Shown piece by piece: positions 1 through 64,000 of a stretch of 64,000 nt of DNA; position 1 is the first letter of the stretch; every line of letters begins with the position of its first letter. This DNA is from Cyanobium sp. Morenito 9A2. GTDB taxonomy: Bacteria > Cyanobacteriota > Cyanobacteriia > PCC-6307 > Cyanobiaceae. The stretch is taken from contig NZ_JAGQBJ010000005.1 in NCBI RefSeq assembly GCF_024345575.1, positions 1 to 64,000 on the forward strand, written 5' to 3'. The notes below the pieces were generated by a model, which was given only the letters and a program-made list of their open reading frames with translations, did not search any database and was not told the DNA's origin. The position numbers were made by a program, and so were the translations under genes.

Positions 1-53
1 GCAGTTTTGAGCTTGCGGATGATCTGCTCCGCTGTGTGTCTGGTGCGTTTCAT
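1..53 (-). CDS. IS3-type OrfA, N-terminus only
   Basis: The minus strand reads ATG followed by MKRTRHTAEQIIRKLKTA, the typical start of the small helix-turn-helix OrfA protein of IS3-family elements, which binds the terminal repeats. Only 17 complete codons lie in the window, so it cannot be judged whether the gene is intact. OrfB would lie further left. Confidence 0.6.
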   Translation of the reverse strand, partial: MKRTRHTAEQIIRKLKT

Positions 54-99
54 GGTGTAGTCCCCGGCCCAGTCTGGCCGGCTGAGGACTCTCATTCAC

Positions 100-122
100 C
101 CTGCTCCGGCTGCCGGGGTCCA
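100..122 (-). repeat. IS terminal repeat, left-end copy
   Basis: The core CCTGCTCCGGCTGCC (plus-strand sense, 100-114) is identical to 601-615. Here it flanks the OrfA start, so it is the left terminal repeat of a minus-oriented element. Confidence 0.5.
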
Positions 123-130
123 CGTCACAC

Positions 131-511
131 CGGCATGTGGAGCGGGAGACACTGCTGATTCACTCGGATCAGGGCCGCCAGTACCGGGCTGCTGACTACC
201 GCGATCTGCTCAGGGAGCAGAAGATCGTCTGCAGCATGTCCGCCAAGGGCTGCTGCTGGGACAACTCCGTGGTGGAGAGCTACTTCTCCACCCTCTAGCC
301 GAAGGCTTCTGCGAAGCAGTAGCTGGAGTTGGACCTCGATGACAATCGAGAGGAGCTGATCTCACCCCAGCAGCTGCAGCGTGATCTGGCCTTCTGGATC
401 GAGGGTTTCTACAACCGCGAACGGCGCCATTCAACGATTGGCTGCATCAGGCCGATCGACTGTGAACAGAGGTTCATCGCGACCTTTACAATCACCCCTG
501 TGAATCCCTGA
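131..511 (+). pseudogene. IS3-type OrfB transposase, C-terminal remnant
   Basis: One frame reads the end of an IS3 DDE transposase: LIHSDQG with the second catalytic Asp, then SAKGCCWDNSVVESYFSTL with the expected WDN...E region, then FWIEGFYNRERRHSTIG. The gene is dead. It lacks its N-terminal half, and two in-frame TAG codons (296-298 and 320-322) interrupt it between the catalytic Glu region and the C-terminus. The frame ends at a TGA at 509-511. Family assignment rests on these motifs alone. Confidence 0.8.
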
Positions 512-600
512 TCAATGTCCACGATATCGGAGGAATCCCAGACATACACCTGGACGTCCTTCGAGAGCCAATCACGCACGGGGAAACGGCGGCAGGATTG

Positions 601-615
601 CCTGCTCCGGCTGCC
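601..615 (+). repeat. IS terminal repeat, right-end copy
   Basis: This is an exact 15-bp copy of 100-114. It lies about 90 nt after the OrfB stop, where a right terminal repeat is expected. Confidence 0.5.
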
Positions 616-623
616 AAGGACGA

Positions 624-949
624 AAGGTCAGAAGATTTTTGCATGGTACCTTGCTATCGCCTAGATCCATTGCAAAAATTGGGATCTTGGCTGATTCAAG
701 GGCGTTGGTGGAGTAACTGCAGACGGCCTGCGCGCAACAACCGTTTAGCCCCGTGTCTCCCGCTGTTTCAGCAGGCTGCGGAGAGAGACCATCCAGGCGG
801 GTGCGCGGGAGGTCAAGTGAGCCGTTCGGAAAGTAGAAGTCAACTTTCTCCGTCCTGTTCCGTGACCTGCACGGGTTAGAGAAGGATCGAGTGCAGAACT
901 GCCCCACCAGGCCGTTTCACGCCCCACCGACCCAGACCCCCGACACCAG
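624..949. other. Gene-free stretch with one imperfect inverted repeat
   Basis: No convincing coding sequence is seen. Short open frames on both strands overlap each other and match nothing recognisable. The left part is less GC-rich than its surroundings and contains ATTTTTGCATGG (635-646) facing CCATTGCAAAAAT (667-679), a near-perfect inverted repeat that could fold. It is probably debris next to the insertion sequence. Confidence 0.4.
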
Positions 950-973
950 AAAACCCAGGCCTGGCCTAGGTTT
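950..973 (-). terminator. Intrinsic terminator of tRNA-Ala
   Basis: On the minus strand AAACCTAGGCC faces GGCCTGGGTTT with one G-T wobble, followed by a T run. It lies 6 nt past the tRNA 3' end, the right place to stop its transcript. Confidence 0.65.
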
Positions 974-979
974 CTTCAA

Positions 980-1052
980 TGGAGCCAAGCGGATTCGAAC
1001 CGCTGACCCCCTGCATGCCATGCAGGTGCTCTACCAGCTGAGCTATGGCCCC
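980..1052 (-). tRNA. tRNA-Ala(GGC)
   Basis: A full cloverleaf can be folded on the minus strand. The acceptor stem GGGGCCA pairs with TGGCTCC (one G-U). The D arm is GCTC...GAGC. The anticodon stem CCTGC/GCAGG encloses the loop ATGGCAT with anticodon GGC, which reads GCC/GCU alanine codons. The T arm AGCGG-TTCGAAT-CCGCT is canonical. It is 73 nt long, and CCA is not encoded. Confidence 0.95.
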
Positions 1053-1062
1053 ATGTGGCGCG

Positions 1063-1087
1063 GCGCTGGAGCTGAAAGCTCGGGCGC
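1063..1087 (-). other. Hairpin between lexA and tRNA-Ala
   Basis: GCGC-TG-GAGC-TGAAA-GCTC-GG-GCGC folds into a compact stem with a small internal mismatch, 34 nt after the lexA stop. It lacks a clear T run. It may be a weak terminator or a processing signal. Confidence 0.35.
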
Positions 1088-1120
1088 TTGACCTGAGGAG
1101 AGCCTACACCGCAGGGGTGC

Positions 1121-1786
1121 TCACACCTGGCGCCACACCGCCACGAGCTTGCCTTGGATGCTCACCTGGTCGGCGGGCAGCACGATTGGTTCGTAGGCGG
1201 AGTTGGCCGCCTCCAGCCGCACCGTGGCCCCGTCCCGATGGAAGTGCTTGAGGGTGGTGCCGCTGCCGGGTACCAGGGCGCTGACGATCGTGCCCGCCTT
1301 GAGGCGGCTTGGCTCGTTCACGGGCTCCATGAGAACCACGTCGCCATGGTCGATATGGACGTCGACCATGCTGTCGCCGTTCACGGTGAGGGCGAACAGG
1401 CCGCGGGTCTGGAGCACCGGCGACAGATCCAGCCGTTCCTGCAGGTCGTCGTAGGGCTCCACCAGACCCCCAGCAGCCACGGCGCCCAGCACCGGGATCC
1501 CCTGGGACGCCCCCCCAAGCAGCTGCAGGGTACGGGCCTGGCCCTCCTGCCAGGTGATCCAACCCTTCTGCTGCAGATGCCTCAGGCGGCTCTGAATCGG
1601 GGCCGGTGAACGCAGCCCCATGGCCTCCATCATCTGGCGGATCGAGGGGCTATGGCGGTGCACGCCGATGAACTCCGTCAGCCATTCGTAGAGCTCCTGC
1701 TGGGCGCTGGTGAGCTCCTGGGCCTCTTGGTGGCCGAGATCACTTGATCGGCCGGCAGCGAAGCGAATGGAGGGGTTAGCGGGCAC
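1121..1786 (-). CDS. lexA: SOS-response repressor LexA
   Basis: LexA represses DNA-damage genes and cuts itself when RecA-ssDNA forms. The winged helix-turn-helix reads SPSIRQMMEAMGLRSPAPIQ, close to the N-terminus. The Ala-Gly cleavage site lies in VLGAVAAGG (about 105-106 of 221). The catalytic Ser is in VNGDSM (about 139) and the general-base Lys in TTLKHF (about 180). All autocleavage residues are present, unlike the Synechocystis LexA, which lost them, so this copy should be SOS-competent. The start is uncertain. The frame is open up to an ATG at 1891, but the family begins close to the ELTSAQQELYEWL segment, so a GTG at 1786 is preferred. A possible operator lies just upstream (1791-1804). 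Confidence 0.9.
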   Translation of the reverse strand: MPANPSIRFAAGRSSDLGHQEAQELTSAQQELYEWLTEFIGVHRHSPSIRQMMEAMGLRSPAPIQSRLRHLQQKGWITWQEGQARTLQLLGGASQGIPVLGAVAAGGLVEPYDDLQERLDLSPVLQTRGLFALTVNGDSMVDVHIDHGDVVLMEPVNEPSRLKAGTIVSALVPGSGTTLKHFHRDGATVRLEAANSAYEPIVLPADQVSIQGKLVAVWRQV

Positions 1787-1790
1787 CAGC

Positions 1791-1804
1791 AATACAGATG
1801 AACC
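1791..1804 (-). promoter_or_regulatory. Candidate LexA operator at lexA
   Basis: The minus strand reads GGTTCATCTGTATT, matching the cyanobacterial SOS-box consensus RGTACNNNDGTWCB with two mismatches. It shares the core TCATCTGTA-like centre with the perfect site at 48859. Its position next to lexA fits autoregulation. It lies only 5 nt from the preferred GTG, so either the start is further downstream or the site overlaps the leader. Confidence 0.3.
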
Positions 1805-1914
1805 AGTCCATCCTTTCTCGCACCGCCTGGGGCCTTTGTCCAGTCCCGGCCTTGACTTCGCTGCCTGGCTCCTGGAGAGCAGAACCCTCAATGTCTGATC
1901 AGAGGCTCCTCAGA

Positions 1915-2886
1915 TCAGAGCGTGGGGCCGCCCAGCAACACCGCCAGCAGCGCCTGCTGAACATGCAGACGGTTTTCGGCCTGATCGAAGACGCGGCTGG
2001 CACTGCCTTCGATCACCCCGGCGCTGATCTCCTCGCCCCGGTGGGCGGGCAGACAGTGCAACACGATCGCCCGGGCATCGGCTTCGGCCAGCAGCGCCTC
2101 ATCCAGGCAGAAGCCCTGGAAGGCCGCTTCCCGCTGGGCCTTCTCCTCCTCCTGCCCCATCGACGCCCAGACATCGGTGTAGAGAGCATGGGCACCGCGA
2201 ACGGCCACCACCGGATCGTGGGTCACCTCGATGGTGCAGCTGTTCCCCGCCAGGGCGCTGGCCCGGTCCACCACAGCGGGGTCGGGCTCGTAGCCCGCCG
2301 GGGCGCCAATGCGCACGTTCACCCCCAACAGGGCGCCGGTGAGCAGCAACGAATGGGCCACATTGTTGCCATCACCCACGTAGGCCAGGGTGAGATCCCC
2401 GGGGCCCGCGCTGGCGCCGAAGGCCTCCTGAACGGTGAGAAAGTCGGCTAGGGCCTGGCAGGGGTGTTCCAGGTCGGTGAGGGCGTTGATGACAGGGATG
2501 GCCGCCCAGTGGGCGTACTCCTCAAGTTCCTGTTGGGCGAAGGTGCGGATCGCCAGGGCATCCACGTAGCGGCTCAGCACCCGCGCCGTATCAGCCACCG
2601 GCTCACCGCGCCCGACCTGGGTGAGGCTGGGGTTGAGGTCCATCGTCTGACCGCCCAGGCGAGCCATGGCCACGGTGAAACTCACTCTTGTGCGTGTGGA
2701 GGCCTTGGTGAAGATCAATCCAAGGGTCTTGCCCTGCAGATCGACGCGCCGCTCCCCACGTTTGAGTTCGGAAGCGAGCTGCAAGAGCGCTCTGATCTGC
2801 TCACCGCTCAGATCGGCGGAGGAGAGGAGGTCGTGGCCCCGCAAGGTGGCGAGGCTGGGCCCCGGGCTGGCGAGCTGAGGGCTCAT
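1915..2886 (-). CDS. argF: Ornithine carbamoyltransferase
   Basis: The enzyme joins carbamoyl phosphate and ornithine to give citrulline in arginine synthesis. The carbamoyl-phosphate loop reads STRTRVSF (about 62-69), HPCQALADFLT follows near 140, and the ornithine/catalytic HCLPAHRGEEIS lies near 270. The length of 323 aa is usual for the family, and the ATG start gives a normal N-terminus ending in HDLLSSADLS. It lies downstream of ftsH on the same strand, separated by a GC-rich hairpin. Confidence 0.97.
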   Translation of the reverse strand: MSPQLASPGPSLATLRGHDLLSSADLSGEQIRALLQLASELKRGERRVDLQGKTLGLIFTKASTRTRVSFTVAMARLGGQTMDLNPSLTQVGRGEPVADTARVLSRYVDALAIRTFAQQELEEYAHWAAIPVINALTDLEHPCQALADFLTVQEAFGASAGPGDLTLAYVGDGNNVAHSLLLTGALLGVNVRIGAPAGYEPDPAVVDRASALAGNSCTIEVTHDPVVAVRGAHALYTDVWASMGQEEEKAQREAAFQGFCLDEALLAEADARAIVLHCLPAHRGEEISAGVIEGSASRVFDQAENRLHVQQALLAVLLGGPTL

Positions 2887-2920
2887 ATCCCCATCCCAAA
2901 GATCCCTTATCCGAGATTGG

Positions 2921-2942
2921 GGGCCCCGCCGTCAAGGGGCCC
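2921..2942 (-). other. Hairpin between ftsH and argF
   Basis: GGGCCCC (2921-2927) pairs perfectly with GGGGCCC (2936-2942) around an 8-nt loop, 8 nt after the ftsH stop. No T run follows on the minus strand. It may be a Rho-independent-like attenuator or an mRNA end-stabilising stem. Confidence 0.4.
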
Positions 2943-2950
2943 TTCACCCT

Positions 2951-4852
2951 TCAGGCACCTGCAGCCACAGGGTCAGGGAGAACAGCCGCATCGGGCAGGG
3001 TGCTGGAGGCCAGCAACCCCTTGAGCTCGTCGCCCTCGATCACCTCTTTCTCGAGGATCTTGCCGGCAATGGCCTCAAGCAGGTCCCTGTTGCCATGGAG
3101 GATCGCCAGGGCCCGGTCGTGGGCCCGGTCCACCAGGGCCCGCACCTCTCGATCGATCGCCTGGGCGGTGGCGTCACTGACGCTGCGACGGGGATTGCTG
3201 CCGCCCCCCAGGAAGCGGTTGCCGCCTTGCTTGTCATAGGCCAGCGGGCCGAGGGTGTCGCTCATGCCATAGGTGCCCACCATCTGCTCGGCAATGTCGG
3301 TGGCGCGCTGCAGGTCGTTGGAGGCGCCGGTGGTGACCTCACCGAAGACGACCTCTTCGGCGCTGCGCCCCCCGAGCAGGGTGGCGATCTGGCCCTCGAG
3401 ATCCTCCTTGGAGTTGAGGAAGCGCTCCTCGGTGGGCAGCTGCAGGGTGTAGCCCAGGGCGCTCATGCCCCGGGGGACGATCGAAATCTTGGCCACCTTG
3501 CTGCCGCCCGGCATCAGGTGCCCGACGATCGCATGGCCCACCTCGTGATAAGCCACCACTTTCTTCTCATCGGGCTGGAGCACGCGGCTCTTCTTCTCCA
3601 GACCCGCCACCACGCGCTCGATCGCCTCATTGAGGTCGGCCTGCTCCACTTCGGTGCGGTAGGCCCGCGCCGCCAGCAGGGCCGCTTCGTTCACCAGGTT
3701 GGCCAGGTCGGCGCCGGCGAAACCACTGGTGGCCTGGGCGATCTTGTCGATGTCGATGCTGGAGGCCAGCTTCACTTTCTTGGCATAGATGTCGAGGATC
3801 TTCCTGCGGCCGGAGAGGTCGGGGCGATCCACCAGCACCTGGCGGTCGAAGCGGCCTGGCCGCAGCAGGGCAGCATCGAGGGTTTCGGGCTGGTTGGTGG
3901 CCGCCAGCACGATCACCGGCTTGTCCTGGCCGGTGAAGCCGTCCATCTCGGTGAGCAGCTGGTTGAGGGTCTGCTCCCGTTCGTCGTTGCCGCCCACCAC
4001 GCCCATCGAGCCCGAGCGGCTCTTGCCGATCGCATCGAGTTCGTCGATGAAAATGATGCAGGGAGCTTTTTTCTTGGCCTCTTCGAAGAGATCGCGGACA
4101 CGGGCGGCGCCGGCTCCCACGAACAGTTCAACGAACTCAGAGCCGGAGATGATGAAGAAGGGCACTTCCGCTTCACCGGCCACGGCCTTGGCCAGCAGGG
4201 TCTTGCCCGTGCCCGGAGGCCCCACCAGCAGCACACCCTTGGGGATGCGGGCGCCGATGGCGGCGTAGCGCTCAGGAGTCTTGAGGAAATCGACGATCTC
4301 GTTGAGCTCGGTCTTGGCTTCGTCCACACCAGCCACATCGGCAAAGGTGACCCGGGATTCCTCATCGGGCACGTAGACCTTGGCTTTGGATTTGGTGAAG
4401 CTCAGGGCTCCCTGGGCGCCACCCGCACCGCCCATGGCCCGGCGGGCGAAGAACTGCAGCACCACGATGAAGATCAGGGGCGGCACCACCCAGCTCAGCA
4501 AGGTGGTGAAGAAGCTGGGGCGCTTGGGCGGGGCGGCGGCGAATTCCACCCCCTTGGCCTCCAGTCGCTGGGGCAGCTCCATGTCGAAGATCGGTGTGGT
4601 GGCCAGCACCGGGGCTTCCCCTTCGCCGGGATTGGCCAGCTCGTAGCGGATCTGGTCCTGGGTGATGTAGGCGCGCTTGACCGCTCCGTCATCCACCTGA
4701 TTGATGAACAGGGAGTAGGGCACCCGCGGCACCTGAGCCTGCTGGTTGGGCAGGAAGCTGCTGAACAGCAACAGCACCCCGAAACCGATCAGCACCAGAT
4801 TGATGATGCCGATCCGCCGGTTCGGCTTGTTGTCGTCCTGGCGAATGGCCAT
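2951..4852 (-). CDS. ftsH: ATP-dependent zinc metalloprotease FtsH
   Basis: This is a membrane-anchored AAA+ protease that degrades damaged or unassembled membrane proteins; in cyanobacteria FtsH turns over photodamaged D1. The order is N-terminal TM segment (about 15-35), lumenal domain, second TM segment (about 113-135, [15 protein letters not shown]), Walker A GPPGTGKT (211-218), Walker [12 protein letters not shown], and the zinc site HEVGH (436-440). The protein has 633 aa, typical for the family. Cyanobacteria carry about four FtsH paralogs, and the sequence alone does not say which this is. Confidence 0.97.
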
Positions 4853-4922
4853 CGGGGCTGTGTGCGCGTCCTGACCAAGCTAGGTCGGTGTTCCTTCGCT
4901 TCGGACCTGGGCCGAGGTGAGA

Positions 4923-4935
4923 GAACCGAACGTTC
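4923..4935. promoter_or_regulatory. Inverted repeat GAAC-N5-GTTC before the SRAP gene
   Basis: GAAC (4923-4926) and GTTC (4932-4935) flank five bases, 20 nt before the ATG of the SRAP gene. It recalls SOS boxes of the GAAC-N4-GTTC type but has one extra spacer base and does not match the cyanobacterial consensus. The role is unproven. Confidence 0.25.
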
Positions 4936-4955
4936 ACAGCTGCGGTTGAATCGAG

Positions 4956-5603
4956 ATGTGCGGCCGTTTCTGCCTGACCACGCCCCTGGCGACGTTGGCG
5001 TCGAAGCTGGGGGCTCCGTTGCCGCCGGGGCTGGCCCGCCACTACGCCCCCAGGCTTCAGGTGCGCCCCGGTGAACCCCTGCTGGCCCTGCGCCAGGAGC
5101 ATGGCCGCGATGAGGTGGCCCTGATGCTCTGGGGTCTGCTGCCCGACTGGGTCAAGGATCCCGCCGGCGCCAACAGGTCGATCAACGCCCGTGCCGAAAC
5201 CGTGGCCACAAAGCCCAGCTTCCGCGCAGCGTGGCGCCACCGGCGCTGCCTGCTGCCGGCGGATGGCTTTTACGAATGGAGCGGTGCGAGCAGCGGCCGA
5301 AGGCCCTGGCTGATCCGCCGTCGCGATGGTGCCCCCTTCTGGCTGGGGGGGCTCTGGGAGCGCTGGATCGGCGCCGATGGCAGCGAGTTGGAGAGCTGTT
5401 GCGTGCTCACCACCGCGCCAAACGCCCTGATCAAACCGCTGCACGATCGTCTGCCGGTGGTGGTGCCCGATGGGCTGGAGCAAGCCTGGATGGCGCCGTG
5501 CGACGGCCCCGAACTGCGGGCGCTGGTGCCGCTGATGGAGCCCTGGGACCCGCTGGGCTGGGAGGCGCTGCCCCAGGGGGGGCAGGTGGAGCTGCCGATC
5601 TGA
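4956..5603 (+). CDS. SRAP/HMCES-type abasic-site protein (YedK family)
   Basis: Members of this family crosslink to abasic sites in single-stranded DNA through Cys2 and shield them. The sequence opens MCGRF, so Cys2 is exposed after Met removal. It also has the conserved NARAET segment, the GFYEW motif with its catalytic Glu, and a His in LHDRLPVV. The 215 aa are normal. The gene is divergent from ftsH with about 100 nt between. It was originally defined as SOS-associated, and lexA lies 3 kb away, but no good SOS box was found here. Confidence 0.92.
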   Translation: MCGRFCLTTPLATLASKLGAPLPPGLARHYAPRLQVRPGEPLLALRQEHGRDEVALMLWGLLPDWVKDPAGANRSINARAETVATKPSFRAAWRHRRCLLPADGFYEWSGASSGRRPWLIRRRDGAPFWLGGLWERWIGADGSELESCCVLTTAPNALIKPLHDRLPVVVPDGLEQAWMAPCDGPELRALVPLMEPWDPLGWEALPQGGQVELPI

Positions 5604-5727
5604 GCGCTCCTCAGGGACCCCAGAACCCAGATCCCAACATCCCTTGCTCCGACAGCCAGATCTGAGGCACTCACCCTTGAGGCCCCACGCCCGAGGGCTC
5701 ACAATCAGGAGGCCGTCGTATCGATCC

Positions 5728-6540
5728 TTGGACGTTCCCTCCACCCGAGTGTCCAAGGGCGTAGCCCGCCTGGGGCGCCGGCACCGCTTCTTCCTGCAGA
5801 TGTTTCTCATCTGCCTTCTGTTGCTTGTGAGCTTCGCCCTGCCCCTGGGGTTCAATCGCCTCACGATCCTCTGGCAGATCGTGATGGTCCTGTTGCTTGT
5901 TCTGAACCTGGGGGAGCCCGGGACCGTACCGGGTGCCACCCGGCTCACCGATCGCAGCTATCGGGCCCTGGGCCTGGCGGCGCTGCTCTCCCAGACCGTG
6001 TGGGTGCTCACACCTCTGTCGCTGAGACACACCGGTGTGCCTGTGCTGGGTCTTTGGTCGCTGTTCGTCGCCTGGAGCACCCTGAGGCTGGTGCAGGTGA
6101 TCGCCCAAGAAAAGCAAGTGAACGGCCGCGTCCTGATGGGGGCCGCCGCCGGCTACCTGATGCTGGGCCTCACCGCCGGTCTGTTGTTCAGCGTGCTGGA
6201 AACCGTGCAACCAGGCAGTTTCAATAGCATTCACCACAACGGCGGCCAGCTGCTCGTTCCGCGTCACATGCCCGGTCTTGGAGTTCAGCAGGTGTGGGAA
6301 CTGGATTTCGTGCGGCTCAACTATTTCGCCTTCGTGAGCCTCACGACCGTGGGCTACGGCGACATCCTGCCGGTGACCCCCCTGGCCCAGATCGCCAGCG
6401 TCAGTTTCAGTGTGATCGGACCCATCTACCTGGTGATTGTGATGGGCCTGTTGATCAGCCGCCTCACCAGCCAAGAGGTGAATGAAGCCGTCGAGCTGGC
6501 TGCCGCACGAGCGGCAGAGGATGAGGAGCTCTCCGGGTAA
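5728..6540 (+). CDS. Potassium-channel-like ion channel
   Basis: This is an integral membrane protein with about five hydrophobic helices before a pore region and a last helix (IASVSFSVIGPIYLVIVMGLLIS). The selectivity filter is intact: SLTTVGYGD just before the last helix, the K+ channel signature. No arginine-rich S4 voltage sensor is visible, and the cytoplasmic tail is short and Glu/Ala-rich. The start is uncertain. The frame is open from a TTG at 5644. A TTG at 5728 is preferred because an AGGAGG lies at 5707-5712 and the protein then begins shortly before the first helix. The gene converges on ribD. Confidence 0.8.
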   Translation: MDVPSTRVSKGVARLGRRHRFFLQMFLICLLLLVSFALPLGFNRLTILWQIVMVLLLVLNLGEPGTVPGATRLTDRSYRALGLAALLSQTVWVLTPLSLRHTGVPVLGLWSLFVAWSTLRLVQVIAQEKQVNGRVLMGAAAGYLMLGLTAGLLFSVLETVQPGSFNSIHHNGGQLLVPRHMPGLGVQQVWELDFVRLNYFAFVSLTTVGYGDILPVTPLAQIASVSFSVIGPIYLVIVMGLLISRLTSQEVNEAVELAAARAAEDEELSG

Positions 6541-6549
6541 GCCCCAGCA

Positions 6550-7701
6550 TCAGGGTGCAGTGAGAGGAGTTGTTGGTGTGTCCAGGGTCCAGAGCAAATC
6601 CGGCCCCAGCCGGGTGACCGCCCGCTCCCTGAGAGAAGGGCCATCATCGACCCGCTCAAGGCCCAGGGATCCCAGGGCAGTGCGGGCCGCTTCGCCCCCC
6701 AGGAGCCTGGGGGCGACCACGGCGGCCAGCTGCTGGACGCAGCCCTGGCGCAGGGCGGCGGCGGCCAGGGCCGGACCGCACTCCCAGAGCACCCTGTTGC
6801 AGCCCCGCTGGGCCAGGGCCTGCAGCAGGGCGGCGGGTGCGCAGGCGGGCAACTCCAGCCGCGGCACGTCCAGCTGATCCAGGGTCTCCCGGCGCTCCCT
6901 GGGAGCCTCCGGGCCGTGGGCCACCAGGGTGGGGGCCCCGCGCTGGTCCCAGAGCCGGGCGCGGCCCGGTGTGCTGACGCCCGGTAGATCAAGTCGGCGG
7001 CAGAGCACCACGCGCAGGGGCTCCGGCTGACGCCTGCCGCGGCTTGTGAGCAGTGGGTCGTCGGCGCGCAGGGTGCCGCCCCCCACGATCACCGCATCAC
7101 AGCGGGCCCGCAGCCGGTGCACCCAGGCCCTGGCCTCGGGGCCGCTGATCCATTGGCTGGCGCCGTTGGGCAGGGCCGTGCGGCCATCGAGGCTCATCGC
7201 CCACTTGAGGATCCCCCAGGGGCGGCCCGTGGCCAGGCGATGGAGGAAGGGCCTGTTGAGGGCGCGCGCTTCCGCTTCACGCACCGCTTCGATCACCTCG
7301 ATCCCCGCCGAGCGGAGCTGGGTCAGGCCGCGGCCGGCCACGCGCGGGTCGGGATCAGCCATGGCCACCACCACCCGCGCCACCCCGGCGTCGATCAAAG
7401 CCGCGCTGCAGGGGGGGGTGCGGCCGTGGTGGCAGCAGGGCTCCAGGGTCACCACCAGGGTGCCGCCCCGGGCCCGCTCCCCCGCCTGGGCCAGGGCCCC
7501 CACTTCCGCATGGGGCTGGCCGGCGGCGGCATGGAAGCCTTCCCCCACCAGCTGGCCGCTGGCATCAAGCACCACCGCTCCCACCAGGGGGTTGGGGCTG
7601 GTGCGCCCTTCTCCCAGGGCCGCCAGCTCCAGGGCCCGGCCCATCCAGCCGTGCCAGGCGGCGGTGCCGCTCAACGGCCGCTGATCGCCAAGGCGCGCCA
7701 T
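6550..7701 (-). CDS. ribD: Bifunctional riboflavin biosynthesis deaminase/reductase RibD
   Basis: The enzyme carries out the second and third steps from GTP to riboflavin. The N-terminal deaminase domain has the zinc site HAEV...PCCHHGRTPPC (about 50-90). The C-terminal NADPH-dependent reductase begins around GILKWAMSLDGRTA. The 383 aa are usual for the family. The ATG at 7701 starts MARLGDQRP, close to the first conserved block MGRALELAALGEGRTSPNPLVGAV. It overlaps the end of the upstream DUF3122 gene by 31 nt, implying co-transcription. ribF lies 10 kb away. Confidence 0.96.
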   Translation of the reverse strand: MARLGDQRPLSGTAAWHGWMGRALELAALGEGRTSPNPLVGAVVLDASGQLVGEGFHAAAGQPHAEVGALAQAGERARGGTLVVTLEPCCHHGRTPPCSAALIDAGVARVVVAMADPDPRVAGRGLTQLRSAGIEVIEAVREAEARALNRPFLHRLATGRPWGILKWAMSLDGRTALPNGASQWISGPEARAWVHRLRARCDAVIVGGGTLRADDPLLTSRGRRQPEPLRVVLCRRLDLPGVSTPGRARLWDQRGAPTLVAHGPEAPRERRETLDQLDVPRLELPACAPAALLQALAQRGCNRVLWECGPALAAAALRQGCVQQLAAVVAPRLLGGEAARTALGSLGLERVDDGPSLRERAVTRLGPDLLWTLDTPTTPLTAP

Positions 7702-8159
7702 TGCTGGACCACGTAGGGCGGCACCACCAGCTCGTCGATGGCACCGGGGAGCCTCAGGCGCAGGGGCCTGTTTTGCTGGAGAACGGCCAGCAGCGGCTCC
7801 AGGTCGAATTCGGCGACGGCCGAGCGGCCATCGACCGCCAGCTGGGGGTTCTCCATGGTGAGGTCCGCCAGGCTCCAGCGGAACGGCCCGGAGCGCACCT
7901 GCAGGGCTGTGGGGTGCTCCAGTCGCAGCTTGCCGGGGAAGCCCACCAGCCGCAGGCGCATGGGTCCATCCTCGGCGCCCTGGTGGTAGGCCACCAGTTG
8001 CCAGCTCTGGTCGTCGAGGTCGCGCAGGCTTTCGAGGCTGCGCTCGATCGGATGGGCCCAGGCGGGCGCAGGGACCGCCGTCAGCCCCAGCAGCCCTGCG
8101 GTTCCAAGGGCGAGCGAGAGAATCACCGCCATCACGTGCTTGATTCGCCAACTCCCCAT
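7671..8159 (-). CDS. DUF3122-type exported protein
   Basis: A 162-aa protein with an N-terminal signal peptide: positive MGSWRIK, a hydrophobic stretch, and a likely cut after APAWA. The rest resembles the cyanobacterial DUF3122 family, with SWQLVAYHQG, LRLVGFPGKLRLEHP and a C-terminal ELVVPPYVVQQW. The function is unknown. It overlaps the start of ribD by 31 nt and follows the GH116 gene by 4 nt, so the three genes probably share a transcript. An internal ATG at 8132 would give a shorter signal peptide. Confidence 0.7.
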   Translation of the reverse strand: MGSWRIKHVMAVILSLALGTAGLLGLTAVPAPAWAHPIERSLESLRDLDDQSWQLVAYHQGAEDGPMRLRLVGFPGKLRLEHPTALQVRSGPFRWSLADLTMENPQLAVDGRSAVAEFDLEPLLAVLQQNRPLRLRLPGAIDELVVPPYVVQQWRALAISGR

Positions 8160-8163
8160 CGGT

Positions 8164-10695
8164 TCAGGGCCTCCGGGCCGCGCCGGGGATCGGCTCCCAG
8201 CCGGTGTGGGTGGCCCAGAGCGCCCAGATCGCCATCGCCCGCAGGTAGTGGCAGGCCCGGAAGGTGCCCACGGCCGTGATCGCCTCCGGGGTGCGGAACT
8301 GCAGACCGCCCGTGTACACCTGCTCGACAACGGCGCCGGTGATCGCCAGGGCGGTGCCCGTCTCGTCCAGCAGGCGGAAATAGGCGGCCAGGCCGAAGTT
8401 GATGCCGGTCCACACCTCCAGGGGGTGGGTGCCCTTGGGATCAAGCGGCGTGCCATCGCGGCGCAGGCCGTTGGCCACCCCGAGCCGGCCCCCCTCGAAG
8501 CGCTCGAAGCAGGCCTCCTTGATGGCGCCCAGGGCCGAGCGCGCCCGCTCCTCGGCCACCACCGCTGGCAGCCCCAGCAGGCGGGCATAGAAATCACCGC
8601 AGAGCTGGTCGGCCATCACCACTGGCGTGCCGCTGCCGGCATCGATGCGGTAGTACTCGCCGTTCCAGAGCAGCGCGTCGAAGTTCGCCCTGCTCTGCTC
8701 CAGCCAGCCCCCGAACTCCCGCTGCTCGGCGCTGGTGTCGAGCCCCAGCTCCAGCTGCAACCGCTGGCCCATGGCCAGGGCCGCCTCCAGGGCGGCGATC
8801 CAGAGGGCACCGCAGTAGGCGCTCACCCCCTCCAGGGGCCAGTCATCAAAGGTCTGATCCGGAGCCCCGCCGTTGTCAGGCAGGCCGTCGTCGTTGGCAT
8901 CGAAGGTTTTGAGGTAGCGCAGGGCCTGCACCGCCGCCGGCCAGCAGTCGGCCAGAAACCGCAGGTCTTCGCCCGTGGGGGCGAGGGTGAAGGCACGCCA
9001 GACCTGGAGCACGAAGTCGCTGGCGAGGTCTTTCCAGCGGTTGCAGTCCTGGTACGCGGTGTAGTTGGTGGCGTCGAAGGGGCGTTCGTTGGGGGCCCCC
9101 AGGTCGTGGGGGGTGGCGCCGGCCACCTTTCGGGCCGCCTCCACCCGGCCGCGGCCCTGGGTGAAGTACCAACCGATCGGCCGCGGCGTGGGGTCGGCCG
9201 CGGGGATGGCGCGGGCGAAATCGCGCAGCACCGCCTTGTCGAGCTCCGGCCAGAGCTGCAGCAGGGCGAAGGAGCCGTAGAGCCGCACATCGAGGCTCTC
9301 GTACCAGGCGTAGTCGAGGCATTCGAGCACCCCGAAGCGGCCGACGGGATCGCTGGGGCTGGCGGCGGTCCAGAGGCTGCCGCCGCTGGCCAGGTCGTAG
9401 AGCTCGTTGAGCAGGGCCATGCGCAGCGGCTCGGGCAGATCGGCCCGCTCCAGCACCGGTGCCTGCCAGGCCTCGATCTGCTCGCGCCAATCCCGCCCAT
9501 CGAGCAGCGCTTCAGCGGCGATTGCCGCAGCCTGGCGCCCACTGGTGCCGAAAAAGTCGGTGTAGCGGCGCAGGGCGCGGGTGCCGGTGGCAAACGCCGT
9601 GACGGGGAGATCCCAGCTGATCACCACCGGCAGCTCGATCGAGGCCCCGGGCGCCAGGGTGAAGCGCAGGGCGATCGCGGCACTGGCGGGTTCGTTCGCG
9701 GCGCTGGTGCGTTCGTCGTCGCGGTCGGGGATCGAGCCATCACGCTCAAAGCTCTCCCAGAGCTCGGCGCCGTCGCCCGAGGGGTCCCAGCGGCTGCAGC
9801 GCAGCACCTCCACCCCTTCAACGTCGTCGGGCACCGCCAGGCACCACTGGCCCTGGCCTTCGGCGATGGGTTCGCTGCGCGCTCCCTCCAGCAGCACCCC
9901 CTTGAGGCCGGGGGCGTCCACCCAGCGGTTGTGCTGGCCGCCGGTGGCGCCGATGGCGGGCACGTAGTTGTGCTCCGGGCTGCCGTCATCGCGGAAGGTG
10001 ACGGCGGCGCTGGGGTCGGTGTTGGTGAACCAGCCGCTGGTGTTGCGCCAGCTGAGCAGCAGCGAGAGCTCCAGGGGCTGATCGCTGGGGTTGCTCAGAC
10101 TCCAGCGGAAGACCGCCACCGGGTAGCTGCTGCGCTGGTAATCGCCGGGAAGAATCGGGCTGAAGGCCTCACAACCCACCGCCGCCTGGAACACGCCGTC
10201 GTAGCGGAACCAGCTGAGCGGGTAGCGGGCGGCGTAGGTGCCGGTGCTGCGCAGGTTGCCGTCGCTGCCGGTGGTGCTGGCGGGGTACCAGCTCCAGGCG
10301 CCCAAGGGAGCGCCGCTGGCCCCGGGGCGGGAGTCGTCCCGTTCGGGGGCGGTGGCCAGGGCATGGGCGCGGCAGCCGCTGCCGCTTTTTTCAAACAGGG
10401 CGAACTGGCAATCGGGCAGGGAGCCGAACCAGTGCTCACCGCCATCGAGGTGCCAGAGGTTGAAGGCGCCGTCGGGGCCGCGGCCGAAGCAGCCCGCCCC
10501 GAAGCCCCCCAGGGGCGCGCCGTGGTTGGGGCCGTCATCGAGGTTGCTGGCGTAGCGGACGGTGTAGGGCTTCTCCCAGCCCAGTCCAAAGGGCCGATGC
10601 CAGCTGGCGGCGGGGGCCTGCCAACCGGAGCCGCCCGCTCCGGAGCCCTTGCCCCGCAACAGCTCGTGGAGGGCAGAGAGGCCGAGGCGCGCCAT
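8164..10695 (-). CDS. GH116-family glucosidase (GBA2-like)
   Basis: An 843-aa protein resembling the non-lysosomal glucosylceramidase / bile-acid beta-glucosidase family (GH116). The characteristic N-terminal block reads APLGGFGAGCFGRGPDGAFNLWHLDGGEH (two parts). The C-terminal half is the alpha/alpha barrel, with VSAYCGALWIAALEAA and GVANGLRRDGTPLD. There is no signal peptide, so it is cytoplasmic. The natural substrate in cyanobacteria is unsettled; a glucosylated lipid or glycoside is inferred from the family. It reads into the DUF3122 and ribD genes. Confidence 0.85.
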   Translation of the reverse strand: MARLGLSALHELLRGKGSGAGGSGWQAPAASWHRPFGLGWEKPYTVRYASNLDDGPNHGAPLGGFGAGCFGRGPDGAFNLWHLDGGEHWFGSLPDCQFALFEKSGSGCRAHALATAPERDDSRPGASGAPLGAWSWYPASTTGSDGNLRSTGTYAARYPLSWFRYDGVFQAAVGCEAFSPILPGDYQRSSYPVAVFRWSLSNPSDQPLELSLLLSWRNTSGWFTNTDPSAAVTFRDDGSPEHNYVPAIGATGGQHNRWVDAPGLKGVLLEGARSEPIAEGQGQWCLAVPDDVEGVEVLRCSRWDPSGDGAELWESFERDGSIPDRDDERTSAANEPASAAIALRFTLAPGASIELPVVISWDLPVTAFATGTRALRRYTDFFGTSGRQAAAIAAEALLDGRDWREQIEAWQAPVLERADLPEPLRMALLNELYDLASGGSLWTAASPSDPVGRFGVLECLDYAWYESLDVRLYGSFALLQLWPELDKAVLRDFARAIPAADPTPRPIGWYFTQGRGRVEAARKVAGATPHDLGAPNERPFDATNYTAYQDCNRWKDLASDFVLQVWRAFTLAPTGEDLRFLADCWPAAVQALRYLKTFDANDDGLPDNGGAPDQTFDDWPLEGVSAYCGALWIAALEAALAMGQRLQLELGLDTSAEQREFGGWLEQSRANFDALLWNGEYYRIDAGSGTPVVMADQLCGDFYARLLGLPAVVAEERARSALGAIKEACFERFEGGRLGVANGLRRDGTPLDPKGTHPLEVWTGINFGLAAYFRLLDETGTALAITGAVVEQVYTGGLQFRTPEAITAVGTFRACHYLRAMAIWALWATHTGWEPIPGAARRP

Positions 10696-10722
10696 GGCAG
10701 AGCCGGAGGTGGGTCCAGCTTG

Positions 10723-10962
10723 TCAGAGGCGGGCGCCGCCGGGGGCTCGGGGGTTCTCCGCTTCGCTGCTCACCTCCTGGTCGATCAGGGCATCGAGGGT
10801 GACGGCCGAGCGCACCAGGGCCTGGTAGTGCTGCACCACCCGCCGGTTGCGCTCCAGCCAGGCGCCCGGATCGCCGCCGTCGGCGGCCAGCAGCTCCCGC
10901 TCCCCCTGCTGGGCCAGCAGGGCGATCACCAGTTCATGGATCCGTTGGCGGCGCTCGCCCAT
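10723..10962 (-). CDS. Small conserved-type protein, unknown
   Basis: A 79-aa acidic, helical protein beginning MGERRQRIHELVIALLAQQGERELLAADGGDPGAW (two parts) and containing LERNRRVVQHYQALVRS. No domain is recognised. It lies 27 nt upstream of the GH116 gene on the same strand. The ATG at 10962 is chosen because the frame further upstream runs against cobL and is compositionally different. Confidence 0.6.
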   Translation of the reverse strand: MGERRQRIHELVIALLAQQGERELLAADGGDPGAWLERNRRVVQHYQALVRSAVTLDALIDQEVSSEAENPRAPGGARL

Positions 10963-11017
10963 GGGCGTGGGGGTGGGGAGTTGAGCATCATGATCCGATC
11001 GGCGGGAGCAAGCGGCG

Positions 11018-12361
11018 GTGGAATCCCAGCGGCAGCCAGGCAGCCGGATCAATGACCCGTCAGTAGCGCGCATCGACGTGCTGGGCACCGATGCCGGCGG
11101 CGTGGACGCGCTGGCGGCCCCGGCCCTGGCGCTGTTGCGCCAGGCGGATCTGGTGGTGGCGCCGGAGCGGCTACTGGCCGGAGCCCAGGCCTGGTGGCAG
11201 CGGGAAACAGCAGCGGGTCGGCTGGATCGCCCCCTGCCCCGGCTGCTCGCCAGCGACCGACCCGATGAACTGATGGCCCCCCTGGGGGCGGCCCTGGCGG
11301 CCGGTGTGCCCGCCGTGGTGCTGGCCAGCGGCGATCCGCTCTGGTTCGGCATCGGTCGGCTGCTGGTGCAGCACCTGGGTGCCGGCGCCCTGCGCTTTCA
11401 TCCCGCCCCCAGCTCCCTGCAGCTGGCTTTTGCCCGCCTGGGCCGCCCCTGGCAGGACGCCAGCTGGATCAGCCTCCACGGCCGCGACCCCGAACCCTTG
11501 GCCCAGCGGCTGCAGCAGCGCCCACCTGCCCTGGCGGTGCTCACCGATCCCGGCCGCGGCGGCGCCGGGGCGGTGCACCGGATCCTGGCCGCCTCAGGCC
11601 TGGAGGCGGCCTATGGCTTCTGGCTGTGCGAGCGCTTGGGCCACCCGGCCGAACGCGTGCAGCGGCTGGACCCTGGGCAGCCCCTGCCGGTGGATCTCGA
11701 CCCCCTGCATCTGGTGCTCCTGATCGCCGAGCCGCCCGCCGATCCCGATCCGGCTTCCCTGCCCCTGTTCGGCCTCGACGATGGCCTCTGGCTGCAGCAG
11801 GGCGACCGGCCCGGACTGATGACCAAACGGGAGGTGCGCATCCAGCTGCTGGCGGATCTGGAGCTGCCCGCCTCCGGGGTGCTCTGGGATCTGGGCGCCG
11901 GTGTGGGCAGCGTCGGTCTGGAGGCCCTGCGGCTGCGGCCGGAGTTGAAGCTCTGGGCCCTGGAGCGCCGCGGTGGCTCGGCGGCGTTGATCGCCGCCAA
12001 CGCCCGACGCTTTGGGGTGACTCCCGCGGGGATCCTGGAGGGGGCCGCCCCTGAAGCACTGGCCCAGCTGCCTGATCCCGACCGGGTGCTGATCGGCGGC
12101 GGCGGCCGCGATCGCGCCGCAATTCTTGCGGTCGTCCTGGAGCGCCTGCGGCCCGGCGGTGTGGTGGTGTTGCCCCTGGCCACCCTCGAAGCGCTCGCGG
12201 AACTGCGGACGCTGCTGGAGAGCTCTGGCCTGGCGGTGGGGGTGGGCCAGCTTCAGGCCTGGCGCGGGGCCCCGTTGGCGGAGGGCACCCGCCTGGCGCC
12301 CCTCAACCCGGTGCTGGTGCTCAGGGGGCGCCGATCCGCTGGTGCAAAGGCGCCGGCTTGA
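11018..12361 (+). CDS. cobL: Precorrin-6Y C5,15-methyltransferase (decarboxylating), fused CbiE-CbiT
   Basis: The enzyme methylates C-5 and C-15 and decarboxylates the acetate side chain during corrin ring synthesis for B12-type cofactors. The N-terminal half is the CbiE methylase (VLGTDAGGVDAL, VVLASGDPLWFGIG, LSLHGRD-like ISLHGRD). The C-terminal half is CbiT, with a SAM-binding WDLGAGVGSVGLEA near residue 290 and IGGGGRD. The 447 aa fit the fused form. A GTG at 11018 is used; a start a few codons later is possible. Its end overlaps the convergent DUF192 gene by 41 nt. cobQ lies 26 kb away. Confidence 0.94.
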   Translation: MESQRQPGSRINDPSVARIDVLGTDAGGVDALAAPALALLRQADLVVAPERLLAGAQAWWQRETAAGRLDRPLPRLLASDRPDELMAPLGAALAAGVPAVVLASGDPLWFGIGRLLVQHLGAGALRFHPAPSSLQLAFARLGRPWQDASWISLHGRDPEPLAQRLQQRPPALAVLTDPGRGGAGAVHRILAASGLEAAYGFWLCERLGHPAERVQRLDPGQPLPVDLDPLHLVLLIAEPPADPDPASLPLFGLDDGLWLQQGDRPGLMTKREVRIQLLADLELPASGVLWDLGAGVGSVGLEALRLRPELKLWALERRGGSAALIAANARRFGVTPAGILEGAAPEALAQLPDPDRVLIGGGGRDRAAILAVVLERLRPGGVVVLPLATLEALAELRTLLESSGLAVGVGQLQAWRGAPLAEGTRLAPLNPVLVLRGRRSAGAKAPA

Positions 12362-12920
12362 GGCCGGTCAGCCAGCGGATCGGCGCCGGGCTGCCGGGGG
12401 TCAGCCCCAGGGCGGCCGCCTGGCCTGCCGCCAGTTCCACCACCCCGTCCACCTTCTGCTCCGGGCCGTAGCTCCGGCAGGGCAGCCGCGGGCAGGGGGT
12501 CGCCGCCGCTTCGATCGCCACCACCCGCTCCCCTGCCACGAACAGCATGTCGAGCGGCTCGGGGGTGCGGTGCATCCAGAAGCTCACGGGCTGGGCGGGC
12601 TCGAAGCGAAACCACATGCCGCGCAGGGGCGCCAGGGGTGGCCGCTGCATCAACCCCCAGGCGAACTGCAGCGGGGTGCGCGGCACCTCCAGCCAGATGC
12701 AGCGGGGTGCCGCCAGGACGCCCGTGGCGCTGGCGAGCGGCGGCAGGCACCACTCGGCCTCGACCGGCAGGTACTGGGGAGGCCCAGCCGCTTGAGGGGT
12801 CGTTCTCGCTGGCTGATGGGCTGTTGGGCTGACCGCCGGCCGGCTGGCGCTGGGGTAGGCCGGCCTCGGTGCCTGGGGCGTGGCCACCAGTAGGGCCGTC
12901 AGGGCCAGGGCAAGGTTCAT
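12321..12920 (-). CDS. DUF192 exported protein
   Basis: A 199-aa protein with a hydrophobic N-terminal signal ([18 protein letters not shown]), a Pro/Ala-rich linker to about residue 48, then a DUF192 domain: WGLMQRPPLAPLRGMWF, VSFWMHRTPEPLDMLFV and LELAAG-like VVELAAGQAAALGL. The biochemical function is unknown. Its start overlaps the end of the response-regulator gene as ATGA (12917-12920), and its 3' end runs 41 nt into cobL on the opposite strand. Confidence 0.85.
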   Translation of the reverse strand: MNLALALTALLVATPQAPRPAYPSASRPAVSPTAHQPARTTPQAAGPPQYLPVEAEWCLPPLASATGVLAAPRCIWLEVPRTPLQFAWGLMQRPPLAPLRGMWFRFEPAQPVSFWMHRTPEPLDMLFVAGERVVAIEAAATPCPRLPCRSYGPEQKVDGVVELAAGQAAALGLTPGSPAPIRWLTGLKPAPLHQRIGAP

Positions 12921-13612
12921 GGAGATGGAGGATCCAAGGGGGGAGGACCATCACTGAGGCTGTAGCCGCGCCCCCGCACTGTGTGCAGCAGCCGCCGTTC
13001 GCCCCCCTCTTCGAGCTTCTGGCGCAGGTAGCGCACGTAGACCTCCACCACATTGCTGGCCACGCCCTGCTGCCCCTTCCACGCCGCCGCCAGGATCTGA
13101 TCGCGGCTCAGGATCTGACCGGAGTGCTCAAGCAGGTGCAAGAGCAGGCCGTACTCGCGGGCGGTCAGGGCCACCTCGCGCTGACCGCGCCGCACCGTGC
13201 GGTTGCCGGGGTCAAGGCTCAGGTCCGCCAGCCGCAGCAAGGGTGAGCGGCCGCTGAGACGGTCCCCTATCCGCCGGAGCAGCCGCAGCCGCAGCAGCAG
13301 GTCGCTGGGGGGGGCCTCCGAGAGCCAGAAATCGTCCGCGCCGGCACTGAGACAGCCGGAGCGGGCCTCGAGGCCATCGCTGCCGATGTCCAGCAGCAGC
13401 GGGACTCCTGGCAGGTCCTGGCGGAGCACGGCAATCGCTGAACGGGTCTCCGCCCCGAGCACGACCACCGTCGGAGGGGCCGCGATCAGCAGGGCGCGTT
13501 GATGGGGGAGGGCCAGATCCTCCAGGTTCAGGCAGACGGGTTGGTAGTCCGAGGTCGCCAGACGCGAGGCCAGGGGGTGGGTGCTGATCCCCAGCAGCAA
13601 CACGCGGATCAT
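12917..13612 (-). CDS. OmpR-type regulator with degenerate receiver domain
   Basis: A 231-aa protein with a good C-terminal winged helix (about 128-222): [26 protein letters not shown] and [14 protein letters not shown], then the wing [11 protein letters not shown]. The receiver half is degenerate. The acidic pair after beta-1 is replaced (RVLLLGIS), the phospho-acceptor Asp after beta-3 is missing (TVVVLGAE, about 48-55), and the usual Lys of the LTKPF turn is Glu (LSEAP, about 97-101). Phosphorylation-independent control is therefore likely. Both ends overlap neighbours by ATGA, with nadK upstream and DUF192 downstream, so the three are translationally coupled. No kinase is nearby. Confidence 0.85.
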
Positions 13613-14529
13613 GGGGAGTGCTGGTGGGCGCCCGGTTTGGCCACGTGGGGCAATCCCCAGCCCAGCTTGTTGCGCAGCACCTGGAAGAATTCGTGGTTCT
13701 GCAGGCGGATGAAGCGGGCGGGATGGTCGCTCCGGCGGATGAGCACCCGGTCTTCCGGCCAGACGTAGCAACCGGCGCTGCCATCCACCACCATCATCAA
13801 TCGCTCCGGCGTGGCCGGAAACACCGTCACCGGCTCCCGGTCACTGAACACCAGGGCGCGCGAGGCGAGGGAATGGGGGGCAATCGGGGTGAGTTGCAGC
13901 ACCGGGCAATCAGGGGTGATCACAGGCCCGCCTGCGCTCAGGGCATAGGCGGTGGAGCCGGTGGGGGTGGAGAGGATCACCCCGTCCGCAGCGATGTCCA
14001 CCGGCGCGTGGCGACCGATGGCGATCTCGAAGTGACACATGCTCGTGAGCGGCTCCCGGTGCAGGGCCATCTCGTTGAGGCAGAGCACCTCCCAGCGACG
14101 CTGCTCTCCCCGCATCACGCTCACCACCAGCATGCTGCGGTCTTCCACGGTCCAGCGGCCGGCGATCAGCTGCTCGAGCACCGCGTCGAGCTCGCTGAGG
14201 TAGGCCTCGGCCAGAAAGCCCAGGTGGCCGGTGTTGATGGTCAGGATCGGCAGGCCGATCGGCGCGGTCTGACGGGCGGCGGAGAGCACGGTGCCATCCC
14301 CGCCCAGCACCACCGCCAGGGCCATCTCGGCGTGGAATTCGCTGGGCACGCAGGCGCTGTAGCCCAGGTTGCGCAGGTGCTGATCGGGGTTGGCGAAGCC
14401 CACCATCCCCCCGGAGCTGCTGGCCCGCAGCACCGCATAGCCAGCCCCCACCATCCGGCGCTCGATCGCATCGGCGGTGCTGACGGCCAGCTCCTTGCCG
14501 TCATTCACGATCAGTCCAACGCAGGGCAC
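13609..14529 (-). CDS. nadK: NAD kinase
   Basis: The enzyme phosphorylates NAD+ to NADP+, setting the NADP pool used by photosynthetic electron transport. It contains the GGDGT signature ([10 protein letters not shown], about 94-103), NTGHLGFL, and the second substrate-binding block [20 protein letters not shown]. The 306 aa are typical. Cyanobacteria usually have two NAD kinases, and which clade this belongs to is not resolved here. The end overlaps the regulator gene by 4 nt. Confidence 0.96.
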
Positions 14530-14582
14530 CGATCGGGGGCGAGGGTGAGTTGAGTTTATGGAATGACCATCGGGGATGGTTT

Positions 14583-15590
14583 TCAGAACTGTTCGAGGAA
14601 GCGCAGGTCGCTGGTGTACAGCCTGCGGATGTCGTCGATGCCGTGGCGCACCATCGCGAACCGCTCCACCCCGAGGCCGGCGGCAAAGCCGCTCCAGCGC
14701 TCCGGATCGAGCCCCAGACCCTCAAGCACCGCCGGATCGACCATGCCGCAGCCCATCACCTCCAGCCAGCGGCCCCGCCACCGCACGTCCACCTCGGCGC
14801 TGGGTTCGGTGAAGGGGAAGTAACTGGCGCGGAAGCGCACGGGGAGGTCACCGAAAAAGGCCTGCAGGAAGGTGGTCACCGTGCCGCGCAGATGACTGAA
14901 ATCGAGCCCCTCGTCGATGGCCAGCACTTCCACCTGGTGGAACACGGGGGAGTGGGTGGCATCGACCGCATCACGCCGGTAAACGCGCCCCGGCGCCACG
15001 ATCCGCACCGGTGGGGGGGTTTTCTCCAGGTGTCGGATCTGCACCGGAGAGGTGTGGGTGCGCAGCAGCTGGTGCTCCGAGAGATAGAAGGTGTCCTGCA
15101 TGTCCCGGGCCGGATGGTGGGGCGGGATGTTGAGGGCGGTGAAGTTGTAGTGGTCGGTCTCGATCTCCGGGCCCTCCTCCACCCGGTAACCCAGGCCGCA
15201 GAAGATATCGACGATCTCCTCGGTGGTGGTGATCAGCGGATGGCGATGCCCCACCGGGATGTAGCTGCTGGGGGCGGTCACATCCAGCCTCTCGCGCTCG
15301 AGCTTCTCGGCCAGGGCCAGACCCTTCATCCCGGCCAGCCGTTCCCCCAGCTGGGTCTGCACCAGTTCCTTGAGCACGTTGGCCCGTTGGCCCACCAGCG
15401 GGCGCTCAGCGGCGGGCAGCCGGCCCATGGCGCCGAGCACCCCGGAGAGGCGCCCTTTCTTGCCCAGCAGAGCCACCCGCAGGGCCTCAAGGGCAGCGGG
15501 GCTGGCGGCGGCGGCGATCTCGGCGCTGGCCTGCTCCTCCAGCTGCTTCAGCTGGTCGGTGAGCTCCTGCAGGCTCAAGGTGGCGCTCAC
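14583..15590 (-). CDS. pheS: Phenylalanyl-tRNA synthetase alpha subunit
   Basis: The class II aminoacyl-tRNA synthetase catalytic subunit. The N-terminal coiled coil (residues 1-90) is followed by the core: [45 protein letters not shown] (two parts), motif 2 [20 protein letters not shown] and motif 3 [14 protein letters not shown] start at 15590 ([14 protein letters not shown]) gives the family length of 335 aa. The open frame further upstream overlaps surE and is not used. The partner pheT is not in the window. Confidence 0.97.
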
Positions 15591-15687
15591 GGCGACGAAA
15601 CGATGACCCCCGACTGTAGGCAAGGACGCCTGGGGCACCCGGGCAGGCCCGCTGGGCGGCCTAACTTGCGCTTCCACGCCCCTGCCC

Positions 15688-16500
15688 ATGGAGCCCCTGC
15701 GGATCCTGATCAGCAACGACGACGGGGTCTTCGCCGGCGGCATCCGTGCCCTGGCGGCCGAGGCGGCGTCCAGGGGGCATCGGGTCACGGTGGTCTGCCC
15801 GGACCAGGAGCGCTCCGCCACCGGCCATGGACTCACCCTCCAGACACCGCTGCGGGCAGAGCGGGCCGATGAGCTGTTCGCCGATGGTGTGGGGGCTTGG
15901 GCCTGCAGCGGCACGCCCTCCGACTGCGTCAAACTCGCCCTGGCCAGCCTGCTGGAGGAGCCGCCGGATCTGGTGCTCTCGGGCGTCAATCACGGCCCCA
16001 ACCTCGGCACCGATGTCCTCTATTCAGGCACCGTCTCAGCGGCCATGGAGGGCACCTTGGAGGGCTTGCCAGCCCTGGCGGTGAGCAGCGCCTGTTTTCA
16101 GTGGCGTCAGTTCGAGCCCGCCGCTCGCCTGGCCCTCGACGTGGCCGAGCAGGCGCTGGCGAGGGGCTGGCCCGAAGGCCTGTTGCTCAACCTCAACGTG
16201 CCCCCCCTGCCGGATGGCTCGATGGCGCCCCTGCGCTGGTGTCGGCCAGGGGTGCGCCGCTACGTGGACCAGTTCGACCGCCGCAGCGATCCCCGCGGCC
16301 GCACCTATTACTGGCTCGCAGGTGAGGTAGTGAACGATCTGGAATCGGCCGGCGCCGGACCCCAGCACTGGCCGACCGACGTGGCCCAGGTGCACGCCGG
16401 TGGCGCGGCACTGACGCCCCTGCAGCCGGAACTCTTCTGGCGAGGAACCTTGGGGGCTTTGCCCACGCTGCCGGAGCTGCTTTCTGCCCCGCAAGAGTGA
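15688..16500 (+). CDS. surE: 5'/3'-nucleotidase SurE
   Basis: A metal-dependent phosphatase of nucleoside monophosphates and related substrates. The metal site is [12 protein letters not shown] at the N-terminus (Asp-Asp), with [19 protein letters not shown] near residue 95. The 270 aa are normal. It is divergent from pheS, with about 97 nt between the starts, and reads toward the DUF3611 gene. Confidence 0.96.
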
Positions 16501-16528
16501 TCGAACCCTGGCCTGGCAGGGTCCGTTT

Positions 16529-17110
16529 TCAGCGGGGGCGGTGGACCCGCTGCAGCAGCCATAAGCTGATGATCAGGCCCAGCAGGTGAGCAAACAGCAC
16601 CTGGGTGTTGCTGAGCACGGACAGCATCTCGATCGAGGTGATCGGCAGCCCCACCACGCGCCCACCCGCCCCGGCCGCCCCCTGCATCTGGGCACCGAAG
16701 AAGCCCGGAACCTGTTGGGAGGCCTGCACGAACAGGCTGCCCGCCAAGGCCTGGTAACCCACCGCCGCCAGGGTGAGGCCGATCAGATCGGCCAGCAGTC
16801 CACGTTTGATCAGGCGGCTGGTCTCCCCCTTCGAGGGGTGGGCGGGGCTGTCCAGGGCGCGGCCGCACTTGACCACCAGCCAGCCCTGCCAAAGGCACCA
16901 GAGCAGCACCAGGAACGAGAGCGTGGTCAGCGAGAGGCCGGGGCCCAGCCCCAGGGCGCGGGAGGAATTGGCGGCCATCTGGCCGCCGATGTTGTTGAAG
17001 ATCAGCACCCCCACCACAACAATGCCCAGGGCCAGCTGGATCCAGAAGCGCACCCAGCCCATGCGCCGCAGGGCGGCGGAGATCTGGAGCAGATCCAGGC
17101 GATCGGCCAT
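16529..17110 (-). CDS. DUF3611 membrane protein
   Basis: A 193-aa protein with four hydrophobic segments: WIQLALGIVVVGVLIF, LTTLSFLVLLWCLWQGWLVV, LLADLIGLTLAAVGYQALAG and AHLLGLIISLWLLQRV. The start MADRLDLLQISAALRRMGW is typical of the DUF3611 family of cyanobacteria and plastids. The function is unknown. A longer ATG start at 17158 adds 16 Pro-rich residues. It is divergent from ribF. Confidence 0.8.
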   Translation of the reverse strand: MADRLDLLQISAALRRMGWVRFWIQLALGIVVVGVLIFNNIGGQMAANSSRALGLGPGLSLTTLSFLVLLWCLWQGWLVVKCGRALDSPAHPSKGETSRLIKRGLLADLIGLTLAAVGYQALAGSLFVQASQQVPGFFGAQMQGAAGAGGRVVGLPITSIEMLSVLSNTQVLFAHLLGLIISLWLLQRVHRPR

Positions 17111-17194
17111 GGGAACGGGGCGGGGGTGGGGAAGGGGTGAGCCGCTCAAACTTGCCATGGGAGGATCGATCGGGCGAGGCCCCGACCCCCTGAT

Positions 17195-18238
17195 TTGATT
17201 CCGCTGCGTTCGCCCCAGGAGGCCCGCCGGCCCACGGCGGTGGCCCTCGGCAGCTTTGATGGTCTGCACCGGGGCCACCGGCGGGTGATCGAGGCGGTCA
17301 CCGGCTGGCGGCCCGCCCCGTCCCGGACCCCGCCGGGGCCCGTTCCCGTACCGACGGTGCTGAGCTTCTGGCCCCACCCCCGGGAGGTGCTCTACGGCGA
17401 CACGCGCCTCCGCCTCGACCTGCCGGTGGAGAAGCTCAGCCTGCTCGACCCATTGGGCATCGAACAGCTGGTGCTGGTGCCCTTCGATCGCGACCTGGCG
17501 GCCCTGAGTCCGGAGGCCTTCATCGAGCAGGTGCTCGTGGGTCAGCTGCAGGCGCGGGTGGTGGCCGTGGGGGAGAACTTCCGCTTCGGGGCGGGCCGCA
17601 GCGGCGACGCCGCGGCGCTGGTGGCCCTGGGCGCCCGCCATGGCCTTGAGGTTCGCGTCTTGCCGATGCTCCAGGACAACGGCGAGCGTTTCAGCAGCAG
17701 CCGCATCCGCAAGGCGTTGTCCATGGGCGACCTGCAGGAGGCCACCCGGTTGCTGCAGCGTCCCTATCGCTTCAGTGGCCGGGTGGTGCGCGGCCGTGGC
17801 CTCGGCCGTGAGATCGGCTGGCCCACGGCCAACCTGCAGGTGGACGGCCGCAAGTTTCTGCCCCTGGAAGGGGTCTATGCCGCCTTCGCGCAGCTGGGTG
17901 GCGGGCCGCCGCTGGCGGCGGTGATGAACCTCGGTCCCCAGCCGACTGTGGATCCGATGGCCCCCTCGGCGGTGGAGGTGCACCTGCTCGACCGCCAGCT
18001 GGAGCTGGAGGGCCGCGAGCTGGTGGTGGAGCCGCTGGCCCTTCTGCGGCGCCAGCAGCGCTTTTCAGGCCTGGAGGAACTCAGTGCCCAGATCGCCCGT
18101 GATGCCGACCGGGCCCGGGAACTGACCGGGGCCGCGTGCCCTCAACCCAGCGTCGGTGGGGGCTCAGGCGGCGGGGTAGGCGTTGGTCAGGCCCCAGATG
18201 ATGAAGGCGCCGATGCCCCCCAGCAGCAGAATCCCTGA
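17195..18238 (+). CDS. ribF: Bifunctional riboflavin kinase / FAD synthetase
   Basis: The enzyme makes FMN and then FAD. The N-terminal adenylyltransferase has ALGSFDGLHRGHRR and FSSSRIRKAL. The C-terminal flavokinase has GRGLGREIGWPTANL and PLEGVYAA. A TTG start gives the typical MIPLRSPQEARRPTAVAL. The last ~35 residues (PSVGGGSGGGVGVGQ...QQQNP) are low in complexity, are not a feature of the family, and lie antisense to a 38-codon ORF, so the tail may simply be read-through of shared sequence. Confidence 0.95.
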   Translation: MIPLRSPQEARRPTAVALGSFDGLHRGHRRVIEAVTGWRPAPSRTPPGPVPVPTVLSFWPHPREVLYGDTRLRLDLPVEKLSLLDPLGIEQLVLVPFDRDLAALSPEAFIEQVLVGQLQARVVAVGENFRFGAGRSGDAAALVALGARHGLEVRVLPMLQDNGERFSSSRIRKALSMGDLQEATRLLQRPYRFSGRVVRGRGLGREIGWPTANLQVDGRKFLPLEGVYAAFAQLGGGPPLAAVMNLGPQPTVDPMAPSAVEVHLLDRQLELEGRELVVEPLALLRRQQRFSGLEELSAQIARDADRARELTGAACPQPSVGGGSGGGVGVGQAPDDEGADAPQQQNP

Positions 18239-18280
18239 GATCAGCACCAGCATCGGGTTGTCCGCCTCTCCCTGAGCCAT
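18164..18280 (-). CDS. 38-aa single-span membrane protein
   Basis: The minus strand encodes an ATG-started 38-aa protein with a short polar N-terminus (MAQGEADNP), one hydrophobic span (MLVLISGILLLGGIGAFIIW) and the tail GLTNAYPAA. Its form resembles the many small photosynthetic-membrane subunits, but it matches none I know (not PetN, PetG, PetL, PsbN or PsaM), so no function is assigned. Its last 75 nt are antisense to the ribF 3' end. The clean TM composition argues that it is coding. Confidence 0.7.
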   Translation of the reverse strand: MAQGEADNPMLVLISGILLLGGIGAFIIWGLTNAYPAA

Positions 18281-18356
18281 GGCCGCCGCAACGCTCGTAG
18301 TGGCGACAGCCTAAGCAGCCCCCTTCTCCCGCTTCGCCATCACCCACACCAAGTCG

Positions 18357-19442
18357 ATGGAGTCTTTGCCCCCGGATGTCGCCCCCGCCAGAGCCCTGGC
18401 TGAGCCCAGCGCCGCAGCGGACGGTGCGGCGATCGCCCGGTTGCTGGATGCCAATCTGGATCGCGCCCGTGAGGGCCTGCGGGTGATCGAAGACTGGTGC
18501 CGATTCGGCCTCGATCGCGATGACCTGGTGGCCCGCACCAAAGACCTGCGCCAGCGCCTGGGTCTGCTGCACGAGGAGCGCTTCAAGCAGGCGCGTCACA
18601 CCGCCTCCGATCCGGCCACGGGCCTGGGCCATCCCGCCCAGGAGACGCGGCGGGCCCCCTCCCAGGTGGTGGCCGCCAACTGCGCCCGGGTGCAGGAGGC
18701 CCTGCGGGTGCTGGAGGAATTTGCGCGCAGCGAGGCACCGGAGCTCGCACGCCAGGCGGCGGCTGGGCGCTATGCCCTCTACGACCTGGAAGTGGCGGTG
18801 CTGCGGGCCCGTCAGGGGGGCCATGGGCGTCGCCAGCAGCTGGCCCAGTGCCGGCTCTACCTGATCACCAGCCCCTCACCCCGGCTGGAGGCCACCGTGG
18901 CCGCCGCCCTCGAGGCGGGGGTGCGGCTGGTGCAGTACCGCAGCAAGGAGGCCCCCGATGGCGAGCGCTGGCAGGAGGCCCGGGCCCTGCGCCAGCTCTG
19001 CGCCCGCCACGGGGCCCTGTTCATCGTCAACGACCGCATTGATCTGGCCCTGGCCCTCGACGCCGACGGGGTGCACCTGGGCCAGGGGGATCTGCCCCCC
19101 GCCGTGGCCCGCCGGCTGCTGGGGCCCGAGCGACTGATCGGGCGCAGCACGGGTGAGCTGGCCCAGCTGCACCAGGCGGTGGCCGACGGCTGTGACTACG
19201 TGGGGGTGGGCCCGGTCAACGCCACACCGACCAAACCGGGCCGGGAACCCGTGGGGCTCTCCTATGTGCGCCAGGCGGCGGCGGAATCGCCCCTTCCTTT
19301 CTTTGCCATCGGCGGCATCGATGCCCTCACCTTGGCTGCGGTGCTGGCGGCGGGGGCCGAACGGGTGGCGGTGGTGCGGGCGATCACCGACGCGGCCGAC
19401 CCCGGCCAGGTCAGCCGCGACCTGCTGGAGGCCCTGGCATGA
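18357..19442 (+). CDS. thiE: Thiamine-phosphate synthase with N-terminal ThiD2-like domain
   Basis: ThiE couples HMP-PP and the thiazole phosphate to thiamine phosphate. The C-terminal ~210 residues are the ThiE barrel: CRLYLITSPSPRLEATVAAAL, VQYRSKEAPDGER, FIVNDRIDLALALDADGVHLGQ and PVNATPTKPGREPVG. The N-terminal ~150 residues (LLDANLDRAREGLRVIEDWCR, QVVAANCARVQEALRVLEEFAR) resemble the ThiD2 domain, linked to HMP-P kinase activity, so one protein may do two steps. thiS follows 13 nt later. Confidence 0.93.
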   Translation: MESLPPDVAPARALAEPSAAADGAAIARLLDANLDRAREGLRVIEDWCRFGLDRDDLVARTKDLRQRLGLLHEERFKQARHTASDPATGLGHPAQETRRAPSQVVAANCARVQEALRVLEEFARSEAPELARQAAAGRYALYDLEVAVLRARQGGHGRRQQLAQCRLYLITSPSPRLEATVAAALEAGVRLVQYRSKEAPDGERWQEARALRQLCARHGALFIVNDRIDLALALDADGVHLGQGDLPPAVARRLLGPERLIGRSTGELAQLHQAVADGCDYVGVGPVNATPTKPGREPVGLSYVRQAAAESPLPFFAIGGIDALTLAAVLAAGAERVAVVRAITDAADPGQVSRDLLEALA

Positions 19443-19455
19443 GCGAGGCGGTGGG

Positions 19456-19677
19456 ATGAGCGATGAGGTGGCGATCGAGGTGGTCCTCAACGGCGAGCAA
19501 CGTTCTTGCCCGGGCGGCCTGGATCTGGAGGCGACCCTGCGCCACTTCGGCTACGAGCCGCGGCTGGTGGTGGTGGAGTTCAACGGGGCGATCCTCCCGC
19601 GCTCCCTCTGGCCGGATCAGCGGGTACGGGAAGCCGATGGACTGGAGGTGGTCACCATCGTTGGAGGTGGTTTCTAG
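19456..19677 (+). CDS. thiS: Sulfur carrier protein ThiS
   Basis: A 73-aa ubiquitin-fold sulfur carrier that donates sulfur for the thiazole ring. It shows VVLNGEQRSC at the start, LVVVEFNGAILPRSLW in the middle and VVTIVGGGF at the end. The Gly-Gly tail needed for thiocarboxylation is followed by one extra Phe, so either trimming occurs or GGGF is tolerated. It lies immediately after thiE. Confidence 0.9.
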   Translation: MSDEVAIEVVLNGEQRSCPGGLDLEATLRHFGYEPRLVVVEFNGAILPRSLWPDQRVREADGLEVVTIVGGGF

Positions 19678-19696
19678 AGTCAAGCCGATTCCTCAG

Positions 19697-20656
19697 GTGC
19701 TGGCCTTGTCCCCACTGCGGCCTTCCTCGCTACTCCGTCGCCTTTGTGGCGCCTTGCTCGTGCCGGTCCTGCTGTCTGGATTGCTGCTGGCGGCGCCCCA
19801 GCCCTCCCAGGCGGCCAGCGGCGGTCGCATCGGTGGCGGTAGCTTCCGCTCGGCCCCCTCCATGCCCCGGAGCTACGGCGGTGGAGGCGGCGGCTACCGG
19901 GGTGGCTTTGGCGGCGGGTACGGGGGTGGCGGCTTCGGCTTTCCCTTCTTGATCCCCATTTTTGGCTTCGGTGGTGGTGGCCTGTTCGGCTTTTTGATCC
20001 TCATGGCGATCGTCGGTGTGATCGCCAACGCCCTCAGGGGTGGCGCTGGCTCCCTGGCCGGAGGGGATGGCGGTGCCATCGAGGCCCCGCGCCGCGACGG
20101 CCCCGTGGCGATCGCCCAGCTCCAGGTGGGGCTACTTGCCACGGCAAGGGACCTGCAGCAGGATCTACGCGGCCTTGCCGGCAGCGCCGACACCAGTTCC
20201 AGCGCCGGCCTTCAGCGCGTGCTGCAGGACACCACCCTGGCCCTGCTGCGCCATCCCGACCTCTGGGTTTACGCCAACAGCGAACTGGGCCAGGTGCCCT
20301 TCACTGCGGCCGAATCCACCTTCAACCGGCTCTCGATGACCGAGCGCAGCAAGCTGCGCAGTGAGGTCACCACGAATGTGGCTGGCCAACGCCTCAGTTC
20401 ACCTTCCGCGGCCGCTGGCAATGCCGATGCCACCAGTGATTTCATCGCCGTCACCGTGCTGGTGGCCAGCCGCAGCCGCGTGCCGCTCAAGCCAGTGACC
20501 ACGGCCGATGAGCTGCGTGAGGCCCTGCGCGTGATCGGTTCGGTGCCCTCCGCCGATCTTCTCGCGCTGGAGGTGATCTGGCAGCCCGAGGGCGAAGGGG
20601 AGGTGCTCAGCACCGAAGAACTGCTCACCGCCTACCCCCAGATCCAGCACCTCTGA
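19697..20656 (+). CDS. DUF1517 membrane protein
   Basis: A 319-aa protein with an N-terminal hydrophobic signal (LLVPVLLSGLLLAAPQPSQA), a Gly/Tyr/Phe-rich stretch (about 45-90), a strong TM segment (LFGFLILMAIVGVIANAL) and a C-terminal soluble domain (VAIAQLQVGLLATARDLQQD, FIAVTVLVASRSRVPL, EVIWQPEGEGEVLSTEEL) of the DUF1517 type found in cyanobacteria and plastids. The function is unknown. The start is a GTG at 19697 or a TTG at 19706; no in-frame ATG is available nearby. Confidence 0.8.
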   Translation: MLALSPLRPSSLLRRLCGALLVPVLLSGLLLAAPQPSQAASGGRIGGGSFRSAPSMPRSYGGGGGGYRGGFGGGYGGGGFGFPFLIPIFGFGGGGLFGFLILMAIVGVIANALRGGAGSLAGGDGGAIEAPRRDGPVAIAQLQVGLLATARDLQQDLRGLAGSADTSSSAGLQRVLQDTTLALLRHPDLWVYANSELGQVPFTAAESTFNRLSMTERSKLRSEVTTNVAGQRLSSPSAAAGNADATSDFIAVTVLVASRSRVPLKPVTTADELREALRVIGSVPSADLLALEVIWQPEGEGEVLSTEELLTAYPQIQHL

Positions 20657-20714
20657 GCCCCTTGCCTGAGCGCTCCTTGGGCCGCACACTGCTCTCCAGT
20701 TCCAGGCTCAGCGG

Positions 20715-20873
20715 ATGGCACGCCGACCGGTCGAGTGGGTGAATACCCCTGTACTGGCGGAAGCGTTGCAGCGCTATCGGCTGGGCCTGTTGCCCCTGTC
20801 CATGCGCCGCTGGGTGGAAACTGTGCTGGAGCTTCCCCCCGGCCCTTCCAAAGTTTCAGAACGCCTGCTCTGA
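20715..20873 (+). CDS. Small basic protein, unknown
   Basis: An ATG-started 52-aa frame with sensible protein composition: MARRPVEWVNTPVLAEALQ, then RYRLGLLPLSMRRWVETVLE. It lies 58 nt after the DUF1517 gene, and its last 18 nt overlap the convergent larB. No family is recognised, and it may not be expressed. Confidence 0.45.
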   Translation: MARRPVEWVNTPVLAEALQRYRLGLLPLSMRRWVETVLELPPGPSKVSERLL

Positions 20874-21602
20874 CCCCTTGGGAGGGCAGTCGGATCCCCT
20901 GAGAATGCGCAGGGCGGCCATGGCGGCGCCGTAACCGTTGTCAATGTTCACCACCACCAGTCCGGGCGCACAGCTGGCGAGCATCCCCTGGAGGGCCGCC
21001 TGGCCCCCGGCGCTCACCCCGTAGCCCACCGACACCGGCACCCCGATCACCGGCTGGGGCACCAGCCCCGCAAGCACCGTGGGCAGTGCCCCCTCCATGC
21101 CGGCGCAGGCGATCAGCACACGGGAGCCTTGCAACTGCTCCAGGCGCCCCAGCAGCCGGTGCAGCCCGGCCACGCCCACATCCACCAACAACCTGCTGGC
21201 CACACCCGAGCAGCGCAGGGCCAGGGCGGCTTCCTGGGCCACCTCCAGATCGCTGGTGCCGCCGGTGAGAATCGACACCGCCACGGGCCCCGGCGGTTCC
21301 TCCAGGGGCCCCTGGGTGAGGCAGCGGCTGTCCGGGTGATAGCGGCTGGCGGGGACTAACTTGAGTACCGCCGCGGCTTTCTCCGGATCCACTCGGGTGA
21401 CGAGCGCCGGCAGCCCCAGCGCCTGCAGGCGCTCGAGGATCGCAGCGATCTGTTCGGCACTCTTATGGGCTCCCCAGATCGCCTCGGCCAGGCCCAGCCG
21501 GCGGCGGCGGTCGAGGTCGAGGTGCGCCAGCCCCACGATCGTGCCGCCGAGGCTTCCGACCGCCTCGGGGCTGGTCTCGCCGTTTCCCTGGACCAGCGTC
21601 AT
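20856..21602 (-). CDS. larB: LarB, nickel-pincer cofactor synthesis (AIR-carboxylase-like)
   Basis: LarB carboxylates and hydrolyses nicotinic acid adenine dinucleotide in the first step to the nickel pincer cofactor of lactate racemase-type enzymes. The protein shows the PurE-like core: VAVSILTGGTSDLEVAQEAA, CSGVASRLLVDVGVAGLHRL, VLIACAGMEGALPTVLAGLV and PVIGVPVSVGYG. The 248 aa are normal. Its start overlaps the upstream TIGR03792-like gene as ATGA. No larC, larE or larA lies in the window. Confidence 0.9.
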   Translation of the reverse strand: MTLVQGNGETSPEAVGSLGGTIVGLAHLDLDRRRRLGLAEAIWGAHKSAEQIAAILERLQALGLPALVTRVDPEKAAAVLKLVPASRYHPDSRCLTQGPLEEPPGPVAVSILTGGTSDLEVAQEAALALRCSGVASRLLVDVGVAGLHRLLGRLEQLQGSRVLIACAGMEGALPTVLAGLVPQPVIGVPVSVGYGVSAGGQAALQGMLASCAPGLVVVNIDNGYGAAMAALRILRGSDCPPKGSEQAF

Positions 21603-22159
21603 GGCCGATCCCTGGCGACCGTCTCCCCGAGTTGCTCAAGCAGCAGCTCACCGCTTGAAACGATCGGGAAGGGGTTGCTCGGGCGTGCGCCACTGGCCCG
21701 CACGGGCGGGCTCGGATTCCCCGGGGTCAGACAGCGACGGGCGGCGTCTTCGAAGCGCTCCTGCACCTGATCGAGGCTGGCGGTGGGGATGGCGTTCCAG
21801 TCGTGGCGGCGGGCCCAGCCAATCAGCAGCATCGCCTCCTGGCGCTGGGGATCCCAGAACAACTGGCGGCCGCGGTAGCCGCGCTGCTGGGCGAGCCAGG
21901 GTTCCCAGCTGGAGGCCTCCGCCTGGAGCCAGCAGACCCGCGCTGCAGCGGGAACGCGCAGGCGCAGGGTTTCCAGCACCTCGGCCTGGTCGGCCTGCAG
22001 CGCCAGCGGGGGAACGCTTGAGACGTCGAGGGGGCTGGCGCTGGCGGCCTGGGGAGACAGCAGCGACCAGGGGAGCCCGATCAGGGCGGCCAGCAGCCAT
22101 GCCAGCGCCTGGAGGGTCCAGCTTGGGGGCGTTGAGGGATGGGGCCGTGGTGGGGCCAT
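21599..22159 (-). CDS. TIGR03792-like exported protein
   Basis: A 186-aa protein with an N-terminal hydrophobic export signal (ALAWLLAALIGLPWSLLS) and a core resembling the cyanobacterial TIGR03792 family: VLETLRLRVPAAARVCWLQA, WLAQQRGYRGRQLFWDP, LLIGWARRHDWNAIP and LDQVQERF. The function is unknown. It lies 5 nt after ispF and overlaps larB by 4 nt. Confidence 0.7.
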   Translation of the reverse strand: MAPPRPHPSTPPSWTLQALAWLLAALIGLPWSLLSPQAASASPLDVSSVPPLALQADQAEVLETLRLRVPAAARVCWLQAEASSWEPWLAQQRGYRGRQLFWDPQRQEAMLLIGWARRHDWNAIPTASLDQVQERFEDAARRCLTPGNPSPPVRASGARPSNPFPIVSSGELLLEQLGETVARDRP

Positions 22160-22164
22160 CGGAA

Positions 22165-22650
22165 TCAGGGTTTGTGCAGCAGGGCCACGGCGTGACAGGC
22201 GATGCCTTCCTCGCGGCCCGTGGGGCCGAGCCGTTCATTGGTGGTGGCCTTCACCCCCACCTGATCGGGTTCCACCCCGAGCCGGGCGGCGATGGCCGCG
22301 CGCATGGCGGCGATGTGGGGCTTGAGCTTGGGGCGCTCCGCCACCACCACCGTATCGAGATTGAGCACCTGCCAGCCCCGTTCCCGCACCAGGGACACCA
22401 CCTGCTCCAGCAACACCAGGCTGTCGGCCCCTTTCCAGCGCGGGTCCTCGGGGGGAAAGTGCAGGCCGATGTCCCCGAGGCTGAGGGCCCCCAGCAGGGC
22501 ATCCATCAGGGCGTGCACCAGCACATCGGCATCGCTGTGACCATCGAGCCCGAGGCCGTCGGGGTGCTCCAGCCGCACGCCCCCCAGGATCAACGGCCGC
22601 CCCGGCACCAGCCGGTGGATGTCGTAGCCGTTGCCGATACGCAGGTGCAT
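22165..22650 (-). CDS. ispF: 2-C-methyl-D-erythritol 2,4-cyclodiphosphate synthase
   Basis: An enzyme of the MEP isoprenoid pathway. The metal site is GNGYDIHRL at the N-terminus, with [20 protein letters not shown] near 40-60 and [20 protein letters not shown] near the end. The 161 aa are typical. It lies in the era-trmD-ispF-larB run. dxr, another step of the pathway, is at 59.3-60.6 kb. Confidence 0.97.
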
Positions 22651-22713
22651 GGGGCGATCGAATCGGTGCTCGGCCCAGTCTCCCAGTCCGCCCCAGGCGG
22701 TGCCTGAGACGGC

Positions 22714-23418
22714 CTAAGGCTGTTCCTGCTCCCGCCAGCGGGCATGGAGATCGGGCCGACGCTCGGCGGTCCGTTGCTGCTGCTGCTCGAAGCGCCAGCG
22801 GGCGATGGCGCCGTGGTCGCCGCTGCGCAGCACCGCGGGCACCTCCTGGCCGCGGAAGCTGGCCGGGCGCGTGTAGTGGGGATGCTCCAGCAGCAGGGTG
22901 CTGTGGCTTTCCTGCTCCAGGGAGGCGGCGGTGCCCACGGTGCCCGGCAGCAGCCGCACCACCCCGTTGATCAGCACCATCGCCGGCAGCTCACCGCCGG
23001 TGAGCACGAAATCGCCGATCGAGACCTCCTCATCGGCCAGGGAGCGGATGCGCTCATCGAAGCCCTCGTAGTGGCCGCAGAGCAGCACCAGCTGATCGTG
23101 GTCGGTGGCCCAGCGCTGCAGATCGGCCTGCTGCAGGGGCCGGCCCTGGGGGCTCATCAGCAACACCCGCCGCCGTGGCAGCACCGGAATCGACTCCACC
23201 GCCGCAAACACGGGTTCGGGCTTGAGCACCATGCCGGCACCGCCTCCGTAGGGCTCATCGTCGACCTTGCGGTAGCGATCGAGCGCGAAGTCGCGCGGGT
23301 TGTGGGTGTGCAGATCGGCGATGCCGGCGGCAAAGGCCCGCCCGATCACCCCGAGGCTCCGCAGGGGGGCGAAGGCCTCCGGCGCCAGGGTCACCACATC
23401 GAGGCGCAGGCCGCTCAT
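22714..23418 (-). CDS. trmD: tRNA (guanine-N1-)-methyltransferase TrmD
   Basis: The enzyme methylates G37 of tRNAs to prevent frameshifting. The trefoil-knot SAM site is visible: LDVVTLAPEAFAPL at the N-terminus, DDEPYGGGAGMVLKPEP, LLCGHYEGFDERI and SIGDFVLTGGELPAMVLINGVVRLLPG (two parts). The 234 aa are typical. Its start overlaps the CpcS-like gene by ATGA, a fixed coupling worth noting because trmD more often sits with rpsP. Confidence 0.96.
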   Translation of the reverse strand: MSGLRLDVVTLAPEAFAPLRSLGVIGRAFAAGIADLHTHNPRDFALDRYRKVDDEPYGGGAGMVLKPEPVFAAVESIPVLPRRRVLLMSPQGRPLQQADLQRWATDHDQLVLLCGHYEGFDERIRSLADEEVSIGDFVLTGGELPAMVLINGVVRLLPGTVGTAASLEQESHSTLLLEHPHYTRPASFRGQEVPAVLRSGDHGAIARWRFEQQQQRTAERRPDLHARWREQEQP

Positions 23419-23939
23419 GCCTCCTGGGCGGGGGGGCGGGAGACCCGGCGGATTTCGGAGCTGAAGCTGGCGTCGCTGGGGCGGCCATCGGCGTAACGCT
23501 CGACGGTGCTGCGCAGGCGCAGGTTGGGCTTGGTGAACCAGATGCGCTCGCGCAGTTCCCGTTCGCCCTGGAGCAGCGTCAACTCCAGGCTGCCGTCGGG
23601 CCAGAGCTGCCAGGAGCCGCTGAGATCGGCAGTGGTGCCGTCATCCGTGGCGTGAAACCTGCCGCCCGGTTCGAAGCGCAGCTGGCGCCCCGCCTGGCCC
23701 TTGGGGGTGACCACCAGCACGCCGATGGAGCTCTGACCATCGCCCGCCTGCCAGGCCACCTGAAGCTCGCCGCGCTCGCTGCTGTGCCAGTCGTCGTCGC
23801 CAGCGGCGGCCAGGGCGAACCGGCTACGCAAGCTCATCCACTCACCGGCGCAGAAGGCCAGAAAGCCGGCCAGATCCTCGGGCGGAAACGGGGCGCTGCT
23901 GTCGGTCAAGGGGGCGGGGGACGCGGTGCGGCAGCCCAT
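23415..23939 (-). CDS. CpcS/CpeS-like phycobiliprotein lyase family protein
   Basis: A 174-aa protein whose fold-defining segments fit the CpcS/CpeS/CpcU chromophore lyases: FLAFCAGEWMSLRSRF near the start, and ERIWFTKPNLRLRSTV followed by ASFSSEIRRV at the end. Family members attach bilins to conserved cysteines of phycobiliproteins, or chaperone them. Which bilin, or whether this member is a lyase at all, cannot be told. It is embedded between era and trmD, away from phycobilisome genes. Confidence 0.75.
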   Translation of the reverse strand: MGCRTASPAPLTDSSAPFPPEDLAGFLAFCAGEWMSLRSRFALAAAGDDDWHSSERGELQVAWQAGDGQSSIGVLVVTPKGQAGRQLRFEPGGRFHATDDGTTADLSGSWQLWPDGSLELTLLQGERELRERIWFTKPNLRLRSTVERYADGRPSDASFSSEIRRVSRPPAQEA

Positions 23940-23974
23940 CTTCTCAGTCGCCGGCCTCAGGCGCCGCTGGGCAC

Positions 23975-25036
23975 TTAACCGTCTCCTCGATACCCCAGCT
24001 CCGCCAGCTTGGCCGGGTTGCGGCGCCAGTTGGGCACCACCTTCACGAACAGCTCCAGATACACGGGGCCATCGAACACCTTCTGCATCTGCAGCCGGGC
24101 GCCGCTGCCGATGGTTTTGAGCATGGCGCCGCCCTTGCCGATGAGGATGCCTTTCTGGCTGGAGCGCTCCACCAGCACCGTGGCCAGCACGGCGGTGCGC
24201 GGGCCGTCGTCGACGATGCGATCGATGCTCACGGCCACCGAGTGGGGCACCTCCTCTCGCGTCTGATGCAGCACCTGCTCGCGGATCAGCTCTGAGAGCA
24301 GCAGTTGCTCGGGCTGGTCGCTGACAGCATCGGGGGGGTAGAGGTGGGGGCCCAGGGGAAGCCGAGCGGCCAGGGCCTCCACCAGCGCACTGGTGCCGAC
24401 GCCGGTGGTGGCACTGCAGGCCAGCAGGGGCCAGTGGAGCGGGGTGGGCCGTTGGCCCCAGACGGTCGCTTGGCCACCAGGGCCACCTGCGCTCTCTGTC
24501 TGAGCTGGCGGGGCCGCACGCATGGGCTCCTGGCCGTTCGGGTCCTGGCCCAGCAGCGCGCGGTAGCTGGCCATGAGCTGCTCGGCGCGGGCGGGATCCA
24601 CCAGGTCGCTCTTGTTGAGAGCCACCAGCACCGGGGCCCTGATCGAGCTCAGCAGCTCGACGATGAAACCATCCCCCCGGCCGGCCGGCTCGCTGCCATC
24701 CACCAGCAGCATCACCACATCCACCTCGCCGATGGCCCCCCGGGCGCTCTGCACCAGGCGCTCGCCCAGCAGGTGGTGGGGCTTGTGGATGCCCGGGGTG
24801 TCCAGCAGCACCAGCTGGGCGCTGGGGGTGGTGAGAATGGCGCGCAGGCGGTTTCGGGTGGTCTGGGCGACGGGGGAGGTGATCGCCACCTTCTCGCCCA
24901 CCAACTGGTTGAGCAGGGTGGACTTGCCCACATTCGGCCGCCCGATCAGGGCCACGAAGCCGGAGCGGAAGCCGGGTGGGGTGCTGGGGAAGGCCCCTGC
25001 CGCCGGCACCCCCAGCGGTGGATCATGGATCTCCAT
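23975..25036 (-). CDS. era: Ribosome-assembly GTPase Era
   Basis: A GTPase that binds 16S rRNA during 30S assembly. G1 is GRPNVGKS (32-39), G3 DTPG (79-82), G4 NKSD (141-144) and G5 SAT (208-210). The C-terminal KH domain contains ILIGKGGAMLKTIG. At 353 aa it is about 50 longer than usual. Part is a Pro/Gly/Ala-rich insertion of about 38 residues (164-201) between G4 and G5, and part is a 25-residue N-terminal extension. The ATG at 25036 was taken because the frame above it overlaps the divergent gene. Confidence 0.95.
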   Translation of the reverse strand: MEIHDPPLGVPAAGAFPSTPPGFRSGFVALIGRPNVGKSTLLNQLVGEKVAITSPVAQTTRNRLRAILTTPSAQLVLLDTPGIHKPHHLLGERLVQSARGAIGEVDVVMLLVDGSEPAGRGDGFIVELLSSIRAPVLVALNKSDLVDPARAEQLMASYRALLGQDPNGQEPMRAAPPAQTESAGGPGGQATVWGQRPTPLHWPLLACSATTGVGTSALVEALAARLPLGPHLYPPDAVSDQPEQLLLSELIREQVLHQTREEVPHSVAVSIDRIVDDGPRTAVLATVLVERSSQKGILIGKGGAMLKTIGSGARLQMQKVFDGPVYLELFVKVVPNWRRNPAKLAELGYRGDG

Positions 25037-25065
25037 AGCCTTCACACTGCCAGCCCACCGGCCCG

Positions 25066-25638
25066 ATGTCCGATACCCAAGCCGCTGATACGCGTGGTCT
25101 CGACTACGCCGCCCTCCCCAGCGAAGCACCCGTCTCGCCCAGCTTTCCCCAGGCGATGGAGATCGCCACCCAGTGGCTGGCGCTCTGGGAAGCGGGCGAA
25201 CTCAGCGATGAGGTGCTGGCTGATCGGGTGGGAGAGCTGGTGGACAGCCTCGATGGGGCCAGGGGCTTCTTTGTCGTGTCCCTGGCCGGTGATAGCCCCG
25301 TGATGGACCGGCTGCCGGAACCGCTGCTGTTGAGCCTGCGCCTCGCCGGCGAGTTGGTGGTGGACCTCACCGCCCGCAACCTGGCGATGAGCACGGCCAT
25401 GGCGCTCCACCACGGCCGTAGCGGCGACGCTGCCCAGCAGGCGGGATCGGAGCGGGTGCAGACCCGCTGCACCGAACTGTTGCGCCATCTGGAGCCTGGA
25501 GCGGTGAAGGCGCGACTGGAGCGCTTGCTGGCGGCCACCGCGGACAGCGGCGACGACGTGGCGTTTCTGGAGCGCTGGGGCTACGACGACGACCAGAAGG
25601 CCGCCATCGCGGCGGCGATCGAAGCGGTGGCTGAGTGA
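25066..25638 (+). CDS. Conserved-type acidic protein, unknown
   Basis: A 190-aa soluble, acidic, mostly helical protein. It opens MSDTQAADTRGLDYAALP and contains AMEIATQWLALWEAGELSDE, RGFFVVSLAGDSPVMDRLPE and a C-terminal DVAFLERWGYDDDQKAAI. No catalytic motif or domain is recognised. It is divergent from era by 29 nt and ends near the terminator of the convergent Bax-inhibitor gene. Codon use and composition match its neighbours, so it is a real gene. Confidence 0.75.
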   Translation: MSDTQAADTRGLDYAALPSEAPVSPSFPQAMEIATQWLALWEAGELSDEVLADRVGELVDSLDGARGFFVVSLAGDSPVMDRLPEPLLLSLRLAGELVVDLTARNLAMSTAMALHHGRSGDAAQQAGSERVQTRCTELLRHLEPGAVKARLERLLAATADSGDDVAFLERWGYDDDQKAAIAAAIEAVAE

Positions 25639-25676
25639 GCAGGCGCAGCTTCCAGGCGCCCCACCCTGCCGACCCA

Positions 25677-25704
25677 TAAAAAAAAGCGCCCCTGGGGAGG
25701 GCGC
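25677..25704 (-). terminator. Intrinsic terminator of the Bax-inhibitor-like gene
   Basis: The minus strand reads GCGCCC-TCCCCAG-GGGCGC followed by nine T's, 24 nt after the gene's stop. It is a textbook Rho-independent terminator. It also lies 39 nt beyond the stop of the convergent plus-strand gene. Confidence 0.85.
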
Positions 25705-25727
25705 CTTGGTTGAGAGCTTCGGTCCCC

Positions 25728-26465
25728 TCAATCGCGGCGGCCGCCGCCGTTGAGGGCAATGATCAGCCGCAGGATGAAGATGAACAGGTTGATGTAGGTG
25801 AGGTACATGCCCAGGGCGCCGGCCAGGTACTGGTCGTCGCTGTAGGTGCGGGGCATCGTGTAGAAGTCGACGAAGGCGGCTCCCACAAACAGCACGGTTC
25901 CGAAGCCGGCGATCAGCAGCTCAAAGCTGCCGCCATGGAAGACGCCGGGGGCAAAGATGCCGCCGATGATCTGAACCACCATCGCGATCAGCAGGCCGAC
26001 GATCCCTAGGCCCACCACGGCGCTGAGGGATTGGCCGACGCTGTCGCTCATGCGGCGCCCCAGCACCGAGGCAATCACGAAGGTGACGCCTGTGGCCAGG
26101 GCCGCCACACCGATCGAGCCGATGCCGGCGGTGCCGATGGCCAGGGCGACGATGCCACTGAGGGTGAAGCCGGTGAGAAGGCTGTAGAGGGTCAGCAGAG
26201 GCAGAGCTGTGGAGCTGTTCCCCTTCAGCGCCACGTTCTGGGCGACGAAGAAGAGGATGAAGTTGCCGATCAAGGCAACCCAGAACAGCGGTTGAAACGC
26301 CGATGGATTGCTGGCCAGGAGGGCCAGGCCACCGGCCACGCCGCCGGCGGTGAGCACCATGCCGCCACCCACGTAGGGCAGGGCCTTGTTCACCACATTG
26401 GGACCCACCAGCGCGCTGCTCTGGGCTTCGCGAATGGCCTGTTGAAAATTGCTGCTGGCCGGCAT
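25728..26465 (-). CDS. Bax inhibitor-1/YccA-family membrane protein
   Basis: A 245-aa protein with seven hydrophobic segments ending in YLTYINLFIFILRLIIAL, with VGAAFVDFYTMPRTYSDDQYLAGALGMYLTY (two parts) before it, matching the BI-1/YccA (TMBIM) family. In E. coli, YccA modulates FtsH proteolysis, and eukaryotic members act on calcium leak. The role in cyanobacteria is unknown. It lies 67 nt downstream of phoH and has its own strong terminator. Confidence 0.88.
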   Translation of the reverse strand: MPASSNFQQAIREAQSSALVGPNVVNKALPYVGGGMVLTAGGVAGGLALLASNPSAFQPLFWVALIGNFILFFVAQNVALKGNSSTALPLLTLYSLLTGFTLSGIVALAIGTAGIGSIGVAALATGVTFVIASVLGRRMSDSVGQSLSAVVGLGIVGLLIAMVVQIIGGIFAPGVFHGGSFELLIAGFGTVLFVGAAFVDFYTMPRTYSDDQYLAGALGMYLTYINLFIFILRLIIALNGGGRRD

Positions 26466-26532
26466 GGCTCACCAGAGGGTTTAACTCCACCCATCCTGCC
26501 AGTGCAAGCCATGGGGTGGGGTGTGGTTCTCC

Positions 26533-27519
26533 CTAAAGACCCCGGCTGCGGCGCCGGTCCCGCTCGGCGTAGGCCTGCACCAGGCGCTGCACCAGGGGGT
26601 GACGGACGACGTCGGCGGCGGTGAGCCGGCAGATCGCCACCCCTTCCACCCCTTCAAGCACCTCCGCAGCCTCGATCAGGCCGCTCGGCTGCTGGGGCGG
26701 CAGGTCGCTCTGGGTGGGATCGCCGGTGACCACCATGCGCGCGTTCTCCCCCAGGCGGGTGAGCACCATGCGCATCTGGGCCGGCGTGGTGTTCTGGGCC
26801 TCATCGAGGATCACGAAGGCATCGGCCAGGGTGCGGCCGCGCATGTAGGCCAGCGGCGCCACCTCGATCACCCCCTTCTCCAGCAGAGCAGCGGTGCGCT
26901 CCGCTCCGAGCAGGGTGTGCAAAGCGTCGTAGAGGGGGCGCAGGTACGGATCCACCTTCTGCTGCAGATCGCCGGGCAGGAACCCGAGCCGTTCACCCGC
27001 CTCCACCGCCGGGCGGGTGAGCACCAGGCGCTCCACCTTGCGCTCACTCAGCAGGCGCACCGCCTGAACGGTGGCCAGAAAGGTCTTGCCGGTGCCCGCC
27101 GGCCCGAGGGCGAGGGTGAGGTCATGGCGCTCCATCGCCTCGACGTAGGCCTTTTGATTGAGGGTGCGGGGGCGCAGCAGACGGCCGCTCTGGCTGCGGG
27201 CCAGCACCTGTTGGCCCAGCGCCCGATGCTCCTCGCCGCGGCCGCTGTCGAGGGCCGAGAGGGCCGTCTGCAGATCAACAGCCGTGATGGCCTGGCCCTC
27301 TTGCCACAAGGGACGCAACAGCTCAACCAGGGCCGCAGCGCGCTCCAGCTGACTGACACGGCCCTGGATCACCAAAGTGAGTCCGCGCAGGACGAGCGTG
27401 GCTCCGGTGAGAGCGCCGATGCGGTGCAGGGTGGCTTCCGCCTCGCCGGCGAGGGCAAGGGCTGCACCCCCATCCGGCAAGTCGAGGCTGAAGGCTGTGG
27501 CTCTGTCGGCCCCGGCCAT
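26533..27519 (-). CDS. phoH: PhoH-like ATPase
   Basis: A 328-aa protein with a C-terminal P-loop ATPase of the PhoH type: Walker A LGPAGTGKTFLA, LVLTRPAVEAGERLGFLPGD, AFVILDEAQNTTPAQMRMVLTRLG (two parts) and VVTGDPTQSDLP. The N-terminal ~90 residues resemble the KH-like region of PhoH-like proteins, suggesting RNA binding. It follows rpsP by 11 nt, consistent with a ribosome or RNA-quality role inferred for the family. Confidence 0.93.
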   Translation of the reverse strand: MAGADRATAFSLDLPDGGAALALAGEAEATLHRIGALTGATLVLRGLTLVIQGRVSQLERAAALVELLRPLWQEGQAITAVDLQTALSALDSGRGEEHRALGQQVLARSQSGRLLRPRTLNQKAYVEAMERHDLTLALGPAGTGKTFLATVQAVRLLSERKVERLVLTRPAVEAGERLGFLPGDLQQKVDPYLRPLYDALHTLLGAERTAALLEKGVIEVAPLAYMRGRTLADAFVILDEAQNTTPAQMRMVLTRLGENARMVVTGDPTQSDLPPQQPSGLIEAAEVLEGVEGVAICRLTAADVVRHPLVQRLVQAYAERDRRRSRGL

Positions 27520-27530
27520 GGGGCGGGCGA

Positions 27531-27953
27531 TCAGGCTTCGGCGGCGGCGGGTTCGGGCTCGCTGGCGGCGGCGGCCGCTTCGGCGGCTTTGGCCTCAGCA
27601 GCGGCCGCCGCTTCAGCGGCCTTGGCGGCGGCGGCTTCCTTGGCCGCAGCCTTGGCGGCGGCGTCGCGGGCCTCGGCCTGCTTCAGCTTGCCAACGCTTT
27701 CGGCATGACGGATGGTTTTTTCCACCAGGCCGGCCTTCTCGAGCAGGGTGCGCACGGTGTCGGTGGGTTGGGCGCCCTGGCCTAGACGCACCCGGATGGC
27801 CTCGGTGTCGAGGCGGGTCTCGTCAGTGCGGGGGTTGTAGAAGCCCAGCTCCTCAAGGGGGCGGCCGTCACGGCGGGAGGTGCTGTTGGTGGCCACCAGG
27901 CGGAAGCTCGTTTCCCGCTTCTTGCCAAACCGCTTCAGGCGGAGCTTGATCAT
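27531..27953 (-). CDS. rpsP: 30S ribosomal protein S16 with Ala-rich tail
   Basis: Residues 1-80 are a standard S16: [33 protein letters not shown] and [14 protein letters not shown]. The remaining ~55 residues are almost only Ala, Glu and Lys ([20 protein letters not shown]), predicted as one long helix. Bacterial S16 is usually about 80-90 aa, so 140 aa is long; Ala-rich tails are common in this lineage. It lies between ffh and phoH on the same strand. Confidence 0.96.
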
Positions 27954-28037
27954 CGTGGCCTTGCCTTGCTTGCTGGGGGAGGAACCGGCGGTGAAATCAC
28001 GCGCCAAACGACAACCATACCCTGCCGACAGACCACC

Positions 28038-29522
28038 TCAAAGTTGCCCGAAACCCTTGCGCTTCTTGGTCGGTTTGGGGGGGCGCGGCGCGGCGCCGCC
28101 CCGGGCGGACGCCCCCGGATGGCCGAAGACCCCACCCATCTCCGGCAGGCCACCCCCTAGGCCTGGTAAGCCTCCGCCCAGGCCCGGGAAGCCCCCGCCC
28201 ATCCCCGGAAGGCCCGCAGACAGTCCGCCCCGGCTCATCTGCTGCATGAAGCCGCGCATCTTCTGGAAATCGGCCAGCACCTTGTCCACGTCGGCGGGGG
28301 TGTGGCCGCTGCCGGCGGCAATGCGACGACGGCGGGAGGGCTGGGCCGCCAGGAGTTCGGGCTGCTGGCGCTCAGCGGCGGTCATCGAGCCGATCATCGC
28401 CTCGATCTTCTTGAGCTGGGCTTCCCCCTGCTTGAGCATGCCGTCGTCGATCTTGTTCATGCCCGGGATCATCTTCATCAGGCCCCCGAGCGAGCCCATG
28501 CGCTTGATCAGGCGCATCTGCTGGACGAAATCGGAAAAGTCGAAGCTGGCCTCCTGCAGCTTCTGCTGCATGCGCGCCACATCCGCCAGCTCCACCTCCT
28601 TGCTGGCCTTCTCCACCAGGGTGAGCACATCGCCCATGCCGAGGATGCGGCTGGCCATCCGCTCCGGGTGGAAGGGCTGCAGGGCCTCCACCTTTTCGCC
28701 TGTGCCGATGAACTTGATCGGCGCGCCGCTCACCTTGCGAATCGAGAGGGCGGCGCCGCCGCGGGAGTCGCCGTCCAGCTTGGTGAGCACCGCACCGGTG
28801 AGGCCCACCTGCTCGTGGAAGGCACGGGTGAGATCGGCCGCCTCCTGGCCGATCATCGAATCCACCACCAGCAGCACCTCGTCGGGGGCCACGGCAGTGC
28901 GGATCCGCACCATCTCCTCCATCATCGCGGCATCGATCTGGAGCCGACCGGCGGTGTCGACGATCACCGTGTCGAAGCCCTCAGCCCGACCCTTGGCGAC
29001 CCCGGCGGCAGCGATGTCTTCTGGTTTGGCCTCGGCTCCGAGGCTGAACACCTCCACACCGATCTGGCGGCCGAGGGTCTGGAGCTGGTCGATGGCGGCG
29101 GGCCGGTAGACGTCGGCAGCCACCAGCAGGGCGCGGCGCCCCTGCTCTTTGAGGTGCAGCCCGAGCTTGGCCGTGGCGGTGGTCTTGCCCGCCCCCTGCA
29201 GGCCCGCCATCAACACCACGGTGGGCGCCGTATCAGCGTTGGCGAGGGGGGCATTGCCGCCGCCCATCACCTCCACCAGGGCCTCGTGCACCAGCTGGAT
29301 GAACTTCTGATCCGGGTTGATGCCGCGCACCACCTCAGCCCCGAGGGCCTTGGCGCGCACATCGGCAACGAACTCCTTGATCACCGCCAGGCTGACGTCG
29401 GCCTCAAGCAGGGCCCGGCGCACTTCCTTGAGGGCGCTGTCCACGTTCGTTTCCGTGATCGTGGCCTGACCCCGCAGGCTCTTGACCGCGTCTTCAAAAC
29501 GTTGGGAGAGCTCGTCGAACAT
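28038..29522 (-). CDS. ffh: Signal recognition particle protein Ffh (SRP54)
   Basis: Ffh binds 4.5S RNA and signal peptides and delivers membrane proteins to FtsY. The NG GTPase domain has GLQGAGKTTATAKLG, DTAGRLQID and TKLDGDSRGGAALS. The C-terminal M domain is rich in Met and ends in a Gly/Pro/Leu/Met repeat (SAGLPGMGGGFPGLGGGLPG and following) before a basic tail KPTKKRKGFGQL. The 494 aa are normal. The 4.5S RNA gene is not in this window. Confidence 0.97.
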   Translation of the reverse strand: MFDELSQRFEDAVKSLRGQATITETNVDSALKEVRRALLEADVSLAVIKEFVADVRAKALGAEVVRGINPDQKFIQLVHEALVEVMGGGNAPLANADTAPTVVLMAGLQGAGKTTATAKLGLHLKEQGRRALLVAADVYRPAAIDQLQTLGRQIGVEVFSLGAEAKPEDIAAAGVAKGRAEGFDTVIVDTAGRLQIDAAMMEEMVRIRTAVAPDEVLLVVDSMIGQEAADLTRAFHEQVGLTGAVLTKLDGDSRGGAALSIRKVSGAPIKFIGTGEKVEALQPFHPERMASRILGMGDVLTLVEKASKEVELADVARMQQKLQEASFDFSDFVQQMRLIKRMGSLGGLMKMIPGMNKIDDGMLKQGEAQLKKIEAMIGSMTAAERQQPELLAAQPSRRRRIAAGSGHTPADVDKVLADFQKMRGFMQQMSRGGLSAGLPGMGGGFPGLGGGLPGLGGGLPEMGGVFGHPGASARGGAAPRPPKPTKKRKGFGQL

Positions 29523-29590
29523 GGGCGGCTAATCAATGGGCGGGTGTGGAACGGGCCGGCGGGGACCAGCGGCTGGGCATTCGTGTCGGC

Positions 29591-31714
29591 TCAGGCCAGG
29601 GGACGGAAGAAGACCAGCTTCCAGGTCTTGCCGTCCCGGCCGAACACATACCTATTCGATCGGCTGCCCTCGGGGGTTCGCTTCAGCACCTGACCCTGGC
29701 GGTTGCGCAACTCATCGCTGTAGCTCAGTTCCACTTCGGCCTCGATGCGGTTGGCGGCGCGGTTGGTGACGGTGAAGCGGCGCACGCTGGACCTGATCTC
29801 CTCGATTCGACCGGCGGCTTCATCCTCGCGGCGCTGACGGCGGAGCCGCTCCACCTGGGGTGTGCGCGCCAGTTCCTCGAGGGGGAGGCTGGCGCTGCCC
29901 CCGGCTAGGACCGCAGCCTTGGCCTTCAGCCACGCTTCCAGCAATGCCTGCAATTCCTCGGGGGTGGGTTCATCGCTCTCCAGGGGCAGGGTGGCGGGCA
30001 GGGAGGGCGCCGGCTTTACCACCGGAGGCGAAACGGGCTGGGTCAGCGGCGGCACGCTGGCGCTCGGGGCCATCCCGGCCTGGGGCGTCCCGGGGGCCAG
30101 CCGCTGGCGCACCAGGGCAAAGCCACCGGCGGCCACGCCGAGGGCAAGCACGGACAAGGCGGCCGCTCGGGTCCAGCGGGGCTGCTCCGGCAGGTTCAGC
30201 TTCGCCAGGTTGAACCGGGGCACGTTGAAGGTCGGCCGCCGGAAGACTGGTCGTTTCAGGGATGGCCCCCCCGGAGTCGGCAGGCGCAACTCAGGCGGGC
30301 GCCAGGCGCTGATCGCCTGGAGCGAACGCCCCCATCGGGGCCAATGGAGCTGGGGCCATGGCCAGCTCGGCCAGTCCAGATCGTCCTCCTCCGCGCCATC
30401 GTCACGCCCAGCAGCGCCGGTGGCCGCGGTGGGGGCGGGGTAGGTGCCAAGCCCGGAGATCGCCGGTGACCATTCCGCCAGCAGATTGGTGCTCTCGCTA
30501 GGGACGCTCGCAGCACTGGAGACGGCTTCCCCACCCCGGGCCATCTTGCGGTCCTCCCGCTCCACATAGAGCTGCACGTCCCGGTCGGCGAACCAGGCCT
30601 CCAGATCAACCTCCACCTCGATGTCGCGGTAGCCCGGCAACACCTCGCGATCGAGCCAGTCGATGCAATAGGCGCACAGTCCCGCCAGGGGTTCGTCGCC
30701 CTGCTCGGCCGCCCATTGGCGCAACGGCTCGCTGGCTCCCTGGGCAAACAGGCTCTGGGCGACCTCCACCTGGCCGAGCAACAGCGAAAGGCAGGCGAGG
30801 TAGGGCTCCATGCCGGCCTGGCCACCGGCCACCAGGCGCTCGCGCGCGGCGGCGATCCGCTCCGGCTTGCGCTGGCTGAAGCCAGAGGCCGTGAGGGCGT
30901 AGCTGGCGAGGAAGCCGGCCGTTGGGGAGGAGGGCACCGCCCAATGGCTGAAGAGATCCACCTGCTCCTGCACGGTCAGGAATTGGCGGATCTGCTTGAA
31001 GAAGGCCTGGAACTCCTCGGGGCTGAAGTCAGCGTCCCCGGGCCCATCAAGGCCGCCGCGCTGCTGCACAAGGTGCTCCAGCAGATGCAGCCCCTCCTGG
31101 CGCTCAGCCACCGCGGCCAGATCACGGCTGAGCAGATCGAGGATTCGATAGGGCAGCAGGGCCGCCAGGCTGCGTTCGATCATCTGGCGCGAGGCCGGGA
31201 GCTGACCCATGCGCTGCAGCAGTTGCAACCCCAACTGGAGGGTCTGGGCGGCGGCTTCGTAGCGGCGCTCCTTGTGGTAATCCTCCGCGCTGGCCTGGCA
31301 GGCGAGGGCCGCCAGCAGGGTCAGGTCGGCCTCGCGGCTGCTGCCCAGGGCAGGGGCCTGGGGCGGGTTGAGCCCGCGGCGGGCGGCCTCGAAGGCCTCG
31401 GCCCCCTGGCCCGCCTCCAGCAGCAACAGCAGGCCAGCCACTTCCTTGGACGGGGGCACCTCCAGGCCCGGCACCAGCGAGGCCTCAGCGCTCGAAAGGT
31501 TGGTGAGGTCCGCTTCATAGCGTTCGCGCCGCTCGGAGTTGCTGAGCAGGTCGGCACTGCTGCGTAACAATTCCGCCCTCGTTTGCAGGGTCTCCGGGGT
31601 GAACCCTTGATCGGGGGGACGATCGAGCCGCAACTTCAAGGTGTGCAGCACGGTCTGAGCGTCCGCGGCCGGGCTGACACCGAGAAGGCGGAAATGATCG
31701 AACGGCAGTTCCAA
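29591..31714 (-). CDS. zipN: Cell division protein ZipN/Ftn2 (ARC6-type)
   Basis: ZipN tethers FtsZ to the membrane in cyanobacteria; plant ARC6 is its descendant. The N-terminus has the J-like domain ELPFDHFRLLGVSPAADAQ, ending in ERRERYEADL. A helical region follows, then a Pro-rich linker, a TM segment (AALSVLALGVAAGGFALV, about 570-590) and a C-terminal IMS domain ending YVFGRDGKTWKLVFFRPLA. A TTG start at 31714 is chosen because ELPFDH begins the family. The frame stays open to 31822, but that part overlaps the pdhA start. The protein has 707 aa. Confidence 0.9.
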   Translation of the reverse strand: MELPFDHFRLLGVSPAADAQTVLHTLKLRLDRPPDQGFTPETLQTRAELLRSSADLLSNSERRERYEADLTNLSSAEASLVPGLEVPPSKEVAGLLLLLEAGQGAEAFEAARRGLNPPQAPALGSSREADLTLLAALACQASAEDYHKERRYEAAAQTLQLGLQLLQRMGQLPASRQMIERSLAALLPYRILDLLSRDLAAVAERQEGLHLLEHLVQQRGGLDGPGDADFSPEEFQAFFKQIRQFLTVQEQVDLFSHWAVPSSPTAGFLASYALTASGFSQRKPERIAAARERLVAGGQAGMEPYLACLSLLLGQVEVAQSLFAQGASEPLRQWAAEQGDEPLAGLCAYCIDWLDREVLPGYRDIEVEVDLEAWFADRDVQLYVEREDRKMARGGEAVSSAASVPSESTNLLAEWSPAISGLGTYPAPTAATGAAGRDDGAEEDDLDWPSWPWPQLHWPRWGRSLQAISAWRPPELRLPTPGGPSLKRPVFRRPTFNVPRFNLAKLNLPEQPRWTRAAALSVLALGVAAGGFALVRQRLAPGTPQAGMAPSASVPPLTQPVSPPVVKPAPSLPATLPLESDEPTPEELQALLEAWLKAKAAVLAGGSASLPLEELARTPQVERLRRQRREDEAAGRIEEIRSSVRRFTVTNRAANRIEAEVELSYSDELRNRQGQVLKRTPEGSRSNRYVFGRDGKTWKLVFFRPLA

Positions 31715-31820
31715 CCGCGCGGCAGCGATGGCACGCGACTGTAGGCAGGGCCAATGGTTTTGACTGCAGAACGAGGACGGACCCCGTACAGTCAGCCTCA
31801 CCCGATCAGCCTCCTCCGCC

Positions 31821-32927
31821 ATGACCCAGGAGATCGTTGCCCCGGTTCAGCTCGGCGGAGCCACACGCATGGACAGCTCCGCCGGGGCCGCCGGCAGCCA
31901 CGCGGAACGTCTGGCGGCGCTCTATCCCGCCGGCCCCAGCAGTGTCAGCCGCGAGGACGGGCTGATGCTCTACCGCGACATGACCCTGGGCCGGCGCTTC
32001 GAAGACAAGTGCGCCGAGATGTACTACCGCGGCAAAATGTTTGGCTTCGTTCACCTCTACAACGGCCAGGAGGCCGTGAGCACGGGTGTGATCAAGGCGA
32101 TGAAGGCCCAGCACGACTGGTTCTGCAGCACCTACCGCGACCACGTGCATGCCCTCAGTGCCGGCGTGCCGGCCCGGGAGGTGATGAGTGAGCTGTTCGG
32201 CAAGGAGACCGGGTGCAGCAAAGGCCGGGGAGGCTCGATGCACCTTTTTTCGAAGGAGCATCATCTGCTCGGGGGCTATGCCTTCATCGGCGAGGGCATC
32301 CCCGTGGCCCTCGGGGCCGCCTTCACCAGCCGCTACAAGCGTGACGCCCTGGGCGATGCCAGCAGCGATGCGGTGACCGCCGCCTTCTTCGGCGATGGCA
32401 CCTGCAACAACGGTCAGTTCTTCGAATGCCTCAACATGGCGGCGCTCTGGAAGCTGCCGATCCTGTTTGTCGTGGAGAACAACAAGTGGGCGATTGGCAT
32501 GGCCCACGACCGTGCCACCAGCGATCCGGAGATTTGGCGCAAGGCTGCCGCCTTCGGCATGGCCGGCGAGGAGGTCGACGGCATGGACGTGCTGGCGGTG
32601 CGGGCCGCCGCCCAACGGGCGATCGAGCGGGCGCGGGCGGGCGAAGGCCCCACCCTGCTGGAATGCCTCACCTATCGCTTCCGTGGTCACTCCCTGGCCG
32701 ACCCCGACGAACTCCGCAGTGAGGCCGAAAAGACCTTCTGGGCGGAGCGCGATCCCATCAAAGCGCTCGCAGCCCACCTGCAGGAGCACGGTCTGGCCAG
32801 CGCTGAGGAACTCAAGGCGGTCGAAAAAGAGATCGACGCCGAAGTGGCCGACGCGATCAGCTTCGCTCTGGCGGCACCCGAGCCGGATCCCGCCGAGCTC
32901 ACGCGTTACATCTGGGCTGAAGACTGA
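31821..32927 (+). CDS. pdhA: Pyruvate dehydrogenase E1 component, alpha subunit
   Basis: The enzyme decarboxylates pyruvate with thiamine diphosphate and passes the acetyl group to E2. It contains [36 protein letters not shown] (in parts), the TPP-binding motif [20 protein letters not shown] ending in VVENN (about 193-220) and the phosphorylation-loop-like [19 protein letters not shown]. The 368 aa are typical. It is divergent from zipN with about 105 nt between the starts. pdhB is not adjacent. Confidence 0.96.
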
Positions 32928-32933
32928 TCGGCC

Positions 32934-33860
32934 TCAGAGTTCGACGCTCTGCCGGCGTGTGAGGTTGCGCAGCTTGCGCAGGGCCTTGAGCTCCACCTGG
33001 CGGACGCGCTCACGGGAGACCTCCAGCAGCCGGCCGATCTCGGCCAAGGTGTGGCGCTCCTGGCCCTCAAGGCCAAAGCGCAGCTCCAACACCTGGCGCT
33101 CCTGGTCGGTGAGGGAGGCCAGCCAGCGCCCCAATTGCTCTCGGTGCATGCCGCGCTCCACCTGGTCGAGTGGTTCGTCGTGGTGACCATCGGCGATCAG
33201 ATCGCCGAGAAAACTGCGCCCCTCTTCGCCGTTGACGGGGGCATCAAGGCTTGAGGTGGTGAGGGACTGGCGAAGCAGGGAATCGAGTTCCTGGATCGGG
33301 ATCGCCATGGCTTCAGCGATTTCCCCGCGGCTCGGCATGGCCCCGAGCTTTTGGGCCAGATCGAGGCTCACCTTGCGGACGGCGCCAAGGCGCTCGCTGA
33401 GGTGCACCGGCAGGCGGATCGTGCGCGACTGGCAGGCAATCGCCCGGGTCATGCTCTGGCGAATCCACCAGAAGGCATAGGTGGAGAACTTGTAACCACG
33501 GGTGGGATCGAACTTTTCGACGGCCCGCTCAAGGCCGAGGGAACCCTCTTGGATCAGGTCGAGCAACTCAAGTCCTTTGCCCTGATACTTCTTCGCCACG
33601 CTCACCACCAGACGAAGGTTGGCCTTCATCATCCGATCCTTGGAGCGCCGCCCCACTTTGATCGACTTCTTCTGCTGGTCGCTGAGGGGCTTGATCTTCC
33701 CGTCTTCGATCAGACGCATCATCGTCTGGACTTGATTGCCGAGTTCGATTTCTTCGGCCGGGGTTAAAAGGGGCTCCCGCCCGATCGTGGCCAGGTACCA
33801 GCTGATCGGGTCACTGCTCCGCCGGCGACTGCCGCTGGCCGAGAGGCTGGAGGTTGTCAT
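32934..33860 (-). CDS. Group 2 RpoD-family sigma factor
   Basis: A sigma-70 factor of the non-essential group 2 type common in cyanobacteria. Region 1.2 reads DPISWYLATIGREPLLTPAEEIELG and region 2 NLRLVVSVAKKYQGKGLELLDLIQEGSLGL plus KFSTYAFWWIRQSMTRAI (quoted in parts). Region 3 follows, and region 4 is TLAEIGRLLEVSRERVRQVE. Long region 1.1 is absent. An ATG at 33860 (MTTSSLSASG) is preferred over 33917. The end is 6 nt from the convergent pdhA stop. Which Sig paralog it is cannot be resolved. Confidence 0.93.
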   Translation of the reverse strand: MTTSSLSASGSRRRSSDPISWYLATIGREPLLTPAEEIELGNQVQTMMRLIEDGKIKPLSDQQKKSIKVGRRSKDRMMKANLRLVVSVAKKYQGKGLELLDLIQEGSLGLERAVEKFDPTRGYKFSTYAFWWIRQSMTRAIACQSRTIRLPVHLSERLGAVRKVSLDLAQKLGAMPSRGEIAEAMAIPIQELDSLLRQSLTTSSLDAPVNGEEGRSFLGDLIADGHHDEPLDQVERGMHREQLGRWLASLTDQERQVLELRFGLEGQERHTLAEIGRLLEVSRERVRQVELKALRKLRNLTRRQSVEL

Positions 33861-34061
33861 GAACCCTGGCCTTGGATGCAACGAATCTCCTATGAACTTC
33901 CGGTTGATGGCTGTCATGTCAACAACCCTTCAGCTTGATACGTGTAAAACCACACATTCCCCCTGCTCAGCGCTGGGGGTGACGGCAGCATTAACCACCT
34001 CTTCCCTGGCTGACGCCAGCGCTCGTTCATCAGGGAGGGGGTTCCTTTGCCCCCATGGCCC
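33861..34061 (-). other. Intergenic leader of the sigma-factor gene
   Basis: The 201 nt between nnr and the sigma gene carry no ORF of note. A small perfect hairpin CTGGC-TGAC-GCCAG (34006-34019) lies shortly after the nnr stop, and the half near the sigma gene is less GC-rich, as expected of a promoter. No specific operator is recognised. Confidence 0.4.
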
Positions 34062-35747
34062 TCAGCCGAGGAGGCCGTCATCGACGCGGTGCCGCCCCAG
34101 CGTTGCCGCGACGGCCATCGGTGTGCAGGCGCCAGCACCCTCCTCGCACGCCGTCCTCCGGCCGGCCTGGGCATGGTCAAGGGCGATCGCCGCCAGGAGG
34201 GCGCTGAAGGAGGCCGCGGCGCCCCTCGCCGCAACGCCCTCGGCCCCTGTGCAGGCATCAGCATCGGCCATTCCACCCGCCAATGCCATGGCCCCCCGTC
34301 CAGCGGCGTAGCCCGCGAGCACATCGCCCAGACCCGCACGGGCACTGACGGCCTCGGCCTCGATCAGCTGCCAGCGGTGTCCAAGGGGACTGGCCACCAC
34401 CGTGCGCGCGCCTTTGAGCAGCACCGTGGCGCCACTGGTGGCCGCTGCTTCCGCCGCAGCCGCCAGCGGCGGCCGTTCGGCCAGTGCAGGGAACAACCGG
34501 GCGAATTCACCCCTGTGGGGGGTGAGCCAGGTGGGCCCCTGCCTGCCCTGGAGCCAGTCCACTGCGGCTCCCGAGGTGCGCTGGGCCAGGCGGTTGAGTC
34601 CATCGGCATCGAGCACCAACAGCCCGGAAAAAACCTGAAGCGCGACCCAGGCTCCCTCCTCCTTGGCAGCGGCGTTCGAAAAACCGCGCTCGAGACCGCT
34701 GGCCTTGGCGCCCGTACCGATCCCCGGCCCGAGCAGCACCGCATCAAGCCGCTCCAGGATCCCCGGGACCGCCAGCGCCCCCAACTGAAGGTGACCGTCG
34801 TGAGCGCAGGCCAGGGCTTGCTCCACAACCACATGGGGCTGCACGGCCCAGAGCCCTTCGGCCACGGCCTCGGGCAAGGCCGCTCGAAGACTGCCGCAGC
34901 CGCTGGCGCTGGCCCCGAGCAGCGCCAGCGGGGCGGCACCGCGGTAGCGCTCGCTGCCGCACACCACCAACAGCCGGCCACGGCCGTACTTGGCCTGCTC
35001 CGGTCCCAACCGTGGCGACGGCGCCCCGCGTCGATCGGCGGCGGCCAGGGCCAGGGGCTGCTCGGGCGGCAGGGCTTCGAAAAGTCGCTCGGGCAGGCCC
35101 AGGTCCAGGCGCCGCAGCTCCCCCACCCAAGCAAGGGCCGGATCCTGCACCAGGCCCAGCTTGAGCAGGCCGAGGCAGTAGGTGATGCGGGCGCAGGCGG
35201 CGACACGGCCCAGGAGCTGGCCGCTGTCGGAGCAGAGGCCACTGGGGACATCAAGGGCCACCAACCGGCCGGGCCGCCGGCACTGGCGCTCGGCCAGGAG
35301 CTCTTCAAGCGAGTCATCCAACGGCCGGCTCTGCCCCATGCCGAACAGGGCGTCGATCCAGAGGGCCGCTTCGGCTGGATCGGGGGCGACGCTGAGCGGC
35401 TCAATACCCATCCAGAGGGCGCACTCCAGGTGCCGGGCCGTGAGGGGCTTGGGACGCTCGAACGGGTTCCAGACCCGCACCGGAACGCCTGCCAGCCAAA
35501 GCTCCCGGGCCACCACCAGACCGTCGCCGCCGTTGTGGCCTGGGCCCACCAGCACCGTCACCCCGCTCTCCAGCAGCGAGGGCGCATCAAGCAGCGCCGC
35601 GCTGATCGCCAGGGCCGCCTTCTCCATCAGCGCTTCCACCGGCAGGCCGTGGGCGAAAAGGTCCGCTTCAATCGCCGCCATCTGGGCCGAGCTCACCATC
35701 AGATGGGCGGCATCCCGCCGGGGCCAGGGGGCATGGAGCGCGCTCAT
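34062..35747 (-). CDS. nnr: Bifunctional NAD(P)HX epimerase/dehydratase (YjeF/Nnr)
   Basis: The protein repairs hydrated NAD(P)H. The N-terminal epimerase domain contains [23 protein letters not shown] (two parts, about 65-88), [11 protein letters not shown] and [14 protein letters not shown]. The C-terminal ADP/ATP-dependent dehydratase has [24 protein letters not shown] (two parts), [27 protein letters not shown] and the Gly-rich [19 protein letters not shown]. The 561 aa fit the fused form. It is divergent from mnmA. Confidence 0.94.
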
Positions 35748-35812
35748 GGGGGGACGTCCTTCAGGCGGGGGAGCGGTGTCGGTTCCATGATGGGGATTCC
35801 CGTCGCCTCGAC

Positions 35813-36961
35813 TTGAGCACCGCTTCTCTGCAGACCGGTTTCAGCCGTCCCCCCGCCACCGCGGCCGGAGCCGAGGCCTTGGCGCGCCTGGCCGCCTGGC
35901 CCGGGGAACGGCGGGTGGCGGTGGGGCTCTCCGGCGGCGTCGACAGCTCCCTCACCGCCGCCCTCCTGGTGCAGGCGGGCTGGCAGGTGGAAGGCCTCAC
36001 GCTCTGGCTGATGAGTGGCAAGGGCTCCTGCTGCGCTGAAGGGCTGGTGGACGCCGCCGGCATCTGCGACCAGTTGGGGGTGCCCCACCACGTGGTCGAT
36101 TCCCGAGAGCGCTTCCGCGAGCAGATCGTTGAGTTTCTCGTCACGGGCTACGGCGAAGGGGTGACCCCGCTGCCCTGCTCCCGTTGCAACCGGGAGGTGA
36201 AATTTGCGCCGATGTTGGCCTGGGCCAGCGCCGAGCGCGGCCTTGGCCGGCTCGCCACCGGCCACTACGCCCGCACACGCCCGGCCGAGGAATCCGCCAA
36301 TGGCCGCACCCAGCTGCTGCGCGGCCTCGACGCCCACAAGGACCAGAGCTATTTCCTCTATGGCCTCTCCCAGGAGGTGCTCTCGAGGCTGGTGTTTCCC
36401 CTTGGTGAACTCACCAAGGCCGACACCCGCGCCGAGGCGGAGCGCTACGGCCTGCGCACCGCCGCCAAGCCCGAGAGCCAGGACCTCTGCCTGGCGGACC
36501 ACCACGGCTCGATGAAGGCGTTCCTGGATGCCTACCTGCCGCCGCGCCCGGGGGAGATCGTGCTGGCCGACGGCACCGTGCTGGGGAGCCACGACGGCAT
36601 TGAGCACTTCACGATCGGCCAGCGCAAGGGACTGGGGGTGGCCTGGAGCGAGCCCCTGCACGTGGTGCGCCTCGACGGGGCCCTGAACCGGGTGGTGGTC
36701 GCCCCCAGGGCCGAGGCGGCTCGATCCTCTTGCCAGCTCGACGAACTCAACTGGGTGTCGATCGAGGCTCCGGATGGGCCCCTGGAGGTGGAGGTGCAGG
36801 TGCGTTACCGCAGTCTTCCGGAGCGGGGCTTGCTTGCTCCGGAGGCAGGGGGCCAATGGACGCTCGAGTTTGCCGAGCCCCAGTTCTCGATCACGCCGGG
36901 GCAGGCGGCCGTCTTCTACGACGGTGAGTTGCTCCTGGGGGGTGGCTTGATCCAGCGCTGA
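35813..36961 (+). CDS. mnmA: tRNA-uridine 2-sulfurtransferase MnmA
   Basis: The enzyme thiolates U34 of tRNA-Lys, -Glu and -Gln. The PP-loop [18 protein letters not shown] lies near residue 40. The catalytic Cys pair is in [14 protein letters not shown] (about 120) and [12 protein letters not shown] (about 225). GHYART and [27 protein letters not shown] (two parts) are conserved. A TTG start is used; no better start is seen, and the family begins not far before the PP-loop. It has 382 aa. Confidence 0.95.
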
Positions 36962-36981
36962 GTCCCGCCCATTGGGATGGT

Positions 36982-37263
36982 TCACCAGTGGGGGTCACTG
37001 GCCAGTTCCACCTGGAGCCGTCCGCTGCGGGCCCTCGGCACCGTGGCGATGCAGGCGCGCACCACGCGGCCGTTGACCTCGATTTCGCAGGCACCGCAGC
37101 TGCCCGTCAGGCAGCCGGTGGGAATGGCCAGCCCCGCCGCCGCCGCCGCCGGCAGCCAGTCCTGGCCCACCTCGGCCGAGCCCGTGGCTCCCCCCGGCCA
37201 GATCACCTCGATGGTGGCCTTGCTTCCCATGGCGGTTGCCGCGGCCCAGTCCTGACCCATCAT
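36982..37263 (-). CDS. Plant-type [2Fe-2S] ferredoxin-like protein
   Basis: A 93-aa protein with the cluster motif C-x4-C-x2-C in PTGCLTGSCGACEIEV and a fourth Cys in VVRACIATVP. It is shorter and more divergent than PetF, so it is an alternative ferredoxin rather than the main photosynthetic carrier. The electron partner is unknown. Candidate starts are 37263 (MMGQDW), 37260 and 37230 (MGSKATIEVIWPGG, which would best match other ferredoxins). It converges on mnmA with a 20-nt gap. Confidence 0.88.
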   Translation of the reverse strand: MMGQDWAAATAMGSKATIEVIWPGGATGSAEVGQDWLPAAAAAGLAIPTGCLTGSCGACEIEVNGRVVRACIATVPRARSGRLQVELASDPHW

Positions 37264-37369
37264 CGACACAGCGACGGCTGATCCCTGTGCCCGATGCGCC
37301 TGAGCACGTCGAGCGGTAGAAGGAGCTGTTTGAGCGGGCCGGTCGTCGCCTGGGGAGGAGCCGCACCCT

Positions 37370-38210
37370 GTGCCGGGCGCAGCCAGCCGGCTCACGGCCC
37401 GCAGCTACGTGCTCGTGGCCGGGGACGGCCGTTTGCTGGCCCGCATCCCCCTGGCTCAGCTGGGGTTGCCCTGGCAATGGGGCGATCCGACGGAGCCCCC
37501 CTGGCAACGGTTGGGCCTGATGCCAGTGGCCACCGCGCTCTCCCTGCTCCTGAACGCCCTGTCCCCCTGGTGCCGCTGGGTGTTGGCGTACGGCTCTGGT
37601 TCCATGAGTTCGGCCATGCCATGGTGGCCTCGTGGAGTGGCCGGCGGGCCTTGCCACTCCCCATCGGCTGGACCAGCGCCGATCGGGAGCGCTCCGTCCT
37701 GGTCGTGATGCTGGTGCTGCTGTTGGAGCTGGTGCTGCTCACCCTGGCCTGGCGGGAGCGCCGGGCGTACATGGCCCTCCTGGCATGCTCCCTGATCGCC
37801 ACCCAACTGGCGGCGGTGGTCTCCCTGGGGGGAAAACCCTACGCACCCCTGATGGCCTGGGGCGGCGTGGCGGGTGAGTTCGTGCTGCCTACGATCCTGA
37901 TCACCGGCGGCCTATTCAGCGTACCGACCTACTTCCGCTGGCCGCTGCTGCGCTTTCCGGCCGTGCTGGGGGGAAGCCTCACCTTCTGGTAGGCAATGGC
38001 GGAGTGGCGCGGGATCGCCGCCGACAGCAGGCCCCTGCCCCTGGGCAGCCTCTGGGCGGTGAAGGTGCCGGTGACATCGACCGGCTGTTGGCGGCCGGAT
38101 GGAGTACCCGGGCCATCACCAGCTCGTACGTGAACCTCGGCCAAAGCTGCCTGATGATCATCCTGACGTTCTACGGTCTGCGCCAGTGGCAGGCCCATCG
38201 GGGCCATTAG
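37370..38210 (+). pseudogene. Broken HExxH membrane metalloprotease-like gene
   Basis: Three consecutive frames make one protein. Frame 1 (GTG at 37370) reads RSYVLVAGDGRLLARIPLAQ to SPWCRWVLA. Frame 2 picks up at about 37588 with VRLWFHEFGHAMVASWSGR (zinc motif HEFGH) and four hydrophobic spans to GGSLTFW, where TAG (37990-37992) stops it. Frame 3, from about 38057, gives GDIDRLLAAGWSTRAITSSY and ends at 38210. Both frame changes need one extra base. The likely ancestor is an intramembrane M50-like protease, now inactive unless sequencing errors are responsible. Confidence 0.75.
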
Positions 38211-39751
38211 GGCGGGCCCAGCAGCGGCGCCAGATCGACGTGCGCTTCGAAGGCATCCGCGAGCCGATCGAGCAGGGCTTCCCGCTGGCGGCCGTGGTGG
38301 GGCTGGCGCTCGCTCAAGGGAAGCAATCGGCGCCGCTGGCGGAGCTGGTTGAGCCAGCGGCGCCGCCAGGGCCCCGCTTCGAACACACCATGCAGGTAGG
38401 TGCCCGCCACCTGACCGCCGCAGTCGCCCCAGGGAAGCCACCAGCCCAGGCCCCCATCGCTCGCCAGCGGCTGAGCCGGAGCTCGCCCGTGGTCCAGGGG
38501 GCCGGTGGCGCCCCGGTGCAGTTCGAAACCCTCCAGCTCCAGGGGTGATCCCGGCGGCCAAAGGGCCGTCGCGCGGTGCTGGCGCAGGGTTTTACTAGCG
38601 CCAAAACGGGTGCGAAGCGGTAGGAGCCCCAGACCCTTCACCACGCCAACGGTGGGCACTCCCCCCTCCAGGCCATCGGGGTCGAGCAGCTCGGCGCCCA
38701 GCATCTGCATGCCGCCGCAGAGCCCGAACACGTGGCCCCCGCCGGCCAGGTAAGTCTTGAGTTGCTCCTCCAGCCCCGCTGCTTTCAGCGCCTCCAGATC
38801 GCGCAGAGTCTGTTTACTGCCAATCAGCAGCAGGGCATCCGGTTGGCCTAGGGGGTCTCCGGGGCGGATCCAGCGCAGCCTGACGCAGGGTTCCGCCTCC
38901 AGGGGATCAAGATCCGAGAAGTTGCTGATTGAAGGCAGGCGCAGCACAGCGATCTCCAGTTCCGCCTGGGGTTTGCGCGGCTTGCGCTCCAGCAGGTCAA
39001 GGGAATCTTCAGGTGGAAACAGCTCATCGAGCCAAGGCATCACACCCAGCACCGGCAGTCCCGTTTCCCGCTCCAGCCAATGCCGGCCCCCATCGAACAG
39101 TTCGCGGCGGCCGCGGAAGCGATTGATCAGCAATCCCTTGATCAAGGGGCGCTCCACCGGCCGCAACAGGGCCAGTGTGCCGACGATCTGGGCGAACACC
39201 CCGCCGCGCTCGATGTCGGCCACCAGCAGACAACGGGCCCGCAGAAACTGGGCCAGGCGCAGGTTGGTGAGATCCCTGGGCTGCAGGTTCACCTCCACCG
39301 GGCTGCCCGCGCCCTCCAGCACCAGTCGGCCGCCGGGGTGGGCCGAGCGCAGCGCATCGAGCCCCGATCGGATGGCCTTCCAGCCCGGCTTGAACCAGTC
39401 GCGGTAGTAGTCCTCGGCGCGGGCGACCCCCACCGAGCTCCCCAGATGGATCACTTCACTGGTGCTGTCCCCCTGGGGCTTGAGCAGCACCGGGTTCATG
39501 GCCACCTCGGGCTCCAGCCCGGCGGCCCAGGCCTGCAGCGCCTGGGAATAGGCCATCTCTCCGCCGCTGGGATCCACCCAGGCGTTGAGGCTCATGTTCT
39601 GCCCCTTGAAGGGCAAGGGGGTCTCGCCCCGACGCTTGAGCACCCGGCAGAGGGCGGCGGTCATCAGTGATTTACCCGCGCCGCTGCTGGTGCCCAACAC
39701 CATCAAGGGGCTTGGGCCGCCCCCGGTGGCCAACGGAACCGGAGTTCTCAC
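38207..39751 (-). CDS. cobQ: Adenosylcobyric acid synthase CobQ
   Basis: The enzyme amidates four side-chain carboxylates of the corrin ring using glutamine. The N-terminal synthetase domain has [20 protein letters not shown] and [12 protein letters not shown]. The C-terminal triad glutaminase has the nucleophile Cys in [13 protein letters not shown] and a His in GTYLHGVFE. The 514 aa are typical. The start codon GTG overlaps the stop of the upstream Npun_F0494-like gene (GTGA). Confidence 0.96.
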
Positions 39752-40164
39752 AGGGGCCAGTGGCGGCGCAGGGCGTCGCGGAGTCGGGCGAGGGGGCCGG
39801 CGCTGGGGATCTCACCGGGCCATTGACGCAGCAGCTCCCGGCCCATGGGGGTGAGCCGCACCCGATCGGTGAGGCCTTGGCCATCCACCTCCCAGCGGAT
39901 CAACCCAAGGCGAATCAACCAGGCCAGGTGATCCTCAGCGGCTCGACGGCTCAGGGGCCGCCCTCTCAACGTGGGCACGGCCTCCGCGGCACTGAGCAGT
40001 TCGGCGTCCACGCCTCCCGCCGCCAAGCGCTCATAGAAGGCACGGCGAAAGGGCAGGCAGCCCATGGCCCGCCAGGCCCGCGCCCGGGAGTGCCGATCGC
40101 CGTCGATCAGCTCCGGATGGGCCTCTGGGGCGGGCCCCTTGGTAGGAGGTTGGGTCAGGCTCAC
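39748..40164 (-). CDS. Npun_F0494-like small protein
   Basis: A 138-aa protein resembling the cyanobacterial Npun_F0494 family: [20 protein letters not shown] and [38 protein letters not shown] (in parts). The helical C-terminal half looks like a winged helix, so DNA binding is possible but unproven. A GTG at 40164 is chosen; it keeps clear of the divergent maf. Its stop overlaps the cobQ start by 4 nt, so the two are translationally coupled. Confidence 0.7.
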
Positions 40165-40233
40165 GTGGGGAAGGCGGGTAGGCCTCTGCCAACTGCTGCC
40201 ATTCTCAGGGGCCGCCTGGCTCGAACGTCGCCG

Positions 40234-40800
40234 ATGCTTGTGCTCGCCTCCGCCTCCCCCGCCCGCCATCGTCTGCTGGAGCAGGCCGCCATCCCCCACC
40301 GGATCCGCGTCAGCGGCGTCGATGAGGAGGCGATCCCGGCCGCTGAACCGACCGAGCTGGTGCGGCGTCTGGCCCAGGCCAAGGCCGAAGCGGTGGCAGC
40401 ACTGGAAGGGGAGTTGGGGCCGCTGCCGGTGCTGGGCTGCGATTCACTGCTGACGTTCGATGGCGAGGTGTTTGGCAAGCCCCGGGATGCCACCGAAGCC
40501 GAGGCGCGCTGGCACCGCATGGCCGGCCACTGGGGGGAACTCCACACGGGCCACTGCCTGCGGTGTCCCGGCCGTGCGCCGCTGCTGTCCACGGTCACCA
40601 CCCGGGTGCTGTTTGCTCCGCTAGGGGCCGAAGAGATCAGCACCTACGTGGCCAGTGGTGAGCCCTTGCAGTGCGCTGGGGGCTTTGCCCTCGAGGGCCG
40701 CGGCGGTCTGCATGTGGAGCGGATCGAGGGCTGCTTCAGCAACGTGATCGGCCTGAGCCTGCCGCTGTTGCGGCGCTGGCTCCTGGTTGTGCGGACTTGA
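40234..40800 (+). CDS. Maf-family nucleotide pyrophosphatase
   Basis: A 188-aa house-cleaning pyrophosphatase that hydrolyses non-canonical nucleotides. It opens [20 protein letters not shown] and contains [19 protein letters not shown] with the catalytic Asp, [14 protein letters not shown] and [26 protein letters not shown] (two parts). The ATG at 40234 is at the conserved N-terminus. It is divergent from the Npun_F0494-like gene. Confidence 0.92.
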
Positions 40801-40870
40801 CCCGTACCGCGCCGCTCGAGACCTCTGCAGAAGGCCACAACCCTGATGGTCGGGGCTGGCCGGTTCGCCA

Positions 40871-40899
40871 TAAAAAACCCCCCGACGAAGCGGGGGGTT
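40871..40899 (-). terminator. Strong terminator of psbD-psbC
   Basis: The minus strand reads AACCCCCCG-CTTCGT-CGGGGGGTT followed by T's: a 9-bp perfect stem, a hexaloop and a T run, 30 nt after the psbC stop. It is the end of the psbDC transcript. Confidence 0.9.
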
Positions 40900-40928
40900 A
40901 AGGGATTGATGGAGCCTGGAAGCCGGGC

Positions 40929-42317
40929 TCAGTCGAGGTCAGGCATGGCCAGGGTGGGCTCGGCCTGACGGTCGATGCCCTTCTCAAATCCAGCAGCGGC
41001 GGCGCGGGCGCGACCGGCGTGCCAGAGGTGACCCACTAGGAAGAAGAAGGCGAGAATGAACTGAGTGGCCGACAGCCACTGGCGAACATTCACGAAATTC
41101 ACCGAGTTTGGTTCGGTGATGATGCCGCCCACCGAGTTAATGGAGGCGTTGGGGGCGTGGGTCATGTATTCAGCCGCGCGGCGCACTTGCCAGGGCTGAA
41201 TGTCGTTCTGGAGCTTGTCGAGGCTCAGGCCATTGGGGCCGCGCAGGGGCTCCAGCCAGGGGCCACGGAAATCCCAGAAGCGCATGGTTTCACCACCGAA
41301 GATGATCTCGCCGGTGGGGGAGCGCATCAGGTACTTGCCCAGGCCAGTGGGGCCCATGGCCGAACCGATGTTGGCGCCGAGGCGCTGGTCGCGCACCAGG
41401 AAGGTGAAGCTCTGGGCCTGGGAGGACTCGGCGTTGGTGGGGCCGTAGAACTCAGAGGGATAGGCGGTGTTGTTGAACCAGATGTAGGTGCTAGCAATGA
41501 AGCTCATCAGGCTCAGGGCGCCGAGGCTGTAACTCAGGTAGGCCTCACCGTTCCAGATGAAGGCGCGACGCACCCAGCCGAAGGGCTTGGTGATGACGTG
41601 CCAGATGCCACCGAAGATGCAGATCAGGCCGATCCAGATGTGGCCACCGATGATGTCTTCCATGGAGTTCACCCCGATGATCCAACCTTCACCGCCGAAG
41701 GGGGCACGGGTGAGATAACCGAAGATCACTCCGGGGCTGAGGGTGGGGTTGGTGATCACCCGCACATCGCCGCCACCGGGGGCCCAGGTGTCATAGACAC
41801 CGCCGAAGAACATCGCCTTGAACACCAGCAGCAGCGCACCGACACCCAGAAGGATGAGGTGGTAGCCAATGATGTTGGTCATCTGGTTCTTATCGCGCCA
41901 ATCCTGGGCGAAGAACGCGGAGTAGTTCTCGAGGATCTCGGGGCCGCGGAGGGCGTGGTACAGGCCGCCGAGACCGAGCACGGCAGAGCTGATCAGGTGC
42001 AGCACCCCCACCACAAAGAACGGATAGAGATCGGTGACCTCACCACCGGGGCCGACGCCGTAGCCAAGGGTGGCCACGTGGGGAAACAGGATCAGGCCCT
42101 GTTCGTACATGGGCTTGTCGAAGGTGAAGTGACTCACTTCGAACAGCATCATCGCCCCAGCCCAGAAGACCATCAGGCCAGCGTGGGCCACATGGGCGCC
42201 CAACAGACGTCCAGAGAGGTTGATGAGGCGGGCATTGCCCGCCCACCAGGCGTAACCGGTGGAGTCGAGGTCCTTGCCCCCGACCGACACCAGGTTGGGA
42301 TTAGAGAGCGTTACCAC
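40929..42317 (-). CDS. psbC: Photosystem II CP43 chlorophyll protein
   Basis: The inner antenna of photosystem II, which holds chlorophylls in six TM helices and contributes a ligand to the Mn cluster. The sequence begins [20 protein letters not shown] and contains [20 protein letters not shown] and [17 protein letters not shown]. The large lumenal loop includes [20 protein letters not shown] and the [14 protein letters not shown] region. The GTG at 42317 (462 aa) reproduces the well-known psbD/psbC overlap, here 17 nt; the frame extends further upstream but inside psbD. Confidence 0.98.
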
Positions 42318-43359
42318 GGGGCAGAACCTCTTCGGGGAAGATGAAGTTTTCGTGAGGCTGGTCAGCCGGTGCCATCCAGGCACGCAGACCTTCGTTCAGA
42401 AGAATGTTCTTCGTGTAGAAGGTTTCGAATTCGGGGTCCTCCGCGGCGCGGATCTCCTGCGACACGAAGTCGTAGGCCCGCAGGTTCAGCGCCAGGCCGA
42501 TGATGCCGATGCTGCTGGTCCACAGACCCATCACCGGCACGAACAGCATGAAGAAGTGCAGCCAGCGCTTGTTGGAGAAGGCGATCCCGAAGATCTGGCT
42601 CCAGAAGCGGTTGGCGGTGACCATCGAGTAGGTCTCCTCTTCCTGGGTGGGCTCAAACGCCTTGAAGGTGTTCGCCTGCTCGGAATCCTCAAACAGCGTG
42701 TTCTCCACCGTGGCGCCATGGATGGCACACAGCAGCGCACCGCCCAGAATCCCCGCCACACCCATCATGTGGAAGGGGTTCAGCGTCCAGTTGTGGAAGC
42801 CCTGCAGGAACAGCAGGAAGCGGAAGATCGCCGCCACGCCGAAACTGGGAGCGAAGAACCAGCTGTTCTGACCCAGCGGGTAGATCAGGAACACGCTCAC
42901 GAACACCGCGATCGGGCCCGAGAAGGCGATCGCGTTGTAGGGGCGGATGCCCACCAGCCGGGCAATCTCGAACTGACGCAGCATGAAGCCGATCAGAGCG
43001 AAGGCACCGTGCAGAGCCACGAACGGCCAGAGACCTCCGAGCTGAACCCAGCGCACGAAATCACCCTGGGCCTCGGGGCCCCAAAGCAAAATCAGGCTGT
43101 GCCCAAGGGCATCGGCCGGAGAACTCACCGCGGCGGTGAGGAAGTTGCAGCCCTCCAGGTAGCTGCTGGCAATGCCGTGGGTGTACCAGGAGGTGGCGAA
43201 GGTGGTGCCGGTCAGCCAGCCGCCCAGAGCCAGATAGGCCGTGGGAAACAGCAGCAGACCCGACCACCCCACGAAAACGAAGCGATCGCGCTTGAGCCAG
43301 TCATCGAGGACGTCGAACCATCCCCGGGCCGAAGGCGCGCGCCCTACAGCAATCGTCAT
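42301..43359 (-). CDS. psbD: Photosystem II D2 protein
   Basis: A reaction-centre protein that binds QA, chlorophylls and non-heme iron together with D1. The 352 aa start at [20 protein letters not shown] and include [38 protein letters not shown], the iron-ligand helices with [15 protein letters not shown] and [18 protein letters not shown], and the C-terminus [16 protein letters not shown]. The open frame continues above the ATG at 43359, but D2 starts there. Only this psbD copy is in the window; cyanobacteria often have a second one elsewhere. Confidence 0.98.
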
Positions 43360-43405
43360 GGGTGGGAAAAGGAGCCGTGCGGGGTGGAAAACCCGCGGGC
43401 AGTGG

Positions 43406-43424
43406 GTTACCGGGCGATGGTAAC
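43406..43424. promoter_or_regulatory. Inverted repeat in the psbD 5' region
   Basis: GTTACC (43406-43411) and GGTAAC (43419-43424) are exact inverted copies around 7 nt. They lie 47-65 nt before the psbD ATG and within the psbD/ycf4 divergent region. It could be an operator or an mRNA leader stem. GTTAC resembles half of the RpaB-bound HLR1 element but is arranged as an inverted, not direct, repeat. Confidence 0.35.
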
Positions 43425-43584
43425 AACGCTGCAGGCGATCGCGAGACAGGTTGAAACGCCCCGACACCGCTCACCCCGCGGGGCTTTTAGGTATTTCTTC
43501 CCATGACCGATGCCCTCCGGAGCGTCGGTGGGGCCCCCGCGGCGCGAAGATGACGATCCGCCGCCCGCCAGGCTTCCTCCACCC

Positions 43585-44163
43585 ATGCCCTCGGTTTCCC
43601 CCTCCGCCTCCCCCGGAGCCCAGGCCTCGGCCCCTCAGCTCCTCCAGCAGGCCGTGCTTGGTTCCCGTCGCGTCTCCAACGTGCTTGTGGCCGTGCTGGT
43701 CAGCACAGGCGGCGTGGGCTTCCTGCTCACCAGTCTCTCCAGTTACCTCGGCGTGGATCTTCTGCCGATCGGCCACCCGGCCGAGCTGCTGTGGGTGCCC
43801 CAGGGGCTGGTGATGGGGGCCTACAGCCTCGCGGCCATCCTCCTGTCCACGTATCTCTGGACCGTGATCGGCCTGGACGTGGGATCAGGGGTCAACCGGT
43901 TCGACAAAGGGGCGAGCCAGTGCACGATCACCCGTCGGGGCTTCCGCCAGTGGATCCAGGTGGACCTCCCCCTGCGCGAGATCCAGGCGGTGAAGGTGGA
44001 GGTGCGTGAGGGGTTCAACCCACGCCGACGCCTCTCCCTGCGTGTTCAGGGGCGCCGCGATCTGCCACTCACCCGCGTCGGTGAACCGATCAGCCTCACG
44101 GATCTGGAGCAATCCGGAGCCGAGCTGGCCCGTTTCCTCAACGTGCCCCTCGAAGGGATCTGA
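43585..44163 (+). CDS. ycf4: Photosystem I assembly protein Ycf4
   Basis: Ycf4 is a thylakoid scaffold for PSI assembly. The 192 aa have two TM segments near the N-terminus ([25 protein letters not shown] in parts, and [19 protein letters not shown]), then the soluble part: [31 protein letters not shown] and [16 protein letters not shown]. An ATG at 43585 is preferred to 43510, which would add 25 Pro/Arg-rich residues. It is divergent from psbD. Confidence 0.95.
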
Positions 44164-44164
44164 C

Positions 44165-44860
44165 ATGCGAACCGTGAATCTCTTGCTGGCCGTGGTGCTG
44201 GCCCTCTGCCCTCTCACGCTCTCGGCCTGTGGAGCGGAGCAGCCCCAAAGCAATCTCGGTTGCGCCTCTGGGGCCCTGGCCTGCCTCAGTGGCACGGCTG
44301 TGGTGGCACTGTCGACCAGCAAAGGGGAGGTGCAGGTGCAACTCGATGGCAAGGCCGCCCCGCTCACGGCGGGGAATTTCGTTGATCTCGTGCGCCGAGG
44401 CGCCTACGACAACACGGTGTTCCACCGGGTGGTGCGCGAACCGGTGCCCTTCGTGGTGCAGGGGGGTGACCCCCAGAGCTCCGATTCCAAGGTGAACCCC
44501 AGCCAGTACGGCCTGGGCAGCTTCATTGACCCCGCCCTCGGGCAACCCCGCTTGATCCCCCTGGAGTTGGCCCTCAAGGGTGACGAACAGCCGCGGTACG
44601 GCCAGGTGACGGAGAGCCCCGGCCAGCTCAAGTTGGTTCATGAGCGCGGGGCCCTGGCGATGGCCCGCTCGGATGACCCCAACTCGGCCAGCGCGCAGTT
44701 TTACATCGCCCTGCGCGCCCTGCCCGAATTGGACGGCCGCTATGCGGTGTTCGGGCGAGTGATCAAGGGGATGGACGTGGTGGATCGGATCCAGCAGGGG
44801 GACAAGATCACCAAGGCCAGGTTGCTGGAGGGGGGCACCCTGGTGAAGGGCAAACCCTGA
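44165..44860 (+). CDS. Cyclophilin-type peptidyl-prolyl isomerase, lipoprotein
   Basis: A 231-aa protein with a lipoprotein signal (LLLAVVLALCPLTLSACG, lipobox LSAC) and a cyclophilin domain: GEVQVQLDGKAAPLTAGNFV, DNTVFHRVVREPVPFVVQGGDP (two parts), GALAMARSDDPNSASAQFYI and GRYAVFGRVIKGMDVVDRI. It probably assists folding at the membrane surface, in the periplasm or lumen. It follows ycf4 after one base (stop 44163, ATG 44165), so the two are co-transcribed. Confidence 0.93.
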   Translation: MRTVNLLLAVVLALCPLTLSACGAEQPQSNLGCASGALACLSGTAVVALSTSKGEVQVQLDGKAAPLTAGNFVDLVRRGAYDNTVFHRVVREPVPFVVQGGDPQSSDSKVNPSQYGLGSFIDPALGQPRLIPLELALKGDEQPRYGQVTESPGQLKLVHERGALAMARSDDPNSASAQFYIALRALPELDGRYAVFGRVIKGMDVVDRIQQGDKITKARLLEGGTLVKGKP

Positions 44861-44904
44861 CGCCCCTCGCGCCTCGCGGCCTGGCCAGGGAGCGCAGGCT
44901 CCGC

Positions 44905-45435
44905 TCAGGTCGGCACGCGCTTGTCTGAGGCGATCACTTTGAGATAGGCGGTGTTGACGCCCGAGGCCCGCTCCAGCGCGACCTTTCCGGTGCGGGCGAT
45001 CTCAAGGATGCCAAAGCTCTCAAGCACCTGCTCAAGGGCCGCCAGCTTTCCCGGATCCCCCACCACCTCGAGGGTCAGGGCGGTTTCGGCCACATCAACG
45101 ACATTGGCACGGAACACCTGGGCCAGATCCAGGATGGTGGCGCGGTTCTCCGGTGGGGCGGAGACCTTGAGCAGCATCAACTCCCGCTCCACCACAGGAA
45201 TCCTCGAGAGATCGAGCACGCTCAAGACATTGACGAGCTTGTTGAGCTGCTTGGTCATCTGCTCAAGCGTGCGGTCATCGCCCTCCACCACCATGGTGAG
45301 CCTGGATTTGCCGCGCTGCTCAGCGGGTCCCACGGCCAGGCTCTCGATGTTGAAGCCGCGGCGGGCGAACAGGCCGGAGATGCGGCTGAGGGCTCCGGAC
45401 TCGTCCTCCACCAGCACCGAGAGGGTGTGCTTCAT
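44905..45435 (-). CDS. ilvN: Acetolactate synthase small (regulatory) subunit
   Basis: The regulatory subunit that gives valine feedback to branched-chain amino acid synthesis. The N-terminal ACT domain reads [35 protein letters not shown] and [19 protein letters not shown]. The second domain follows [12 protein letters not shown] and ends [13 protein letters not shown]. The 176 aa are usual. It lies 24 nt downstream of the alpha/beta hydrolase gene and converges on the cyclophilin gene. Confidence 0.96.
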
Positions 45436-45459
45436 GCCCTGAGCGGATCGCCCCCCAAA

Positions 45460-46407
45460 CTACGTGTTGGCCGGTTGCTTCTGGCGCTCCAGCCAGCCCA
45501 GCAACGGCGGGTTGAAGCGCTCGGGCGCCTCATCGTGGGGGCAGTGGCCGAGTCCGTTGAGCACCTGCAGCTCCAGATCGGGTTTGTGGCTAACCAACCG
45601 ATGGGCCACCGCCACGGGCACGAGTTGATCCTTCTGGCCCCAGAGCACCAGAAGCGGTTGAACCATGCGTTCGAGCAGCGGGGCAGCGGTGGCACCGCGG
45701 GGTCGCAGGGCCATGGCGATGCTCATGCCCCGCAGGGCCCAGGCCGCGGTGGGTCTCTGGGCCGGCCGGGCGATCAGGCGGCGCAGGTCGTCGTTGATGG
45801 CGCGGCGGTCGGGGTAGGCGGCGGCCAGGGCGAGATCCAACAGCACCGTGCGGGCGATCAGGGGTAGAAGCAGTTCCAGGGGCAGCGCCGTGCAGAGCAG
45901 CACCGCCAGGGCTTGCCGTAGCCGGCGCCGCCAGGGCGGCCGCCGCCGCGGGATCGGCATCAGCAGGGTGGGATCGGGCAGGGGCGCCACCGCCACGGCC
46001 CGCACCCAGGAGGGCGTGAACACGGCGGTGGTGACCGCCACCAGACTGCCGAGGGAGTTGCCCACCAGCACCGCCGGCCGGCCCACCACCTGCTCAAGGA
46101 AGGCGCCGCACTGGCGCGCCCAGAAGCGGTTGTCGAGGCGCAGGCCGGGCTGGTCGGAGGCGCCGAAGCCGATCAGATCGATGGCGTAGACGCACCAACC
46201 CGCCGCCACCAGGGGGGCCGCCGTGAAGCGCCAGTGGCCACTGGCGGCCCCGAATCCGTGAATGAGCAGCACCGCAGGACGGCTCTCTTCCCCCAGCACC
46301 CGCCAGTGGCAGGCCAGGCCGCGCCAGCGCCAGGTGCCATGGCGTCCCCAGCCGCATCCCTGCGTTGCGACAGGCTGGGCGAGGCTTGTCGTCACGGGTT
46401 CGGCCAT
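45460..46407 (-). CDS. Alpha/beta-fold hydrolase
   Basis: A 315-aa hydrolase with the oxyanion region LLIHGFGAASGHWR, the nucleophile elbow GNSLGS (about 117-122) and a late His in NGLGHCPHDEAPERFN. The acid residue is probably the Asp of WGQKDQLVP. The substrate is unknown; the family includes esterases and Mg-chelatase-associated BchO-like proteins. The MAEPVTTSLAQP start at 46407 overlaps the divergent trm1 5' end by 74 nt if trm1 begins at 46334. Confidence 0.88.
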   Translation of the reverse strand: MAEPVTTSLAQPVATQGCGWGRHGTWRWRGLACHWRVLGEESRPAVLLIHGFGAASGHWRFTAAPLVAAGWCVYAIDLIGFGASDQPGLRLDNRFWARQCGAFLEQVVGRPAVLVGNSLGSLVAVTTAVFTPSWVRAVAVAPLPDPTLLMPIPRRRPPWRRRLRQALAVLLCTALPLELLLPLIARTVLLDLALAAAYPDRRAINDDLRRLIARPAQRPTAAWALRGMSIAMALRPRGATAAPLLERMVQPLLVLWGQKDQLVPVAVAHRLVSHKPDLELQVLNGLGHCPHDEAPERFNPPLLGWLERQKQPANT

Positions 46408-47641
46408 CGCGATCGAAGGCTCTCACTATTGCGAAGCCGCCGTGCGGGTGCGCACGGGCGACGGCTTCTTTCGGCCCCAGTCCCGCCCTTCGAGGGATCT
46501 CGGGGTGCTGCTGGCCCGGTGGCTGCGCGCTGAACACGGGCGCCTGCGGGTGCTGGATCTGATGGCCGGCTGCGGCATCCGCGCCCTGCGCTACGGGCTT
46601 GAAGCCGGGGCGGAGGCGATCTGGGCCAACGACGCTGACCCGGAGCGCCTGCCACTTCTGGAGACCAACCTCGCTCCCTTGGCCGGCCCAGACGGCGCCG
46701 GAAAGGCTGATCCGGAGCGGGTCCGGTGCACCGCGCGCACCGCCCAGCAACTGCTGGCGGGCTGCCTGCTGGAGCGACGCCGCTTCGAGCTGGTGGACCT
46801 CGATGGCTTCGGTTGCCCCACAGCCCTGCTGCCGCTGGCCCTGGAGGCGGTGGCCTTCGACGGGGTGCTCTACCTGGCCAGCACCGATGGCCGCTCCCCC
46901 ACCGGCCACGACCGGCCGGCGGCGATTCGCTCGCTCGGGGCGGCGGCCCGGGCCCACCCAGCCAGCTGGGAGCTCGCCCTGCGCCTTCAACTGGGGGTGA
47001 TCGCCCGCAGTGCCTGGGCGATGGGTCGGGGGATGCGGCCCCTGTTCTCGTTCAGTGAGGGCCGTACCTTCCGCACCGCCGTGCAGCTCAGGCGCCGGCC
47101 TGAACCTGGGGAGGAGACGAACCTGGGGCTGCTGGCCCACTGCCATGGCTGCGGCGATCAGCAGGCGCAGAGCCTGCTGAGGCTTCGCGGCTGGGCGCCC
47201 TGCGGCTGCGGCGCCTCGGCAACCGGTGCGGCCCCCTCGTCGATCAGCGGACCCCTCTGGATCGGCCCGCTCCAGGAATGCTCCGCCCTTGGGGCGATGG
47301 CGATCGACGGAGGCCGCAGCGGGGCCGAAGGGGCAAGCGCAAGCCTGGGGCGCGAGGGGGCTCGGCTGTTGGCGGCCCTGTCCACCGATCCGGGACTTCC
47401 CCCCCGTTGCTGGCCCCTGGCCGAGATCGCCCGGCGGCTGGGCAGGGGCCCGCCACGGTTGGCAGCGTTGCTGGCGGCCCTGCGGGCCGACGGCTGGCAG
47501 GCCTGCTCCAGTGCCGTGATGGCCGCCCAGGTGCGCACCGATGCCCCCTGGCCCCGACTCTTGGAGCTTGCTCAGGTTGTGGGCCCTGGCCAGACCAGCC
47601 CTGCGGCTGGGGTTGCGGATGACAAAGCACCCGGAGCCTGA
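46334..47641 (+). CDS. trm1: tRNA (guanine-26-N2)-dimethyltransferase Trm1
   Basis: The enzyme dimethylates G26 of tRNA using SAM. It contains GDGFFRPQSRPSRDLGVLLA, the SAM site VLDLMAGCGIRALRYGLEAG, WANDADPERLPLLETNL, LVDLDGFGCPTALLPLALEA, YLASTDGRSPTGHDRPAA and a zinc-like CHGCGDQQ...CGCGA cluster. The start is unclear. A GTG at 46334 covers the conserved EGSHYCEAAVRV, whereas GTGs at 46442 or 46448 would avoid overlapping the divergent hydrolase but lose it. About 435 aa. Confidence 0.88.
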   Translation: MPWRPQPHPCVATGWARLVVTGSAIAIEGSHYCEAAVRVRTGDGFFRPQSRPSRDLGVLLARWLRAEHGRLRVLDLMAGCGIRALRYGLEAGAEAIWANDADPERLPLLETNLAPLAGPDGAGKADPERVRCTARTAQQLLAGCLLERRRFELVDLDGFGCPTALLPLALEAVAFDGVLYLASTDGRSPTGHDRPAAIRSLGAAARAHPASWELALRLQLGVIARSAWAMGRGMRPLFSFSEGRTFRTAVQLRRRPEPGEETNLGLLAHCHGCGDQQAQSLLRLRGWAPCGCGASATGAAPSSISGPLWIGPLQECSALGAMAIDGGRSGAEGASASLGREGARLLAALSTDPGLPPRCWPLAEIARRLGRGPPRLAALLAALRADGWQACSSAVMAAQVRTDAPWPRLLELAQVVGPGQTSPAAGVADDKAPGA

Positions 47642-47702
47642 ACCAGGGGTACGTGTCGTGACCACGGGACGCTAAACAGGTAGGGAAACCGATTCCTTGG
47701 GC

Positions 47703-47801
47703 ATGGCCTCTGAAATCTTCGGCATCGCGGCTGTCTTCTGGGTGCTGATCCCGGTGGGTCTCGCTGGAGGCGCCCTGCTGCTCAAGCTGCAGAAAGACTG
47801 A
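47703..47801 (+). CDS. petM: Cytochrome b6f complex subunit PetM
   Basis: A 32-aa single-span subunit: [20 protein letters not shown] then [12 protein letters not shown], matching PetM of cyanobacteria and plastids. It sits in the thylakoid as one of the four small subunits around the cytochrome b6f core. It is encoded 61 nt after trm1 and followed by a hairpin terminator at 47831. Confidence 0.96.
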
Positions 47802-47830
47802 GCGCCAGGAGGCGAACGCGCCCTCCACCC

Positions 47831-47857
47831 CTGAGCCCTAGGCTCAGGCCCCTTTCT
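47831..47857 (+). terminator. Hairpin terminator after petM
   Basis: CTGAGCC-CTA-GGCTCAG is a 7-bp perfect stem with a 3-nt loop, followed by GCCCCTTTCT, 29 nt after the petM stop and 14 nt before ycf39. The T run is short, so termination may be partial. Confidence 0.6.
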
Positions 47858-47870
47858 CCACTTCACCTTC

Positions 47871-48833
47871 ATGAAGGTTCTGGTCGTCGGTGGAACGGGC
47901 ACCCTTGGCCGCCAGATCGCCCGCCATGCCATCGACCAGGGCCACCAGGTGCGTTGTGTGGTGCGCGCCCCCCGTAAGGCCCATTTCCTGCAGGAGTGGG
48001 GTTGCGAACTCACCCGCGGCGACCTGCTCGAACCGGCCAGCCTCGACTACGCCCTGGAGGGCCAGGAGGCGGTGATCGATGCGGCCACGGCCCGCCCCAC
48101 CGACAGCGCCTCCCAGCAGTCGATCGACTGGGACGGCAAACTCAACCTGCTGCGCTCCGCCGATGCAGCCGGTGTCAAACGCTTGGTGTTTCTCTCCCTG
48201 TTGAGGGCTGAGCAGCACCCCACAGTTCCCCTGATGGAGATCAAGGCCTGCACCGAGCAGCTCCTGGAGCAGTCCGATTTCGACTACACGATTCTCCGCG
48301 GTGTCGCCTTCATGCAGGGGGTGATCGGCCAGTTTGCGATCCCGGTGCTGGAGAGCCAGACGGTCTGGGTGAGCGGTACCCCAACCCCGATCGCCTACAT
48401 GAACACCCAGGACGTGGCCCGCTTTGCCGTCGCCGCCCTGGGCCGCCCTGAAACCGTGCGCCGCGCTTTCCCTGTGGTGGGCCCAAAGGCCTGGAACACG
48501 GGCGAGATCGTGCAGCTCTGCGAGCAATTGAGTGGCCGCTCGGCGCGGGTGTTTCGGGTGCGGCCGATCCTGATTCAGTGGATGCAGGCGCTGGCGTCGT
48601 TTTTTGAACCCGGCGTGAACGTGGCCGAACGGCTGGCGTTTGCGGAGGTCACCGGCGGCGGCGAACCCCTCGATGCGCCGATGGAGGAGACCTACGCCGC
48701 CTTCGGCCTCGATGGGGCCGAAACCACCCGGCTGGAGGATTACCTCAAGGAGTACTTCGATCGCATCCTCAAGCGGCTCAAGGAGCTGGACACCGACCTG
48801 GACAAGTCCGCCAAGAAGAAACTGCCCTTCTGA
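47871..48833 (+). CDS. ycf39: Ycf39-type photosystem II assembly factor (atypical SDR)
   Basis: A 320-aa NmrA-like short-chain dehydrogenase. The N-terminal nucleotide site reads VLVVGGTGTLGRQIARHAI, and other signatures are GVKRLVFLSLLRAEQHP, YTILRGVAFMQGVIGQF and AYMNTQDVARFAVAAL. In Synechocystis, Ycf39 binds Hlips and helps deliver chlorophyll to newly made D1. The long C-terminal region with FFEPGVNVAERLAFAEV is typical of Ycf39 rather than other SDRs. Confidence 0.92.
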   Translation: MKVLVVGGTGTLGRQIARHAIDQGHQVRCVVRAPRKAHFLQEWGCELTRGDLLEPASLDYALEGQEAVIDAATARPTDSASQQSIDWDGKLNLLRSADAAGVKRLVFLSLLRAEQHPTVPLMEIKACTEQLLEQSDFDYTILRGVAFMQGVIGQFAIPVLESQTVWVSGTPTPIAYMNTQDVARFAVAALGRPETVRRAFPVVGPKAWNTGEIVQLCEQLSGRSARVFRVRPILIQWMQALASFFEPGVNVAERLAFAEVTGGGEPLDAPMEETYAAFGLDGAETTRLEDYLKEYFDRILKRLKELDTDLDKSAKKKLPF

Positions 48834-48858
48834 TTCATCAGGGCCAGCCTGGGCCGCC

Positions 48859-48872
48859 AGTACATCTGTACG
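48859..48872 (+). promoter_or_regulatory. Perfect cyanobacterial SOS-box (LexA site)
   Basis: AGTACATCTGTACG fits the consensus RGTACNNNDGTWCB at every position and is palindromic (GTAC-N4-GTAC). It lies 25 nt after the ycf39 stop and 26 nt before the next ATG, the right place for LexA to block a promoter. Other GTAC tetramers checked in the window do not extend into the consensus. Confidence 0.6.
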
Positions 48873-48898
48873 ATAGCCGTGGTTGTCCGCCGCCGCCG

Positions 48899-49114
48899 AT
48901 GTCGATCTCCCAGGTCAAGAATCTCCAGCGCCGCCTGCTCAACTTGGAGCAGGAGGCGATCGATGAGATCAACCGCGCCTGCGGCCATGAGCTCTGGGTG
49001 AGCCTGGGCTTCGATGCCCTCGACACCCTCGAGGACCCGGCCCGCCGGGCCCGGGCGAACTACTACTACGGCCAACTGCAAACCGCCCGCGAACTGCAGC
49101 AGGTGCTGGCCTAG
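48899..49114 (+). CDS. 71-aa protein behind an SOS box, unknown
   Basis: A small soluble, strongly helical acidic protein: MSISQVKNLQRRLLNLEQEA, IDEINRACGHELWVSLGFDA, and a C-terminus ANYYYGQLQTARELQQVLA. It has no recognised domain and no TM segment; its heptad-like leucines suggest a helical bundle. Its promoter region holds a perfect LexA-box match, which would make it a damage-inducible gene. The stop overlaps the convergent pseudouridine synthase by 4 nt. Confidence 0.8.
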   Translation: MSISQVKNLQRRLLNLEQEAIDEINRACGHELWVSLGFDALDTLEDPARRARANYYYGQLQTARELQQVLA

Positions 49115-49773
49115 GCCCGACGGCCTGGCCTGGGCTTCCCTGGCGGCCCCGCGCGGCCCAGGCGCCGCAGCCGCTGGGCTTCGTTCAGGTTCACCCCCCG
49201 CCACTGACCGGGGCCCAGGCCCGAGAGATCGAAGGCTGGGCCACCATCCAGCAGATCAATTCCCACGCGGATCAGGCGCAGGGTGGGCAAGCCCACCGCG
49301 GCGGTCATGCGCCGTACCTGACGGTTGCGACCCTCGCGCAGTTCAATCTGCAGCCAGGCGCTGGGCACCTTCAGCCGGTGCCGGATCGGCGGTGTGCGTG
49401 GCGGCCAATCGGGGTCCGGCAGAAGCGCCGCCCTCGCCGGCAGGGTCAGCTGGCCCTGCACCAGCAGCCCCTGGTTCAGCCGTTCGAGCGCCCCATTGGT
49501 GGGGGTGCCCTCCACCTGGGCCCAGTAGCGGCGCCAGTGGCCCCAGCGAGGGTCGGTCAGCCGCTGCTGCAGCCGCCCGTCTGCGGTGAGCAGCAGCAGA
49601 CCCTCGCTGTCGGCATCAAGCCGACCGGCGGCATAAACACCGGCCACGGGAATGTGCTCCGCCAGAGTGCCCCAGACGCTGCCGGGTTCGGGGCTGAACT
49701 GGCTCAGCACCCCGTAGGGCTTGTGGAACAGCAGGGTGGTGGGTTGCGCCTGCGGCTCGAAGGCCTGGGTCAC
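49111..49773 (-). CDS. Pseudouridine synthase, RsuA/RluE-type
   Basis: A 220-aa rRNA pseudouridine synthase without an S4 domain, like RluE. It has LLFHKPYGVLSQFSPEPG, the catalytic GRLDADSEGLLLLT (Asp, about 53-66), and RLKVPSAWLQIELREGRNRQVRRMTAAVGLPTLRLIRVGI (in parts). The target uridine cannot be told from the sequence. The tail is Arg/Gly/Pro-rich. Confidence 0.93.
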   Translation of the reverse strand: MTQAFEPQAQPTTLLFHKPYGVLSQFSPEPGSVWGTLAEHIPVAGVYAAGRLDADSEGLLLLTADGRLQQRLTDPRWGHWRRYWAQVEGTPTNGALERLNQGLLVQGQLTLPARAALLPDPDWPPRTPPIRHRLKVPSAWLQIELREGRNRQVRRMTAAVGLPTLRLIRVGIDLLDGGPAFDLSGLGPGQWRGVNLNEAQRLRRLGRAGPPGKPRPGRRA

Positions 49774-49790
49774 GGCGACTCCCCCAACGC

Positions 49791-50045
49791 TCAGTCGGCG
49801 TCAGAGACGCCAAAGGAATGAAGCAGGGCATCACCCCAGGTGTCGAGGCGCTCCAGGTGATCGTCTTCAGCCCCGCCCATGGTGCTGGCCTGATGGCGGA
49901 GCAGAGTGGCCTGGCTGAAGGCGTGGCCGTGTTCACCCGCCAGGGCCACCACCTCACCAGGGCCCTTGGCCTGGCTCACCTTCTCCCTGAGCTGTTGATC
50001 GGCGGCCAGCAGGGCCGAGAAGGCATGCAGGGAGGCGCGTGACAT
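49791..50045 (-). CDS. Nif11-like leader-peptide-family protein
   Basis: An 84-aa protein with the Nif11 pattern ASLHAFSALLAADQQLREKV ... EVVALAGEHGHAFSQATLLR. Nif11 domains serve as leader regions of ribosomal peptide natural products in some cyanobacteria, but many copies are stand-alone proteins of unknown role. Residues 57-58 are Gly-Gly (TMGGAEDD), as in secreted leader peptides. The 26-residue tail is acidic and has no Cys, so lanthionine bridges as in prochlorosins are impossible. No peptide-modifying enzyme or transporter is adjacent. Confidence 0.75.
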   Translation of the reverse strand: MSRASLHAFSALLAADQQLREKVSQAKGPGEVVALAGEHGHAFSQATLLRHQASTMGGAEDDHLERLDTWGDALLHSFGVSDAD

Positions 50046-50108
50046 GACAGCCGCAGAGGGGACGACGTCAGCCTGGCACGGCCCGCTGGCGCTGGCGGGT
50101 GCCTGAGC

Positions 50109-50210
50109 TCAGCCGCGTTTACCCAGGAGACCACGGACCTTCCAGAGGTTCACTGCGCCGATGGAAATCAGCAGCAGGCCCAGATCCATGCTCAGGGGCG
50201 GGACGATCAC
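50109..50210 (-). CDS. 33-aa hydrophobic small ORF
   Basis: A GTG-started frame (alternative ATG at 50189) reads VIVPPLSMDLGLLLISIGAV then NLWKVRGLLGKRG: one hydrophobic span followed by a basic tail. It looks like a genuine single-TM microprotein, but there is no family match or expression evidence. It is divergent from infA. Confidence 0.4.
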   Translation of the reverse strand: MIVPPLSMDLGLLLISIGAVNLWKVRGLLGKRG

Positions 50211-50299
50211 GGGCGCGTGGCTGCAGGTGGCCGGACCCTAGGCCCGCAGGGGCGACATCTAAGCTGAAACCATTCACGGACTTTCAGCCGCCCTACCGC

Positions 50300-50569
50300 A
50301 TGATCGAGACCTCCGGCGTGATTGAGAAGGAACAGGGGAACGGGTTCTACCTGGTCACACTGGAGCAACCGGCCGGTCATCAGTGCCTGTGCCGCGCGGC
50401 GGGCAAGCTCACCAAGTTCAGAATCAAATTGCTGGCGGGCGACAAGGTGCTCGTGGAGATCAGCCCCTACGACCTCACCCGCGGGCGGATCACCTATCGG
50501 GAACGCAATGTCGGCGCCGGCGGGCCCCGGCCGGGCGGCAACCGCCCCGGCGGACCCCGGCGCCGCTGA
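50300..50569 (+). CDS. infA: Translation initiation factor IF-1
   Basis: An S1/OB-fold factor that occupies the ribosomal A site at initiation. MIETSGVIEKEQGNGFYLVT opens it, and LAGDKVLVEISPYDLTRGRI with TYRERN is the conserved end. A 19-residue Gly/Pro/Arg tail (VGAGGPRPGGNRPGGPRRR) follows, making 89 aa against the usual 71-73. It stands alone here rather than in a ribosomal-protein operon. Confidence 0.93.
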   Translation: MIETSGVIEKEQGNGFYLVTLEQPAGHQCLCRAAGKLTKFRIKLLAGDKVLVEISPYDLTRGRITYRERNVGAGGPRPGGNRPGGPRRR

Positions 50570-50601
50570 GCGGGCCCCAGCCCCGCTGGGAGCCAGGAGG
50601 C

Positions 50602-52005
50602 TCAGGCCAGGCAGGCCTCGATGGCGCTGCGGAATTCGCTGCGCTGCTTGACCCCTTTCCACTGCTGCTTGAGTTCTTTGCCGGCAAACAGCTGCACCGT
50701 AGGGGTGCCGCTGACTCCGGCCTGCTGGGCGATTTCCGGCTCAGCATCGATGTCGATTTCCACCCCTTGGGCGGCGCCGCTGAGCTCTTCGAGCACACGC
50801 TTGAGCTGGGGCTTGAGCACGTGGCAGGGGCCACAACTGGGGGAGGTGTAAACCACCAGCAGCGGCCTGGCGCTGTCGTGGTAGAGCTTCCGCAGGGCGT
50901 AGCCGCCTTTTTGCCAGCGGGCCTCGGCATCAAAATTCTCGGCGTCGCTGGTGGCGGTGGGAGCGGGTTGATCGGCGGGGGCGGGCTCAACTGATTCCCG
51001 GGCCACGGTGGTGGCCAGCTGGTGGTGGCTGAGCCAGCGCTCGGCCGCCAGGGCCGCCTGGCAGCCGCTGCCAGCGGCGGTGACGCCTTGGCGCCACTCG
51101 GCATCGGCCACATCGCCGGCGGCGAAGACCCCTTCGACGCTGGTGGTGGGTTGCCCAGGCGTGGTGACCAGGTACCCGCGCGCGTCCAACTCCAGTTGTC
51201 CCTTGACCAAGGTGGTGTTCGGGGTGTGGCCGATGGCATAGAAGAGGCCGCGCACGGCCAGCTCCCTGGTGGCGCCGCTGGGGCGATCGCGCAGGCGAAG
51301 GCCGGTGAGCCACTCCTCCCCCAGGGCATCGACGGGTTCACTGTTCCAGTGGACCGTGATCGCAGGGTTGGCGAGAACCCGGTCGGCCATGGCGGCGCTG
51401 GCCCGCAGGCGATCGGAGCGGACGATCAGGTGCACATGGCTGCCGTACTTGGTGAGGTAGACGGCCTCTTCGCAAGCGGAATCACCGCCCCCCACCACGG
51501 CCAGCTCGGCATTGCGGAACTGGGGCGTGGCCCCGTCACAGATGGCGCAGGCGCTGATTCCGGCACTCCAGAGCCGGTCTTCGCTCGGAAGCTGCAGGCG
51601 GTTGGCGCTGGCGCCGGTGGCGAGGATCAGGGCATGGGTACGGATCTCTCTGCCCTCCACCCGCACGCTGAAGGGCCGCTCGGTGAGGTCGATCGCCTCT
51701 GCATCCGCCTCCAGCAGATGGGAGCCCCAGCGCACAGCCTGGGCTTTGATCCGGTCCATCAGATCGGGCCCGAGGATGCCATCGGGGAATCCGGGGAAGT
51801 TCTCCACGTGGGTGGTGGTCATCAACTGCCCCCCCGGGATCCCACCGGTCTGGAAGCCGGTGATGACCAGGGGCGCCAGGTTGGCCCGGGCGGCGTAGAT
51901 GGCGGCGGTGTAGCCGGCGGGGCCGGATCCGACGATCACGAGGTTCTCGACGGAGGTGGTCGCCTCACCGTTCGGACCAGGGGCGGCCTGGGCGTCGGGC
52001 ACCAT
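50602..52005 (-). CDS. NADPH-thioredoxin reductase with fused thioredoxin (NTRC)
   Basis: One chain carries an NTR flavoprotein and a thioredoxin domain. The NTR part has the FAD site [20 protein letters not shown], the redox pair CAIC ([11 protein letters not shown], about 150), the NADPH site [16 protein letters not shown] and a second FAD motif [13 protein letters not shown]. The thioredoxin part has CGPC in [17 protein letters not shown] (about 385). NTRC reduces 2-Cys peroxiredoxin and other targets with NADPH in the dark. It is typical of cyanobacteria and plastids. Confidence 0.95.
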
Positions 52006-52068
52006 CGACTTATGTGAAGTGGGTATGACTTGACCCTAGGTGATGGCTGCTTGGCCTGAGGTCAATGC

Positions 52069-52320
52069 TCAGATCTCTAGCAGACCGTCCTGCTGACGGG
52101 GGTTGGTGGGGGAGGGGCCCGATTTTCCGGGGTTCTTGGGCACCATCTGAACCGTGGAGGCCAGGCGCTCGGGCTGCTCTTCCAGGCAGAGCAGCCACTC
52201 GCCGAATTCCTGGGTGATGGCGTAACTGTCTTCAAAGCGCTCGCTGGCGTCGAGGGTGCCGATTCGAGCCATCGCCCAGTTCACCGCCACGGTGAGCCTG
52301 CGGTAGGCGGATCCATTCAT
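52069..52320 (-). CDS. Small conserved-type protein, unknown
   Basis: An 83-aa soluble protein, MNGSAYRRLTVAVNWAMARI then GTLDASERFEDSYAITQEFG and a Pro/Ser/Asn-rich tail. No domain is recognised. Alternative starts at 52356 or 52392 would add residues of unconvincing composition. It lies 22 nt or more downstream of the helicase gene and upstream of NTRC on the same strand. Confidence 0.6.
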   Translation of the reverse strand: MNGSAYRRLTVAVNWAMARIGTLDASERFEDSYAITQEFGEWLLCLEEQPERLASTVQMVPKNPGKSGPSPTNPRQQDGLLEI

Positions 52321-52414
52321 GGGTCCCTCTGGGCTGGCACCACGCTGGTCGTCCATGGGGCGATTGGAAGGTTGGTTCGCAGAACGTCGCATTTTTTTGG
52401 GGTCCGTAATGTAA

Positions 52415-53884
52415 TCAGGACTGCAGGAAGCCGGGTAACTGGGGACCGCTCAAGCGCAGAACGGCCCCGGCACGGTCCGCAAGGGCTTGCAAAGGAAGGG
52501 CGGGTGCCGATGCGCCGCCACCACTGGGGGCCTCCGGCCGGGGGCGGCTGCGGACCACGTAGGGCTCCACCAGTGACCAGGTGCGGGCGTAGCTGATCAG
52601 CAGCGGATCGGCCGGGGCATAAATGTAAGAAGGCTGCCGCGGGATCGCTTCCAGGGGCGAACGGCTGCCATCCATGCGCACGGCGCGGGTGATCGCCTGC
52701 ACAAAGCGGCTACGGGTCACCACCGTGGTCAGGTAGGCCACCACCCGCAACCGCGGGGCATCAAAGCCTTCGGCACACATGTCAATGCTCACCAGCCAGT
52801 CGGATTCCCCCACCTGGAAGGCCGCCAGCCGCTGGGCGGCCTCCGGGTCCTGGGAATGCACCAGTTGCACGCGGTCTCCTTCTTCCTCCAGCAGGCCGCT
52901 GATGCGGCGGGCGTGGGCGATGTCGCGGGCGATCACCAACCCACCTGCCTCCGGATGCCCCAAGCGCACGCGCTCCAGGCGGGCGCGGGCACCCAGCAGC
53001 AGCCGCAGGGCGATGCCGCTGGCATCCCCCAGGCGGATCGCCCGGCGCAGGTTGCGGGCGCGCCAGCTCTCGCGCTCCTCGGCCGAAAGCGGGGAACACT
53101 CCTGCTCGCCCCCACGGGCGCCCCCACGGCCGTGGTCCACCCAGCCGTCCTGGAAACGGAACTCCAGGGGACGCACATCGCCAGCGGCGATCAGTTGCCG
53201 CGGCTCGACGCTCAGATCGGGTTCGATGCGCCAGGCGATCTGGCCTTCCTCCTGCACCTCCACCCGCCGGGCGGCGCAGAAGGCCAGGTTGTCGGCGCGA
53301 AACGGAGTGCCCGTGAGCCCCAGGCGCAGGGCGGCCCGTTCGGTGAGGCTGGTGAAGGCATGGCCCCAGGCGGTGGCCTGCGGTTCCTCAGGATCGACCC
53401 CGAGGTGATGCACCTCATCGGCGATCGCCAGCACCTGAGCCATTCCGGCCTCCGCGAGCGCCTGCTGCAGGGCCAGGCGGTGACGTGCCGCCCCCTGGTA
53501 GGTGAGCAGCAACCCTTGCCAGGGTTCGCGTGCCGTCTGGGGGGCCAGATCCTGCGGTTGCTCGGGGTCCCAGTCCCGCAGCCGCAGCCCCAGCCGCCCG
53601 GCGGCGGCGCGCCACTGGCCAGCGATTGAGCTCCGGTGGCAGAACACGAGGAAGTGGCTGAGCTGACCCTCCTGGTGCAGGCGCTGAAAGCTCATCAGTG
53701 CGCCCAGGGTCTTGCCGGCACCAGGGCCGGCGTGGATCAGCACGTCGTGGCCGGCTGGATCGGGGCGCCCCAGGCGCCGGCGCAGCAGCTCCACCAAGTG
53801 GCGCTGCCACTGGCGCGGCTGCGGCGCAGGCGGGACCCCGGGGGCGGGTCGCGCCGCGCGGAGGTCAAAGGAGGGAGCCGCCAT
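52415..53884 (-). CDS. SF2 DNA/RNA helicase-like ATPase
   Basis: A 489-aa superfamily 2 protein. Motif I is GPGAGKT (IHAGPGAGKTLGAL, about 48-61), motif II DEVH (IADEVHHLG), motif III-like RLGLTGTPFRADN, and motif VI QAITRAVRMDG near residue 400. The layout resembles type III restriction/RecG-like helicases, but no nuclease or methylase domain is visible. The role, whether repair or defence, is unassigned. It is divergent from the SDR gene. Confidence 0.9.
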   Translation of the reverse strand: MAAPSFDLRAARPAPGVPPAPQPRQWQRHLVELLRRRLGRPDPAGHDVLIHAGPGAGKTLGALMSFQRLHQEGQLSHFLVFCHRSSIAGQWRAAAGRLGLRLRDWDPEQPQDLAPQTAREPWQGLLLTYQGAARHRLALQQALAEAGMAQVLAIADEVHHLGVDPEEPQATAWGHAFTSLTERAALRLGLTGTPFRADNLAFCAARRVEVQEEGQIAWRIEPDLSVEPRQLIAAGDVRPLEFRFQDGWVDHGRGGARGGEQECSPLSAEERESWRARNLRRAIRLGDASGIALRLLLGARARLERVRLGHPEAGGLVIARDIAHARRISGLLEEEGDRVQLVHSQDPEAAQRLAAFQVGESDWLVSIDMCAEGFDAPRLRVVAYLTTVVTRSRFVQAITRAVRMDGSRSPLEAIPRQPSYIYAPADPLLISYARTWSLVEPYVVRSRPRPEAPSGGGASAPALPLQALADRAGAVLRLSGPQLPGFLQS

Positions 53885-53946
53885 GGCGCCATTGTGTCGG
53901 CAGCGGCCACCTCCCTAGAACGGGACTCGTTGGCAGAGGAAATGGG

Positions 53947-54612
53947 ATGGGGCGATTGGCGGTGAGCGGGGCCTCCGGCAAAACCGGCTGGCGGGTGGTG
54001 CAGGAGGCCCTTCGGCGCGGCTGGGCGGTGCGGGCGCTGGTGCGGCCGGACTCCGAGCTGCCCGAGGGTCTCGAGGGTGCCGAGGTGGTGCGGCTGGAGC
54101 TGGGGGATGGCCCGGCCCTGCGCGCCGCCCTCGACGGGGTTGACGCCCTGGTGATCGCCACCGGCGCCCGCCCCTCGATCGACTTGACGGGCCCGCTGCG
54201 GGTCGATGCCCTGCTGGTGCGGGCCCAGGCCGAGGCCTGCCAGGCGGCGGGGGTGCGCCGGCTGGTGCTGGTGAGCTCGCTCTGCAGCGGCAGGCTGCTG
54301 CACCCGCTGAATCTGTTCGGTCTGATCCTGCTCTGGAAGGGGCTGGGGGAGCGCTGGTTGGCAGGCAGCGGCCTGGATTGGACGGTGATACGCCCGGGGG
54401 GGCTCAAGGAAAGCGAGGAGAACCTGGAGGCGCAGGGCATCCGCTTCTCCGGCCCGGACCAGCAGGAGAGCGACAGCATCCCCCGGCGCCTGGTGGCCCG
54501 GGTGACGCTCGATGCCCTGGGGGATCCGGCGGCGATCGGGCGGATCATCGAAATCACCAGCGGTGAGGCGGTGCCACGCCAGGAACTGAGCAGCTGGCTC
54601 CAGGCCTCCTGA
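53947..54612 (+). CDS. Atypical SDR / NAD(P)-binding protein (NmrA-like)
   Basis: A 221-aa protein with an N-terminal Rossmann motif (LAVSGASGKTGWRVVQEAL), GVDALVIATGARPS, GVRRLVLVSSLCSGRL and LDWTVIRPGGLKESEEN. It lacks the Tyr-x3-Lys pair of classical SDRs, as in plastid Tic62-like and Ycf39-like proteins, so it probably senses or binds NADP rather than catalysing a known reaction. It is shorter than Ycf39. It lies 109 nt before the pnt operon. Confidence 0.85.
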   Translation: MGRLAVSGASGKTGWRVVQEALRRGWAVRALVRPDSELPEGLEGAEVVRLELGDGPALRAALDGVDALVIATGARPSIDLTGPLRVDALLVRAQAEACQAAGVRRLVLVSSLCSGRLLHPLNLFGLILLWKGLGERWLAGSGLDWTVIRPGGLKESEENLEAQGIRFSGPDQQESDSIPRRLVARVTLDALGDPAAIGRIIEITSGEAVPRQELSSWLQAS

Positions 54613-54628
54613 GGCCGCCTGAAATCAA

Positions 54629-54650
54629 TTGTGTGCCGGACTGCGCACAA
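54629..54650 (+). other. Hairpin between SDR gene and pnt operon
   Basis: TTGTGTGC (54629-54636) pairs with GCGCACAA (54643-54650) with one G-U and a 6-nt loop. No T run follows. It may lie in the leader of the pnt transcript. Confidence 0.35.
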
Positions 54651-54721
54651 AGCCCCCCCGCCCGTTGCACGGGGCGCTGGGATTGTCGATCACTGAAGGC
54701 AGTCCCATCAGCGAAGCCTCC

Positions 54722-55887
<1,166 letters not shown>

Positions 55888-55891
<4 letters not shown>

Positions 55892-56187
55892 GCGAAACGT
55901 TTTCCCTTTCCGAGGCCCTCTGGGTGCTGCTGCTGGGCAGCCTGCTGGGCTTCGAGCTGATCGGCAAGGTGCCCCCCACCCTGCACACCCCGCTGATGTC
56001 GGGGGCCAACGCGATCAGCGGCATCACCCTGCTGGCGGCCCTGGCCCTGATCGGTCAGGCCCCGACCCCGGCCCTGCGCCTGGTGGGGGCGGTGGCCCTT
56101 GGCTTTGCTCTGTTCAACGTGGTGGGAGGTTTCCTGGTGACCGATCGGATGCTGGCGATGTTCCGCCGTCGGGGGCCGGCCTCATGA
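55888..56187 (+). CDS. Transhydrogenase alpha-2 (membrane) subunit
   Basis: A 99-aa protein with three to four TM helices: LWVLLLGSLLGFELIGKVPP, LMSGANAISGITLLAALALI and LRLVGAVALGFALFNVVGGF, then FLVTDRMLAMF. It is the split C-terminal membrane part of the alpha subunit, as is usual in cyanobacteria. It overlaps both neighbours by ATGA. Confidence 0.95.
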
Positions 56188-57584
56188 GCCACCTCGCGAT
56201 CGATCTGGGGGCCGTGCTGCTGCTGGCCCTAGGGCTCAAGGGCCTCTCGCGGATCCGCACCGCCCGCTGGGCCAATGGCCTGGCGGCGGCGGCGATGGCC
56301 CTGGCAGTGGTGGGGCTGTTGCTCGACCAGGGCCTGGCCGGCTGGCCGTGGATGCTGCTGGGGCTGGTGCTGGGCAGCAGCGTGGGCGCCGTGGTGGCCT
56401 ACAAGGTGCCGATGACCTCGATGCCGGAGGTGGTGGCCCTGTTCAACGGCTGTGGCGGTGTGGCCTCGCTGCTGGTGGCGCTCGGCGCCTCGGCCCTGCC
56501 CACGCCCCTGGGCCTGCTGGCGGTGGTGTCGGTGCTGGTGTCGGTGCTGGTCGGCTCGATCACCTTCAGCGGTTCGATCGTGGCGATGGGCAAGCTGCAG
56601 GGATGGCTGCCGACCCCCGGCTGGATGCTCCTGCCCCAACGCCATGGGGTCAACATCACCCTGGCACTGCTTTGTCTGACCAGTTCCGTTCTGGTGCTCA
56701 ACGGTCTGCCGGCTGGTCTGCCGGCCCTGACGGTCTTCTCCCTGCTGCTCGGGGTCGGTCTCACCCTGCCCGTGGGCGGCGCCGATATGCCTGTGGTGAT
56801 CTCGCTGCTCAACTCCTATTCCGGCGTGGCGGCGGCGGCGGCGGGCTTCGTGGTCGGCAGCCAGCTCCTGATCGTGGCCGGCGCCATGGTTGGGGCGGCC
56901 GGGCTGATCCTGACCCAGGTGATGTGCACGGGCATGAATCGCTCGCTCACCTCGGTGCTGTTCGGCGGTGCCCTCGGCGGCGGCGCCACGGCCAGCGGCG
57001 ACGGGGACCAGGGTTACACCTCGGTCACCTCCTGCAGCGCCGAGGAGTGTGCCCTGACCCTTGAGCAGGCGGAGCGGGTGGTGTTCGTGCCGGGCTACGG
57101 CCTGGCGGTGGCCCAGGCCCAGCACGGGCTCAAGGAACTCGCCCGGTTGCTGGAGCAGCACGGGATCGAGGTGAGCTACGCGATCCACCCGGTGGCGGGA
57201 CGCATGCCCGGCCACATGAATGTGCTGCTGGCGGAGGCGGACGTGCCCTACGAGCAGCTGATCGAGATGGAGGTGATCAACCCCGATTTCCCGCGCACGG
57301 ATGTGGTGATCGTGCTGGGGGCCAACGACGTGGTGAACCCCCAGGCCAAGAACGACCCCAGCAGCCCCCTCTACGGGATGCCGGTGCTGGAGGTGGATCA
57401 GGCGCGCTCGGTGTTCGTGGTCAAGCGCAGCCTGGGCTCGGGCTACTCCGGGATCCGCAATTCCCTGTTCGAGTTGCCCCAGACCTCGATGGTGTTTGGC
57501 GATGCCAAGCAGGTTCTGCTAGCTCTGACCCAGGAGCTGCGGGCGCTGGGTGTCGGCAAACAGGCGGTGGGAGCGACCCCCTGA
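56184..57584 (+). CDS. pntB: Transhydrogenase beta subunit
   Basis: A 466-aa subunit with an N-terminal membrane domain of about eight or nine helices (KVPMTSMPEVVALFNGCGGVASLLVAL in parts, GSITFSGSIVAMGKLQG) and a C-terminal NADP-binding domain: VVFVPGYGLAVAQAQHGLKE, HPVAGRMPGHMNVLLAEADVPY, VVIVLGANDVVNPQAKNDP and MPVLEVDQARSVFVVKRSL. It completes the pntA1-A2-B operon. Its 3' end is overlapped by the YheT-like gene by 35 nt. Confidence 0.96.
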   Translation: MSHLAIDLGAVLLLALGLKGLSRIRTARWANGLAAAAMALAVVGLLLDQGLAGWPWMLLGLVLGSSVGAVVAYKVPMTSMPEVVALFNGCGGVASLLVALGASALPTPLGLLAVVSVLVSVLVGSITFSGSIVAMGKLQGWLPTPGWMLLPQRHGVNITLALLCLTSSVLVLNGLPAGLPALTVFSLLLGVGLTLPVGGADMPVVISLLNSYSGVAAAAAGFVVGSQLLIVAGAMVGAAGLILTQVMCTGMNRSLTSVLFGGALGGGATASGDGDQGYTSVTSCSAEECALTLEQAERVVFVPGYGLAVAQAQHGLKELARLLEQHGIEVSYAIHPVAGRMPGHMNVLLAEADVPYEQLIEMEVINPDFPRTDVVIVLGANDVVNPQAKNDPSSPLYGMPVLEVDQARSVFVVKRSLGSGYSGIRNSLFELPQTSMVFGDAKQVLLALTQELRALGVGKQAVGATP

Positions 57585-58650
57585 GGGGATCGTCGCCAGT
57601 CTGGGGCTGAGGGCGTTCCGGCCCCGGGCCCCCTGGTGGGGGGCTGACCTGCAGACCCTGCGCGACACCCTGCGCCAGACGACCTTGCCCCCTGAGCACG
57701 GGGAGCCCTTCGAGGTGCCGATCGGCGGCGGCGACCGACTGCTCGCCCTGCTGGACCGCCCCACCACCATCCCCCGGGCCCTGGTGCTGCTCGCTCCGGG
57801 TCTCGGGGGCCACAGCGAGGGGGAGGGGGTGGGCCGGCTGGCCCTGGGCCTGCAACGGGCGGGGCTGGCGGTGCTGCGCCTCAACCTGCGCGGCGCGGGG
57901 CGCGGGCGGCCCCTGGCCCGGGGCACCTATGCCGCCCAGGGCAACCGTGACCTGGCGCCCGTGCTGGCCTGGGCCCGCCGGCTGGCGGCCGATTTGAGCC
58001 CTGCCCCGGGGCCGCCGGTGCCGCTGCTGGGGGCGGGCATCTCCATGGGCGGCACCCTGCTGCTCAACGCCGTGCTGGATCCGGCGCTGCGCGCCGAGGG
58101 CCTGGCGGCCGATCGGCCGTTGCTCGACGGTCTGGTGACAATCAGCAGCCCCCTCGATCTGCTGGCCTGCGCCCGGGTCATGGAGCGTCCGCGCAACCGC
58201 GTCTACGTGAACTGGCTCCTGCGCAGCCTGCGCCGCCAGACCCTTGCCGATCCCTACGGGGTGACGGAACAGGAGCGCTCGGCCCTGGCGCAGGTGCGCA
58301 CGATTCGCCAGTTCGACGCGGTGATCACCGCCCCCCGCTGGGGGTACGACTCGGTGGAGCACTACTACGCCGAGGCCAGCCCCCTGGGCCGCCTGAGGGC
58401 TGCACTTGAGGGCGGCTCAACCGCGGTTGGGCTCCCACCCACCCTGGTGCTGCACGCCCAGGACGACCCTTGGGTGCCGCCTGATCCGGCCCAGGATCTG
58501 CTGCGAGCCCTGGATGGGCGGCCCGCGGGATCGCTTCAGGTGGTGCTCACCCGGGGCGGCGGCCACAACGGCTTTCACGCCCCCGAAGGTTGCTGGAGCG
58601 ACCAGCTTGCGACCCGCTGGCTGGAGCACCTGGCCGACGGGGCCCGTTGA
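57550..58650 (+). CDS. YheT-like alpha/beta hydrolase
   Basis: A 366-aa hydrolase of the YheT/COG0429 group: FRPRAPWWGADLQTL near the start, LVLLAPGLGGHSEGEGVGRL, the nucleophile elbow GISMGG (about 158-163), LHAQDDPWVPPDPAQDLL with the acid Asp, and TRGGGHNGFHAPEG with the His. The substrate is unknown. A GTG at 57550, inside pntB, is the first start; a later one is possible. Confidence 0.88.
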   Translation: MSANRRWERPPEGIVASLGLRAFRPRAPWWGADLQTLRDTLRQTTLPPEHGEPFEVPIGGGDRLLALLDRPTTIPRALVLLAPGLGGHSEGEGVGRLALGLQRAGLAVLRLNLRGAGRGRPLARGTYAAQGNRDLAPVLAWARRLAADLSPAPGPPVPLLGAGISMGGTLLLNAVLDPALRAEGLAADRPLLDGLVTISSPLDLLACARVMERPRNRVYVNWLLRSLRRQTLADPYGVTEQERSALAQVRTIRQFDAVITAPRWGYDSVEHYYAEASPLGRLRAALEGGSTAVGLPPTLVLHAQDDPWVPPDPAQDLLRALDGRPAGSLQVVLTRGGGHNGFHAPEGCWSDQLATRWLEHLADGAR

Positions 58651-58668
58651 GTCAGCCTTGTCGCCGGC

Positions 58669-58902
58669 TCAAACTCCGGGGGGCTCCAGGCGGGGGTCGG
58701 CCGCCACCAGTCGCTCGATCAACAGAGCCCGGTTCTCTGGATGCCCCGACACCGTGAGCTCGCCACTGCCTGCCCACCAGTTGAGTCGCTCGCCACTGTC
58801 GAAGACGAACTCCTCGAAGGGACCCTCATGGAGCCAGTGGCCCGGTTCCCCCAGCAGGGCCACCAACTCCTTGAGCTCTTGCAGGCTTCCCTGGAAGTTC
58901 AC
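58669..58902 (-). CDS. Small acidic protein, unknown
   Basis: A 77-aa soluble protein, MNFQGSLQELKELVALLGEP then GHWLHEGPFEEFVFDSGERL and NWWAGSGELTVSGHPENRAL. No domain is recognised. Its composition is ordinary, and it follows the (2Fe-2S) gene by 31 nt on the same strand. Confidence 0.6.
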   Translation of the reverse strand: MNFQGSLQELKELVALLGEPGHWLHEGPFEEFVFDSGERLNWWAGSGELTVSGHPENRALLIERLVAADPRLEPPGV

Positions 58903-58933
58903 GGGCTGCGCTGCGGCGGGGCTTGGCTTGAGC

Positions 58934-59320
58934 TTAAGGCGCCTCAGCGGCAGAGAACGGTTCGAACGGCGTGCGACGCAGCACCCAGTCCTCGATCACC
59001 TGGCCGCCGATCAGGTGCTCGCGCACAATCCGCTCCAGCCGTTCTGCGCTCGCTTCGCCGTACCAAATGCCCTCAGGCCAGACCAGCAGAATCGGGCCGC
59101 CGCTGCAGTGGCGCAGGCAGTCCACCTTGGTGCGCAGCACGATTCCCCCGATCCGGCTCGGGTTCTCGAGGTCGTGCTCGCGCACCAGGGCCTTGAGCTT
59201 CTCCCAGCTGGCGGCCCCCACGGCGGGGTCACAGCAGACCGGGCGGCTGGGGGTGGCGCAGAGCAGCAGGTGATGCTGGATGCCCATGGGGCCCTTGGCC
59301 CCTTCAGCTGGCAAGGCCAT
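58934..59320 (-). CDS. Thioredoxin-like (2Fe-2S) ferredoxin
   Basis: A 128-aa protein of the thioredoxin-fold [2Fe-2S] ferredoxin type: HHLLLCATPSRPVCCDPAVG, RTKVDCLRHCSGGPILLVWP and EGIWYGEASAERLERIVREH. Four cysteines (two near the N-terminus, two in DCLRHC) fit the cluster pattern. The partner is unknown. Its ATG shares one base with the dxr stop (TGATG), so it is translationally coupled to dxr. Confidence 0.88.
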   Translation of the reverse strand: MALPAEGAKGPMGIQHHLLLCATPSRPVCCDPAVGAASWEKLKALVREHDLENPSRIGGIVLRTKVDCLRHCSGGPILLVWPEGIWYGEASAERLERIVREHLIGGQVIEDWVLRRTPFEPFSAAEAP

Positions 59321-60561
59321 CAGGCGATGAGCAGCTGGGCGGTGGCGGTGGCGGCCGCCTCGCGCACGGCGGCCCGGGCCCAGCCATCAACGGCGAGCAC
59401 ATCCTCGAGGCTGGGGTCCGCGCGCAGATCGGCGCCGTGGCGTTCACAGATGCGCTCGATCAGCCGCGGGATGTCGAGGAAATGGATCCGTCCGTCGAGG
59501 AAAAGGGCCACCGCCTGCTCGTTGGCGGCATTGAGCACCGCCGGCATCGTGCCGCCGGCGCGGCCGGCGGCGTAGGCCAGCTCCATGCAGGGGTATTTGG
59601 CCCGGTCGGGGGCACGAAACGAGAGCGTGCCCACCTCGGTGAGATCGAGGCGGCGCCAGGGGGTGGCGAGGCGATCGGGCCAGCTGAGGCAGTAGAGGAT
59701 CGGCAGCTTCATGTCGGGCCAGCCCAGCTGCGCCAGCACCGAGGAATCCGCCAGCTCCACCATCGAGTGGATGATGCTCTGGGGGTGAATGACGATCTCG
59801 ATCGCATCGAAATCGAGCCCGAAGAGGTAATGGGCCTCGATCACCTCCAGCCCTTTGTTCATCAAGGTGGCCGAATCCACGGTGATCTTGCGCCCCATGG
59901 TCCAGTTGGGGTGGCTGGTGGCATCGGCGACGGTGGCCTTGGTCAGATCGGCAGCGGGCCAGTCGCGGAAGGCGCCGCCGGAGGCGGTGAGCTGGATCCG
60001 GCGAAGCCCCGGGGTGGGCACCCCCGTGGAGAGGCGGGCGCTGTCGGCCCAGGGGGTGCCCTGGAGGCACTGGAAGATCGCCGAGTGCTCGGAATCGGCC
60101 GGCAGCAGCCGGCTGCCGCTCGTCTTGAGCTCCGGCAGCACCACCGGGCCGGCGGCGATCAGGGTCTCCTTGTTGGCCAGGGCCAGATCCTTCCCGGCGC
60201 GGATCGCCGCCAGGGTGGGCAGCAGACCGGCGCAGCCGACGATGCCGGTGACCACCAGATCGGCCGAGGGCCAGGCAGCGGCGGCGCAGAGTCCATCGGA
60301 GCCCCCAAGCACCTCGGGCAGCGGCCCGGGGCGCTGGCCAGGGTTGAGATCCTGCAGGCGCTGGCGCAGCACCGCCACCAACTCGGCATCGGCCAGGGCC
60401 ACCACCTCGGGGCGGTGCTCGATGATCTGCTCGATGAGCAGGTCGAGATTGCGGCTGGCCGTGAGCGCCACCACCTTGAAGCGCCCGGGGAATTCCGCGG
60501 CGATCTCAAGGGTCTGGGTGCCGATCGACCCGGTGGAGCCCAGCACGCTGATGGCTTTCAC
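59320..60561 (-). CDS. dxr: 1-deoxy-D-xylulose 5-phosphate reductoisomerase
   Basis: The enzyme carries out the second step of the MEP isoprenoid pathway. The NADPH site is [72 protein letters not shown] (two parts) and [14 protein letters not shown] are family hallmarks, including metal-binding residues. A GTG at 60561 ([11 protein letters not shown]) gives 413 aa; the upstream open frame is unrelated. ispF is at 22.2 kb. Confidence 0.96.
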
Positions 60562-60663
60562 GGGAACGGCGGCACGGGGTTGGCGCCCAGTGTCCCACCG
60601 GAGCCCCAGGTGCGGCGCCGCTGGCGCGTGCCGCGTCACACTGGGGCTACTTGCCCCTTGGCC

Positions 60664-60891
60664 GTGCTCTGGCTCAAACGCTGGAACTTCATTGAGCGGG
60701 CCAAGCTGGAAAGGGAGCTGTGGGAGGCCTTCGAGCGCGGCGAGACGATCGAGGATCTGGTGGCGGCCTGTCCCGCCGGGGATGGCTTTCGCCGCGAGGT
60801 CTGGACGACCACGCTGGTGCGGATTCGGCGGATCGAAGCGCTGATGGCGGGGCAGACTCCAGCGGCCAAAACTCAGGACGACTCGGACTGA
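60664..60891 (+). CDS. Small helical protein, unknown
   Basis: A 75-aa soluble helical protein, [20 protein letters not shown] then [20 protein letters not shown] and [15 protein letters not shown]. Start options are a GTG at 60664 or a TTG at 60658. It is divergent from dxr. No family is recognised. A long antisense frame through dxr lies upstream in phase and is ignored. Confidence 0.55.
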
Positions 60892-60899
60892 ACAACCGC

Positions 60900-61420
60900 C
60901 CCGACTGAGGTGCGTGGGGCTGCTGATGGGGAGCTTCTGGCCCCCTGGACCAGGGCCAGGTCCGGGGGGCTGGGGAACAGTTCACCGGCCTCCAGTTGCA
61001 GGGCCGCCCCGTGGCGCTGGGGCTCGGACTGATCGCCAGGCCAAATCTCAGCGGCCCGTTGCTCGGGGATCAGCCCAAGCCCAGGGAGGCGCCATTGGTG
61101 CGGTAACTCTCCAGCTTGCAGCGCAGCGCGGAGAGGTCATCGCTGGGGCTGGCGAGTTCCACCACCAGATCGGGCAGAGGGGGGAAAGCCGCGGCGCTGC
61201 TCCGGGCTGAGGGCCTGCCAGAGCAACGCGCAAGGGCTTGGTTACGCGCGCCGGTCTCGCCGCCGGTGGGAGTCGTGGTGATCAGTTGGCCATCGGAGCC
61301 AAGCTCCAGTTCTGCCTCTGGGTTGGTCCGGCCGACGGCCGCGAACTGCTCAGGGGTGAGCCGCAGCTCAGGAGGCAGCAGCAGCGGTGCGGAAGTGGGG
61401 TTTGGCAGGGAGTGCCTCAT
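60900..61420 (-). pseudogene. Decayed Uma2-family (DUF820) endonuclease gene
   Basis: Starts well: RLTPEQFAAVGRTNPEAELE, LGSDGQLITTTPTGGETGAR, NQALA. Then about 60 family residues are missing. The next stretch only makes sense in another frame (WQALSPEQRRGFPP). A second shift returns to PDLVVELASPSDDLSALRCK and LESYRTNGASLGLG, where a stop follows at 61070. The continuation LIPEQRAAEIW is again in another frame. So there is one internal deletion and at least three frame changes. Uma2 proteins are PD-(D/E)XK-like nucleases abundant in cyanobacteria. Confidence 0.7.
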
Positions 61421-61504
61421 GGGCCCTGCGAAGGCTGAAGCTATGGAGGGTGCAGCATTTGATTAGGGCTGGCGGGCGGCCCATCGATCAACCTGGAAGG
61501 GTGA

Positions 61505-62062
61505 TCAACCCGGTAGCCGCTCGGCGGGTTGATCCTTCAGCCGCGGGTTGGTTTGATCCCTGGCCGAGCACTGCAGCGCTGCACCGGCCTCCAGGGGCGG
61601 CCAGTCGATCGCCAGATCAGGGTCATCCCAGGCGAGGCCTTGCTCCGAGGAAGGGTGGTAGTAGTTGCTGCAGAGATAGCAGAAATCCGCCAGCTCACTG
61701 AGCACCAGAAAGCCGTGGGCGAAGCCAGGCGGCACCCAGAGCTGATGGTGCTCCACGTCATCGAGCACGGCGCCCACCCACTGGCCGAAGCTGGGGGAGC
61801 CGGGGCGCACGTCGACGGCCACATCGAAAACACTGCCCCTGGCGCAGCGCACGAGCTTGCCCTGGGTCTGCGCCAACTGGTAATGGAGGCCGCGCAAGAC
61901 GCCGCGGCCAGAGCGGCTCTGGTTGTGCTGCAGCAGCGGCGGGATGCCGGCCGCGTCCAGCGCCGTCTGACGGGCTGTTTCAACGAAGAAGCCGCGTTCG
62001 TCGCCGAACACCCTGGGCTTGAGCAGCAACACCTCGGGAATGGACTGGGGGACGATTTCCAT
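61505..62062 (-). CDS. rfbC: dTDP-4-dehydrorhamnose 3,5-epimerase
   Basis: The third enzyme of dTDP-L-rhamnose synthesis. The 185-aa cupin protein has FGDERGFFVETARQTALDAA, VLRGLHYQLAQTQGKLVRCA with the catalytic His, RGSVFDVAVDVRPGSPSFGQ, WVPPGFAHGFLVLSELADFC and the end LAWDDPDLAIDWP. It follows rfbB by 42 nt on the same strand. Confidence 0.97.
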   Translation of the reverse strand: MEIVPQSIPEVLLLKPRVFGDERGFFVETARQTALDAAGIPPLLQHNQSRSGRGVLRGLHYQLAQTQGKLVRCARGSVFDVAVDVRPGSPSFGQWVGAVLDDVEHHQLWVPPGFAHGFLVLSELADFCYLCSNYYHPSSEQGLAWDDPDLAIDWPPLEAGAALQCSARDQTNPRLKDQPAERLPG

Positions 62063-62104
62063 CGGGGTGGGCAGTGAATCAGCGTGTGAAAGCAGCCAGA
62101 ACCA

Positions 62105-63190
62105 TCAGCTGAGTTGGCCGGCGTACTGACCGACGAGGTAGGCGGAGTAGTCGTCAGACAGCAACGGCTCCCACCAGGAGCGGTTCGCCAGGTACCAGGC
62201 CACGGTGCGGCGCAAGCCTTCCGACACCGTGACCCGGGGCTCCCAGCCCAAGGCCTCACGGATGTGGGAGGCGTCAATTGCATAACGGCGATCGTGGCCG
62301 GGTCGATCGGTCACAAAACGGATCAGCTCGCGGCTGGGCCGCTGCGGCAGGGCGAGACCCTGATCGGAAGCCAGCTCATCGACCAGGTCGCAGAGCTGGT
62401 GCACCAGATCGAGGTTGCTCACCTCGTTGTTGCCGCCGATGCAATAGGTGTGGCCAGGTTCACCCGAGAGCAGGATGCGCTCAAGGGCGCGGCAATGGTC
62501 TTCGACGAAGAGCCAATCGCGCACATTGGCGCCATCGCCGTAGACCGGGATAGGCCGGCCCAGGAGAATGTTGATCAAGGTGAGCGGGATCAGCTTCTCG
62601 GGAAAGTGGAAGGGACCGTAATTGTTGGAGCAGTTGCTCACCAGCACCGGCAGGCCGTAGGTGTGCTGCCAGGCGCGGGCGAGGTGGTCGCTGGCGGCCT
62701 TGCTGGCAGCGTAGGGGGAGCGGGGGGCATAGGCGGTGGTTTCGTTGAAGGGCGGATCACTGGGCTCCAGACTGCCGAAGACCTCATCGGTGCTCACGTG
62801 CAGGAAGCGCCAGGACGCGGGCGAGCCGGCGGCGAGCCAATGGGTGCGGAACGCCTCCAGCAGCGTGAAGGTGCCGCCCACGTTGGTGGAGAGGAACGCC
62901 GCGGGGCCGCTGATCGAGCGGTCGACGTGGGATTCGGCAGCCAGGTGGGCGATGTGGGTGATGGCGTGCTCCGCCAGGAGCACGTCCACCAGGGTCCGGT
63001 CGCCGATGTCGCCCTCCACGAAACGGATCTGGCCGGCGGCGATCAGCGGTTCGATCGTGGCCCGGTTGCCAGCGTAGGTGAGTGCATCGAGCACCACCAG
63101 GTTGTCGTTGGGGTGCGCGGCGGCCCAGTGATGAACGAGGTTGCCGGCAATGAAGCCGGCGCCGCCGGTGATCAGGATGTGACGCGTCAC
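62105..63190 (-). CDS. rfbB: dTDP-glucose 4,6-dehydratase
   Basis: The second enzyme of dTDP-L-rhamnose synthesis. An extended SDR with HILITGGAGFIAGNLVHHWA, HLAAESHVDRSISGP, the active-site STDEVFGSL, YAPRSPYAASKAASDHLARA with Tyr-x3-Lys, and NCSNNYGPFHFPEKLIPL. The 361 aa are typical. It starts with GTG, overlapping the stop of the protease-like gene as GTGA. Confidence 0.97.
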   Translation of the reverse strand: MTRHILITGGAGFIAGNLVHHWAAAHPNDNLVVLDALTYAGNRATIEPLIAAGQIRFVEGDIGDRTLVDVLLAEHAITHIAHLAAESHVDRSISGPAAFLSTNVGGTFTLLEAFRTHWLAAGSPASWRFLHVSTDEVFGSLEPSDPPFNETTAYAPRSPYAASKAASDHLARAWQHTYGLPVLVSNCSNNYGPFHFPEKLIPLTLINILLGRPIPVYGDGANVRDWLFVEDHCRALERILLSGEPGHTYCIGGNNEVSNLDLVHQLCDLVDELASDQGLALPQRPSRELIRFVTDRPGHDRRYAIDASHIREALGWEPRVTVSEGLRRTVAWYLANRSWWEPLLSDDYSAYLVGQYAGQLS

Positions 63191-63594
63191 TTGGCGACGG
63201 AGAGGGGAAGGTTCGGGCTGGCGGGGTTCAGATCGATCGACTGCAGTGGGGGCCTGAGTACCAGATCCATGTCCTCCGTCGGAATCGCCCCCAGCAGCAC
63301 CTCATCACCCAGCACCATGGCGCCGGTGAAGCAACGACGGTTGCGGAAGCGCACCTCGATCGGACCCACGTAGGGCACGCTGCGGCAACGGCCATCGGCC
63401 AGGACGACCTCTCGCTGCTCCAGCGTTTCGAGCTGCCGCTGAATCACCAGGTGCTCGGGGATGCAGAGATGCACCGCGCCCGTGTCGGCCAGGGCTGAGA
63501 CCGCCACGGGCTGGAATTCGGGTCTGGTGGTGTTCGCCAGTTGAAGGTCAGCGCGAATCAGGCCCATCGAAGCAGAGGTGGTGGATGGGTTCAT
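63187..63594 (-). CDS. Retropepsin-like (clan AA) aspartic protease
   Basis: A 135-aa single-domain protein with the catalytic motif ADTGAVHLCIP (Asp37-Thr-Gly) and the following hydrophobic-hydrophobic-Gly segment LLGAIPTEDMDLVL (about 100-113), as in the clan AA protease family of archaea and cyanobacteria. Such proteins act as dimers. It has no signal peptide. ATG at 63594 overlaps the rfbD stop (ATGA), and its own stop overlaps the rfbB start (GTGA), so it is locked into the rhamnose operon. The substrate is unknown. Confidence 0.8.
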   Translation of the reverse strand: MNPSTTSASMGLIRADLQLANTTRPEFQPVAVSALADTGAVHLCIPEHLVIQRQLETLEQREVVLADGRCRSVPYVGPIEVRFRNRRCFTGAMVLGDEVLLGAIPTEDMDLVLRPPLQSIDLNPASPNLPLSVAK

Positions 63595-64000
63595 GGTTCC
63601 CCGTCCCAGGCGCTCAGACATTGGCGCAGATCCTCGCGCCAATCGGGCAGGGGAAGCCCAAATGTGCTTTGGAAACGGGAGCCATCGAGGCGTGAATTGG
63701 CGGGGCGGGCCGCCGGGGTGGGGTAGGCGCTGGTGGGGATGGCGCTCAATTCGGGGGCACGGGTCAGCAGGCCCAGCTCCAGCGCCTGCCTGAAGATCTC
63801 GGCTGCGAAGCCGTGCCAGCTCACGGCCGGCTGGCCGCTGTAGTGGTAGGTGCCCCAGGGGAAGGGGCGGCCATCGGGGAGTACGCCGACACTGGCGGGT
63901 TCGGCCAGGGTCAGCAGGGTGCGGGCGATCGCTTCGGCGCTGGTGGGGCCGCCGCTCTGGTCGGCCACCACCGAGAGGGCCGGGCGTTCGGCGCCGAGGC
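63591..64000 (-). CDS. rfbD: dTDP-4-dehydrorhamnose reductase, C-terminal part
   Basis: The last enzyme of dTDP-L-rhamnose synthesis. Only the C-terminal ~136 residues are in the window: VVADQSGGPTSAEAIARTLL, GTYHYSGQPAVSWHGFAAEI, IPTSAYPTPAARPANSRLDG and FGLPLPDWREDLRQCL, all typical of RfbD. The gene enters from the right edge and is the first visible gene of rfbD-protease-rfbB-rfbC. Confidence 0.95.
   Translation of the reverse strand, partial: LGAERPALSVVADQSGGPTSAEAIARTLLTLAEPASVGVLPDGRPFPWGTYHYSGQPAVSWHGFAAEIFRQALELGLLTRAPELSAIPTSAYPTPAARPANSRLDGSRFQSTFGLPLPDWREDLRQCLSAWDGEP

Follow-up and report, generated by a model that had tools for sequence, protein, structure and literature searches.

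The window analysed here is the whole stretch of 64,000 nucleotides, and the genes of concern occupy a short part of it. A bifunctional riboflavin kinase/FAD synthetase gene, ribF, and a thiamine phosphate synthase gene lie in the same orientation, and between them, on the opposite strand, lies a small ORF whose 3' end runs into that of ribF (Table 1). The thiamine phosphate synthase bears an N-terminal domain of the ThiD2 family; the NCBIfam equivalog for this form is NF002727.

Table 1. Features at the ribF–ndhQ–thiE locus (positions in the window)
Feature	Position	Strand	Remarks	Basis
ribF, bifunctional riboflavin kinase / FAD synthetase	17195–18238	+	conserved core to about 18124 (about residue 310)	Pfam, NCBIfam
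Non-conserved RibF tail	18125–18238	+	18164–18238 antisense to ndhQ	tail comparison, selection pattern
RibF stop TGA	18236–18238	+	complement of the ndhQ Ser15 codon TCA	
ndhQ (NDH-1L subunit NdhQ)	18164–18280	−	38 aa plus stop	translation, PDB match, homologues in family genomes
Predicted transmembrane stretch	18196–18253	−	about residues 10–28; the helix may extend a few residues beyond	hydropathy only
thiD2-thiE gene (thiamine phosphate synthase)	18357–19442	+	divergent neighbour conserved beside ndhQ	Pfam, NCBIfam, synteny

The minus-strand ORF translates to MAQGEADNPMLVLISGILLLGGIGAFIIWGLTNAYPAA*, a protein of 38 aa. It has one hydrophobic stretch, at residues 10–28, with a Kyte-Doolittle peak of 2.62 in a 19-residue window, and, as is characteristic of NdhQ, is predicted to have a single transmembrane helix and a mass below 5 kDa. 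Translation and hydropathy thus confirm the initial annotation, which had described a 38-aa, single-helix ORF on the minus strand that overlaps ribF in antisense by 75 nt. An open frame at this position is weak evidence on its own, because 36 ORFs of at least 25 aa are listed in this GC-rich stretch, several of them antisense to genes; two others, of 247 aa (minus strand) and 30 aa (plus strand), span the ndhQ site itself. The ORF rises above chance because of its homology and its conserved position. The best homologue, in a different genome of this genus, has an E value of 7.0e-20; elsewhere in the family the values run from 3e-16 to 4e-8. A promoter scan found no promoter-like site at ndhQ, and a clear ribosome-binding site is not visible upstream.

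Comparison with all PDB chains at E<=10 gave NdhQ chains as the sole matches of the 38-aa protein: 6khi_Q (1.6e-4), 6l7o_Q (6.8e-4) and 6hum_Q (0.011). A profile of 18 sequences (A1) again matched solely these three chains, at 2.5e-7, 2e-6 and 1e-4, and the similarity to the solved NdhQ chains extends across the whole core. Thermosynechococcus NdhQ (chain Q of 6khi/6khj, 6l7o/6l7p, 6nbx/6nby and 6hum) has 45 residues, of which 10–45 align with profile positions 1–36. The two proteins share a polar start, one helix and a W.L..AY end, whereas the ORF product lacks the first nine residues, is richer in Gly within its helix (LLLGGIG) and ends in WGLTNAYP. NdhQ of Synechocystis 6803 (Norf6), according to a table in PMC5126843, is likewise the product of a very small ORF, of 46 aa compared to 38 aa here. 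The match of the single protein to solved NdhQ is only moderately strong. The 38-aa protein matches no Pfam family, and NCBIfam, which has no model for it, gave a single chance match of 11.4 bits where the cut-off is 60; PHROGs gave no family for NdhQ, and no match was found in the phage collection. The profile libraries Pfam and NCBIfam, used in annotation, therefore cannot call ndhQ.

The small subunits of photosystem I, photosystem II and cytochrome b6f are established to be of the same size and form, and the single-protein match to NdhQ reaches an E value of only 1.6e-4; the ORF could thus encode another single-helix photosynthetic subunit that resembles NdhQ by composition. This is highly improbable. 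Chains of the photosystems and cytochrome b6f are numerous in the PDB, yet none was matched at E 10 with either the protein or the profile. Moreover, the match to NdhQ is not confined to the helix but takes in the polar ADxP start and the W.L..AY end, and among genomes outside the family the same search recovers proteins that have an extended NRGIM start. The initial annotation had proposed that the size and form fit those of small subunits in photosynthetic or NDH complexes, and the choice falls to the latter, with NdhQ of NDH-1L matched and no other PDB chain. NdhQ is a known kind of protein; what changes is that an unexplained small ORF becomes a named subunit of a cyclic-electron-flow complex across picocyanobacteria.

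The gene is widespread in the family. In an even draw, ndhQ was found in 127 of 151 family genomes (E<=0.001), and another family sample contained it in 31 of 37, each match having E<=3.4e-8. Of 23 genomes from outside the family, 16 gave a match at E<0.005, and 15 of the 16 copies were fetched. Within the family ndhQ is flanked by ribF and thiE in the same order and orientation at 29 of 30 loci, the remaining locus ending at a contig edge; a RibF search gave 80 named loci, and in 76 of them ndhQ lies on the opposite strand at the ribF end. Neither ribF nor thiE was found next to ndhQ at the 15 loci fetched from outside the family, within up to 3 kb per side, so the ribF-ndhQ-thiE arrangement is picocyanobacterial as far as sampled. 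In one family genome (G158; loci L090 and L059) ribF is separated from the ndhQ-thiE pair, and ndhQ remains beside thiE on another contig.

Over its last 75 nt, stop codon included, ndhQ overlaps the ribF end in antisense, and the overlap is codon-aligned, every RibF codon in it being the reverse complement of an ndhQ codon. The RibF tail reads GAACPQPSVGGGSGGGVGVGQAPDDEGADAPQQQNP. Across 76 loci the overlap is 75 nt in 42, 72 nt in 3 and 4–27 nt in 19; in the other 12 there is none, ribF ending 2–314 nt short of ndhQ. Selection on the two strands was compared with 64 loci that have the 75-nt overlap, which reduce to 52 distinct blocks. With Ser15 left out, the per-site difference is 0.145 at the first, 0.111 at the second and 0.290 at the third ndhQ codon position; changes gather at ndhQ third positions, which are RibF first positions. 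This is the pattern of a minus-strand gene with the RibF tail under little constraint. Across the 52 blocks, the ndhQ frame has a pN/pS of 0.348 and the RibF frame one of 1.053; in 297 close pairs the values are 0.326 and 1.417. The ratios for the two frames are not independent of one another because the frames overlap. The ndhQ frame in the overlap is under purifying selection and the RibF tail is not. The proposal of the initial annotation that selection acts on the microprotein rather than on the RibF tail was upheld by this comparison of synonymous and non-synonymous change. Loss of conservation in the minus-strand frame, or conservation of the RibF tail in its stead, would have spoken against that proposal; neither was found, since the tail differs between genera in both length and sequence.

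The minus-strand ORF is, to judge from these comparisons, a real ndhQ gene in a shortened form. The basis for this is homology, conservation across the family, a conserved position flanked by ribF and thiE, and the selection seen on the frame. Here and in several related lineages, the ribF frame would have extended into ndhQ as far as the complement of the Ser15 codon TCA, and the RibF tail would therefore be a by-product of ndhQ coding. The explanation as a whole, in which the ORF is ndhQ, its product is by homology the single-helix subunit of NDH-1L, and the RibF tail follows from ndhQ coding, is held with very high confidence. A chance frame antisense to ribF, held open by the codon bias of the RibF tail, was considered as well, as chance ORFs are many in this GC-rich stretch and several are antisense to genes. 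However, the ndhQ frame is conserved even where the overlap is lacking (the gap in 12 of the 76 named loci) and the selection pattern sits on the minus strand; together with the presence in family genomes, these observations refute a chance frame, which is left with a negligible probability. It is just as implausible that the stretch is mainly an antisense or terminator element for ribF with coding secondary, for although ribF and ndhQ converge and overlap by 75 nt, relatives range from that overlap to a gap of 314 nt, a terminator scan found no terminator-like hairpin, and selection in ndhQ acts at the amino-acid level.

The RibF stop, being the complement of an ndhQ Ser codon, may constrain that codon. 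Ser15 is TCA in 55 of 55 distinct RibF loci with the ribF stop at that place, versus 10 of 23 in which ribF stops elsewhere (Fisher p 5e-9), a figure that is partly circular because the 75-nt overlap requires a stop at the Ser15 codon. The non-circular part is that no RibF frame passes Ser15: the overlap exceeds 75 nt in 0 of 134 locus records, some of which come from the same genome. TCA is a rare codon, making up 3.4% of Ser codons in the ribF core and thiE of loci with GC>0.6. Selection on the Ser15 codon TCA is suggested by these observations but is not shown, because the RibF tree contains only four independent supported pairs (sign test p 1). Omitted from the Ser15 analysis were loci without an ATG near the expected start (L018, L037, L048) and those not matched by the motif expression (L027, L028), and the codon count omitted L105, which has Arg in place of Ser15. 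On a small scale, the overlap clearly illustrates how the stop codon of one gene can fall inside a rare codon of the gene antisense to it.

The ORF lacks the canonical NdhQ N-terminus of the MSDLNRGIMKF type and starts instead at a Met internal to that motif; picocyanobacterial NdhQ is mostly without the canonical nine-residue N-terminus. Outside the family, a motif of the type (N/D)RG(I/S)M precedes the helix in 14 of the 15 fetched copies, mostly as NRGIMKF.GADSP. Within it, the spongiarum-type loci L011, L161, L167, L168 and L170 keep NDFNRGIMRFDGADHP, or nearly so, in open frame. With start codons that are putative, this reads as a shortening of the NdhQ N-terminus within the family, and the canonical N-terminus is regarded as a variable rather than a defining part of the protein.

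In published work on NDH-1L, NdhQ lies next to NdhD1 and NdhF1 together with a carotenoid (PMC6992706, PMC7021789), and deletion of NdhP or NdhQ is reported to lead to disassembly of NDH-1L (PMC6992706). By homology, the ndhQ product would sit as a single helix on the exterior of the membrane arm of NDH-1L, in contact with NdhD1 and NdhF1, and would help to keep the distal module on this complex, which serves cyclic electron flow and respiration. The module that NdhQ contacts is represented in the window's own genome, which encodes an NdhF above the NCBIfam cut-off and an adjoining antiporter-like gene (G000:C23:42934-46576). Expression of the ORF, insertion of its product into the membrane, binding to NdhD1 and NdhF1 and a stabilising role are all inferred from the published work on Thermosynechococcus and Synechocystis.

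The misses among the 151 family genomes cluster in two genera: g18, probably high-light Prochlorococcus by our presumption, and g6, which we take to be a Cyanobium-like genus of the Cyanobium gracile type. Whole-genome profile searches at E<=0.01 found ndhQ absent from 10 of 10 tested g18 genomes and 8 of 11 tested g6 genomes, the best miss being G175 with E 0.024 over 16 positions. At four g18 loci, 23–47 nt without ndhQ separate the ribF stop from the first aligned base of thiE. Likewise, four of six g6 loci (L057, L058, L061, L062) have 35–138 nt there that give no match to ndhQ; at the remaining pair, L059 and L060, thiE does not adjoin ribF. Synechococcus sp. CCY 9618 (L131) and Cyanobium sp. 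CZS25K (L151) are also without ndhQ at the syntenic site. The g18 genomes measure 1.6–1.7 Mb, with a locus GC of 0.32. The 11 rows that lack ndhQ require two changes on the RibF tree, both forced by starred branches. Not counted as losses were G072 and G165, in which the ribF match is also missing; G012, G015, G020 and G034, which are 53–88% complete; and L121, which probably belongs to genome G158, where ndhQ adjoins thiE elsewhere (L090). L138 is probably the same as G006:C23 and was counted once.

All six genomes without ndhQ that were tested (three of g18 and three of g6) encode NdhF above the family cut-off together with the adjoining antiporter-like gene. Probably, two or more losses of ndhQ occurred among picocyanobacteria that keep NdhF1 and the adjoining antiporter-like (NdhD-like) gene, one in the high-light Prochlorococcus type and another in the Cyanobium gracile-type clade. 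If these losses are true, NDH-1L of those clades must be built or stabilised otherwise. As two clades are without ndhQ, NdhQ is not indispensable to NDH-1L everywhere. The two absences would provide natural forms of NDH-1L without NdhQ, and the requirement for NdhQ in stability becomes testable across strains. The interest is modest for the ndhQ gene itself and somewhat greater for the two absences. NdhQ has been mapped on a cyanobacterial tree that includes WH 5701, WH 8102 and Prochlorococcus CCMP1375 (PMC12038448); the available part of that paper does not comment on Cyanobium gracile or on high-light Prochlorococcus, and the absences of ndhQ may already be in print.

Finally, some minor observations concern NdhQ-like sequences in other genomes. 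Loci L087, L088 and L089 (G035:C1:1654634-1654759 and relatives) encode a second single-helix protein, of 42 aa, whose end, WGS(I/V)AA(L/F)I.WGV.SAYPA, resembles that of NdhQ. It co-occurs with ndhQ and is matched in 7 of the 151 family genomes, of which five belong to genus g35; of the other two matches, G064:C97 is that genome's own ndhQ. The 42-aa protein is possibly a diverged NdhQ paralogue. Locus L148 bears cyanobacterial ribF, ndhQ and thiE, although the title of its contig names a Bifidobacterium breve MAG; the title is probably wrong. A weak NdhQ-like match (E 0.016) at L086 (G005:C4:206854-206952) lies in a separate small ORF that ends in ITALVIWGLFNAYPNML.
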